Below are positions 1 to 39,945 of a stretch of DNA of 39,945 nucleotides, piece by piece (the first letter of the stretch is position 1; every line of letters begins with the position of its first letter). Made by a program: the position numbers and the translations under genes. Origin of the DNA: Bacteroidota bacterium (GTDB lineage: Bacteria; Bacteroidota; Bacteroidia; Flavobacteriales; Flavobacteriaceae). Where the stretch lies: the NCBI GenBank assembly GCA_024280145.1, contig JAJRQR010000084.1, positions 1 to 39,945 of the forward strand, in the 5' to 3' direction. The notes beneath the pieces were generated by a model that saw only the letters and a list, made by a program, of their open reading frames with translations, did not search any database and was not told where the DNA came from.

Positions 1-199
1 AAGTATTCTAATGAAAGTTCTAAGTTACCTTCTAATTGATATATTCGCCCGATATTCTGAGAAACTCCTGCGATATAGAGTGTACTTCCCATTTCTTCAA
101 AATACTCTAAAGCTTTTTCAAAATTTCCCAAAGCATTTTTATTATTTCCTTGATCTGAATAGATATCGCCTAAATCAGATAATGTCATTGCAACTAGTG
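1..199 (-). pseudogene. Out-of-frame continuation of the TPR protein (runs off the left edge)
   Basis: Read on the minus strand one frame away from the upstream TPR gene, this stretch stays open to the window edge. It encodes typical TPR helices, including the pieces LSDLGDIYSDQGNNKNALG and IGRIYQLEGNL. It therefore looks like the same protein continued after a one-base slip near 205-216. The rest of the gene, perhaps a histidine kinase or DNA-binding domain as in many flavobacterial TPR sensors, lies outside the window, so its C-terminal function cannot be stated. The coding quality is clear from the TPR pattern; whether the frameshift is real is not. Confidence 0.7.
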
Positions 200-928
200 T
201 TATGTTTTTGTTTTTTCAAAATAGGCTAGATTTTGTTCTTGTAATTTAATTGCTTCTTCTGGATAGCCTTGTTGTGAGTAGATGTCTGCAGTCATAGATC
301 TAATTACAGCTAAACTATATAAACTCTCTAATTCTTCGAATATTTTTTGGGATTGATTATAGTACTCTAATCCTAATTCTAAATTTCCTTTATTGGCATA
401 AATTTGACCTATATTAGACAGACTTTTTCCAATACCTTCTTTATATTTTAATTCTTCACTTAGTTTTAATATTTGTAAATTATATTCGAGAAACTTTTCT
501 ACATTTCCTTTAGCTTGGAATACTCTTGAGATATTTCCGAGGGTCGTTAATTTTAACTTCTTTTCACCAATCTCTTCTGTAATAATCAATGCCTTGCTAA
601 GTATATCAAATGCTTTATCTGGTTTTCCCATTATTAAATGAGAGTCTCCTTGTACATTTAATGCTTTAATGATGAATTTTTTATTATCTATTGATTTGGC
701 GAAATCATATTGCAATTGGGCATAATAAAAAGCACTATCTGGATCTTTTAATCGGTAACCTTCCCAAGCAATCTTAAAGACCGCATTTAAACGGATAGTA
801 TCTAATTGGGATACATCTTTCCAAATTATCATTAAAGAATCTTGTTTGCTTTTTGATAAGGTTTGTGCTTTTGTGGCAAAGAAAATTCCAAAAAAAGCGA
901 TTCCAAAAAATAGATGTTTTATTTGCAT
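200..928 (-). CDS. TPR-repeat exported protein, N-terminal part, ends at an apparent frameshift
   Basis: This 242-residue reading frame starts with a signal peptide (about residues 1-21, ending TKAQ). It continues as tandem tetratricopeptide repeats of about 40 residues, with pieces such as ALNVQGDSHLIMGKPDKAFD, TLGNISRVFQAKGNVEKFL and SLSNIGQIYANKGNLELGLE. Such TPR regions form the periplasmic sensing part of many flavobacterial TPR histidine kinases and LuxR-type regulators. The frame stops at FEKTKT, but TPR coding continues at once in another frame. One extra A in either of two neighbouring A-runs (205-209 or 211-216) would join them. It lies 11 bases downstream of the HPt gene, so the two are probably co-transcribed. 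The sensor-kinase idea is inference from context. Confidence 0.75.
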   Translation of the reverse strand: MQIKHLFFGIAFFGIFFATKAQTLSKSKQDSLMIIWKDVSQLDTIRLNAVFKIAWEGYRLKDPDSAFYYAQLQYDFAKSIDNKKFIIKALNVQGDSHLIMGKPDKAFDILSKALIITEEIGEKKLKLTTLGNISRVFQAKGNVEKFLEYNLQILKLSEELKYKEGIGKSLSNIGQIYANKGNLELGLEYYNQSQKIFEELESLYSLAVIRSMTADIYSQQGYPEEAIKLQEQNLAYFEKTKT

Positions 929-939
929 GAGGTTAGTTG

Positions 940-1302
940 TTAGAAGTTTTCTTCCAGTGTTAAATCTACATCTTTTATTGCTAAGTTGAGTTTAATTAAA
1001 ATTTCATCTACCAAAGTGTTTAATTCTTCAATAGGAATTGTTTCGTATTCATGTTCTAATCTACGAATTGGGGACACAATATTTTTAATGCCAAAAAATT
1101 GCAATTGCGGGCTCATTTGATGCAATAATTGACGAACCGTTTTCCGATCCCCAGCTTCTAAACTTTTTTCTAAACTTTCTATACGTTGAGGAATTAAGAC
1201 CTTGAACTGTGTTAAGTACTTATAAATTACTTTGCGATCTCCTCTTGAAATGTGAATTAATTCTTTAGGATTTATGATAGTAGTAGCCCATTCTATTTCC
1301 AT
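940..1302 (-). CDS. HPt (histidine phosphotransfer) domain protein
   Basis: A 120-residue, all-helical, soluble protein. The segment LLHQMSPQLQFFGI (about residues 59-72) fits the HPt active-site helix, in which a histidine (here H61) is followed some ten residues later by a glycine. HPt proteins carry a phosphoryl group between the receiver of a hybrid kinase and a response regulator. No kinase or receiver is seen in the window. The gene sits directly upstream of the TPR protein on the same strand with an 11-base gap, which suggests one multistep phosphorelay whose kinase module may lie beyond the left edge. The family call rests on the helix pattern and the HPt-like motif, so it is moderately confident. 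Confidence 0.65.
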   Translation of the reverse strand: MEIEWATTIINPKELIHISRGDRKVIYKYLTQFKVLIPQRIESLEKSLEAGDRKTVRQLLHQMSPQLQFFGIKNIVSPIRRLEHEYETIPIEELNTLVDEILIKLNLAIKDVDLTLEENF

Positions 1303-1402
1303 TCTTTATTGTTTAAAAAAGACTTTGTCTCCAATTAATGCTTCTAAAGTAAGCTTTAATTAGATACTGAAAATATAAAATGTCCTACTGGTAAATCTAA
1401 CG

Positions 1403-1453
1403 GTCATTAACCACTTGATCAAAGAAACTACCGTTTGATCAGTGGTAAATGAC
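1403..1453. repeat. Long imperfect inverted repeat between the DUF1330 and HPt genes
   Basis: The arms 1403-1423 and 1434-1453 are reverse complements over about 20 positions, with one mismatch and one unpaired base, around a 10-base loop. No T-run follows on either strand, so it is not a classical intrinsic terminator. A shorter alternative pairing also exists: AACGGT at 1399-1404 with ACCGTT at 1430-1435, which would compete with the main stem. Confidence 0.8.
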
Positions 1454-1476
1454 AGAATTGATTTTTATCGGATTAT

Positions 1477-1779
1477 TTACATTTCACCACAAATCATCAT
1501 ATTCAGTTTTGTAAAAGCTTTGGCTCTACTTTCCGAAAGACTTTTAAAACCTTCTCCTTCCATCATAGTAATAATAGATTGAGCATTCTGGAATTCGAAA
1601 ATTACAATCATTTCTGGCCCGTTTTCTCCTGCAATATGCTCAAGGGTTTTGTAGCGTTGAACGACCGCACCACCGTGTTTAGCGATTACGGGCATCATAT
1701 TTCCTAAATACGATTGCACTTCTTGCATATTCTCTTTATTCGGAATTGCATTGATAATTAGTTTAGCTGTACTTTCCAT
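1477..1779 (-). CDS. DUF1330-like small protein
   Basis: A 100-residue soluble protein with no signal peptide. The pattern PVIAKHGGAVVQRYKTLE, followed by a hydrophobic strand (PEMIVIFEF) and a helix, matches the ferredoxin-like fold of the DUF1330/dimeric alpha-beta-barrel superfamily, which also includes antibiotic-biosynthesis monooxygenases. Members are usually about 95-100 residues, as here. Biochemical role unknown. It lies 82 bases downstream of an AraC-type regulator on the same strand, an arrangement that often means the regulator controls it. A GACTTTTG box in the gap, one base from the Bacteroidota -7 consensus, suggests it also has its own promoter. Confidence 0.6.
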   Translation of the reverse strand: MESTAKLIINAIPNKENMQEVQSYLGNMMPVIAKHGGAVVQRYKTLEHIAGENGPEMIVIFEFQNAQSIITMMEGEGFKSLSESRAKAFTKLNMMICGEM

Positions 1780-1838
1780 AATTTTATAAGTTTAAGGTTA
1801 TAATTAATGATGCAAAAGTCAGGAATTGATTTTGTAAT

Positions 1839-1855
1839 GGCTTTTCAGAAAAGCC
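1839..1855 (-). terminator. Short hairpin after the AraC gene (weak terminator candidate)
   Basis: A 7-bp perfect stem (GGCTTTT with AAAAGCC) closes a 3-base loop, 6 bases past the AraC stop codon. The sequence after the stem on the minus strand is not a clean T-run, so termination would be weak. It may instead reduce read-through into the DUF1330 gene. Confidence 0.35.
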
Positions 1856-1861
1856 CAAATG

Positions 1862-2704
1862 TTATGCGATTTGGCTCAAACGATATTCGGTAGGAGAGGC
1901 TTTAAATTGAGTTTTAAAGGAGCGGTTAAAAGAAGAGATGGTATCAAAACCACATTCAAAGGCAATTTCAGAAATTAGTAAATCTGTAGTTGAAAGAAGT
2001 GTACTTGCCTTTTCTAATTTAATCCGATTCATATATTTCTTAGGGCTTTCAGTATATACTTTGCTAAACTTTCGTTTAAATGAAGAAAGACTCATATTGC
2101 ATAATTTCGCGAATTCTTCAAGGCTTAAATTCGAGTATACATTATTTTTTATGGTTGCCTTAAATTCAATGTGATTCAAATTAAACATAGAAACCAAAAA
2201 ATCTACCACCGATAAATTTTGTGACTTGGAAATGAGAATAATCATCTCTCTTAATTTCAGTTTAATCATTTCCTGATCTGCAATTTCAGGATGATCTAAC
2301 AACACATTGATCGAGTTTTTATAGGAAGTAAACAAGGCATCAATATCAATTTTCTTGATGTTAAAGTTTACTTTATGGGTGGAGTTTGACAAGTCAATAT
2401 CCATAATTTCTTCTACCTGCTCTGGAAATAGAAAAACACCAATAAACTCCATTTCATTAGAAACGTCTCTTTGTTCCGTTGTTGTTTCAATAAAGAAGTT
2501 AAAGCATTTAGCAAGTAAGCCTTTGCTTTTATTGAAAGAAATAAATTGATTGGGTGTCCGTACCGAAAACTCTCCATCATTAATAAACATAAAGCAAGCT
2601 TCGTTATTCTGAAATGGTTTCAGTTCCCGTTTTGGAGAAGTAATTTTCATTTTATGAAAAACAACTTTCCCTTGGTACTTTAATGTTTTACTTTTATTTG
2701 GCAT
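1862..2704 (-). CDS. AraC/XylS-family transcriptional regulator
   Basis: 280 residues. The C-terminal ~95 residues hold the two helix-turn-helix motifs of the AraC family: the first around LSLEEFAKLCNMSLSSFKRK, the second around ISEIAFECGFDTISSFNRSF, ending in the classic F-K-x-Q-F-x-x-S-P-x-E-Y-R signature. The N-terminal ~170 residues look like a cupin-type sensing or dimerisation domain; its ligand is unknown. The gene starts 31 bases after the FG-GAP gene stop on the same strand. It probably regulates the DUF1330 gene downstream or itself; no operator could be identified. Confidence 0.9.
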   Translation of the reverse strand: MPNKSKTLKYQGKVVFHKMKITSPKRELKPFQNNEACFMFINDGEFSVRTPNQFISFNKSKGLLAKCFNFFIETTTEQRDVSNEMEFIGVFLFPEQVEEIMDIDLSNSTHKVNFNIKKIDIDALFTSYKNSINVLLDHPEIADQEMIKLKLREMIILISKSQNLSVVDFLVSMFNLNHIEFKATIKNNVYSNLSLEEFAKLCNMSLSSFKRKFSKVYTESPKKYMNRIKLEKASTLLSTTDLLISEIAFECGFDTISSFNRSFKTQFKASPTEYRLSQIA

Positions 2705-2735
2705 TTTCGATATTTCGAGAATTGTAAATAAAGCG

Positions 2736-4442
2736 TTATTGTTTCACCATTTTAACGCTATAACTAGATTCATTAGTTTTAATAGCTATAAAATACAATC
2801 CAGGACTTAAGCTTTCGGTTGAAAATGATATTTCTTGATTTCCTTCAGTAAAAGAGGTGTTAGCTATTTCTGCTAGCATTTGTCCGGTAATGGAGTATAG
2901 GTTTACTTGAACAACTTCTGGTTTCTGAAGATTAAAGGTCAGTTTTGAAAAATCCTTAGTTGGATTTGGTGATAAAGTTATTTGTAAATCTTTAATAATA
3001 GGGTTTTGATTTGCTAAAATATCTTCTCCTTCAATAATAGTAATATTATTATTTCCAGAAACATCATAAAATATTTGCTCAAGCCCTGAAGGCCAATTAA
3101 TAACTATACTGTCTGCTACAGTAGCATTCCCCATTCCAAAATGTAATCTTAGATCACTATAGTCTTGAACACCTGGGTCGGGTAATACATTTCTAGAGAT
3201 ACGTTGACCATCAATCCACAGATCTGCTTGTGCTCCAATAGCATTAAAATTAGATTGCACTCCTTCTAAGTTAATAAATAATGAATTTCCTGGAGCATCT
3301 TGATTTTCAAGTAATACCCATTCATCAAAATGACCTGCAGCGAACAAATCGATAGCGCCATCATTATTATAATCTGCCCAACCTGCTCCAAAAAAGTCTA
3401 ATAAACCTCCTCCGGTAAGTTCTAATTCATTGGCAACATTGGTAAAGGTATTGTCTGCATTATTACTAAACATTTGGTTGACTTCAAGATGCCAAGAGGT
3501 AAACATATCTAACCACCCGTCATTATTGTAATCTGCAAAAGTTACGGTTCGGTCAGCGTCATTTTGACCATTTGCGCCAGAGGATGCAGTGATGTCTGAA
3601 AAAGTACCATCTCCATTGTTTATATATAATTTTGCATCGAGACCGCCAATATACATATCTATAAATCCATCGTTATTTAAATCTCCAATATCAAGTGAAG
3701 CATTTGATGATGAGGTAAAGTTAATTCCGGTACTTGCAGTTACGTTTGTAAAAGTTCCGTCGCCATTATTTTTAAGTAATGTGGTAGGGTGCGTAGCTCC
3801 TACATCGGTTGGCCAGAAAACATCTATAAAACCATCACGGTCAAAATCAAAAACAGCTAAAGGAGTATAACCCCAAACCACTCCTATTTGTTCAATAGGT
3901 TGAAAGGTTCCGTCACCATTTCCGTATTGAAGAGAGATATTTCCATTATCAATAATATCTAGACTCAAGACATCTAAAATTCCATCGTTATTAAAATCTG
4001 CGGCGCTATAAACTCCCATTATTGGCAAATTAGATGCTGCTGTAATGTTAGTAAAAGTGCCATCTCCATTATTTTTGAATAAATTGCTTTTTTCTCCAAA
4101 CCCTCCAAAATTACGGATTAGTAAGTCATTGAATCCATCGCCAGTAAAATCGGCTATGATAGTTTTATTTGCTACTTGTCCGTTCAAACCTGCTTCTGAA
4201 GTTATTTCAGAAAAACTGGTGATATCGTTTCTGAAAAACCAATATCCATTCCCTGATTGATCTGATAAGCCTAAATCTGGATCTCCATCTTTATCGATAT
4301 CTCCCCAGGCTACGGAATGTCCTAATCCTACAATTCCTGTAATGCCTAAACTGGGAGCTACATCTTCAAATGTTTGTTGACTTAATAAAGGGTTTGAAAT
4401 CAAAGAAACTAAAATGATCAATAATGCAGATTGTTTTTTCAT
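2736..4442 (-). CDS. FG-GAP/VCBS-repeat protein with ASPIC/UnbV domain and T9SS sorting tail
   Basis: 568 residues with a signal peptide (about 1-21). Seven Ca-binding loops of the D-x-D-x-D-G-x-x-D type follow, for example DIDKDGDPD at 48-56, then DFNNDGILD, DFDRDGFID and DYNNDGWLD. They are spaced as in an FG-GAP beta-propeller. Residues about 388-470 match the ASPIC/UnbV domain (GAQADLWIDGQ, LHFGMG, VINWPSG). The last ~80 residues form a T9SS type A sorting domain (SPNPTKDFSKLTF, then LSPGLYFIAI, ending KMVKQ). It is therefore secreted through the type IX system and probably anchored to the cell surface. Such proteins are linked to adhesion or polysaccharide binding; the substrate is unknown. 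Confidence 0.9.
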   Translation of the reverse strand: MKKQSALLIILVSLISNPLLSQQTFEDVAPSLGITGIVGLGHSVAWGDIDKDGDPDLGLSDQSGNGYWFFRNDITSFSEITSEAGLNGQVANKTIIADFTGDGFNDLLIRNFGGFGEKSNLFKNNGDGTFTNITAASNLPIMGVYSAADFNNDGILDVLSLDIIDNGNISLQYGNGDGTFQPIEQIGVVWGYTPLAVFDFDRDGFIDVFWPTDVGATHPTTLLKNNGDGTFTNVTASTGINFTSSSNASLDIGDLNNDGFIDMYIGGLDAKLYINNGDGTFSDITASSGANGQNDADRTVTFADYNNDGWLDMFTSWHLEVNQMFSNNADNTFTNVANELELTGGGLLDFFGAGWADYNNDGAIDLFAAGHFDEWVLLENQDAPGNSLFINLEGVQSNFNAIGAQADLWIDGQRISRNVLPDPGVQDYSDLRLHFGMGNATVADSIVINWPSGLEQIFYDVSGNNNITIIEGEDILANQNPIIKDLQITLSPNPTKDFSKLTFNLQKPEVVQVNLYSITGQMLAEIANTSFTEGNQEISFSTESLSPGLYFIAIKTNESSYSVKMVKQ

Positions 4443-4509
4443 GGCTTTTCAAAGTTTAAAAATTAAAGCTAGATATTTATAACCTTAATATGTAGCGATA
4501 TACGATAAA

Positions 4510-4539
4510 CGAAGATAATTTTTTAATTAATGAAGCCAA
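4510..4539 (-). promoter_or_regulatory. Candidate promoter of the FG-GAP gene
   Basis: On the minus strand TTG (4539-4537) lies 19 bases from TATCTTCG (4517-4510). This is one base from the Bacteroidota -7 consensus TAnnTTTG, with the right spacing. The 12-mer TATCTTCGTTTA here recurs upstream of the LRR gene at 7431-7442. Confidence 0.45.
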
Positions 4540-4577
4540 GGATAATAGGATATTTATTTCTAAAAACCCACTTGTCA

Positions 4578-4829
4578 TTATCTTTTTTTGATTAATTTAT
4601 GATAGATTAATATCACTAAACTACTTAGTGACCAATAACAAAAAATAAAAAATAAGGAATATGCAAAATAGAATAGAAACCAAAAAGGTGAATTTTCAAA
4701 CAATGTTTCGACACCATGTTTTTTAACAAATATCAAATCATCAATAATCATAATAACCCAAAAGAGTACAGTGAAAATAATAAATGAATACTTAAAATAT
4801 TTTAAAGCTTTTATAAAATGTTTTTTCAT
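4578..4829 (-). CDS. Small two-helix membrane protein, unknown
   Basis: 83 residues, not recognised. It has two strongly hydrophobic segments, about residues 15-32 (FIIFTVLFWVIMIIDD) and 48-75 (FWFLFYFAYSLFFIFCYW and following). Both ends are lysine-rich (MKKHFIKALKYFK and KLIKKR), which suggests a hairpin in the inner membrane with both termini in the cytoplasm. The start codon is plausible, but there is no conserved motif to give a role. It stands alone between the barrel gene and the FG-GAP gene on the same strand. Coding status is likely from the hydrophobic pattern and flanking charges, but not certain. Confidence 0.55.
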   Translation of the reverse strand: MKKHFIKALKYFKYSFIIFTVLFWVIMIIDDLIFVKKHGVETLFENSPFWFLFYFAYSLFFIFCYWSLSSLVILIYHKLIKKR

Positions 4830-4921
4830 TTGATTTCAATGTTTGTACTACAGAATATGGCTAATGAATAGTTATCATTTAATGATTATTAAGCGTACTC
4901 AAGTGTCTGTATACTTCTGTT

Positions 4922-5593
4922 TTAAATGGACCGTTTCCCACCTCCAATTGTAAATCCAATGAATAGTCCAAGATAACTATTATTTACGGTGCCTATTATT
5001 TGTCCGTTAGGCAATTTAATATCAGCTTTAGTAATGAGGTTATATTCTAATCCACATCTTGCTTTACCTATCTCAAGCCCACCTCTTAATAGAAAACCTA
5101 TTTGATTTTTCGTGCTCCCTTTTAATACTTCTATAGAGCCGTTTGGGTTTATAACATCTAAATCGTCAATAAATAAATAATACCCTAAACCTAATCCTAT
5201 GTATGGGCGATATTTCTTTTCATTCAAATAATAATCAAAGGTTGGTATAAACGAAATGACGCCATAATCATCTAGATTAGTGATAAGAAATTGAGACTCA
5301 TCAATATTTTCAAATTTTTGAGGATTTAATGCCAAACCAAATCTCAAGCCTATGACACTATTTTTAGAAATTTCAATATTCGGCTCTATATTGAGTAGTA
5401 AGCTTAAATTTTCGGAATCAGTATTAATAAGAAACCCAGGTTCTATTCTAAATTTCATAGGGTTCTTATCTTGAGCATTTAAATTAGAGAGACTGCATAC
5501 TAATACAATCAGCAATAACTTTTTCTTTAGCGTATGATACTTAGTGTCGAAAAATGGAGATTGAAAAATTCTTATAAACATATTGTTGTTCAA
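4922..5593 (-). CDS. Outer-membrane beta-barrel-like protein, unknown
   Basis: 223 residues. A signal peptide core (KKKLLLIVLVCSLSNLNAQ) lies at about residues 23-41, ending in the A-Q typical of flavobacterial signal peptidase sites. About 20 residues precede it, so the true start may be later, but no ATG, GTG or TTG in frame gives a clean one. The mature part has alternating hydrophobic strands and Gly/Tyr-rich turns (YRPYIGLGLGYYLF, NSYLGLFIGFTIGGG), which fits a small eight-stranded outer-membrane barrel. No specific family is recognised. It is a single gene between the LRR gene and the small membrane protein. Confidence 0.65.
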   Translation of the reverse strand: MNNNMFIRIFQSPFFDTKYHTLKKKLLLIVLVCSLSNLNAQDKNPMKFRIEPGFLINTDSENLSLLLNIEPNIEISKNSVIGLRFGLALNPQKFENIDESQFLITNLDDYGVISFIPTFDYYLNEKKYRPYIGLGLGYYLFIDDLDVINPNGSIEVLKGSTKNQIGFLLRGGLEIGKARCGLEYNLITKADIKLPNGQIIGTVNNSYLGLFIGFTIGGGKRSI

Positions 5594-5742
5594 TTGGTAA
5601 AGCTAGAACGTCCATTCTTTTTTTTAATATGTTTGAATTGCTTTTTGTTTAAAATCAGTTTTTGAGATACTGCCTAAAACTAAATTCTTTGATGGAGTTT
5701 TTTGATTTGTTCGTTATACGCTTGTTACCCAACGTATTTATT

Positions 5743-7401
5743 TCAATTTTTAATAAACTTTTTAACACTTATTTTATCATCAATTATTATTGCCACAAAG
5801 TATAACCCTGAAGAAAGTAAAGAAACATCAATCTTGTTATTTGTTGTTTCATTTATTAATTGACCTTGTAATGTGTAAATCTTTATATTGTCAATTGGAA
5901 ATTCAGTAATTATATTTAATGTGTTTTGAACAGGGTTAGGATAAATATTTATTTTATCTAAATCAGAATTTGTTATTCCTAATACACATTCTTCGCTGTA
6001 TTGTGACTCCCAGTCTTTACACCAACCAGAAGCAGGCCAATCACAGATTTGACTATTTGCGTATTCTAGATCATCTACTTGAATACATTCCAAAAATGGG
6101 TTATTACCTGCGCGCATTAAATCAAAATTTTCATTATTCCCATTTTGAATATTTAAATTGGATAAATTATTTGAATCAACCAAAACCCAATATAATAAAG
6201 GGTTATGAGACAAATCTAATGTGACAATTTGATTAAACGAACAAGTGAGTCTATCCATCAATAGGTTATTTTGTACATTCAATTCAGTTAAACTATTATT
6301 CGGACACCATAAAGTCTCTAGTAGCGTATTATTACTAACATCTAAAGTTGTTAATTGATTATATTGAACGTTAAGATATCTTAATGCTAAGTTTTGAGAA
6401 ACATCAATTTCACTTATATTATTATCATCGCAAGCAAAGGTTTCAAGAAGAAGATTGTTGGTGACATCGATTTCATTTAAATTGTTCAATCTACAGTTTA
6501 AAAATGTCAGATTTACTGCATCCTGTAGATTCAAACTTGGTATTTGATTAAACTCACATTGCAATGAAGACAACATCGAATTTCCAGACAATTCTATACT
6601 CTGTAATTGATTTAAGCCACATTGCAAAAATTCTAATAATGGGTTTTGAGAAACATCTAATATTGTTAAATTATTTGATCGACAGTTTAAAGAACTAAGA
6701 AAACTGCACTGGTTTACATTTATATTAGATATTAAATTGTCTTCAAAACTTAGAGTTTCTAAATATAAAAGGTTACTTACATCTAAAGTAGAAATTTGAT
6801 TACTATCACAAGAAAGATTAATCAAATTTGAATATGAAGAAGGACTTAAAGTCGTAATTGAATTACCTCGACAATCTAAGACTTCCAAATTAGGATGATT
6901 ACCCATAAATAAATTAGAAATCTGATTAGCATAACAATAAAATTCAACAAGGTTTGTTTGAGAAGAAACATCAATTGAAGTTATATTATTTAGTCCACAA
7001 CTAAATATTTCTAAATTTATATTTTGAGAAATATCTAAATTGGTTAAATTATTGACTGACAATCTGAGTTCAATTAAATTATTAATTTGAGTTAGATCAA
7101 TAGATGATAACATATTTTGACGAAAATCTAGAGTCAATAAATTTACAAAGCTTTCTATACCTGTGGCGTCTGAAATATTTTTACCGCTGAGGTTTAGCCT
7201 TAAAACAGCTTCCGCTTCACTAACTTGAATTTCACCATCATTGTTGGTATCTACATTGTTATCATAAGTTCCATCTCCATTTGTATCTGAAACATTTTCA
7301 AATAGTAATGCATTCTTAAAATTAGCATCGGGTACATCTACAATTTGAGCTTGGGCAAGAGAACTTATAAGTAAAAGAGTAATTAATTGATAAATTTTCA
7401 T
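5743..7401 (-). CDS. Leucine-rich-repeat surface protein with T9SS sorting tail
   Basis: 552 residues with a signal peptide (1-19, ending AQAQ). Two Ca-binding loops follow: DTNGDGTYD at 39-47 and DTNNDGEIQVSE at 51-62. Residues about 66-425 are some 16 leucine-rich repeats of about 21 residues. Most repeats have Cys at the fixed position L-x-C-x-x-N (FSCGLNN, LDCRGNS, LNCRSNN, LQCGLNQ, LWCPNNS), giving a cysteine ladder. The C-terminal ~80 residues are a T9SS type A sorting domain (IYPNPVQNTLNI, LSSGLYFVAI, KKFIKN). It is probably a surface adhesin-like protein; the ligand is unknown. It is divergent from guaA. Confidence 0.9.
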   Translation of the reverse strand: MKIYQLITLLLISSLAQAQIVDVPDANFKNALLFENVSDTNGDGTYDNNVDTNNDGEIQVSEAEAVLRLNLSGKNISDATGIESFVNLLTLDFRQNMLSSIDLTQINNLIELRLSVNNLTNLDISQNINLEIFSCGLNNITSIDVSSQTNLVEFYCYANQISNLFMGNHPNLEVLDCRGNSITTLSPSSYSNLINLSCDSNQISTLDVSNLLYLETLSFEDNLISNINVNQCSFLSSLNCRSNNLTILDVSQNPLLEFLQCGLNQLQSIELSGNSMLSSLQCEFNQIPSLNLQDAVNLTFLNCRLNNLNEIDVTNNLLLETFACDDNNISEIDVSQNLALRYLNVQYNQLTTLDVSNNTLLETLWCPNNSLTELNVQNNLLMDRLTCSFNQIVTLDLSHNPLLYWVLVDSNNLSNLNIQNGNNENFDLMRAGNNPFLECIQVDDLEYANSQICDWPASGWCKDWESQYSEECVLGITNSDLDKINIYPNPVQNTLNIITEFPIDNIKIYTLQGQLINETTNNKIDVSLLSSGLYFVAIIIDDKISVKKFIKN

Positions 7402-7487
7402 AGTTAGTTTTAATAGTCTTTATAAATCGTTAAACGAAGATACCATTATTAACATAATAATTATTGAGGTAAATCCCCCTATTAATA

Positions 7488-7495
7488 CAAAGTTA
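7488..7495 (-). promoter_or_regulatory. Candidate -7 box for the LRR gene
   Basis: On the minus strand TAACTTTG matches TAnnTTTG exactly. It lies 87 bases upstream of the LRR start, which would give a leader of about 80 bases. No good -33 TTG is seen at the usual distance. The second candidate is the TATCTTCGTTTA motif at 7431-7442, 30 bases from the start codon. Confidence 0.4.
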
Positions 7496-7546
7496 TTAAA
7501 TCCATAAAATTTATTTAAAACAGTTTAACAAACTATTTTTTTAGCT

Positions 7547-7554
7547 TATTTTTG
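7547..7554 (+). promoter_or_regulatory. -7 promoter box abutting the guaA start codon
   Basis: TATTTTTG matches the Bacteroidota -7 consensus TAnnTTTG. It ends only three bases before the guaA ATG at 7558, so transcription would begin at or within a few bases of the start codon. The -33 element is weak (TTTA at 7524-7527, spacer about 20). Confidence 0.6.
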
Positions 7555-7557
7555 CGG

Positions 7558-9090
7558 ATGCAAAACAACGTCCTAATTTTAGATTTCGGTTCGCAATACA
7601 CTCAACTAATTGCAAGACGCGTTAGAGAGTTAAATATTTACTGCGAAATCCACCCTTTTAACAAAGTTCCAAAAAACATAGAAAGCTTTAAAGCGGTAAT
7701 TTTATCGGGAAGTCCGTTTTCGGTTCGTGCTGAAAATGCGCCACATCCAGATCTTTCAAAAATCAAAGGGCAAAAACCTTTGTTGGGCGTTTGTTATGGT
7801 GCTCAATATTTAGCGCATTTTAATGGCGGTAGTGTAGAGCCTTCCAACATTCGCGAGTATGGTCGTGCCAATCTTTCTGAAATTTCTGAAAATGAAACCT
7901 TATTCAACGGCTTCGAAAAAGACTGTCAAGTTTGGATGAGTCATAGCGATACCATTGCGAAACTTCCTGAAAATGGAATCCGTTTAGCAAGCACCAAAGA
8001 CGTAGCAAATGCAGCTTATCGTATTGATGGTGAAGAGACCTATGCGATTCAGTTTCATCCAGAAGTGTATCATACGACCTTCGGGAAACAATTATTAGAA
8101 AACTTTTTAGTGAACATCGCTAAGGTGGAACAAACGTGGACACCTGCTGCTTTTGTAGATACTACGGTAGCCGATATAAAAGCAAAAGTAGGAAACGATA
8201 AAGTGGTTTTAGGTCTGAGTGGTGGTGTAGATTCTACCGTCGCAGCGGTTTTATGGCACAAAGCCATTGGCAAAAACCTGTATTGTATTTTTGTAAATAA
8301 CGGCTTGCTTCGGAAAGATGAATACCAAAGTGTACTCGACCAATACGAGCATATGGGCTTGAATGTAAAAGGAGTTGATGCTTCGGAACGGTTTTTAGAT
8401 GCCTTAAAAGGAATTAGTGATCCAGAGCTTAAAAGAAAAGCCATCGGACGTGTTTTTATAGAAGTTTTTGATGATGAAGCACATTTGGTACAAGATGTGC
8501 ATTGGTTGGCACAAGGAACCATTTATCCAGATGTTATTGAAAGTGTTTCGGTAACAGGAGGTCCTTCAGCAACCATTAAATCACATCATAATGTAGGAGG
8601 ATTACCAGATTTTATGAAACTGAAAGTGGTAGAACCTTTGCGAATGATTTTTAAAGATGAAGTGCGAAGAGTAGGAAAAGAAATGGGAATTGATGCCGAG
8701 TTATTAGGAAGACATCCATTTCCTGGGCCCGGATTAGGAATTCGAATTCTTGGAGATGTTACGGCAGAAAAAGTTCGTATATTACAAGAAGTAGATGCGA
8801 TATTTGTCAACGGATTAAAAAAATGGGGATTGTACGACAAAGTATGGCAAGCAGGAGCGATGTTACTTCCGGTAAATAGCGTAGGAGTAATGGGCGATGA
8901 ACGTACTTACGAAAAAGTGGTAGCTTTACGAGCAGTAGAGTCCACCGATGGAATGACAGCAGACTGGGTAGATTTACCTTATAAATTCCTACAAGAAACG
9001 TCCAATCATATAATAAATAGAGTAAAAGGCGTTAATAGAGTAGTGTACGATATAAGTTCAAAACCACCTGCAACTATTGAATGGGAATAA
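7558..9090 (+). CDS. guaA: GMP synthase (glutamine-hydrolysing)
   Basis: Converts XMP to GMP with ATP and glutamine, in the cytosol; last step of GMP synthesis. The 510-residue protein has the usual two-part layout. The N-terminal class I glutamine amidotransferase has nucleophile C79 (GVCYGAQ) and H167/E169 (FHPEV). The ATP-pyrophosphatase domain has the P-loop SGGVDST from 221. The C-terminal dimerisation domain ends [13 protein letters not shown] at 7552 is also in frame, but the ATG at 7558 begins [13 protein letters not shown] as expected of the family, and the TTG belongs to the promoter box. It is a single gene divergent from the LRR gene, probably with an almost leaderless mRNA. Confidence 0.98.
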
Positions 9091-9160
9091 TTTGTAAAAA
9101 GTGAGAAGTTAATAGTACCAATTAAGAAGCTTAGCTTCAGGATAAAATAAAAACCATTAA

Positions 9161-10465
9161 ATGAAAAACATATTTTTTATACTTCTTTTTAGTTTTTTAG
9201 CCACTGCTACTTTTGCACAAGAATTTGCAAGTCATAACGTAAAAAAAGGCGAAACTATTTACAGCATTGCCAAACAATACGGTGTTTCTGAAAGTTTATT
9301 ATATCAATTAAATCCAGATGTCAAAAACGGAATTAAAACAGGAGATTTTTTAATTGTTACTGCTCAAAGGTCAGTTGTTCTTAAAGATTTAAGAAAACAC
9401 CGAGTAAAACGTAAAGAAACCATAAAGAGCATCGCTTTAAAATATAATATTACCGAAGATGATTTAAAAAAATACAATAAAAATCTGTATGCTAGGGAAG
9501 TTAAAAAAGGAGAAAAATTAAATATTCCTGTTTTTGGAAAAACAGCTATAAATACAGAAACTATAGAGGTTGAAAAAGACACAGTTTCAAAACATATTGT
9601 GTTGCCAAAAGAAACCAAATACGGTATTGCAAGAAAATATGGGATCTCGATTGCTGAATTAGAGCAACTAAATCCAACTATGGGAGAAAGTCTTCAGATA
9701 GGAGAGGAAATTGTAGTTCCAAATAAAGTGATTTCAGACGATTCTACAATAATTGAAGAAGCTAATTTTGAGTATTATGTGGTTCAACCAAAAGAGGGTT
9801 TTTTCAGATTAAAAGTTAAATTAGGACTTTCTCAAGAAGAAATTGTTTCATTAAATCCGTATGCGAAAGACGGTTTAAAAGAAGGAATGATTTTAAAGAT
9901 TCCGAAAAGTGAAATTGATGTAAATAAATTTGAAGCCGTTAACCTTGAAGATCATATAGTAAATTATAAAAAGAAACATTTGGTGGTGATGCTTCCGTTT
10001 AATTTAAATAAAATTTATTTAGATTCCACCGATGTAAATAAAGAATTATTAAAAACTGACGGGACTCTTAGAGCCGCTATAGATTTTTACAGTGGAGTTT
10101 TAATGGCAACCGAATTTGCTAAGGATAATAATATTTCAACTCAGATAGATATTTTTGATACAGAAGGCAGTGTGACTAAAGTTGGACAGATATTAAAAAC
10201 AAATGATTTTGATAATGTGGACGCTGTTATTGGCCCTTTATTAAGCAAAAATATAGAGAAAGTGGCTTCCAGTTTACAGTCAGAAAATATTCCGGTTTTT
10301 TCACCTTTAAGCAAGGTGAAAATTAAGCAATATTCTAACTTGTACCAGACCATACCTTCCAATGAATTGAGGGGAAGTGCATTGTTAAACTATATTAAGA
10401 AACATCAAGATACGGTTACTGTTATTGTGATTACGGGTAAGGAATGGACTAAAATAAAGGAATAA
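9161..10465 (+). CDS. LysM-repeat / periplasmic-binding-like protein, N-terminal part (frameshifted)
   Basis: 434 residues with a signal peptide (1-20, ending TFAQ). Four LysM peptidoglycan-binding modules lie at about 21-67, 79-123, 144-187 and 205-248, each with the V-K-x-G/K-E-T-x-x-x-I-A-x-x-Y-x-I/V pattern or a variant. From about 275 (LVVMLPFNL) a type 1 periplasmic-binding fold begins, related to amino-acid ABC transporter receptors. The frame ends at KIKE, in the middle of that fold. The fold resumes two bases later in another frame; one extra A in the run 10451-10454 gives ...TKNKGIIMKALPNAKT and a single protein of about 634 residues, in line with flavobacterial homologues as I remember them. 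Its likely role is at the cell wall or in the periplasm. Confidence 0.85.
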   Translation: MKNIFFILLFSFLATATFAQEFASHNVKKGETIYSIAKQYGVSESLLYQLNPDVKNGIKTGDFLIVTAQRSVVLKDLRKHRVKRKETIKSIALKYNITEDDLKKYNKNLYAREVKKGEKLNIPVFGKTAINTETIEVEKDTVSKHIVLPKETKYGIARKYGISIAELEQLNPTMGESLQIGEEIVVPNKVISDDSTIIEEANFEYYVVQPKEGFFRLKVKLGLSQEEIVSLNPYAKDGLKEGMILKIPKSEIDVNKFEAVNLEDHIVNYKKKHLVVMLPFNLNKIYLDSTDVNKELLKTDGTLRAAIDFYSGVLMATEFAKDNNISTQIDIFDTEGSVTKVGQILKTNDFDNVDAVIGPLLSKNIEKVASSLQSENIPVFSPLSKVKIKQYSNLYQTIPSNELRGSALLNYIKKHQDTVTVIVITGKEWTKIKE

Positions 10466-10467
10466 TT

Positions 10468-11064
10468 ATGAAAGCATTGCCCAATGCAAAAACCATTACT
10501 CCTGAAAAAGGAAATTATTTGTATGTTGAAAATATTAAAGCAAAGTTAGATTCAAATAAAGAAAATTGGGTGATCTTAGAGTCCGACAACTCTATTTTAG
10601 TCAGTAATGTAGTTGGCTTATTGAATGGTTTTCTAGGAAAAATAATTAACACGGAAGGTTATGAATCTAAAGAAATAAAAATTCGCCTTTTTGCGATTAA
10701 TAAGAATAAAGCATTTGAATACGATGATGTTTCTAACCCTCACCTTGCAAAATTAAATTTTACTTTTCCGTCGGTGAGTAAGCATTACGAGTATGATATT
10801 ATGACTCCTTTTTTAGTGAGTTATAAAAATAAATATGGGGTGCTTCCAAATAAATATACCATCCGTGGTTTTGATGTCACTTATGATGTTCTGCTAAGAT
10901 TAGCCAATGCTGAAACTCTTGAAGAAGCTTCAGGAAACGAAATTCAAACAGAATATATTGAGAATAAATTTCAATATATTTTTAGTCAAAATACAGGATA
11001 TATAAATCAAGCTTTTTACATTGTAAAATATAATCATGAACTTAAGATGGAAGTGGTTGAATAA
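10468..11064 (+). CDS. C-terminal part of the LysM / periplasmic-binding protein, in another frame
   Basis: 198 residues that look like the second half of the type 1 periplasmic-binding domain begun in the preceding frame: ENWVILESDNSILVSNVVG, then SKHYEYDIMTPFLVSYKNKY, then NKYTIRGFDVTYDVLLRLA. It has no signal peptide, so as a separate protein it would stay in the cytosol and be useless for a wall or periplasmic role. The ATG at 10468 sits 2 bases past the upstream stop, so coupled translation is formally possible. A frameshift in one gene is the simpler reading. Confidence 0.75.
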   Translation: MKALPNAKTITPEKGNYLYVENIKAKLDSNKENWVILESDNSILVSNVVGLLNGFLGKIINTEGYESKEIKIRLFAINKNKAFEYDDVSNPHLAKLNFTFPSVSKHYEYDIMTPFLVSYKNKYGVLPNKYTIRGFDVTYDVLLRLANAETLEEASGNEIQTEYIENKFQYIFSQNTGYINQAFYIVKYNHELKMEVVE

Positions 11065-11107
11065 ATGGTTCTTTCAATAATTACCTTCTAATTTCGTTAT
11101 AGTTTTT

Positions 11108-11641
11108 ATGAAATTTATTCCAATAGTATTTATCGCTGTATTTTTTTCTTTCAATTTACAAGAAGATAAAATTCCTTGGACAGTCAATAACAAACTTACT
11201 TGGTCAGATTTTAAATCTCCAACCGCCAACGGAAGTGGTTTTGTTGCAAGTACAAGTTCGGGTATTGCTTATTCATATTCTTCTTTTGGTGATAGTAACG
11301 GGAATATAGAAGTAAACGTTAAAGTCACGTGTAATTTTTACCCAAATAGGTCTTGGTATAGTAAAAAGGACGCTTCCGATTATATTCTGAAGCACGAACA
11401 GACTCATTTCGATATTTCTGAATTACATGCACGGAAACTCAGAAAAATGATTGAAGAAACCAAATTTTCTGACGAAATGAATTCGGAATTAGAAAAACTC
11501 TTTTACAAAATAGATGAAGAAAGGGTTGATATGCAAAAAAAATTTGATAGAGAATCAGAACATTCAAAAATCCCAGAAAAAGAATTAGAATGGGAAAACT
11601 ACGTAGCACAGCAATTAATGAAATATGTACGTTGGAAATAA
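11108..11641 (+). CDS. DUF922-like predicted secreted Zn-dependent protease
   Basis: 177 residues. A short hydrophobic N-terminus (FIPIVFIAVFFSF) suggests a signal peptide. WTVNNKLTWSDFKSP resembles the start of the DUF922 family. H96-E97-x-x-H100 (KHEQTHFDISELHARK) is a zinc-metalloprotease-like HExxH motif followed by an acidic residue, also as in DUF922. The substrate is unknown; it is likely periplasmic or cell-surface. It follows the LysM protein by about 40 bases and precedes the vWA gene closely, all on the plus strand, so a cell-envelope gene group is likely. Confidence 0.7.
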   Translation: MKFIPIVFIAVFFSFNLQEDKIPWTVNNKLTWSDFKSPTANGSGFVASTSSGIAYSYSSFGDSNGNIEVNVKVTCNFYPNRSWYSKKDASDYILKHEQTHFDISELHARKLRKMIEETKFSDEMNSELEKLFYKIDEERVDMQKKFDRESEHSKIPEKELEWENYVAQQLMKYVRWK

Positions 11642-11644
11642 TTT

Positions 11645-11652
11645 TAATTTTG
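11645..11652 (+). promoter_or_regulatory. Candidate -7 box for the VIT/vWA gene
   Basis: TAATTTTG matches TAnnTTTG, 23 bases upstream of the ATG at 11676. The nearest TTG upstream is too close (10 bases), so the -33 element is not convincing. Confidence 0.4.
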
Positions 11653-11675
11653 TAAATTGTACAAAATTAGATGTT

Positions 11676-13733
11676 ATGAAAATATTTTTAAAAGTTTTTA
11701 TCGTACTATTTTTATCTCAATTTTCATTTGCTAATGGAGTTGTAATTGTTGATGAAGAAGAGGGAGTTTATTTAACATTAACAGGAACTCAAATTGATGT
11801 AAATGTTCAAAATCAAATAGGCACAATAATAACTAGTCAAGTTTTTATTAATGATTTGGGATTGGGTTCTCAGGTTATAAAATATGGCTTTCCTGTACCT
11901 AATGGAGCTTCAGTGACTCAATTGCGATGGAAGATAAATAATGGTGATTGGGAAATTGCAATATTTGAAGTTGGAGGTGATCCAGGAGGGGGAGGTAATA
12001 ATAATATGCATCCTAACTTGGTAAATTACTTAGGTAGTTCTCCTCTGTTTTTTCTGTTTAATGATGAAATAGAAGAAAACAGTGTTATTGAAGTTGAATT
12101 AACTTATGTAGAATTACTAAGCTATAGTTTTAATAACGTAACATTTGAATACCCTAGTGATTATTCACTTATTCAATCTGGGATTATAGTAAATTCTCAA
12201 AATTTTGACTTTAACTTATTTTCTGACAGAACAATAGATAATATTGAGCTTTTAAACAATGTAGGAACAATATCAAATGATGGTAATGTAGCGACAGTAA
12301 CAATTAATGTAAATGAATCAACTTCAATTAATGATATTCTTATTATTTACGAATTAGCTTCAGATGAATTGGGAGTAATTCCTTTTAGCACCTTTTTAGA
12401 AGAAGGGGTAAATGAATGTGATAATTTTGGGAATGGTTTTTTTGGATTAGTTGTAGAACCTGAGTCTAATGCTAATACAGAGGTAATTGATAAAAATTTT
12501 ATTCTTGTAGTTGATAAGTCGGGTAGCATGACTGGTAATAAGATTGAACAGGCAAAAGATGCCGCCTACTTTATTGTAAATAACTTGAATTTTGGCGATT
12601 ATTTTAATATTGTTGACTTTAGCAGTGATGTTGACTCATTTAGCCCTAGTTTAGTTGAATATACTGTTGAAAACAGAAATAATGCTTTAACATATGTAAA
12701 TAATATTAGTGCAGGTGGAGGAACAAATATATCCGAATCTTTAGTAGTTTCAATCAATCAATTTGATGCGATTTCTGAAGATAGTGCTAATATAATTGTG
12801 TTTTTTACAGATGGACAAGCTACTTCTGGGCAGACTAATACAAGTGCAATATTAGATATTGTACAAAGTACAATTTTAGCAAATGAAACTGAGATATTCC
12901 TGTTTACTTTTGGAATTGGAGAAAATGTAACAACAGATTTATTAACTTTACTTGCAGTACAAAATAATGGGTTTGTTACTTTTCTTGGGGATGATGAAAT
13001 TACAGATGTAATTTCTAATTTTTATTTAACAATTAGAAATCCCGTATTATTAAACCCTATAATTACGGTCGAGCCAATAGGAGCTATAAATAATGTTTAT
13101 CCAGACCCATTGCCAAACTTATATAAAGGGCAACAATTAATTTTTACTGGAAGATACACTGTTCCACAAGATATTTCATTAACATTGACAGGAACAGCCT
13201 TTAATCAAAATGTAGAGTATAGTTATGATTTTAATTTAAGTGATCAAAATAATGAAGGTTATGCTTTTTTGCCAAAATTATGGGCGAAAAATAAACTTGA
13301 AAGCTTGCTTATAGACTATTATTCTTTTCCAGAAGGATCGCCTGAGGCAGAAGAAATTTTAGCAATTATTGAGGAAACTAGTATTTGTTATCAAGTTTTA
13401 AGTCCTTTTACATCTTTAGGAGATGGCGGCACTTTAGGAATTGAAGAGTTTATGGAAAACGAATCAAATGCATTGAAGTTTTTTCCAAATCCATTTTCTG
13501 ATGAAACAAAAGCATTTGTGAATTTAAAAGAAGCCAATGAAATTTTAGTTAATATATACTCTATTGGTGGTAAATTAGTAAAAACAATAAGAATTGATGG
13601 TGTTGTTGGAAATAATATAATTACTTGGAATGGAAATGATGGTAGTGGAGTTAATTTGAAATCAGGGATTTATATTTATACCATTTCTATTGGTGATAAA
13701 AAGACTTATTTCGGAAAACTTATAAAAAATTAA
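11676..13733 (+). CDS. VIT / von Willebrand A domain protein with T9SS sorting tail
   Basis: 685 residues from the ATG at 11676, chosen because it opens a proper signal peptide (MKIFLKVFIVLFLSQFSFA). An upstream in-frame ATG at 11625 overlaps the previous gene and would bury that signal. The first ~200 residues resemble a VIT domain (TSQVFINDLGLG, KYGFPVPNGASV). A vWA domain follows, with an intact MIDAS D-x-S-x-S (VVDKSGSMTGNK) and VFFTDGQATSG. The last ~80 residues are a T9SS sorting domain (FFPNPFSDET, SGIYIYTISI). It is probably a metal-dependent adhesive protein on the cell surface. Its stop codon overlaps the likely start of the DUF3820 gene. Confidence 0.88.
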   Translation: MKIFLKVFIVLFLSQFSFANGVVIVDEEEGVYLTLTGTQIDVNVQNQIGTIITSQVFINDLGLGSQVIKYGFPVPNGASVTQLRWKINNGDWEIAIFEVGGDPGGGGNNNMHPNLVNYLGSSPLFFLFNDEIEENSVIEVELTYVELLSYSFNNVTFEYPSDYSLIQSGIIVNSQNFDFNLFSDRTIDNIELLNNVGTISNDGNVATVTINVNESTSINDILIIYELASDELGVIPFSTFLEEGVNECDNFGNGFFGLVVEPESNANTEVIDKNFILVVDKSGSMTGNKIEQAKDAAYFIVNNLNFGDYFNIVDFSSDVDSFSPSLVEYTVENRNNALTYVNNISAGGGTNISESLVVSINQFDAISEDSANIIVFFTDGQATSGQTNTSAILDIVQSTILANETEIFLFTFGIGENVTTDLLTLLAVQNNGFVTFLGDDEITDVISNFYLTIRNPVLLNPIITVEPIGAINNVYPDPLPNLYKGQQLIFTGRYTVPQDISLTLTGTAFNQNVEYSYDFNLSDQNNEGYAFLPKLWAKNKLESLLIDYYSFPEGSPEAEEILAIIEETSICYQVLSPFTSLGDGGTLGIEEFMENESNALKFFPNPFSDETKAFVNLKEANEILVNIYSIGGKLVKTIRIDGVVGNNIITWNGNDGSGVNLKSGIYIYTISIGDKKTYFGKLIKN

Positions 13734-13767
13734 CCCTAATCATTTAATAGAACTCGCAAATTACAAA

Positions 13768-13938
13768 ATGCCTTTCGGAAAATTTAAAGGGTACTACCTC
13801 GTAAATATTCCCGAATATTATTACGTTTGGTACAAGCGAAAAGGGTTCCCACAAGGAAAGCTCGGAAGAATGATGCAAGAAATGGATGAGATAAAAATTA
13901 ACGGACTGGAAGATCTAATTCGAAAACTCATTAAATAA
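13768..13938 (+). CDS. DUF3820 family small protein (start uncertain, coding likely from 13729)
   Basis: The frame KMPFGKFKGYYLVNIPEYY ... WYKRKGFPQGKLG ... EIKINGLEDLI matches the DUF3820 family, small cytosolic proteins of unknown function usually near 70 residues. From the ATG at 13768 the product has only 56 residues. The family-like segment NHLIELANYK lies upstream of that ATG, and the frame is open back to 13729, where an ATT overlaps the first base of the vWA stop codon. No ATG, GTG or TTG is available between. Either ATT is used, giving 69 residues and translational coupling, or the original start was lost when the vWA gene came to lie upstream. Confidence 0.75.
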   Translation: MPFGKFKGYYLVNIPEYYYVWYKRKGFPQGKLGRMMQEMDEIKINGLEDLIRKLIK

Positions 13939-14091
13939 AAATAAAGATTCACGATAAGACGACATCCGATGTATGACTTGATTTGAATACTATAATATGA
14001 TTATCCGTTAATTAAAAAGTGTCGTTCATCATAAGTCGCTAAGCGAAACGATCTTAAGTCATTTTTTTTGATTAACTAAAATTTACATTTC

Positions 14092-14123
14092 TTGTTTCTC
14101 TTCAACATTTATCTGTATATTTG
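14092..14123 (+). promoter_or_regulatory. pyrG promoter
   Basis: TTG at 14092-14094, a 21-base spacer and TATATTTG at 14116-14123 match the Bacteroidota consensus TTG-N(17-23)-TAnnTTTG. The leader to the ATG at 14145 would be only about 15 bases. Confidence 0.75.
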
Positions 14124-14135
14124 CATCCCGTATAA

Positions 14136-15761
<1,626 letters not shown>

Positions 15762-15763
15762 TA

Positions 15764-15776
15764 CGACAATTTGTCG
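15764..15776 (+). terminator. Small hairpin after pyrG (weak terminator candidate)
   Basis: CGACAA and TTGTCG form a 6-bp stem around one central base, 2 bases after the pyrG stop, followed by ATTTTC. The loop is too tight and the T-run short, so this is at best a weak terminator or an operator-like palindrome. Confidence 0.3.
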
Positions 15777-15825
15777 ATTTTCAAAAAAAGGTAGGATATT
15801 TGACAAATTATTTTCAAAATAATAT

Positions 15826-15851
15826 GTCATTCTGAACTTGATTCAGAATCT
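15826..15851. repeat. Dispersed-repeat-like palindrome in the pyrG-yidC gap
   Basis: TTCTGAA (15830-15836) and TTCAGAA (15842-15848) form a 7-bp stem with a 5-base loop, inside a sequence beginning GTCATTCTGAAC. From memory, very similar GTCATTCTGAAC...TTCAGAATCT units occur many times in intergenic regions of Bacteroidota genomes. Only one copy is present in this window, so the repeat status is inference. Confidence 0.5.
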
Positions 15852-15874
15852 ACTCAAAATAATAAATTAATTTA

Positions 15875-15888
15875 CCCGATTTCTCGGG
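15875..15888 (+). promoter_or_regulatory. Hairpin just upstream of the yidC start codon
   Basis: CCCGA-TTTC-TCGGG is a GC-rich 5-bp stem with a tetraloop in otherwise AT-rich DNA, ending 8 bases before the yidC ATG. It covers the place where the ribosome would land, so it could modulate translation initiation. Confidence 0.45.
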
Positions 15889-15896
15889 AAATATAT

Positions 15897-17795
15897 ATGG
15901 AAGAAAAGAAATTTGATTTAAATTCAATTATAGGTTTTGTATTAATAGGAGGAATCTTATTGTATATGTTGTGGCAAAATGCACCAACTGAAGAGGAATT
16001 AAAAGCCCAAGAAGCAGAGAAAGCAACAACCGAAATCATTGAAAACGAGCGTAAAGCTGAAGAAGTAAAAGGGCAAGAAGATATTACACTTACTAAGGCA
16101 ACCAGTGAATTGGCAGTTGTAAACACTGGAGATTCTTTGGGTTTAACAAAACTTCAAAACAGATTGGGGTCTTTTGCCTATTCAGGAACATTGCCTTCTG
16201 CAACTGAAGCAACTACAGTTATTGAAAACGCAGTTTTAAAACTTACCATTAGCAACAAAGGAGGTTATATTATTGAAGCCGAATTAATAGGACCAACCAT
16301 TTACGATGGCACTCCAGTTTATTTAATTAAAGACGGAAACTCTTCATTAAACCTTCAGTTTAATGCGGAAAATAGATTACTAAATACTCAAGATTTATTT
16401 TTCGAACCATCGGTTTCAACTAACGGAGAAAATAAAGTGCTTTCTATGAAGCTAAAAACTTCAGCAAATAACTTTATTGAATATCGTTATGAATTACTTC
16501 CTAATGATTTTATGCTGAATTTCAGCATTAAAACACAAGGGCTTGAAAATGTAATGAATACTTCGCAACCAATTTATTTAGATTGGAATTTTATTGGTTA
16601 TCGTCACGCAAAAAGTATCACTTACGAAAACCGTTATTCTCGTTTAACTTACGAACACGAAAACGGAGGGAAACATAGTAAATTATCTCCTACAGGTGAT
16701 GATGATGAATTAGAGAAAGAAGTAACTTGGATGAATTTTCGTCAGCATTTCTTCAGCTCTATGATACTTACCGACACACCTTTTAAAGAGGTTGCTTTAA
16801 GTTCACAAGACCTAGTGAAAGATGAAGAGATAGATACCATCTATACAAAAAAATATGGAGCAAGAATGTTGTTAGAACCTAAATCTGGTGGGCTTTCCTA
16901 TGATATGAATATGTATTATGGACCTACAGATTATAAAGTTTTTAAATCCTATGACAGAAATTTAGATGAAGCAATGCCAATGGGTTGGGGGATTTTTGGA
17001 TTCTTAAACAAGCACATAATAATCCCGTTATTCTCATTTTTAAATGGATTTTTACCTGCGGGAATTGCTATTATAATGTTGACCATTTTAATAAAATTGG
17101 CAATGTCTCCAGTTCAGTACAAACAGTATTTGTCGCAAGCAAAACTGAAGGTTTTAAAACCAGAGTTAGACGAGATTAAAGAGAAGTTTAAAGGAAATAA
17201 AATGAAGATTCAACAAGAAACAATGAAGCTTCAAACTATTGCTGGTGCCAGTCCCTTAAAAGGTTGCCTCCCTGCCATATTGCAGATTCCGGTGTTTTAT
17301 GCCTTATTTACCTTCTTCCCGAGTGCTTTCGATTTACGTCAGAAAAGTTTCCTCTGGGCAGACGATTTATCAAGTTTTGATGTAGTGGCTGAGCTTCCGT
17401 TTTATATTCCATTTTATGGAGATCACGTAAGTTTATTCCCAATTTTAGCTTCTATTGCTATCTTTATTTATATGATGATGACAACGGGACAATCCATGCA
17501 ACAGCAGCAAGAAGGGATGCCAAATATGAAGTTTATTATGTATTTATCACCCTTAATGATGTTGGTATTCTTTAATAATTATGCCAGTGGATTATCATTG
17601 TATTATTTTGTTTCGAATTTAATTACTATCGGAATTATGCTAGTGATAAAAAACTTTATCATTGACGAAGATAAGATTCACGCAAAAATCCAGGAAAATA
17701 AAAAGAAACCTAAAAAGCAAAATAAATTTCAGCGTAAAATGTCTGAAATGATGGAGCAAGCAGAGGAGCAAAAAAAGAATAACAAAAGAAAATAA
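15897..17795 (+). CDS. yidC: Membrane protein insertase YidC
   Basis: Inserts and folds inner-membrane proteins, alone or with SecYEG. 632 residues, the long Gram-negative form. An N-terminal membrane anchor (IIGFVLIGGILLYMLW, about 11-26) precedes a linker rich in Glu/Ala and a large periplasmic beta-domain (about 85-350). A cluster of membrane helices from about 375 (FGFLNKHIIIPLFSFLNGFL) contains the family segment GASPLKGCLPAILQIPVFYA. The end is strongly basic (KKKPKKQNKFQRK to NNKRK), as expected for ribosome contact. A clear intrinsic terminator follows. Confidence 0.97.
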   Translation: MEEKKFDLNSIIGFVLIGGILLYMLWQNAPTEEELKAQEAEKATTEIIENERKAEEVKGQEDITLTKATSELAVVNTGDSLGLTKLQNRLGSFAYSGTLPSATEATTVIENAVLKLTISNKGGYIIEAELIGPTIYDGTPVYLIKDGNSSLNLQFNAENRLLNTQDLFFEPSVSTNGENKVLSMKLKTSANNFIEYRYELLPNDFMLNFSIKTQGLENVMNTSQPIYLDWNFIGYRHAKSITYENRYSRLTYEHENGGKHSKLSPTGDDDELEKEVTWMNFRQHFFSSMILTDTPFKEVALSSQDLVKDEEIDTIYTKKYGARMLLEPKSGGLSYDMNMYYGPTDYKVFKSYDRNLDEAMPMGWGIFGFLNKHIIIPLFSFLNGFLPAGIAIIMLTILIKLAMSPVQYKQYLSQAKLKVLKPELDEIKEKFKGNKMKIQQETMKLQTIAGASPLKGCLPAILQIPVFYALFTFFPSAFDLRQKSFLWADDLSSFDVVAELPFYIPFYGDHVSLFPILASIAIFIYMMMTTGQSMQQQQEGMPNMKFIMYLSPLMMLVFFNNYASGLSLYYFVSNLITIGIMLVIKNFIIDEDKIHAKIQENKKKPKKQNKFQRKMSEMMEQAEEQKKNNKRK

Positions 17796-17802
17796 TAATT
17801 AT

Positions 17803-17826
17803 AAAAACTCCCGAAAGGGAGTTTTT
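17803..17826 (+). terminator. Intrinsic terminator of yidC
   Basis: AAAAACTCCC-GAAA-GGGAGTTTTT is a perfect 10-bp stem with a GAAA tetraloop whose 3' arm ends in T5. It lies just after the yidC stop and 17 bases before the next start codon, so yidC is insulated from the following gene. Confidence 0.9.
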
Positions 17827-17843
17827 AATTTAAGTTAATAAAG

Positions 17844-18566
17844 ATGAAGGGTTTTTTAATAAGTCTTATGGCAATCACAATAATATCCTGTCAATCACCT
17901 AAAGAAGAGTCACATCAATTTAAAGTAGAATATAACGGTGCTTTAAAAAACATGATGCAAAAGGGGGATATTTCAGGTAAGGTTGAATTGTCAAAATTTA
18001 AGGATGTAAAAAATTTCTATGCTTTGGGTGCTTTGGAAAACTTAAAAGGGGAGATTCAGATTTTTAATAGCGTTCCAGCAATTTCATATGTTAGTAATAA
18101 CACTTTAAAAACCGATAAAACTTTTAATAAAAGAGCAACCTTATTAGTATATGCTTCTGTAGAAAAATGGAAAGATTTAAAAATTCCAGCTGTGGTGATT
18201 ACGTATGAGCAATTAGAAAATTTTGTAAAAAAAGCAGCTACTGAAAACGGAATAAATACTGAAGAACCATTTCCTTTTTTATTGGAAGGTGTTATTCAAA
18301 AATTCGATTGGCATGTGATAAATTGGAAAGATGGTGACACCATTCATACACACAAAAAGCATAAAACAGTAGGGATGTATGGAACTATAAAAAACAAAGA
18401 AGTGGAGATGCTAGGCTTTTATTCAGAAAAGCATAAAACAATCTTTACACATCATACTAGAAATTCACATATTCACGTTAACATGAAAAAAAATGGTGTG
18501 GCGGGGCACGTTGACGACTTATTATTGGATATTGGAATGACCTTAAAACTTCCAGACGAAAATTAA
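17844..18566 (+). CDS. Acetolactate-decarboxylase-like lipoprotein
   Basis: 240 residues. The N-terminus is a lipoprotein signal with lipobox IISC (Cys16), so the protein is exported and lipid-anchored. The body resembles alpha-acetolactate decarboxylase: MMQKGDISGKVEL, then FYALGALENLKGEIQIF (family form F-x-A-L-x-G-E). Near the end H209-x-H211 and H222 (SHIHV ... GHVDDL) repeat the H-x-H-x10-H zinc site of the family. That enzyme turns 2-acetolactate into acetoin. The substrate here is not proven, because the segment before the zinc site (GFYSEKHKTIFTHH) differs from classic members. It lies directly behind the yidC terminator, so its promoter would have to sit in or upstream of that hairpin. 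Confidence 0.7.
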   Translation: MKGFLISLMAITIISCQSPKEESHQFKVEYNGALKNMMQKGDISGKVELSKFKDVKNFYALGALENLKGEIQIFNSVPAISYVSNNTLKTDKTFNKRATLLVYASVEKWKDLKIPAVVITYEQLENFVKKAATENGINTEEPFPFLLEGVIQKFDWHVINWKDGDTIHTHKKHKTVGMYGTIKNKEVEMLGFYSEKHKTIFTHHTRNSHIHVNMKKNGVAGHVDDLLLDIGMTLKLPDEN

Positions 18567-18606
18567 AATTTTGTTAAGCATCAATAGTCTTGCTATTTTT
18601 ACGTTA

Positions 18607-18614
18607 TACTTTTG
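18607..18614 (+). promoter_or_regulatory. Candidate -7 box for the MORN-type gene
   Basis: TACTTTTG matches TAnnTTTG, 22 bases before the ATG at 18637. A TTG at 18590-18592 is 14 bases away, shorter than the usual 17-23, so the -33 match is imperfect. Confidence 0.5.
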
Positions 18615-18636
18615 TTATTTAAAATAAAACACAATT

Positions 18637-19332
18637 ATGAAGCTCAAGTTTCTAATCATATTAAGTGTGGTTTTTAGCATTTTTACTGCTAATTCTCAAT
18701 CTGAAATCAATCAATTTGATGCCCAAGGAAAACGTCATGGTATTTGGGAAAAGAAGTATGAAAAATCTGATCAAATAAGATATTCAGGTCAATTTAATCA
18801 CGGAAAAGAAATTGGGATTTTTAAATATTATTGCAAAGATTGTTTAAGTAAGCCTTCTGTAATAAAAACTTTTAACGATCAAGATAATTCAGCTTTAGTA
18901 AAATACTTAACCAAAAAGGGAAAAGCAATAAGTGAAGGGAAAATGATTGGTAAAAACCGAGTTGGTGAATGGATCTATTACCATAAAAAGAATTCCAATG
19001 TTATAATGACAAAAGAATTTTATAAAGACGGAAAATTAGATGGACAAAAAATCACCTATTACTTAAATAGTAAAATTGCAGAAGAAGTGACTTATGTAAA
19101 TGGAATCAAACAAGGAAAAAATAATTACTATTCTCCAACAGGAGTTTTATTAAAAAAACTATTGTATAAAAATGACGAACTTCACGGGCCGGCTAGCTAT
19201 TATGATGGTAGTGGAAATATCACATTAGAAGGAAACTACAAAGAAGGAAAAAAACACGGTATCTGGAAAACCTATAAAAACGGAAAGTTTGTAAAAGAAG
19301 AGGTTTTTCCAAAACCAAGAACTCATCATTAA
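18637..19332 (+). CDS. Secreted MORN-variant repeat protein (YwqK-like)
   Basis: 231 residues with a signal peptide (1-20, ending TANSQ). The rest is a series of ~20-residue repeats of the MORN-variant type found in proteins labelled YwqK-family antitoxin: GKRHGIWEKKYEKSDQIRYSG, then KDGKLDGQKITYYLNSKIAE, then KEGKKHGIWKTYKNGKFVKEE. In flavobacteria such exported copies are common and the antitoxin label is probably misleading: no toxin gene is adjacent and the protein is secreted. Role unknown. It is probably transcribed alone from the -7 box at 18607. Confidence 0.75.
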   Translation: MKLKFLIILSVVFSIFTANSQSEINQFDAQGKRHGIWEKKYEKSDQIRYSGQFNHGKEIGIFKYYCKDCLSKPSVIKTFNDQDNSALVKYLTKKGKAISEGKMIGKNRVGEWIYYHKKNSNVIMTKEFYKDGKLDGQKITYYLNSKIAEEVTYVNGIKQGKNNYYSPTGVLLKKLLYKNDELHGPASYYDGSGNITLEGNYKEGKKHGIWKTYKNGKFVKEEVFPKPRTHH

Positions 19333-19335
19333 CAA

Positions 19336-19372
19336 CGTCTTTGTGAGTCCTTTTTTGGGCGAAGCAATCTTA
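19336..19372. repeat. Remnant of a dispersed intergenic repeat
   Basis: CGTCTTTGTGAG, a short spacer, then GGCGAAGCAATCTTA resemble the widely dispersed CGTCATTGCGAG ... CGAAGCAATCT repeat that I recall from many bacterial intergenic regions, including Bacteroidota. It lies right behind the MORN-type gene. A single copy in this window, so the class is inference. Confidence 0.45.
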
Positions 19373-19417
19373 TTATATAAAAACAAACTCTCTATCTTAA
19401 ACCTTTGTCTTCATGTT

Positions 19418-19447
19418 TTGTAATCCTGTAAGGTTTATCTAACTTTG
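19418..19447 (+). promoter_or_regulatory. Promoter upstream of mnmA with a long leader
   Basis: TTG at 19418-19420, 19-base spacer, TAACTTTG at 19440-19447: a full match to the Bacteroidota consensus. The transcript would have about 155 bases before the mnmA ATG, unusually long for this window, where other leaders are 0-25 bases. The leader region contains an imperfect repeat (TTGCGCCTTAGCGCCTTTGC, 19484-19503). Confidence 0.6.
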
Positions 19448-19607
19448 CAGTCTAATTTTTAAAACTCAACCTTATACCTTCCTTTTGCGCCTTAGCGCCT
19501 TTGCAAGAAAAAATAAATATGAAACGAGCATGTTAAAACTTTTATCATACAACGGAATGATTAATAGCGAACACATATGTTACCACTAAAAAATATAATT
19601 TAAAGAT

Positions 19608-20795
19608 ATGAAACGTGTAGTAGTCGGTCTTAGTGGAGGAGTAGATTCTAGTGTCGCAGCCTATCTTTTAAAGGAGCAAGGCTATGAAGTTATAGGTCTT
19701 TTTATGAAGAATTGGCACGATGATTCTGTAACAATTTCAGATGAATGTCCGTGGTTAGACGATAGCAACGATGCTATGTTAGTTGCCGAAAAACTAGGGA
19801 TTCCGTTTCAAACTGTAGATTTAAGTGAACAATACAAAGAAAAGATTGTAGATTATATGTTTCGGGAATATGAATTGGGAAGAACACCTAACCCAGATGT
19901 ACTCTGTAATCGTGAAATAAAATTCGATGTATTTTTAAAAATAGCCTTAGATCTTGGAGCGGATTATGTGGCTACTGGTCATTATTGTCGTAAAGGTATA
20001 ATTGAAGAAAATGGTAAAGAAACCTATAGTTTACTTGCAGGAAAAGATCCTAACAAAGATCAATCATATTTTTTATGTCAGTTATCACAAGAGCAATTAT
20101 CAAAAACATTATTTCCTATTGGCGAAGTATTAAAACCTGAAGTACGTCAAATTGCAAAAGAACAAGATTTAGTAACTGCAGATAAAAGAGATTCACAAGG
20201 GCTTTGTTTTATTGGTAAGGTAAGGCTTCCCGAGTTTCTTCAACAAAAATTAAAACCCAAAGAAGGGGAAATAATTGAAATTCCTTCAGATTTCACTGAC
20301 TATAATAAAGAAATGCCAGTGTTTACTTCCGAAGAAGAAAGATTGAACTATTTATCTAAAAACCTCATTTACAGAAAAGAAGACGGCACTGTTGTAGGAG
20401 CACATCAAGGAGCACATTATTTTACAAAAGGACAACGAAAAGGCTTACGAGTAGGAGGGAAAAAAGAACCTTTATTTGTAATAGAGACTGATGTAAAAGA
20501 AAATATTATTTATGTGGGGGAAGGAAAAAACCACTCAGGACTTTACAGATATGGCTTACGAGTTGCAAATAATGAGGTTCATTGGATTAGAACCGATAAA
20601 AAAATAAAAACAGGAGATACATTAGAAGTTTTAGCACGAATTAGATACCGGCAAAAGTTAGAAAAAGCAACTTTGCATCAATTAAATTCAGGTCTTTATG
20701 TTATCTTTGAACATCCGCAATCCGCTATCGCTGAAGGGCAATTTGTTGCTTGGTATTTAGGCGAAGAATTGGTTGGGAGTGGAGTGATTTCATAA
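19608..20795 (+). CDS. mnmA: tRNA-specific 2-thiouridylase MnmA
   Basis: Adds sulfur at C2 of U34 in Glu, Gln and Lys tRNAs, using ATP and relayed persulfide sulfur; cytosolic. 395 residues. The PP-loop SGGVDSS is at 9-15. The two catalytic cysteines are present: C100 in [12 protein letters not shown] and C200 in [21 protein letters not shown] and the C-terminal beta-barrel region are also typical. The start is well supported by [11 protein letters not shown]. It is preceded by a consensus promoter with a ~155-base leader and followed 62 bases later by a subtilase gene. Confidence 0.97.
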
Positions 20796-20857
20796 TATTA
20801 ATTTATTAGATATAACGTTTTAAAATTGTTGTGTATTAATACTATAAAAAAAGAGAT

Positions 20858-22486
20858 ATGAAAAAATTAATACTATTATTTGTGATTATGTTAGTTCAGC
20901 AAAGTTATGCTCAACAGGAAGCTGCTTGGGTGTTTTTTGCAGATAAAGAAAATGTAGCTGCTTCATTAGCAGATCCAATATTAATTATGACACAAGATGC
21001 TATTGATCGTAAGGCACTACAAGGAACTCCAATAGACGAACGTGATGTTCCGGTTAATGAAAATTATATTACACAAGTTAAAAATGCGACAGGAGTAACA
21101 GTTCTCGCAAAATCTAAATGGATGAATTGTGTTCACGTAATAGGAACTCAATCCAATATTGATGCACTTACAAACCTATCTTTTGTAGTTGATATTGAAT
21201 ATGCTAATCCAAGTTTAAATCTTTTTCCTGGAGGGACTCCATTGGAAGATAAATTTGCCTCAGAAGAAATTGAGGCTTCTAATACACGAATTACTTATAA
21301 TTATGGAGCAGCAGCCAACCAGATTGAGATGCTTTCGGGTGATTATTTACACGAATTAGATTTTACTGGAGACGGAATGGTAATCGCTGTACTTGATGCT
21401 GGATTTCCAACTATTCAAACTAACCCTGGTTTTGATAAAATGAGAAATGAAGGTAGGTTATTAGGAACTTATGATTTTGAAGCAAGAACGACAAATGTAG
21501 ATGGGACCAGTTCTCATGGTTTAAACACTTCAAGTGATATTGGAGGTTTTTTACAAGATCAATTTGTAGGAACCGCTCCTCAAGCATCTTATTATTTATT
21601 TGTTACAGAATATGGCCCAACAGAAACTCCTGCAGAAGAAGCTTGGTGGGTAGAAGCGTTAGAGCGTTCAGATAGTTTAGGAGTAGATGTTATTAATACA
21701 AGTTTGGGTTACCAAGATTTTGATAATCCAAATTACGATCATAGTTATGAAGATTTAGATGGGCAAACTACTTTTTCAGCAAGAGGAGCAAATATTGCAT
21801 TTGATAAAGGAATGATTTTAGTAACCTCTGCAGGTAATGATGGAGGTGGGTTTACTTACGTTGGAACTCCAGGAGATTCTCCGGGAATGTTGACAGTTGG
21901 TACGGTTGATTCTAATGGAAATTATGCTTCATTTAGTTCTATTGGTCCAACAACAGATGGAAGAATAAAGCCAGATGTAATGGCACAAGGATCAAGTGCT
22001 GCAGTTATAAGTACAAGTGGAAATGTTAATTTTTCTAGTGGAACCTCTTTTAGTTCTCCAATAATGACAGGTGTGGTTGCATGTTTATGGCAATCTAGAC
22101 CACAGACTCCAAACAATGAGGTAATGCAAGTTGTTAGAGAAGCATCCCATTTATATAGTAACCCAACAGATCAAATGGGTTATGGGATACCAAATTTTGA
22201 AGAGGCGTATTTGGCACTACAACAATTAGGAATTGAAGATGAATTTTTACTTTCAAATTTTGCATTATATCCAAATCCTACAAGTTCAATTATTAATGTT
22301 TCTTTTCCTGAAGGAATTTCAGAAGCAAAAATCACCTTGTATTCTATTATTGGAACTGAAGTATTATCAACTACAATTTCTAAGAATTCAAATTCAATAA
22401 ATATTGAAGCTTTAACAACAGGAATGTACATTGCAACTATTTTCTCAAAGAACCAGAAAATTAGTTTTAAAATTATTAAAAAATAG
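20858..22486 (+). CDS. Subtilisin-family (S8) serine protease with T9SS sorting tail
   Basis: 542 residues with a signal peptide (1-19, ending SYAQ). The catalytic triad is intact: D180 in VIAVLDAGFP, H220 in SSHGLNTSS and S397 in GTSFSSPIMTG, with the oxyanion N327 in TSAGNDGG. Residues 25-125 look like a propeptide. The C-terminal ~80 residues are a T9SS type A sorting domain (YPNPTSSIINVSF, TTGMYIATIF, FKIIKK). So it is a secreted or surface protease. Its stop codon shares one base with the GTG start of the next gene, so the two are translationally coupled. Confidence 0.95.
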   Translation: MKKLILLFVIMLVQQSYAQQEAAWVFFADKENVAASLADPILIMTQDAIDRKALQGTPIDERDVPVNENYITQVKNATGVTVLAKSKWMNCVHVIGTQSNIDALTNLSFVVDIEYANPSLNLFPGGTPLEDKFASEEIEASNTRITYNYGAAANQIEMLSGDYLHELDFTGDGMVIAVLDAGFPTIQTNPGFDKMRNEGRLLGTYDFEARTTNVDGTSSHGLNTSSDIGGFLQDQFVGTAPQASYYLFVTEYGPTETPAEEAWWVEALERSDSLGVDVINTSLGYQDFDNPNYDHSYEDLDGQTTFSARGANIAFDKGMILVTSAGNDGGGFTYVGTPGDSPGMLTVGTVDSNGNYASFSSIGPTTDGRIKPDVMAQGSSAAVISTSGNVNFSSGTSFSSPIMTGVVACLWQSRPQTPNNEVMQVVREASHLYSNPTDQMGYGIPNFEEAYLALQQLGIEDEFLLSNFALYPNPTSSIINVSFPEGISEAKITLYSIIGTEVLSTTISKNSNSINIEALTTGMYIATIFSKNQKISFKIIKK

Positions 22487-23433
22487 TGCAGAATAGAGTT
22501 ACCGAACTTTTTAATATTCAATATCCAGTTATTCAAGCAGGAATGATTTGGAACAGCGGTTGGCGATTGGCAAGTGCTGTAAGTAATGCTGGAGGATTGG
22601 GGCTTTTGGGAGCTGGATCAATGTATCCTGAAGTACTTCGGGAACATATTCATAAATGTAAAAAAGCAACCAATAAACCCTTTGGGGTGAATGTTCCAAT
22701 GTTATATCCAAATATTGAGGAAATCATTCAGATTATTATTGAAGAAGGAGTGAAAATTGTATTCACTTCCGCAGGAAATCCAAAAACGCACACTTCTAGA
22801 TTAAAGGAAAACGGAATAACGGTAGTTCATGTGGTGAGCAGTGTAAAATTTGCATTAAAATCGCAAGAAGCTGGTGTAGATGCTGTGGTTGCTGAAGGTT
22901 TTGAAGCTGGAGGACACAACGGAAGAGAAGAAACTACCACTTTTACATTGATTCCAATGGTAAAAGAAAAGCTAGAAATTCCATTAATAGCAGCAGGAGG
23001 AATTGCAACAGGTAGAGGAATGTTAGCTGCTATGATGTTGGGTGCCGATGGTGTTCAAGTAGGTAGTAGATTTGTTGCCAGTAAAGAATCCAGTGCGCAT
23101 ATTGCTTTTAAAAATATGGTTGCTGAGGCTAAGGACGGTGATACAATCTTAACCTTAAAAGAATTGGCACCAGTACGGTTATTGAAAAATAATTTTGCAA
23201 AAGAAGTAATGGAACTCTATAAAACGAATCCATCGGTTGAAGATATTAGAGCATTACTTGGAAGAGCAAGAGCCAAAAAAGGGATGTTTGAAGGGGATTT
23301 GGTAAATGGTGAGTTAGAAATTGGTCAAGTTGCAGGTTTAATTAATGAGGTAAAACCCGCTGCTGATATTGTTAAGGAAATGATTTTGGAATTTAAAGGA
23401 GCAAGTTCTGAAACACAGAATTTTAATTTCTAA
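22486..23433 (+). CDS. Nitronate monooxygenase (FMN-dependent, NPD family)
   Basis: 315 residues, TIM-barrel flavoenzyme of the nitronate monooxygenase / 2-nitropropane dioxygenase family; the class also includes enoyl-ACP reductase FabK-like proteins. Signs are YPVIQAGMIW near the start, PFGVNVPM, AEGFEAGGHNGR (FMN and active-site region with the family His) and LIAAGGIATGRGM ... GADGVQVGSRF (phosphate binding). The start is a GTG at 22486 that overlaps the last base of the protease stop (TAGTG). Coupling a cytosolic flavoenzyme to a secreted protease is probably genomic packing, not shared function. It converges on the AstE-like gene with an 11-base overlap. Confidence 0.88.
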   Translation: MQNRVTELFNIQYPVIQAGMIWNSGWRLASAVSNAGGLGLLGAGSMYPEVLREHIHKCKKATNKPFGVNVPMLYPNIEEIIQIIIEEGVKIVFTSAGNPKTHTSRLKENGITVVHVVSSVKFALKSQEAGVDAVVAEGFEAGGHNGREETTTFTLIPMVKEKLEIPLIAAGGIATGRGMLAAMMLGADGVQVGSRFVASKESSAHIAFKNMVAEAKDGDTILTLKELAPVRLLKNNFAKEVMELYKTNPSVEDIRALLGRARAKKGMFEGDLVNGELEIGQVAGLINEVKPAADIVKEMILEFKGASSETQNFNF

Positions 23434-24628
23434 GCCACAAAACATTCTCATATTCTTCTTTCCTTGAAGCCGCTTCTCTATTTTTTATAACCAAATGATT
23501 TTCATCAATTTTTTTACTTCGGTAGCCCAATAAATGAAAAAATTGTTTGGCAAATAACCAAGCTATTTTCCGGTTTACAATGAGTGTGTCTTTTTTGTCA
23601 GAAAGCCAATTTACTCCAGGCATCAAGGGTAGTATTTTGTCGAGTCTTATTTTCCTAACATAACTTGATAATTTTAAAAATATAGAGGGAATTCTTCTAA
23701 TTGAAAAATAACCATCATCTCCTTGACTTTGGTATTGAGGCATTAAAATTCTTCCTTGTTGTTTAGCAATAATTGTTTCACCGTCACTATCTGCTAATTC
23801 TTGACCTTTATTAATTCGTTGAAAATTTAAAAACCCAGGTTTCATAGTAAAGTTTTCATCTTCTTGGATTCTATAATGATAATAAATTTCATAAATATTT
23901 CGAGAATCAACAGAAGTTTTTGCTAGTAAATCGTAATAACATTGAAAATCGATTTCTTCTTTTGAAATTGCTTCAGTATAAACTAAGGATTGATAAATAA
24001 AGGCTTTATGATTTTCAATAGACGAAAGACTATCGTGTTGTCCTCCTTCAAAACCAAAGGCTACATAACCCAATTCGTTGATGTAACTTAATAAGGGACC
24101 ATCTAAATATTCTTCAATTCCTAAGATTAAAGGAACTGGATATTGCTCGGTGAATTTTCGATTGATTAAACTATCATTCACCGTTAAAAAGGGTATAGTC
24201 TCACTAGAAGTAGTATGAAGATCCATAAAATAAAAAGGACCTTCTTCCGTAGTAAGTATATTGTTTATAATGTTGAAAATATTTAGCTGTTGGATAGTAT
24301 CTCCTCCAACTTTTTCAATATTACCAGATTTTATTTGTTGCATTCGTTCCGAAGTCCACATTCGGTTGAGGTCTTGATTTATAAATCGAGAACCATTTTC
24401 TAAGGCGGTTAAATTTCCGCTTATTGCATAAATATTTCCTTTTATTGGAAGGGTTTTTCCTTCAATTTCCTTTAAAACTTGATGGAGCGCAAAAATTCCT
24501 GATGGTTCATTACCGTGAATTCCTGCTGTAAAAATTAGAGTAGGTCCAGGCTGATTTCCTTTTATTTCTCCTATAATTCGATTGACTTCAATCGTCTCAT
24601 TTAAAGCTTTACTAAAAACTTTCGTCAT
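23423..24628 (-). CDS. Succinylglutamate desuccinylase / aspartoacylase-like hydrolase
   Basis: 401 residues from the ATG at 24628 (MTKVFSKALNE). An earlier in-frame ATG at 24697 overlaps the preceding gene and adds a non-family leader. The zinc-dependent AstE/AspA carboxypeptidase fold is shown by FTAGIHGNEPSG (H-x-x-E zinc ligands), SRFINQDLNRMW (N-x-x-R substrate site) and YFMDLHTTSSETIPF (third His ligand). Enzymes of this group cut an amide bond between an acyl group and an amino acid. It lies 2 bases behind the GCS2-CBS gene, so it is surely co-transcribed. The true substrate is unknown; the neighbour suggests a product of that ligase. Confidence 0.85.
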   Translation of the reverse strand: MTKVFSKALNETIEVNRIIGEIKGNQPGPTLIFTAGIHGNEPSGIFALHQVLKEIEGKTLPIKGNIYAISGNLTALENGSRFINQDLNRMWTSERMQQIKSGNIEKVGGDTIQQLNIFNIINNILTTEEGPFYFMDLHTTSSETIPFLTVNDSLINRKFTEQYPVPLILGIEEYLDGPLLSYINELGYVAFGFEGGQHDSLSSIENHKAFIYQSLVYTEAISKEEIDFQCYYDLLAKTSVDSRNIYEIYYHYRIQEDENFTMKPGFLNFQRINKGQELADSDGETIIAKQQGRILMPQYQSQGDDGYFSIRRIPSIFLKLSSYVRKIRLDKILPLMPGVNWLSDKKDTLIVNRKIAWLFAKQFFHLLGYRSKKIDENHLVIKNREAASRKEEYENVLWLRN

Positions 24629-24630
24629 TG

Positions 24631-26487
24631 TTATGCAATTATATCTTTGATGGTGATAATCCCGACTAAACATTTTTCTTGAACCACTGGTAAGCAACCA
24701 ATGTCCTGCAGTTTCATTAAATGAATGGCTTCTAAAATTTTAGTTTCAGGGTGAGCAATGTAAACATTTTTCATCATTATATCTGCAACAACACAATCAA
24801 TATCGCAATTTTTATTTTTCTTAAATTTTTCTAAATGTGCCCAAGTTAAAAGTCCTACTAATTCCCCTTTTATGTTTTCAACAGGAACGTGATGAATGCC
24901 TTTCCATTCCATAATACTGGTTGCTAAATCTGCTAGATCGTTTTCGTGGATGGTAAACAATTGAGTAGACATTACGTGACCAACCAGATGAGCATCTTGG
25001 TATTTATTAGGTAAATTCTCATACATTGGCCATTGATGTACAGGCATTCCTGTTTCTTGATTTTTATACATTAATTTGGTTAATGCTCCAAGGGCATCAT
25101 CTTGTTTTAATGTTTTTCTGAGGTGGCGATAATTATTCACTCCCCATTGTGCTCCAGTAATATTTTCGGCTCTGTCTTTTATAACTCCTAATAAGCGATC
25201 AATGTCTTTTTTATCAATTCCTTCGTTTTCTAAACCTTTTTTAGCAATAGGAATTAATTCTTGAACTACTAAATCTCGAACTGAAATTTTCTTGCCCATC
25301 CAAGTCATTACAGATTCTTTACCGGTTCTTGCTGCCTTGATAAAATTTGCTTTGGCATCTTTAAAGTCCATCACACTAGGCATATCATCAAATTTTGATG
25401 GTCGACCCTTCATTAAACCTACCCAAAAAGCAAAGTTTGCCATTTCATCTAAAATCGTTGGCCCGGAAGGAATATATCTATTTTCAATCCGAAGGTGTGC
25501 TTTCCCATTTCCAACTCCATAACAAGGACGGTTCCATCTGTAAACAGTGCCGTTGAACGTAGTTAGCGCTTCTAATTTCGGAACTTTTCCATTTTTAATA
25601 TCTTCTAAGGAATCGTTTTCAATGTCTTTTGCTAAAATAATTTTATGACTAGCAATGTCTGTTTTAAAAATCTCCAACACACTTCCTGTTGCCCATTCTT
25701 TACTAAATGAAACTCTGGATAATTTATCTTCTAATGCGTGTGAAGAATTTCGGGTGTCAATACTTTGTTGAAATAAAGCAATTCGAGTTTCGCTCCAAAG
25801 CTCTCTTCCTAGTAATAACGGTGAATTTGAGCAGATTCCTAGTAAGGGACCAGTAATGGTTTGTGCCCAATTATAGCTAGAAAGAAAATCGTCTGGTTCT
25901 ATCTGAAGATGCAACTGAAAACTAGTATTACAACCTTCAAAAAGCACTGAATTATGTTTGATAAATAGTTCGTCAACCCCTCGAATATGCATTCTGAAAT
26001 CTTTCCCTCGAAGTTCCTTAAGCATATCATTCAACATCCAATAACGATCCATTGGCGTCATATAATCAAATTCCAATTCTCTTTTTGTAATGGTTGGAAG
26101 TATTCCGGTAAGGACAATTTTATTATTATATTTTTCAGCAGATTTTTTTGCTTTTGCAAGTAAAGTAGTTAATTGTTTTTCTACTTTTGAAAAAGCATCC
26201 TTCTTTAATTCAATGGGATCTAAATTAATTTCAAGGTTAAATAAAGCAATTTCAGTTGTAAAGTGGGGGTCGTCAATATCTTTTAATATTTTGGCAGATT
26301 TTTTAGAAGGTCGCCAGTTTTCGGTAACTAAACAAAATTCTTGCTCCGATCCAATTCTTGTAATATTAGTTTCAAATAACCCTTTATCAAGCATTATCTC
26401 TAATGCTTCTACATCATTGAGTAACTGTCTAATAAATTTAGATCTTGCTTTTTTATCGGTGATGGTGTTAATTTTTTGATCTCCCAT
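24631..26487 (-). CDS. GCS2-like carboxylate-amine ligase fused to CBS domains
   Basis: 618 residues, cytosolic. Residues about 40-430 match the glutamate-cysteine ligase family 2 (YbdK-like): ITRIGSEQEFCLV near the start (acidic metal and substrate site), FQLHLQIEP, and AHLRIENRYIPSGPTILDEM (family R-x-E-x-R-x-x-x-S-G-P). Residues about 495-618 are two CBS domains (MSTQLFTIHENDLADLATSI ... GIHHVPVENIKGELVGLLTW; IMMKNVYIAHPETKILEAI ... GCLPVVQEKCLVGIITIKDI), which usually sense adenine nucleotides. So this is probably an ATP-dependent amide-forming enzyme under nucleotide control. The substrate is unknown; simple gamma-glutamylcysteine synthesis is not assured. Confidence 0.8.
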   Translation of the reverse strand: MGDQKINTITDKKARSKFIRQLLNDVEALEIMLDKGLFETNITRIGSEQEFCLVTENWRPSKKSAKILKDIDDPHFTTEIALFNLEINLDPIELKKDAFSKVEKQLTTLLAKAKKSAEKYNNKIVLTGILPTITKRELEFDYMTPMDRYWMLNDMLKELRGKDFRMHIRGVDELFIKHNSVLFEGCNTSFQLHLQIEPDDFLSSYNWAQTITGPLLGICSNSPLLLGRELWSETRIALFQQSIDTRNSSHALEDKLSRVSFSKEWATGSVLEIFKTDIASHKIILAKDIENDSLEDIKNGKVPKLEALTTFNGTVYRWNRPCYGVGNGKAHLRIENRYIPSGPTILDEMANFAFWVGLMKGRPSKFDDMPSVMDFKDAKANFIKAARTGKESVMTWMGKKISVRDLVVQELIPIAKKGLENEGIDKKDIDRLLGVIKDRAENITGAQWGVNNYRHLRKTLKQDDALGALTKLMYKNQETGMPVHQWPMYENLPNKYQDAHLVGHVMSTQLFTIHENDLADLATSIMEWKGIHHVPVENIKGELVGLLTWAHLEKFKKNKNCDIDCVVADIMMKNVYIAHPETKILEAIHLMKLQDIGCLPVVQEKCLVGIITIKDIIA

Positions 26488-26624
26488 TAATTAAATATTT
26501 TGGAATAACTGACTTTATTTTTTGTAAACTACTTAATTATAAAGTTATAGTATTCAAAGGGAAATTCCAAACCAAAAAATGAAGGTTTTGCTATTTTAAA
26601 ACAAATCTTAATTAACTATCTAAT

Positions 26625-29138
26625 TTACATATGGTTACCAAAGAAAATCGCATTCATTAATAGTTTGTTAGTTCCGTACCAAAATGCTCTGAAATTGGTA
26701 TTGTCTGTAAAATAAATAACTTTTCCACTTCCTAAATTTCCTACTTTAAACATTGCCGTGTTTTTTAACTCAGAAAGATTTTTATCTGAAATATAACCAC
26801 TTAATAAAGGACTCTCTGTGTATTTTATAGGATTGTTATAGCTGTTTTTGTCGGCTTCCATAAAGATGGTAGAATTTCTAAAAACAGGTAGCGTATTATT
26901 TTTATATCCAAAAGCAATCGGATGAGAGCGATCGAGTTTTGTATCGAAAATTGCGCCGCCAATTACCTGTGCTCCAAAATAATTTCTTTTTTGTTCAAAG
27001 GAAATTATTTGAGTAGAATCTTCTTTCTTTTTAAATTTAATTTTCATCAACTCATTACTGTTAAACCATCTGCCTGCGTTTTTATAACCGATTAATGTTC
27101 CTCCGTTTTGAACCCACGTTTTTAATTGTTTTGCTTCTTCTTTACTAAGTGCACTTCCCCAACTATTCGCTAAAATGATATCGGTATAGCTACTTAAATC
27201 GGTGCTAGAAAAATCACGAGTATCTAATTTTGTAATTAACATATCATAACGCTGGTCTAATAAATGCCAAATTTCACCAGCATCGTAAGGAGTAATCCCA
27301 TCACCAACAATTAAGGCAACTTTTTGTGGTTCAATTATTCTGAAATTTGGGCTTCCTAAATTAATTCCTTTCGCCATTCCAGTGCTTACACTTGTGATAG
27401 TTATATTACTTTCGGAAGCTACTTTTTTTATAAATGAAGCCAACTCGGAAGCATTTAACTTTTGGTTTTGAACAGGAATTAATATCGTTCCGTAGTCATA
27501 GTTTTTGTTTTCAACTGAAAAAGGCTTCATACTTACTTTTGCTCGCAATCCTTTGACAAGAATTTTGTTTAATGCTTTTGGTGTGTTATAATCGTGCCAT
27601 TCTATTAAATATGCGTAGTTTGAAGTATTTGGAACTACAATTGAAGGTTTCTCTAATTGAGTAATTAAATCGCCAGATCTGCTATTAGTTTCGTTTTCTT
27701 CATAATCCAAATTAAACGCCAAAGGGAACGTCCAGGCGCTCACATCATAAAATAAGCTATCTTGAAAAGTGGTTCGTTTTTGAAACATTGCCTTCATCAA
27801 ACGATGTTGTTTTTGGTTCTTCGGAATTACATAACTATATCCCTTTTTATAGTTTTTTCCATTTTTTGAAAAGTTGGATGTTAGTTCGTGAATTTCAATT
27901 TTATGACGCTTCATAATTTCTGCAAGTCGATATGCTTTTGTTGCATCTTTTTCATCTCCACAAACAATAACGCCTCCTTTTGAAGCTTCTTTTTTAGCAT
28001 TGCTATAAAAGTTTTTTTGATAATCTAATAATTCTTTTCGCATAGATACAGCAGCATCTAAAGTAGAAAGCGCTGCGGTAAATTGATTGCGAATGGTAAA
28101 CGGAAAAGTGAGTATTCCGTTATCACTTTCTTGAGCGTGACCTCTTGAGGATGCCTGCTCAAAAAGGATCCCAATACCTCCATTAATATCTGGGAATGTG
28201 GATCCTTTTCCGTAGTAAAAATCATCAAAACTCTCTTTACTATAATAAAAACTTCCAATTTTATCGAAGGCTTTTCCGTGAAATTTAGCAATAGCTCCCG
28301 TAAGTTCTTGATTCTTTTTAGGAGTCATTGGGTTAGTTCGAGAGGGGATTCCTGGTTGAAAAAAGAACGTAGAGTTTGTTCCCATTTCATGATGGTCTGT
28401 TAAAATATTTGGATACCAATTATGAAAGGTTTCAATTCGTGCTTGACTTTCTGGTAATTGTACAGGAAGCCAATCTCGGTTCATATCAAACCAATAATGG
28501 TTAGTACGTCCGCCTGGCCAAACCTCGTTGTATTCTCTATCATTTGGGTCAGGGTTTATGTTTTTACTTTTATTACTATTTGCCCAATATGCAAAACGTT
28601 GTAAGCCATCAGGATTGTAGGAAGGATCAAATAAAATCACTGTATTAGTAAGTATTTTATCAATTTTTTCGCCTTGAGCAGCTGCTAAATAGTAAGCTGC
28701 TACCATTGCAGCATTGGAACCACTTGGTTCGTTTCCGTGGATTGAAAAACCTTGGTAAACCACTACGGGCAAATTATCTGTGTTGGTTGAATTTGTTTCA
28801 GTAAGAGAAACATGTTCTTTTCTAATATCTTCTAATTTGGAATGGTTTGCTTCCGAAGTAATATATACAAGGAGCAAAGGTCTTCCTTCAAAAGTAGTGC
28901 CTCTGTTTTCAATACTAATTCGTGGACTTGCTTCTGCTAATTCATACATATAAGTAACCAGCTTGTCGTGAGTGATGTGCCAATCACCAATTTCGTAACC
29001 AATTACGCTTTCGGGAGTTGGAATGTTTTTGTTATAAGTCACATCATCTGGCAGAAAATAATCTAACTTTACATGGTAATCTTGTGAAAAAAGGGATGAT
29101 GAAAGTAGTAATAATGAAAGGCTAAATAGGTGTTTCAT
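26625..29138 (-). CDS. Secreted M14 zinc carboxypeptidase with a C-terminal amidotransferase-like domain
   Basis: 837 residues from the ATG at 29138, which opens the signal peptide MKHLFSLSLLLLSSSLFSQ; an upstream in-frame ATG only adds residues before it. Zinc ligands are H134 and E137 in SIHGNEPSG, and a His in LTDHHEMGTN (about 248-253). Substrate-site motifs NPDGL and DMNRDW are present. FEQASSRGHAQE probably holds the catalytic Glu. The region from VALIVGDGITPYDAGEIWHL onward resembles a class I glutamine-amidotransferase-like fold (IILANSWGSALS, NGGTLIGYKNAG) and may be structural. It is exported, probably to the periplasm or surface, and digests peptides from the C-terminus. Confidence 0.9.
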   Translation of the reverse strand: MKHLFSLSLLLLSSSLFSQDYHVKLDYFLPDDVTYNKNIPTPESVIGYEIGDWHITHDKLVTYMYELAEASPRISIENRGTTFEGRPLLLVYITSEANHSKLEDIRKEHVSLTETNSTNTDNLPVVVYQGFSIHGNEPSGSNAAMVAAYYLAAAQGEKIDKILTNTVILFDPSYNPDGLQRFAYWANSNKSKNINPDPNDREYNEVWPGGRTNHYWFDMNRDWLPVQLPESQARIETFHNWYPNILTDHHEMGTNSTFFFQPGIPSRTNPMTPKKNQELTGAIAKFHGKAFDKIGSFYYSKESFDDFYYGKGSTFPDINGGIGILFEQASSRGHAQESDNGILTFPFTIRNQFTAALSTLDAAVSMRKELLDYQKNFYSNAKKEASKGGVIVCGDEKDATKAYRLAEIMKRHKIEIHELTSNFSKNGKNYKKGYSYVIPKNQKQHRLMKAMFQKRTTFQDSLFYDVSAWTFPLAFNLDYEENETNSRSGDLITQLEKPSIVVPNTSNYAYLIEWHDYNTPKALNKILVKGLRAKVSMKPFSVENKNYDYGTILIPVQNQKLNASELASFIKKVASESNITITSVSTGMAKGINLGSPNFRIIEPQKVALIVGDGITPYDAGEIWHLLDQRYDMLITKLDTRDFSSTDLSSYTDIILANSWGSALSKEEAKQLKTWVQNGGTLIGYKNAGRWFNSNELMKIKFKKKEDSTQIISFEQKRNYFGAQVIGGAIFDTKLDRSHPIAFGYKNNTLPVFRNSTIFMEADKNSYNNPIKYTESPLLSGYISDKNLSELKNTAMFKVGNLGSGKVIYFTDNTNFRAFWYGTNKLLMNAIFFGNHM

Positions 29139-29165
29139 GTGAGTGGATTTATTTCGTATAAAGAT

Positions 29166-29206
29166 AAAAAAAAACATCCCTTCAAACTAAATTTAAAGGG
29201 ATGTTT
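29166..29206 (-). terminator. Intrinsic terminator of the DUF3276/PUR gene
   Basis: Read on the minus strand, a stem of about 11 bp (arms 29206-29195 and 29182-29172, loop of 12) is followed by T9. It sits between the DUF3276 stop and the M14 start, so the M14 gene should have its own promoter. Confidence 0.85.
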
Positions 29207-29230
29207 ATAGTAATTAAGTGGGGATACTAA

Positions 29231-29605
29231 TTATATATCGTCAAAATCAACATCTGTAAAACTGGATGTTGGGGTTTCTTCTGTTTCAGAATTGGTGTCG
29301 TCTTCTCTTTTGTAATCTTTTTGATGACGATCGCTAATTACTTCTTCGCCTTTTTCATCAATAATAAATGAAATCATCTCGTTTAAGCTATCTTTAAATT
29401 CAGAAAAATCTTCTTTATAAAGGTAGATTTTGTGTTTTTTGTAATGGAATGAACCATCGTCATTGGTAAATTTTTTACTTTCTGTGATGGTTAGGTAATA
29501 ATCTCCTGCTTTGGTAGCTCTAACATCGAAGAAATAAGTACGTCTTCCAGCGCGCATTACTTTTGAATGAATTTCTTCTCTCTCCATCATATAATTATCA
29601 CTCAT
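29231..29605 (-). CDS. PUR-alpha-like nucleic-acid-binding protein (DUF3276)
   Basis: 124 residues. EEIHSKVMRAGRRTYFFDVRA, then YYLTITESKKF, then HKIYLYKEDFSEFKD are the hallmark of the DUF3276 family, Bacteroidota relatives of PUR-alpha that bind single-stranded nucleic acids. A C-terminal acidic, disordered tail (DDTNSETEETPTSSFTDVDF) follows the domain. Residues MSDNYMMER precede it; a second Met at residue 6 is a possible start. Its cellular role is not settled. It lies 61 bases downstream of the ABC exporter gene on the same strand and ends in a strong terminator. Confidence 0.92.
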   Translation of the reverse strand: MSDNYMMEREEIHSKVMRAGRRTYFFDVRATKAGDYYLTITESKKFTNDDGSFHYKKHKIYLYKEDFSEFKDSLNEMISFIIDEKGEEVISDRHQKDYKREDDTNSETEETPTSSFTDVDFDDI

Positions 29606-29666
29606 AATTTTATTGTTTTTATTAAGGTTTCGTCAAAAATCTTAAAAAAATCTAACTGTAGCAACA

Positions 29667-31430
29667 TTAATCTTCATTTTCTTTTTCAAGAAGTTGTTTT
29701 GCATACAATTCTTTATAGTAGCCTTCTTGGGTTAATAGTTCATTATGAGTTCCTTGCTGAATAATTTCACCTTCATGTAATACAATAATTTTATCGGCAT
29801 TTTTAGCAGAAGAAATCCGGTGACTCACAATAATTGTGGTTTTATTTGATGAAATCATATCAATACTTTTTAATATTTTTTCTTCAGTTTCGGTATCTAC
29901 TGCGGAAAGGCAATCATCAAAAAGTAAAATATTAGGGTTTTTTATAATTGCTCTTGCTATAGAAACACGTTGTTTTTGTCCGCCGCTTAAAGTGATGCCA
30001 CGCTCTCCTAAAATAGTATCATATCCTTCTTTGAAGCTGATAATATTTTTATGAACCGAAGCTTTTTTAGCTGCTTCAAAAACTTCTTCATCTGTTGCGT
30101 TTTCTTTTCCGAATTTAATATTGTTAAGAATGGAGTCGCTAAACAAAAAGGCATCTTGTGGTACATAGCCAATACTGCTTCTTAAGTTTTCTATATGAAG
30201 CGATTTGATGTTTTTATCATCAATTTTTAATTGCCCATCTTCCACATCATAAAGTCTTCCGATGAGTTCTAAAATAGTAGATTTTCCAGCACCTGTATTG
30301 CCAATTATTGCTAATGTTTCACCCGATTTTATTGTGAAAGATAAATTCTTTAAGGCAGTAATATTAGTATCTGAATAGGTAAAAGTAAGGTTGTTAAATT
30401 CGATGTCTCCTTTAATTTTTGTAACGGTTTTTTTTAAGTTTTCAATATCAGGTTTTTCATTTAAAAATTCATTGATTCGTTTTTGTGAAGCTTCAGCTTG
30501 TTGTACCATTGATGTAACCCAGCCTACTACGGCAACTGGCCAAGTAAGCATGTTTACATAAATTAAAAACTCTACAATAGTTCCTAAATGTTCTATTTTT
30601 CCGTTGATATATTGTGTACCTCCAATGTAAATTACCAAAATATTACTCAATCCAATAAGTAAAATCATCAATGGAAAGAATAAGGCTTGTACTTTGGCAA
30701 GGTCTACGTTTTTTTGTTTGCTTCCTTCGGCTAATTCATCAAAATCTTTATTGATTCTAGTTTCTATTCCGTAGGCTTTAATAACAGAAATTCCACTAAA
30801 ACTTTCCTGAGTAAATGAGGTTAGTTTCGATAAATATTGTTGTACAACAGTACTTCTTTTATGTATCGCTGCACTCAATTTATAAATTGCAATCGATAAA
30901 ATAGGAAGGGGTGCAATAGCATACAAAGTTAGTGTTGGTGCTTTGTAAAACATATAACTTAAGGTCACTGCCAACAAAGTAATATTGGTAACGCTATACA
31001 TTAAAGCGGGACCTGCGTACATTCTAACTTTACCAACATCTTCGCTAATGCGATTCATTAAATCACCGGTTCGGTTTTGTTTGTAAAACTTAAGAGAAAG
31101 GCGTTCGTATTGTTTAAAAATATCGTTTTTTAAATCGAATTCTATATTTCGAGAAACTACAATAAAAGTTTGTCGCATTAGGAAAGTGAAAAATCCTGCT
31201 AATAACGCCGTTCCTAAAATGATAAGAATATTGATTAGTAACTGGTGTTTTACAAGTTCAATATCGGTGGTGGTTCCATTAATATAGCTTTCAATAATGT
31301 TGATAATGTCGCCTATTTTTTTTGGAACAATCAACTTAAAAACGGTAGCAATAATCGTAATTGCTAAACCTAAAAATAATCTTCCGCTATATTTCTTAAA
31401 ATAATGGTTAAGGTGCTGAAGTTCTTTCAT
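29667..31430 (-). CDS. ABC-type exporter half-transporter (MdlB/MsbA type)
   Basis: 587 residues: a six-helix membrane domain (about 15-310) fused to an ATPase. Walker A is GNTGAGKS (377-384), the signature is LSGGQKQR (481-488), Walker B is ILLFD (501-505) and the H-loop is H537 (IVSHRIS). The residue after Walker B is D506 (FDDCLSAVD) where an active exporter has Glu. This substitution is typical of the partner with the degenerate site in heterodimeric exporters such as BmrC, so a second half-transporter elsewhere is likely. The substrate (lipid, drug or peptide) is not readable. It is divergent from the leucine dehydrogenase gene. Confidence 0.9.
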   Translation of the reverse strand: MKELQHLNHYFKKYSGRLFLGLAITIIATVFKLIVPKKIGDIINIIESYINGTTTDIELVKHQLLINILIILGTALLAGFFTFLMRQTFIVVSRNIEFDLKNDIFKQYERLSLKFYKQNRTGDLMNRISEDVGKVRMYAGPALMYSVTNITLLAVTLSYMFYKAPTLTLYAIAPLPILSIAIYKLSAAIHKRSTVVQQYLSKLTSFTQESFSGISVIKAYGIETRINKDFDELAEGSKQKNVDLAKVQALFFPLMILLIGLSNILVIYIGGTQYINGKIEHLGTIVEFLIYVNMLTWPVAVVGWVTSMVQQAEASQKRINEFLNEKPDIENLKKTVTKIKGDIEFNNLTFTYSDTNITALKNLSFTIKSGETLAIIGNTGAGKSTILELIGRLYDVEDGQLKIDDKNIKSLHIENLRSSIGYVPQDAFLFSDSILNNIKFGKENATDEEVFEAAKKASVHKNIISFKEGYDTILGERGITLSGGQKQRVSIARAIIKNPNILLFDDCLSAVDTETEEKILKSIDMISSNKTTIIVSHRISSAKNADKIIVLHEGEIIQQGTHNELLTQEGYYKELYAKQLLEKENED

Positions 31431-31481
31431 TTAAAGGAAACTAATATTTATTAACAATGTCATAATTTAATCTTAATATTA

Positions 31482-31512
31482 TTGCGAGATTATTAGCAAA
31501 CAACTACTTTTG
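31482..31512 (+). promoter_or_regulatory. Promoter of the leucine dehydrogenase gene
   Basis: TTG at 31482-31484, a 20-base spacer and TACTTTTG at 31505-31512 match the Bacteroidota consensus. The likely transcript starts near 31517, beginning with a small hairpin (TCCTT-TTT-AAGGA, 31517-31529) in a leader of about 30 bases. Confidence 0.75.
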
Positions 31513-31545
31513 CACGTCCTTTTTAAGGATGTAAAAATTCAATAT

Positions 31546-32661
31546 ATGGAGACTGAAGTAGTTAACAAAAATGATCTTAAAAAATTAAACCCTGTTTTTG
31601 GGCAGTTGTCGTTTGATAATCACGAACAAGTTGTTTTTTGCAACGACAAAGATACAGGATTAAAGGCAATTATTAGTATTCATAATACAGTTATGGGGCC
31701 TGCACTTGGAGGTACTCGAATGTGGCAATATAAAAATGAATGGGAAGCATTGAATGATGTGTTGCGTTTATCGCGTGGTATGACTTATAAATCTGCAATA
31801 ACGGGTCTTAATTTAGGAGGTGGAAAAGCAGTGATTATTGGAGATGCAAAAACACAAAAAACACCAGAATTAATGTTGCGTTTTGGTGAATTCGTTCACT
31901 CTTTAGGAGGTCGTTATATTACTGCTGAAGATGTAGGAATGGCTACAGAAGATATGGATTTAGTAAGAACAGTAACTCCTTATGTTACGGGTATTTCTGA
32001 AGAAAAAGGCGGTGCAGGAAATCCTTCACCAATTACTGCTTATGGAGTTTATATGGGAATGAAAGCCGCTGCAAAACACGCTTTTGGAACCGAGATATTA
32101 GAAGATAGACTAGTGTATGTTCAGGGAATTGGAAATGTAGGGGAAGCATTGGTTGAAAGTTTAACTAACGAAGGGGCAAAAGTTGTTATTTCGGATATTA
32201 ACCAAGGAAGATTAGAAGAAATTCGTGACAAATACAATGTGAAAATTTATGAAGGTGATAATTTATATGCTGAAGAAATGGATATTTATGCGCCTTGTGC
32301 TTTAGGAGCAACAATAAATGATGAAACACTACCGCAATTAAAAGCGAAAGTAATTGCTGGAGCAGCGAATAATCAATTGGCTGAAGAAAATAAACACGGA
32401 CTATTACTTAAACAAAAAGGAATTGTTTACGCACCAGATTTTTTAATTAATGCAGGAGGTATTATTAATGTATATGCTGAATTAGAGAATTATGGAAAAA
32501 AAGAAATCATCCGTAAAACTGAAAATATATACAATACTACTTTAGAGATTCTTACAAATGCAGAAATAAATGGAATTACTACCCATCAAGCTGCTTTTGA
32601 TGTTGCACAAGCAAGAATTGATGCCCGTAGATTAAAGAATACGAAAGAGCAATTAAACTAA
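31546..32661 (+). CDS. Leucine (Glu/Leu/Phe/Val family) dehydrogenase
   Basis: Oxidatively deaminates branched-chain amino acids with NAD, in the cytosol. 371 residues from the ATG at 31546; an in-frame TTG at 31510 lies inside the promoter and is rejected. Signs: GPALGGTRMW (substrate Gly-rich loop), GLNLGGGKAVIIGD (catalytic Lys region), AEDVGMATEDMDLV, then the NAD Rossmann motif VQGIGNVGEAL, IYAPCALGATINDET and APDFLINAGGIINVYAE. These resemble Bacillus leucine dehydrogenase more closely than glutamate dehydrogenase, though substrate choice is inferred. A terminator follows, so it is monocistronic. Confidence 0.92.
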   Translation: METEVVNKNDLKKLNPVFGQLSFDNHEQVVFCNDKDTGLKAIISIHNTVMGPALGGTRMWQYKNEWEALNDVLRLSRGMTYKSAITGLNLGGGKAVIIGDAKTQKTPELMLRFGEFVHSLGGRYITAEDVGMATEDMDLVRTVTPYVTGISEEKGGAGNPSPITAYGVYMGMKAAAKHAFGTEILEDRLVYVQGIGNVGEALVESLTNEGAKVVISDINQGRLEEIRDKYNVKIYEGDNLYAEEMDIYAPCALGATINDETLPQLKAKVIAGAANNQLAEENKHGLLLKQKGIVYAPDFLINAGGIINVYAELENYGKKEIIRKTENIYNTTLEILTNAEINGITTHQAAFDVAQARIDARRLKNTKEQLN

Positions 32662-32671
32662 TAAATAATTA

Positions 32672-32695
32672 AAAAAGGCACTCCGATGCCTTTTT
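32672..32695 (+). terminator. Intrinsic terminator of the leucine dehydrogenase gene
   Basis: AAAAAGGCA, a 6-base loop, then TGCCTTTTT: a 9-bp stem whose 3' arm is the T-run. It lies 11 bases after the stop and 16 bases before the nusB start. Confidence 0.85.
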
Positions 32696-32711
32696 ATCGT
32701 TCTTATAAATT

Positions 32712-33656
32712 ATGTTAACACGAAGACACATTAGAGTTAAAGTTTTACAATCTGTTTATGCTTACAATCAGAGTGAGGTAAAAAACCTTGAAAAACAAGA
32801 AAAGTTTTTACTTTATAATATGGAGCAAATGCAAGACTTGTATTTATTAATGCTTCAATTATTTATTGCACTTCGTGATCAAGCAGAAAATTACCTTACC
32901 ATATCGCAAAAAAAATATTTTGCAACTGAATCTGAAAAAAACCCAAGTCGTGTTTTTGTAAATAATAGAATTATAGAATTAGTTAATTCTAATGAAAAGT
33001 TTACAGACATTATCAAAAACAGAAAATTAAATTATTGGGAGAACGACTCAGAATATGTAGCAATTATCTTTAACGCTATAAAAGAACAAGGTTGGTATTT
33101 GGATTTTATTTCAAAAAAAGAATCTACTTTTTCTGAAGATAAAGATTTTTTAATCAGAATATTTAAAGAAGTAATTGCACCAAACGAGAAATTTTACGAA
33201 TACATTGAAGACAAAAGACTTTCTTGGTTGGATGATTTTCCGTTGGTAAATACCTTGGTTTTAAAAATGCTTCAGAAAATTTCAGAGAAAAATGTTGATG
33301 CTATATTAATACCAGCCGTGTATAAAAATAATGAGGATCGTGACTTTGCGCTTCAATTATTGCAAAAAGTAATTTTAAATGACGAAGAATTAACTGCAAG
33401 TATTGATGAGAAAACACCAAATTGGGACAAAGAACGTATTGCAGAAATTGATATGATTATCTTAAAGATGGGGATTTCAGAATTCCTATATTTCCCGTCA
33501 ATACCCGTAAGAGCTACTATAAATGAATATTTAGAAGTCGCAAAAGAATACTCAACACCAAAAAGCAGTATTTTTATTAATGGAATTTTAGATAAAATGG
33601 TCAAAGATTTAAGCTCAGAAAACAAATTGAATAAAATAGGCCGAGGGCTTAGATAA
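32712..33656 (+). CDS. nusB: Transcription antitermination factor NusB, long flavobacterial form
   Basis: NusB works with NusA, NusE (S10) and NusG on boxA RNA to promote rRNA transcription. Start TRRHIRVKVLQSVYAYNQSE fits the family. The C-terminal ~130 residues hold the classic NusB helices (PNWDKERIAEIDMIILKMGI, ATINEYLEVAKEYSTPKSSI, FINGILDKM). At 314 residues it is about twice the usual bacterial length; a middle extension of this kind is normal in Bacteroidota. It starts the run nusB, DUF1573 lipoprotein, yajC, with 50-base and 18-base gaps. Confidence 0.93.
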   Translation: MLTRRHIRVKVLQSVYAYNQSEVKNLEKQEKFLLYNMEQMQDLYLLMLQLFIALRDQAENYLTISQKKYFATESEKNPSRVFVNNRIIELVNSNEKFTDIIKNRKLNYWENDSEYVAIIFNAIKEQGWYLDFISKKESTFSEDKDFLIRIFKEVIAPNEKFYEYIEDKRLSWLDDFPLVNTLVLKMLQKISEKNVDAILIPAVYKNNEDRDFALQLLQKVILNDEELTASIDEKTPNWDKERIAEIDMIILKMGISEFLYFPSIPVRATINEYLEVAKEYSTPKSSIFINGILDKMVKDLSSENKLNKIGRGLR

Positions 33657-33706
33657 ACAATAAAAAATAAGTATTTTAGCCCCGCTAAAACATAAATCTA
33701 TATAAA

Positions 33707-34183
33707 ATGAAAAAATCAATCTTAATTATTGCTATTATGTCTGCATTTGTTTTTACTTCTTGTAAGGAAAATGCTGCAGATAAAGTAAGTGAAGAAAAAG
33801 TTGCAGAAGCTGAAACAAGAGATGCTGATGCTGGTAAACACCCTGTTATGAAATTTGATGAAACTGAATTTGACTTCGGAACAATCGAACAAGGGACAAA
33901 AGTAGAGCACATTTTTAAATTTACAAACACAGGTGATGCACCTTTAGTAATTGTAAATGCAAAAAGTAGTTGTGGTTGTACAGTACCAGAATACCCTAAA
34001 ACTCCAGTTGCTCCAGGAGAAACTGCAGAATTATTAGTGAAATTTAACGGAAGTGGAAAAAACCAAGTTAATAAAACGGTAACTGTAACTGCAAATACTG
34101 AAGCAGGAAAAGAAGTTATAAAAATTAAAGCATTTGTAAATCCTAAAGCTGGCGCACCAGTTAAAGGAGGAACTTCTAAATAA
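33707..34183 (+). CDS. DUF1573 lipoprotein
   Basis: 158 residues. A lipoprotein signal ends in FTSC (Cys19), followed by a short acidic/Ala linker and one DUF1573 domain (FDETEFDFGTIEQGTKVEHIF, then LVIVNAKSSCGCTVPEYPK, then GETAELLVKFN). DUF1573 is an immunoglobulin-like beta fold found in exported Bacteroidota proteins. The SSCGC motif has two Cys that may form a disulfide or bind metal. Exact role unknown. It sits between nusB and yajC, a neighbourhood I recall as conserved in flavobacteria. Confidence 0.9.
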   Translation: MKKSILIIAIMSAFVFTSCKENAADKVSEEKVAEAETRDADAGKHPVMKFDETEFDFGTIEQGTKVEHIFKFTNTGDAPLVIVNAKSSCGCTVPEYPKTPVAPGETAELLVKFNGSGKNQVNKTVTVTANTEAGKEVIKIKAFVNPKAGAPVKGGTSK

Positions 34184-34201
34184 TTAAAACTTTAATTTAT
34201 T

Positions 34202-34492
34202 ATGGAGCAATTACAAAGCTTTTTCCCTCTTGTATTATTATTTATGGTTATTTATCTTTTTATGATAAGACCACAAATGAAAAAGCAAAAACAAGAAAAG
34301 AATTTTGCTAACGAATTAAAAAAGGGAGACAAGATAATTACCAAAAGTGGTATGCATGCAAAAGTATTAGAACTAAATGAAGATGGTACTTGTATATTAG
34401 AAACCTCTGCTGGTAAAATGAAATTTGAGCGTTCTGCTATTTCTATGGAAATGAGTGGAAAGTTTAATGCTCCTAAGGACAAGAAGAAATAA
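34202..34492 (+). CDS. yajC: Sec translocon accessory protein YajC
   Basis: 96 residues, one N-terminal membrane helix (FFPLVLLFMVIYLFMI) followed by the family signature RPQMKKQKQEK and the cytosolic fold LKKGDKIITKSGMHAKVLE. YajC binds SecDF and helps preprotein translocation at the inner membrane. It starts 18 bases after the DUF1573 gene and is closed by a strong terminator. Confidence 0.95.
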   Translation: MEQLQSFFPLVLLFMVIYLFMIRPQMKKQKQEKNFANELKKGDKIITKSGMHAKVLELNEDGTCILETSAGKMKFERSAISMEMSGKFNAPKDKKK

Positions 34493-34511
34493 ATAAACTT
34501 TATTTTTATTG

Positions 34512-34548
34512 AAAAACCTTCAGATTTCTAAATCTGAAGGTTTTTTTT
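34512..34548 (+). terminator. Strong, probably bidirectional terminator after yajC
   Basis: A perfect 16-bp stem (arms 34512-34527 and 34530-34545) with a 2-base centre is followed by T8 on the plus strand. On the minus strand the 3' arm ends in T5, so it can also stop transcription of the convergent ZIP gene, which ends at 34595. Confidence 0.93.
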
Positions 34549-34594
34549 GTTTATTATTTTATTTCTACCTCTGTAATTGCGCTGTATTATAAAA

Positions 34595-35263
34595 CTACAA
34601 AATGTAGGCAATCAAGATAGCAACTATAACAGCAGTCATTTTTGAAATATTGAACTGGTGGTTTTTAGAACTTTCAAATAAAATAGTTGTAGAAACGTGA
34701 AGAAATACTCCAATAGTTACCGCCGTTATTTTTATTGATTCCTCTGGAGTAAATACCATATTTTGGGAAATCCAATTTCCTATTGGTGTCATTAAAGCAA
34801 ATAAAAACAAAAATAACAGCGTTGTTGTTTTACTATAATTGGCTTTAATAAAAAAAAGAGAAAGAATTAAGGCAATAGGTATTTTATGAACCATTACCCC
34901 AATTAATAAGTTATTATCCTCTGTAATAGGGAATCCTTCTAATAATGCGTGAATACTTAAACTAATAAATAACAGCCAAGGAAAACTATTTTTATGACTG
35001 TGCTCGTGAACGTGTCCGTGTTCTGCACCTTGGGAAAATATTTCTAAGAAAATCTGAAGTAATATCCCTGCAATAATATAAATGCCAATTTCTTTTGAGG
35101 GATTTTGATACACTTCGGGTAATAACTCAAAAATTGTAACTGCTAATAAAAATGCACCACTGAAAGCTAAATATATTGATAAAGACTTCACTTCCTTTAC
35201 TTTTAAAAGCAAGGCGATTAGATATCCTAAACCAACTGATAAAAAGAGTAAAAGAAATGTCAT
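34595..35263 (-). CDS. ZIP-family metal transporter
   Basis: 222 residues, about eight membrane helices. A His-rich loop (EHGHVHEHSHKNS, about 81-93) lies between helices, and the metal-binding helices carry SIHALLEGFPI and MVHKIPIALIL, the H-x-x-x-E and H-K-x-P patterns of ZIP proteins. It probably imports zinc or another divalent metal across the inner membrane. It starts 6 bases downstream of the methyltransferase gene, so the two share an mRNA. Confidence 0.88.
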   Translation of the reverse strand: MTFLLLFLSVGLGYLIALLLKVKEVKSLSIYLAFSGAFLLAVTIFELLPEVYQNPSKEIGIYIIAGILLQIFLEIFSQGAEHGHVHEHSHKNSFPWLLFISLSIHALLEGFPITEDNNLLIGVMVHKIPIALILSLFFIKANYSKTTTLLFLFLFALMTPIGNWISQNMVFTPEESIKITAVTIGVFLHVSTTILFESSKNHQFNISKMTAVIVAILIAYIL

Positions 35264-35269
35264 GGATTA

Positions 35270-36001
35270 TTAATTAAAAATTAAAATAAGTCGATTAGAG
35301 GTGTCTTTATCAAAAGGGTTTAATTGATAGTCGCCAAAACAATGTAATAAATTTACACCTGTAGCTTGAAAGCACTCTTTAAAATCTTCAAGTGTAATTG
35401 CTTTAACACGTTCGGTAAAACTATAGCTTTCTCCCTTATCTGTAAAACTTATATTTTTTAAAATATACCCATTTTCAATTTTCCTTTTAATATTAAAAGA
35501 AATTCCTTCAACCAACTTTATTTCTGAAGGGACTAAGTTTTTCTTAACGAAATCTGCATTTAAAAAATCAATAACTCCATAACCATTCGATTTTAATTCC
35601 AATTTTATAGCTTGAATGGTATTTAAATTGTCTTCTTCATTTTCAAAATAGCCAAAACTTGTAAATAAGTTAAAAACCGCATCAAATTTTTTGGGATAGG
35701 GATCACACATATTGTGTTCTTCAAAATGCAAACTATCATTTTCAAATTGTTTTGCAAAATTGATGCTTTGAGGTGATAGATCAACTCCTGTAACCTGATA
35801 TCCTAGATTGCTTAAATAAACTGAATGGCGTCCTTTTCCGCATGCTAAATCTAAAATTTCAGCATTCTTTGGAAGTTTTAAAAACGAAATCAGATTTTTC
35901 ATAAAATCACCTGCTTCCGAATAATCACGATTGTTATATAAAATATGGTAATAAGGGGAATCGAACCACGAAGCATACCATTTTTGTGTATCTTTTTGCA
36001 T
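35270..36001 (-). CDS. SAM-dependent methyltransferase, class I
   Basis: 243 residues, soluble. The SAM-binding motif I ILDLACGKGRHSVYLSNLGY (about 55-74) is followed by the acidic loop VTGVDLSPQSINFA and motif IV FDAVFNLFTSFGYF. The overall pattern is that of the Methyltransf_25/11 type, small-molecule enzymes. The methyl acceptor is unknown. Its ZIP neighbour downstream does not explain it. It is divergent from the THUMP methyltransferase; 96 bases separate the two starts. Confidence 0.88.
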   Translation of the reverse strand: MQKDTQKWYASWFDSPYYHILYNNRDYSEAGDFMKNLISFLKLPKNAEILDLACGKGRHSVYLSNLGYQVTGVDLSPQSINFAKQFENDSLHFEEHNMCDPYPKKFDAVFNLFTSFGYFENEEDNLNTIQAIKLELKSNGYGVIDFLNADFVKKNLVPSEIKLVEGISFNIKRKIENGYILKNISFTDKGESYSFTERVKAITLEDFKECFQATGVNLLHCFGDYQLNPFDKDTSNRLILIFN

Positions 36002-36029
36002 AAAGAATAAATTGCGGTACTAAATTAAG

Positions 36030-36037
36030 TATTTTTG
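36030..36037 (+). promoter_or_regulatory. Candidate -7 box for the THUMP methyltransferase gene
   Basis: TATTTTTG matches TAnnTTTG, 60 bases before the ATG at 36098; a TTG at 36012-36014 is 15 bases upstream, slightly short. A second, weaker box (CACTTTTG, 36079-36086) lies 11 bases before the ATG. Confidence 0.45.
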
Positions 36038-36097
36038 CTTTTTATTCGCTACGAATTCCCGAATAAATAATAAGATCACACTTTTGTAAAAAAAAAT

Positions 36098-37051
36098 ATG
36101 GAAAGTAATTTTAAAATGTTAGCCAAGACCTTATTTGGTCTTGAAGAAATATTAGCTACCGAACTACGAAAATTGGGGGCTTCAAAAGTAGAAATTAGGA
36201 CTAGAAATGTTTCATTTGAAGGTGATACAGGCTTTATGTACAAAGCTAATTTATGTTGCCGTACTGCAATTAAAATATTAAAACCCATTACATCTTTCAA
36301 TGTGTTTACTGAAGAAGATATTTACAAGAAAGTATATGACATTCCTTGGGAAAATTATATGGATGTGGATGGAAGTCTAGCAGTTGATGCTACAGTATTT
36401 TCAGATAAATTTACACACTCAAAATACATTGCTTTAAAAACAAAAGATGCGATTGTTGATCGTTTTCGCGATAAAGAAGGAAGACGTCCTGATGTAGATT
36501 TGGATCACCCAACTTTAAGGGTTAATATTCATATTGATAGAAACATCTGTACAATGTCACTGGATAGTTCTGGACAATCATTGCACAAACGTGGCTATAA
36601 AGTTGCCAATACAATGGCGCCTATTAATGAAGTGTTAGCCGCTGGACTGGTGATGTTAGCTGGTTGGGATGGACAATGTGATTTATTAGACCCTATGTGT
36701 GGAAGTGGGACTATATTAACCGAAGCTGCAATGATAGCTTGTAATATTCCTCCAAATTTAAATCGTGATGAGTTTGCTTTCGAAAACTGGCCAGATTTTA
36801 ATGTAGATTTATTTGAAGTAATTGAAAACTCTGCATTAAAGAAAATAAGAGATTTCCATTTTAAAATTCAAGGGTTCGATTTGGAAGCCGATGTGGTTCA
36901 GAAAGCAAAAGAAAACATTAATAGCGCCAATCTTGATGAATTTATTTCAGTAAGAAAGCAAGATTTTTTTGATAGTAAAAAGGAAACCGAGCGCTCTTTA
37001 TTTATTGTTTTTAATCCTCCTTATGATGAACGAATTCAAGTGGATGCTTAA
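36098..37051 (+). CDS. THUMP-domain RNA methyltransferase (RlmKL N-terminal type), interrupted by an in-frame stop
   Basis: 317 residues to the first stop. A THUMP RNA-binding domain (about 45-150) is followed by a SAM-dependent methyltransferase domain with motif I DPMCGSGT (198-205), an acidic SAM loop (IQGFDLEA) and the catalytic NPPY (306-309). The family, related to the RlmL half of RlmKL, makes m2G in 23S rRNA. The frame stops eight residues after NPPY, yet the same frame continues through 66 codons of clear family sequence after 37052. One base change (GAA to TAA) would explain it. The truncated protein lacks the last strands of the fold and is probably inactive unless the stop is read through or is an error. 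Confidence 0.88.
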   Translation: MESNFKMLAKTLFGLEEILATELRKLGASKVEIRTRNVSFEGDTGFMYKANLCCRTAIKILKPITSFNVFTEEDIYKKVYDIPWENYMDVDGSLAVDATVFSDKFTHSKYIALKTKDAIVDRFRDKEGRRPDVDLDHPTLRVNIHIDRNICTMSLDSSGQSLHKRGYKVANTMAPINEVLAAGLVMLAGWDGQCDLLDPMCGSGTILTEAAMIACNIPPNLNRDEFAFENWPDFNVDLFEVIENSALKKIRDFHFKIQGFDLEADVVQKAKENINSANLDEFISVRKQDFFDSKKETERSLFIVFNPPYDERIQVDA

Positions 37052-37252
37052 AAGTTATATGCTTCAATTGGGACCACGTTAAAACATAGCTATCCTGGGA
37101 CTCAAGCTTGGATGATAACTAGTAATATGGAAGCATTAAAACATGTAGGTTTGCGACCATCTAGAAGAATAAGACTTTATAATGGAAAACTAGAAAGCAA
37201 ATTAGTACGGTACGATATGTATGAAGGTAGTAAAAAAGCAAAAAAACAGTAA
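37052..37252 (+). pseudogene. C-terminal remainder of the THUMP methyltransferase after the in-frame TAA
   Basis: Continuing without any frame change from the stop at 37049-37051, these 66 codons read KLYASIGTTLKHSYPGTQAW, then MITSNMEALKHVGLRPSRRI, and end YEGSKKAKKQ before a second TAA at 37250. This is the expected end of the family, so the region belongs to the upstream gene. No ATG near its beginning would make it a separate gene. Confidence 0.85.
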
Positions 37253-37262
37253 AGCTTCTTTT

Positions 37263-37973
37263 TTACTTTTTATAAATAGGAATTAAATAGGAAATCCCAT
37301 AGCTAAATCCAGCGCCAAAATCACTAAAATCGTTAGTTCTGTTGAAACCTGGGATGTATAGATTGTTAAAGTTTTCAGGAATATCTTCTGCAATTTTATT
37401 TTTTAATTGAAGGCTAATGGATAAAAATAAATTATTGAAGATTTCGGTTTTAACACCAAATACAAACTCAATCCAATGGGCTGATAAACCTGAGAATTGC
37501 GTAGTTTCATTTACAATTGTTCCAGGAAAAGTAGAATCGCCAGTATAAATAGTATAGCCCGTAATTTCTTGGTCGAAAGTTGAAAACCCATAGCGAAGCC
37601 CTACTACAATTGCATTGTTCATCCCAACCCAATTGTTGTATGCGTTAAAATCTGCTCCTAATTTTATATAGCTACCTTTAGTAGAAGACACCAGATTGCT
37701 TTCTACTTGGTTATCTTTATCTGTCCCTAACTCGGCTGCGATATAAAAGCGATGTGTAATACGGTAATCAGCCATAATTTCGAAACCAGTAAAGTCTTCA
37801 TCAACCAAAGTACGAATAGGTCTTGATAGATCAATCCCCAAACGCAAACCGTATTTGTTATTTGTAACCTTCAAGGTATCTTTAACCGCTGTTTCTTCTT
37901 CTTGAGCATTTCCTGAAAATGCTGTAAGAAACAAGAGGCTAATGAAAAATAGTAACGTGCGTCTTATTTTCAT
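37263..37973 (-). CDS. DUF6048-like outer-membrane protein
   Basis: 236 residues with a signal peptide (about 1-23, ending GNAQ). The mature part alternates hydrophobic and polar residues with Gly/Tyr turns (YGLRLGIDLSRPIR, HRFYIAAELGTD, IVVGLRYGFST) and ends YGISYLIPIYKK, like an outer-membrane barrel. I recognise it as the DUF6048 type that accompanies rlmD in flavobacteria, from memory. Its start overlaps the DUF6452 gene by 35 bases, so they are translated from one mRNA. Function unknown. Confidence 0.75.
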   Translation of the reverse strand: MKIRRTLLFFISLLFLTAFSGNAQEEETAVKDTLKVTNNKYGLRLGIDLSRPIRTLVDEDFTGFEIMADYRITHRFYIAAELGTDKDNQVESNLVSSTKGSYIKLGADFNAYNNWVGMNNAIVVGLRYGFSTFDQEITGYTIYTGDSTFPGTIVNETTQFSGLSAHWIEFVFGVKTEIFNNLFLSISLQLKNKIAEDIPENFNNLYIPGFNRTNDFSDFGAGFSYGISYLIPIYKK

Positions 37974-38433
37974 CTTCTACAGTGGTTTCGTTTATGTTAA
38001 TTTCTTTAATCCAAGTTTCACCTTCAACTACTTCAAATTGACTAATCAATTCGTGATAAATTGCTTTAAAAGAACAAGCTCTATTTATATAGACATTTTC
38101 GCGTTGATAAGTAAATGTTACATTATCTGAATTCCCTTCATTGTCATTTATATTGTCACTAATAAATTGGAATTCACTAATATCTAAAGCAGTATTTAAA
38201 GGAATTACAATAGAATCTGTGGTTACAGATTTAATAATGTCAATGGTATCGTTATCAACGATCGTTGTTATGGTTAAGTTGGTGACTTCTTTGTATAAAA
38301 TAGGATTGATTTTACTTTTAAATATAATAACTAGCTTGGGAGTTGTGGGTGTTTCTCCTGAACAAACATCATCTTTAGTACAACCTAAAGTGAAGTTTAT
38401 AAATAGAAAAAATAAAAATATTTTTTTAATCAT
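37939..38433 (-). CDS. DUF6452-like lipoprotein
   Basis: 164 residues. A lipoprotein signal ends in TLGC (Cys18), followed by KDDVCSGETPTTPKLVIIF and a beta-rich domain (KEVTNLTITT, TDSIVIPLNTA, VTFTYQRENVYINRACSFK). The paired Cys (VCSGE and RACSF) may form a disulfide. It matches the DUF6452 type as I remember it. It lies between rlmD (3-base gap upstream) and the DUF6048 gene (35-base overlap downstream), so all three form one operon on the minus strand. Probably periplasmic or outer-membrane bound; role unknown. Confidence 0.75.
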   Translation of the reverse strand: MIKKIFLFFLFINFTLGCTKDDVCSGETPTTPKLVIIFKSKINPILYKEVTNLTITTIVDNDTIDIIKSVTTDSIVIPLNTALDISEFQFISDNINDNEGNSDNVTFTYQRENVYINRACSFKAIYHELISQFEVVEGETWIKEININETTVEDENKTHVTIFH

Positions 38434-38435
38434 TA

Positions 38436-39851
38436 TTAAGCATTTCTTTTCTCTAAAAGCACGACGTTTTCAACATGAAAAGTTTGCGGAAACATATCTA
38501 CCGCTTGGGTTTTGGTAACTTTGTAGTCCTTGTCTAACAAAGCCAAATCTCTTGCTTGTGTAGCGCTGTTGCAACTTACATAAACTATTTTGTTTGCCGA
38601 AATTTTTAACAACTGTTCTACCACATCTTTGTGCATTCCGTCACGAGGAGGGTCTGTGATAATTACATCTGGAATTCCGTGTTGGTTAATAAATGCTTCG
38701 TTAAAAACCTTTTTCATATCTCCAACATAGAACTCAGTATTTTCAATATTGTTTAATTTTGCATTTTCATTAGCAGCTTCAATCGCATCGGGAACGGCCT
38801 CAATACCAATTACTTTCTTTGCTTTTTTCGCAACAAATTGAGCAATCGTTCCTGTTCCTGTATATAAATCGAACACCAATTCTTCTCCTGTTAATCCTGC
38901 GAAATCTCTGGCAACTTTATATAATTCGTAGGCTTGTTCTGAATTGGTTTGATAAAAAGACTTGGCATTTATTTTAAAACGAAGTCCTTCCATCTCTTCA
39001 AAAATATGATCTTCACCTTGATAACAAACTACTTCTTGATCGTATATAGTATCGTTTCCTTTAGAATTTACCACATACTGAAGTGAATTAATAGTTGGGA
39101 ATTCTTTATAAACAGCATCTAGTAATAATTCTCTATTCTCTTTATCTTCATAGAAAAACTGAATTAAAACCATAATTTCATCGGTACTGGTAGTACGAAT
39201 CATCAAAGTTCTTAAAAGTCCTTCTTGTTTGCGAGCATTGTAAAATGGAAGATTGAGCTCTTCTGCTTTTTTCTTTATAAAATTCCGAATGGTATTGCTG
39301 GGCTCTCTTTGCAAATGACAACTATTAATATCCAATATTTTATCCCACATTCCAGGAATATGAAACCCTAAAGCATTTCGGTCTTCAATAATTTCATCGC
39401 TTTTAATCTGCTCTAAAGTCAACCATTTGCTGTCACTAAAGGAAAATTCCATTTTATTGCGATAGTAATATTGTTCTTTAGAGCCAAGAATTGGAGAAAT
39501 TTCGGGGAGTTCAATTTTTCCAAGACGTTTTAAATTGTTTTCCACTTCTTTTTGCTTGTAAAAACGCTGATGTTCATAGCCCATATATTGCCATTTACAT
39601 CCACCACAAGTTCCAAAGTATTCACATTTAGGCTCCACCCGTTTGTCTGAAAGTTTAGAAAACGAAATTGCTTTCCCCTCATAAAAACTCTTGCGTTGCT
39701 TGGTGGTTTGTATGCTACAAACATCACCTGGTACGGCATTTCCAATCAAAACTACTTTTCCATCGGGAGCATGAGCAATTGCTTTTCCTTTTGCACCAGC
39801 ATCCGTAATTTCTAAATCTTCAAAAACCTTATTTCTATTTTTTCTTGCCAT
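38436..39851 (-). CDS. rlmD: 23S rRNA (uracil-1939-C5)-methyltransferase RlmD
   Basis: Methylates U1939 of 23S rRNA with SAM. 471 residues from the ATG at 39851 (MARKNRNKVF); an upstream ATG at 39899 would add a 16-residue hydrophobic leader that covers the promoter box. An N-terminal TRAM domain is followed by a 4Fe-4S site with C76, C82 and C85 (CEYFGTCGGC) and C178 (INSCHLQ). SAM motif FDLYTGTGTIAQF, DPPRDGMH, catalytic C427 in VSCNSATQ and general base E461 are all present. First gene of the rlmD-DUF6452-DUF6048 operon, with a leader of only about 5 bases after the -7 box. Confidence 0.96.
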   Translation of the reverse strand: MARKNRNKVFEDLEITDAGAKGKAIAHAPDGKVVLIGNAVPGDVCSIQTTKQRKSFYEGKAISFSKLSDKRVEPKCEYFGTCGGCKWQYMGYEHQRFYKQKEVENNLKRLGKIELPEISPILGSKEQYYYRNKMEFSFSDSKWLTLEQIKSDEIIEDRNALGFHIPGMWDKILDINSCHLQREPSNTIRNFIKKKAEELNLPFYNARKQEGLLRTLMIRTTSTDEIMVLIQFFYEDKENRELLLDAVYKEFPTINSLQYVVNSKGNDTIYDQEVVCYQGEDHIFEEMEGLRFKINAKSFYQTNSEQAYELYKVARDFAGLTGEELVFDLYTGTGTIAQFVAKKAKKVIGIEAVPDAIEAANENAKLNNIENTEFYVGDMKKVFNEAFINQHGIPDVIITDPPRDGMHKDVVEQLLKISANKIVYVSCNSATQARDLALLDKDYKVTKTQAVDMFPQTFHVENVVLLEKRNA

Positions 39852-39856
39852 AAGGG

Positions 39857-39864
39857 CAAAAATA
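39857..39864 (-). promoter_or_regulatory. -7 promoter box adjacent to the rlmD start codon
   Basis: On the minus strand TATTTTTG (39864-39857) matches TAnnTTTG and ends five bases before the rlmD ATG at 39851. No TTG is seen at 17-23 bases upstream. Transcription would start at or next to the start codon. Confidence 0.55.
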
Positions 39865-39945
39865 AGAATAGCTATAAAATTCTGTATGAGATATTTCAAT
39901 TATCTTTAATTATTTCAAATAAAATGAACCTTTTTAATTTTTCTA

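Follow-up and report, generated by a model that had tools for sequence, protein, structure and literature searches.

A CBS-fused GCS2-type ligase and an adjacent AstE-type hydrolase as a possible make-and-break pair for a small amide in Bacteroidota

Known ligase/hydrolase pairs and the layout of the locus

The two genes described here, a ligase gene (LIG) and a hydrolase gene (AST), are a variant of known pairs in which one enzyme forms an amide and the other hydrolyses it. During ergothioneine synthesis a glutamyl group is added by EgtA and later removed by EgtC, and this pathway, which combines a GCS2-type ligase with an enzyme hydrolysing a gamma-glutamyl amide, resembles LIG/AST, although the fold of EgtC differs from that of AST and LIG has no association with EgtD. 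Cyanophycin synthetase and CphZ also bring together a ligase and an AstE-type isodipeptide hydrolase (PMC10206079), but CphA is an ATP-grasp/Mur ligase that makes a polymer, whereas LIG is folded differently and lacks a domain for polymer formation. RimK/RimB and PafA/Dop, known as write/erase pairs (PMC12239564 and PMC7947786), share the logic of amide writing and erasing with LIG/AST, while the ligase or hydrolase folds differ and their targets are proteins or peptides.

Compared with single enzymes, LIG has the fold of the GCS2/YbdK ligases (PF04107; Z 39), their G-x-E-x-E and their core acidic and arginine residues, but it carries a fused CBS pair, the copy studied here is missed by the Pfam model, and its catalytic part is about 490 aa versus ORFs of about 366–450 aa for canonical GCS2 proteins encoded in genomes of this family. 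AST has the fold and the checked catalytic residues of AstE/aspartoacylase (PF24827), DoeB and CphZ, but differs from AstE/aspartoacylase by about 85 extra C-terminal residues, a GCS2-type ligase partner and scores far below the NCBIfam cut-offs. No description of a GCS2-CBS fusion or of its pairing with AstE was found in the literature searched, most subscription papers lying outside its scope; the 2009 amidoligase survey (PMC3268129), likewise outside that scope, may mention one.

The window (the whole stretch of 39,945 nucleotides that was analysed) carries both ORFs on its minus strand, at the positions given by a previous sequence-only reading. LIG spans 24631–26487, and AST runs from an ATG at 24628 to 23423; the junction TAA-CA-ATG leaves a spacer of 2 bases, so the ligase-to-hydrolase gene order and the 2-base gap of that reading are confirmed. 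A promoter scan gave no signal above expectation (16 found versus 19.4 expected), and PADLOC gave no match to anti-phage defence. The features are:

24631–26487, minus strand: LIG, GCS2-fold carboxylate-amine ligase with CBS pair (ORF, 618 aa; AF2 model pLDDT 89.3, pTM 0.87)
25018–26487, minus strand: GCS2-type catalytic domain, LIG residues ~1–490 (YbdK fold match over residues 25–478; PF04107 in 19/26 members of alignment A3)
26338–26352, minus strand: LIG metal/ATP signature G-x-E-x-E (G46-S-E48-Q-E50; conserved residues)
25477–25491, minus strand: LIG strand R333-x-E335-x-R337 (all three residues in 160/160)
24820–24990, minus strand: LIG CBS domain 1, His551 in place of the ribose-binding Asp (PF00571, two stretches)
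24634–24804, minus strand: LIG CBS domain 2, T612-x-x-D615 intact (PF00571 at residues 567–617)
23423–24628, minus strand: AST, AstE/aspartoacylase-type zinc hydrolase (401 aa; PF24827; AF2 model pLDDT 93.1)
24506–24517, minus strand: AST zinc motif H38-G-N-E41 (46/46; aligns with HGNE of AstE and AspA)
24362–24373, minus strand: AST D86-L-N88-R89 (46/46; aligns with DLNR of aspartoacylase)
24215–24217, minus strand: AST H138 (46/46; aligns with DLH of aspartoacylase)
24047–24049, minus strand: AST E194 (46/46)
23426–23680, minus strand: AST C-terminal extension, residues ~317–401 (long LIG-partnered type; absent from MATCAP-partnered AstE)

Family assignment of the two proteins

Pfam recognises no GCS2 domain in the LIG protein of the window, where PF04107 (GCS2) had no match. 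With E values up to 10 allowed, the same model matches 19 of the 26 LIG members aligned in A3 (26 of 48; lowest E 4.2e-7; the window member is not among them), and the AF2 model of LIG was matched to YbdK (1tt4) with Z 39.2 (rmsd 2.3, 341 residues aligned) and to plant GCL (2gwc) with Z 33.2 (rmsd 2.7, 377 residues aligned). The label "GCS2-like" is therefore supported for the window LIG by its relatives and its predicted fold. Plant, yeast and bacterial glutamate-cysteine ligases and YbdK were all matched by the model with Z from 39 to 22, and Dop and PafA with Z of about 17 to 22. The predicted model shows the GS-like fold of the carboxylate-amine ligase superfamily over the whole catalytic domain, and the GhExE signature of that superfamily (PMC2588565) appears in LIG as G-[A/S]-E-Q-E, the h position being Ala in 42 and Ser in 4 of 46 aligned sequences. 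G46, E48 and E50, like R333, E335 and R337, occur in 160/160 distinct CBS-fused LIG ORFs, and each of the eleven core residues checked is conserved in 159 or 160 of 160. At the level of sequence profiles, the alignment of LIG with YbdK alone was insignificant (probability 0.8 percent, E 0.074), and a search of the LIG profile against the sequences of solved structures gave a single chance-level match (a ribosomal protein, E 0.2). We thus place LIG, by predicted fold only, as a divergent GCS2 (PF04107) member, and such a fold would indicate the reaction class and not the substrate.

The two CBS domains that had been read on the ligase are clear and form a C-terminal pair (PF00571, E 6.6e-21, two stretches). 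Nucleotide-sensing CBS domains carry the ribose motif G-h-x-T/S-x-x-D. The residues expected for nucleotide binding are present in CBS2, where T612 is found in 46/46 and D615 in 45/46 sequences and both are intact in the window copy, but not fully in CBS1, where the ribose-binding column is Asp in 32/46 and His in 9/46 and the window copy has His551 with T548 present. The predicted LIG model resembles AMP-bound AcuB and CBSX2 in fold. The CBS pair may regulate LIG, energy state being one conceivable signal. The CBS pair is dispensable for a ligase/AstE pair, because pairs without it exist: a diverged AstE follows a CBS-less LIG relative in 4/4 fetched f18 loci.

AST matches PF24827 (AstE_AspA_cat) with E 4.5e-18 and 65.9 bits against a cut-off of 25, and together with the conserved zinc-site residues this bears out its reading as an AstE/aspartoacylase-like zinc hydrolase. 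H38, E41, R81, N88, R89, H138 and E194 are invariant in 46/46 aligned sequences and provide the H-x-x-E...H zinc site, the Arg, the Asn-Arg and the catalytic Glu. We take D86-L-N88-R89 to be a motif of the carboxylate-binding type, H138 to be the third zinc ligand and, from carboxypeptidase and aspartoacylase, E194 to be the likely general base. The AF2 model of AST matched AstE (Z 23.4), DoeB (22.3), AspA (20.6) and CphZ (20.1), the last in a structure crystallised with beta-Asp-Arg, and by its predicted fold AST is nearest to small-molecule hydrolases. It falls below the NCBIfam equivalog cut-offs for AstE proper (61 bits versus 305.65) and for aspartoacylase proper (44.2 bits versus 180).

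Among LIG-partnered AST ORFs, 120/127 are 383–435 aa or nearly so, all of these 120 having at least 370 aa (the "short" AST of locus L133 is truncated by a contig end), whereas the 16 MATCAP-partnered AstE ORFs have 242–307 aa and their alignment stops at about position 315–337 of the AST profile. Here 127 is the number of LIG-AST pairs distinct by sequence over a 128-locus set plus later loci, the count of 128 being inflated by duplicates (L094 = L032, L111 = L036, L112 = L035, L151 = L038). LIG alignment A1 excludes L056 and also L041, whose LIG frame is interrupted; AST alignment A2 excludes L075, which lacks AST, and L077, where the AstE gene is not adjacent.

Conservation of the pair and its relatives

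Across 149 genomes of Flavobacteriaceae, a long AST was found in 46 of 48 LIG-positive and in 0 of 101 LIG-negative genomes (Fisher p 1.6e-36, kinship ignored), and AST is the next gene to LIG in 46 of the 48. Within this one family the long AST thus pairs obligately with LIG, beyond chance. The gaps between the two genes range from -277 to +17 (median -8, n=116, longest-ORF starts). Their trees agree: 42 of 64 strong LIG splits were found in the AST tree and 0 were in strong conflict, and pairwise distances correlate with r 0.75 versus a permuted maximum of 0.17 (127 loci). LIG and AST are therefore co-inherited. Their flanking genes vary while the two stay together, and no third gene is constantly adjacent. 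At least 561 relatives were confirmed, amounting to several hundred stretches from Bacteroidota genomes at species level, and many of the named hosts are marine genera.

In a wider set, 19 of 40 loci fetched have LIG without an adjacent AST, and of 21 genomes searched 16 lack an AST match (E 1e-5) in their whole length, which means that AST-mediated breakage is not a general rule. The pair is thus strongly conserved in Flavobacteriaceae, but LIG also occurs in another form. The sequence-only reading had also pointed to ATP-grasp genes as companions, which are not found beside the pair: queries for GshB-like, MATCAP, N-formylglutamate amidohydrolase and CphA proteins, run against the ORFs of the LIG loci, placed an ATP-grasp gene near LIG in 1/165 (L116), though distant RimK types could escape these queries. 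Two candidate downstream partners were rejected. A PLP decarboxylase is confined to Sediminicola (L036 = L111, a single genome; the L038 locus has no decarboxylase gene), and the sulfate permease candidate, one cluster whose L031 member was identified as SulP-type, is present in 6 loci, two of which are the same genome.

Two AstE branches accompany CBS-fused LIG, the second consisting of 6 f24 rows (support 96/81). AstE paralogues also stand beside a GshB-like ATP-grasp and MATCAP in 16/16 loci and, in one genome, beside a cyanophycin synthetase; a MATCAP-AstE operon and LIG rarely share a genome (1/48 LIG genomes versus 15/101 others, p 0.02 unadjusted). As AstE-type hydrolases adjoin several different amide ligases, the opposite chemistries claimed for the two genes appear plausible. 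The AstE tree (59 rows, 34/120 long partners, f18 AstE sequences left out) is unrooted, and a single ancestral AstE-ligase pairing with later partner changes is thus possible. In one genus a mechanosensitive channel stands in the hydrolase's place beside LIG.

Proposed cycle and alternative explanations

We propose that LIG-AST is a two-gene make-and-break unit for a small amide, to which we give a probability of about 0.45; the earlier interpretation as a whole is partly supported, and neither of the findings that would have overturned it, absence of co-occurrence in relatives or loss of the nucleotide-binding CBS residues, was made outright. LIG would join glutamate, the probable acyl donor, to an amino acid as the probable acceptor, giving a gamma-glutamyl-type amide. 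AST would then cleave LIG's own product and return the amino acids, its Asn-Arg motif holding the carboxylate next to the scissile bond. The ligase would probably be tuned by its C-terminal CBS pair via a nucleotide at CBS2, with ionic strength as a second possibility, and the conjugate pool, perhaps a reserve or compatible solute, would thereby track the state of the cell. A wider version is doubtful in our view: AstE would be a general "eraser" for structurally unrelated amide ligases (CBS-GCS2, GCS2, GshB-like ATP-grasp with MATCAP, and cyanophycin synthetase), and in Bacteroidota the product of CBS-GCS2/AST would be a gamma-glutamyl isodipeptide not described before, kept as a reserve or compatible solute. 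Nucleotide level or ionic strength would gate this module directly, and in the genus with the mechanosensitive channel the latter could vent the compound.

The same two activities, a GCS2-type ligase and a glutamyl amide hydrolase, would also serve a protect-and-release scheme analogous to EgtA/EgtC, in which LIG adds a glutamyl group, enzymes encoded elsewhere modify the substrate and AST strips the glutamyl again. Locus L212, where LIG-LIG-AST is closely preceded by genes resembling EgtB and EgtD, would fit, but no other examined locus has such ORFs, a constantly adjacent third gene is lacking, and EgtD (PF10017) shows no association with LIG (17/48 LIG genomes versus 45/101 others, p 0.37, weak matches G005, G123 and G148 excluded) and had no match in the genome that contains the window, which is 87 percent complete. 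We consider this scheme unlikely, and on the EgtD counts and the single Egt-like locus ergothioneine was rejected as a general role.

Somewhat less probable still is a role of LIG as gamma-glutamylcysteine synthetase in making a low-molecular-weight thiol that AST recycles. YbdK and the glutamate-cysteine ligases are closest to the LIG fold, and a stronger-scoring GshB-like PF02955 match occurs in 31/48 LIG genomes versus 29/101 others (p 6.5e-5 unadjusted), an enrichment that would fit a longer pathway than a two-gene cycle. Against this, 17/48 LIG genomes, including the window's own (incomplete), have no strong PF02955 match (E below 1e-30), canonical GCS2 proteins form a separate set (5/48 LIG genomes versus 20/101 others), and of three GshB-like loci fetched, L209 and L211 have N-formylglutamate amidohydrolase and MATCAP, a context other than simple glutathione synthesis, and L210 has neither. 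Glutathione synthesis as a requirement was rejected, the GshB-like association being incomplete across LIG genomes and calculated with kinship ignored.

Also improbable is a protein- or peptide-directed role, in which LIG would attach an amino acid or a small tag and AST would take it off, by analogy with RimK/RimB or PafA/Dop: Dop and PafA are among the fold matches of LIG, but AST is closest to small-molecule hydrolases (the search floor for small tag-sized neighbour genes was 80 aa). Mere inherited synteny without a joint function is very improbable: relatives do share some neighbourhoods beyond the pair, but LIG and AST stay joined despite changing flanks, AstE types from separate branches are both joined to LIG, and no LIG-negative genome of the family sample has a long AST.

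The above analyses favour the make-and-break unit and suggest that a small compound is made and unmade on demand in many Bacteroidota carrying the pair. If so, several hundred Bacteroidota stretches would carry part of an unnamed, self-contained small-amide cycle with its own sensor domain, and the pair, its paralogues and its alternative ligase partners could lead to the naming of a new metabolite. Substrates would then be assigned to a large set of proteins that at present are annotated only as "CBS domain-containing" and "succinylglutamate desuccinylase/aspartoacylase family".

The paired ligase and hydrolase genes

The sequence-only reading had placed a GCS2-like ligase with two CBS domains two bases ahead of an AstE-like hydrolase, and the TAA-CA-ATG junction bears out this spacing for the genes that we call LIG (a GCS2-fold carboxylate-amine ligase with a C-terminal CBS pair) and AST (an AstE/aspartoacylase-type zinc hydrolase):

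24631-26487, minus strand: LIG, ORF of 618 aa
23423-24628, minus strand: AST, ORF of 401 aa, 2 bases after LIG

The hydrolase assignment is upheld by a match of AST to Pfam AstE_AspA_cat above cut-off (E 4.5e-18) and by its predicted structure (pLDDT 93.1), which matches AstE (Z 23.4), DoeB (22.3), aspartoacylase (20.6) and CphZ (20.1), the last crystallised with beta-Asp-Arg. For LIG, the CBS domains are the sole Pfam match (E 6.6e-21); its GCS2 likeness stands by predicted fold and by relatives, but not by the GCS2 profile PF04107, which has zero matches across the window's own genome and detects the N-terminal part of 19/26 aligned LIG members (best E 4.2e-7), the window's being outside the 19. 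Canonical GCS2 proteins form a separate set (25/149 genomes of the window's family; 5/48 with LIG). The AlphaFold2 model of LIG (46 sequences; mean pLDDT 89.3, pTM 0.87) best matches YbdK (1tt4; Z 39.2, rmsd 2.3, 341 residues), with glutamate-cysteine ligases at Z 33.2 (plant), 28.8 (yeast) and 22 to 26 (bacterial GshA types) and Dop/PafA at about 17 to 22; a profile comparison with E. coli YbdK on sequence only was insignificant.

Among 160 distinct CBS-fused LIG ORFs longer than 580 aa, G46, E48, E50, H193, Q195, R333, E335 and R337 are kept in all and E79, E86 and N88 in 159, the metal/ATP signature of the superfamily being given as G-h-E-x-E in PMC2588565. AST residues H38, E41, R81, D86, N88, R89, H138 and E194 are invariant (46/46), and its HGNE, R81, DLNR and DLH line up with aspartoacylase. 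From carboxypeptidase A and aspartoacylase, we take N-R to bind the substrate carboxylate and E to be the base. The CBS part of the LIG model resembles AMP-bound CBSX2 and AMP/ADP-bound AcuB (Z about 18 to 19). The residues behind the proposed control by energy state are partly retained: T-x-x-D of CBS2 is intact (T 46/46, D 45/46), but the CBS1 position, Asp in 32/46 and His in 9/46, is His in the window's copy.

Conservation and gene neighbourhood

Across 149 Flavobacteriaceae genomes, one per genus, full-length LIG occurs in 48; identity to the LIG of the window is 43-66 percent for the remaining 47. At 46 of these 48 loci LIG is directly followed by AST in the same orientation, with L075 and L077 as exceptions. 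A long AST (E below 1e-150) was found in 46 genomes, all LIG-positive, versus 0/101 LIG-negative ones, so that the pair is conserved in relatives. AST also adjoins LIG in 70 of 80 further loci from named genomes, which are the best 80 of at least 561 confirmed stretches and of which at least four repeat genomes of the family set; nine have no AST next to LIG (L086, L087, L109, L116, L117, L121, L130, L134, L152), which we judged to reflect contig ends in L086, L130 and L134. At L143, the LIG reading frame ahead of AST is broken by a stop. In 116 adjacent pairs, the AST ORF begins at distances of -277 to +17 from the LIG stop (median -8), longest-ORF starts exaggerating the overlaps. For 127 paired loci the LIG and AST trees have a distance correlation of 0.75 (permuted maximum 0.17 in 500), and 42 of 64 strong LIG splits recur in the AST tree with 0 strong conflicts.

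Flanking genes vary from group to group. The window's pair lies near an M14 peptidase gene and near ABC, dehydrogenase and NusB-like genes, these three identified by eye. The neighbours are S41 and M1 peptidases in a second Flavobacteriaceae group (as identified for L047), and priA and scpB in genomes of family f24 (as identified for L220).

26625-29177, minus strand: M14 zinc carboxypeptidase, 850 aa, weak ThuA-like C-terminal part, 137 bases upstream of LIG

An M14 gene also directly precedes LIG in L032/L094 and L078-L081; in L031, L082 and L083 it lies one or two genes farther upstream. In L121, from a Saprospiraceae genome without adjacent AST, LIG is followed by a 630-aa protein (12042-13934, plus strand) for which Pfam gave no match at E 0.001. 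Elsewhere in the window, plus-strand ORFs at 9161-10465 and 10468-11064, which differ in frame and are separated by two bases, appear by eye to be parts of one LysM-containing protein, perhaps frameshifted.

Wider distribution and other AstE partners

LIG is present in 116/395 Bacteroidota genomes. Among these, genomes of f24 carry a tandem LIG-LIG-AST, and those of f18 a LIG without CBS (about 480 aa) followed by a diverged AstE in 4/4 fetched loci, but 19/40 wider loci fetched have LIG without adjacent AST. The families f24, f18 and f36 may be Balneolaceae, Chlorobiaceae and Salinibacteraceae, respectively. In 16/21 genomes searched (18 deeper-lineage plus G513, G128 and G134), AST had no match at E 1e-5; of six named genomes tested (five without adjacent AST, and L101 with it), five had some match, two of them weak. 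Deep lineages hold LIG without AST, which argues against paired make-and-break as universal; breakage would be supplied otherwise or be unneeded there. In all four sampled genomes of one genus (g294 of f52), an MscS-type channel gene lies, by coordinates, just 3' of LIG, with a gap of 9 bases in L228, the one such locus fetched, hinting at an osmotic role.

L228:5271-8321, minus strand: stand-alone CBS-fused LIG and MscS-type channel gene; same in G443, G494, G517

Amide ligases paired with hydrolases are already known, as for RimK/RimB (PMC12239564), PafA/Dop (PMC7947786), cyanophycin synthetase with isoaspartyl dipeptidases (PMC10206079), and uncharacterised GCS2-sized ligases near thiol peptidase or gamma-glutamyl cyclotransferase (PMC2588565). 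No description of a GCS2 ligase fused to CBS domains and paired with a dedicated AstE was met in the literature searched, which was largely open-access. Two other AstE-ligase arrangements were found:

L192:5666-9485, minus strand: MATCAP/QEGLA protein, GshB-like ATP-grasp (NCBIfam PRK12458, above cut-off) and AstE operon; like loci L193-L206, L208
L207:3363-7082, plus strand (G089): cyanophycin synthetase (TIGR02068, 1245 bits versus cut-off 850), AstE 123 bases later

The former, ending in a shorter AstE paralogue, occurs in 16 family genomes (first two genes confirmed by blastp, 16/16), namely 1/48 with LIG versus 15/101 others (p 0.02, ignoring phylogeny); L209 and L211 hold a related operon with N-formylglutamate amidohydrolase where AstE would be. 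Since the isoaspartyl dipeptidase of Bacteroidota is called undiscovered in PMC10206079, the AstE of G089, a genome of the window's family, is a candidate. An unrooted AstE tree of 59 rows groups the MATCAP-linked proteins in one clade (support 100/99), with the long LIG partners to one side of it and, to the other, a branch of six short f24 LIG partners (96/81) that also contains the AstE of G089 and that of L077. At the simplest count, AstE would have joined CBS-fused LIG twice, the diverged f18 case being extra; with the tree unrooted, one old pairing whose partners changed later may also describe this history.

Proposed function

A glutathione or other low-molecular-weight thiol role would fit the enrichment of GshB-like genes with LIG (31/48 versus 29/101; p 6.5e-5, ignoring phylogeny), but a strong GshB-like match is missing in 17/48 LIG genomes. 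An ergothioneine-type role is suggested by a LIG-LIG-AST run immediately preceded by EgtB-like and EgtD-like genes (L212:4869-12304, minus strand), the only such case among the compared loci, but EgtD is unassociated with LIG (17/48 versus 45/101; p 0.37, ignoring phylogeny).

For the opposite chemistries proposed earlier, we infer the following from fold and residues. Ligases of this fold activate a carboxylate, mostly the one at the gamma position of glutamate (PMC2588565), and LIG would do likewise and then couple an amine. AST, by its kind, would cut an N-acyl amino acid, and CphZ represents isodipeptide cleavage within its superfamily (structure titles; PMC10206079). Together, LIG and AST would control how much of a gamma-glutamyl-type isodipeptide is present, with the CBS pair tuning its synthesis.
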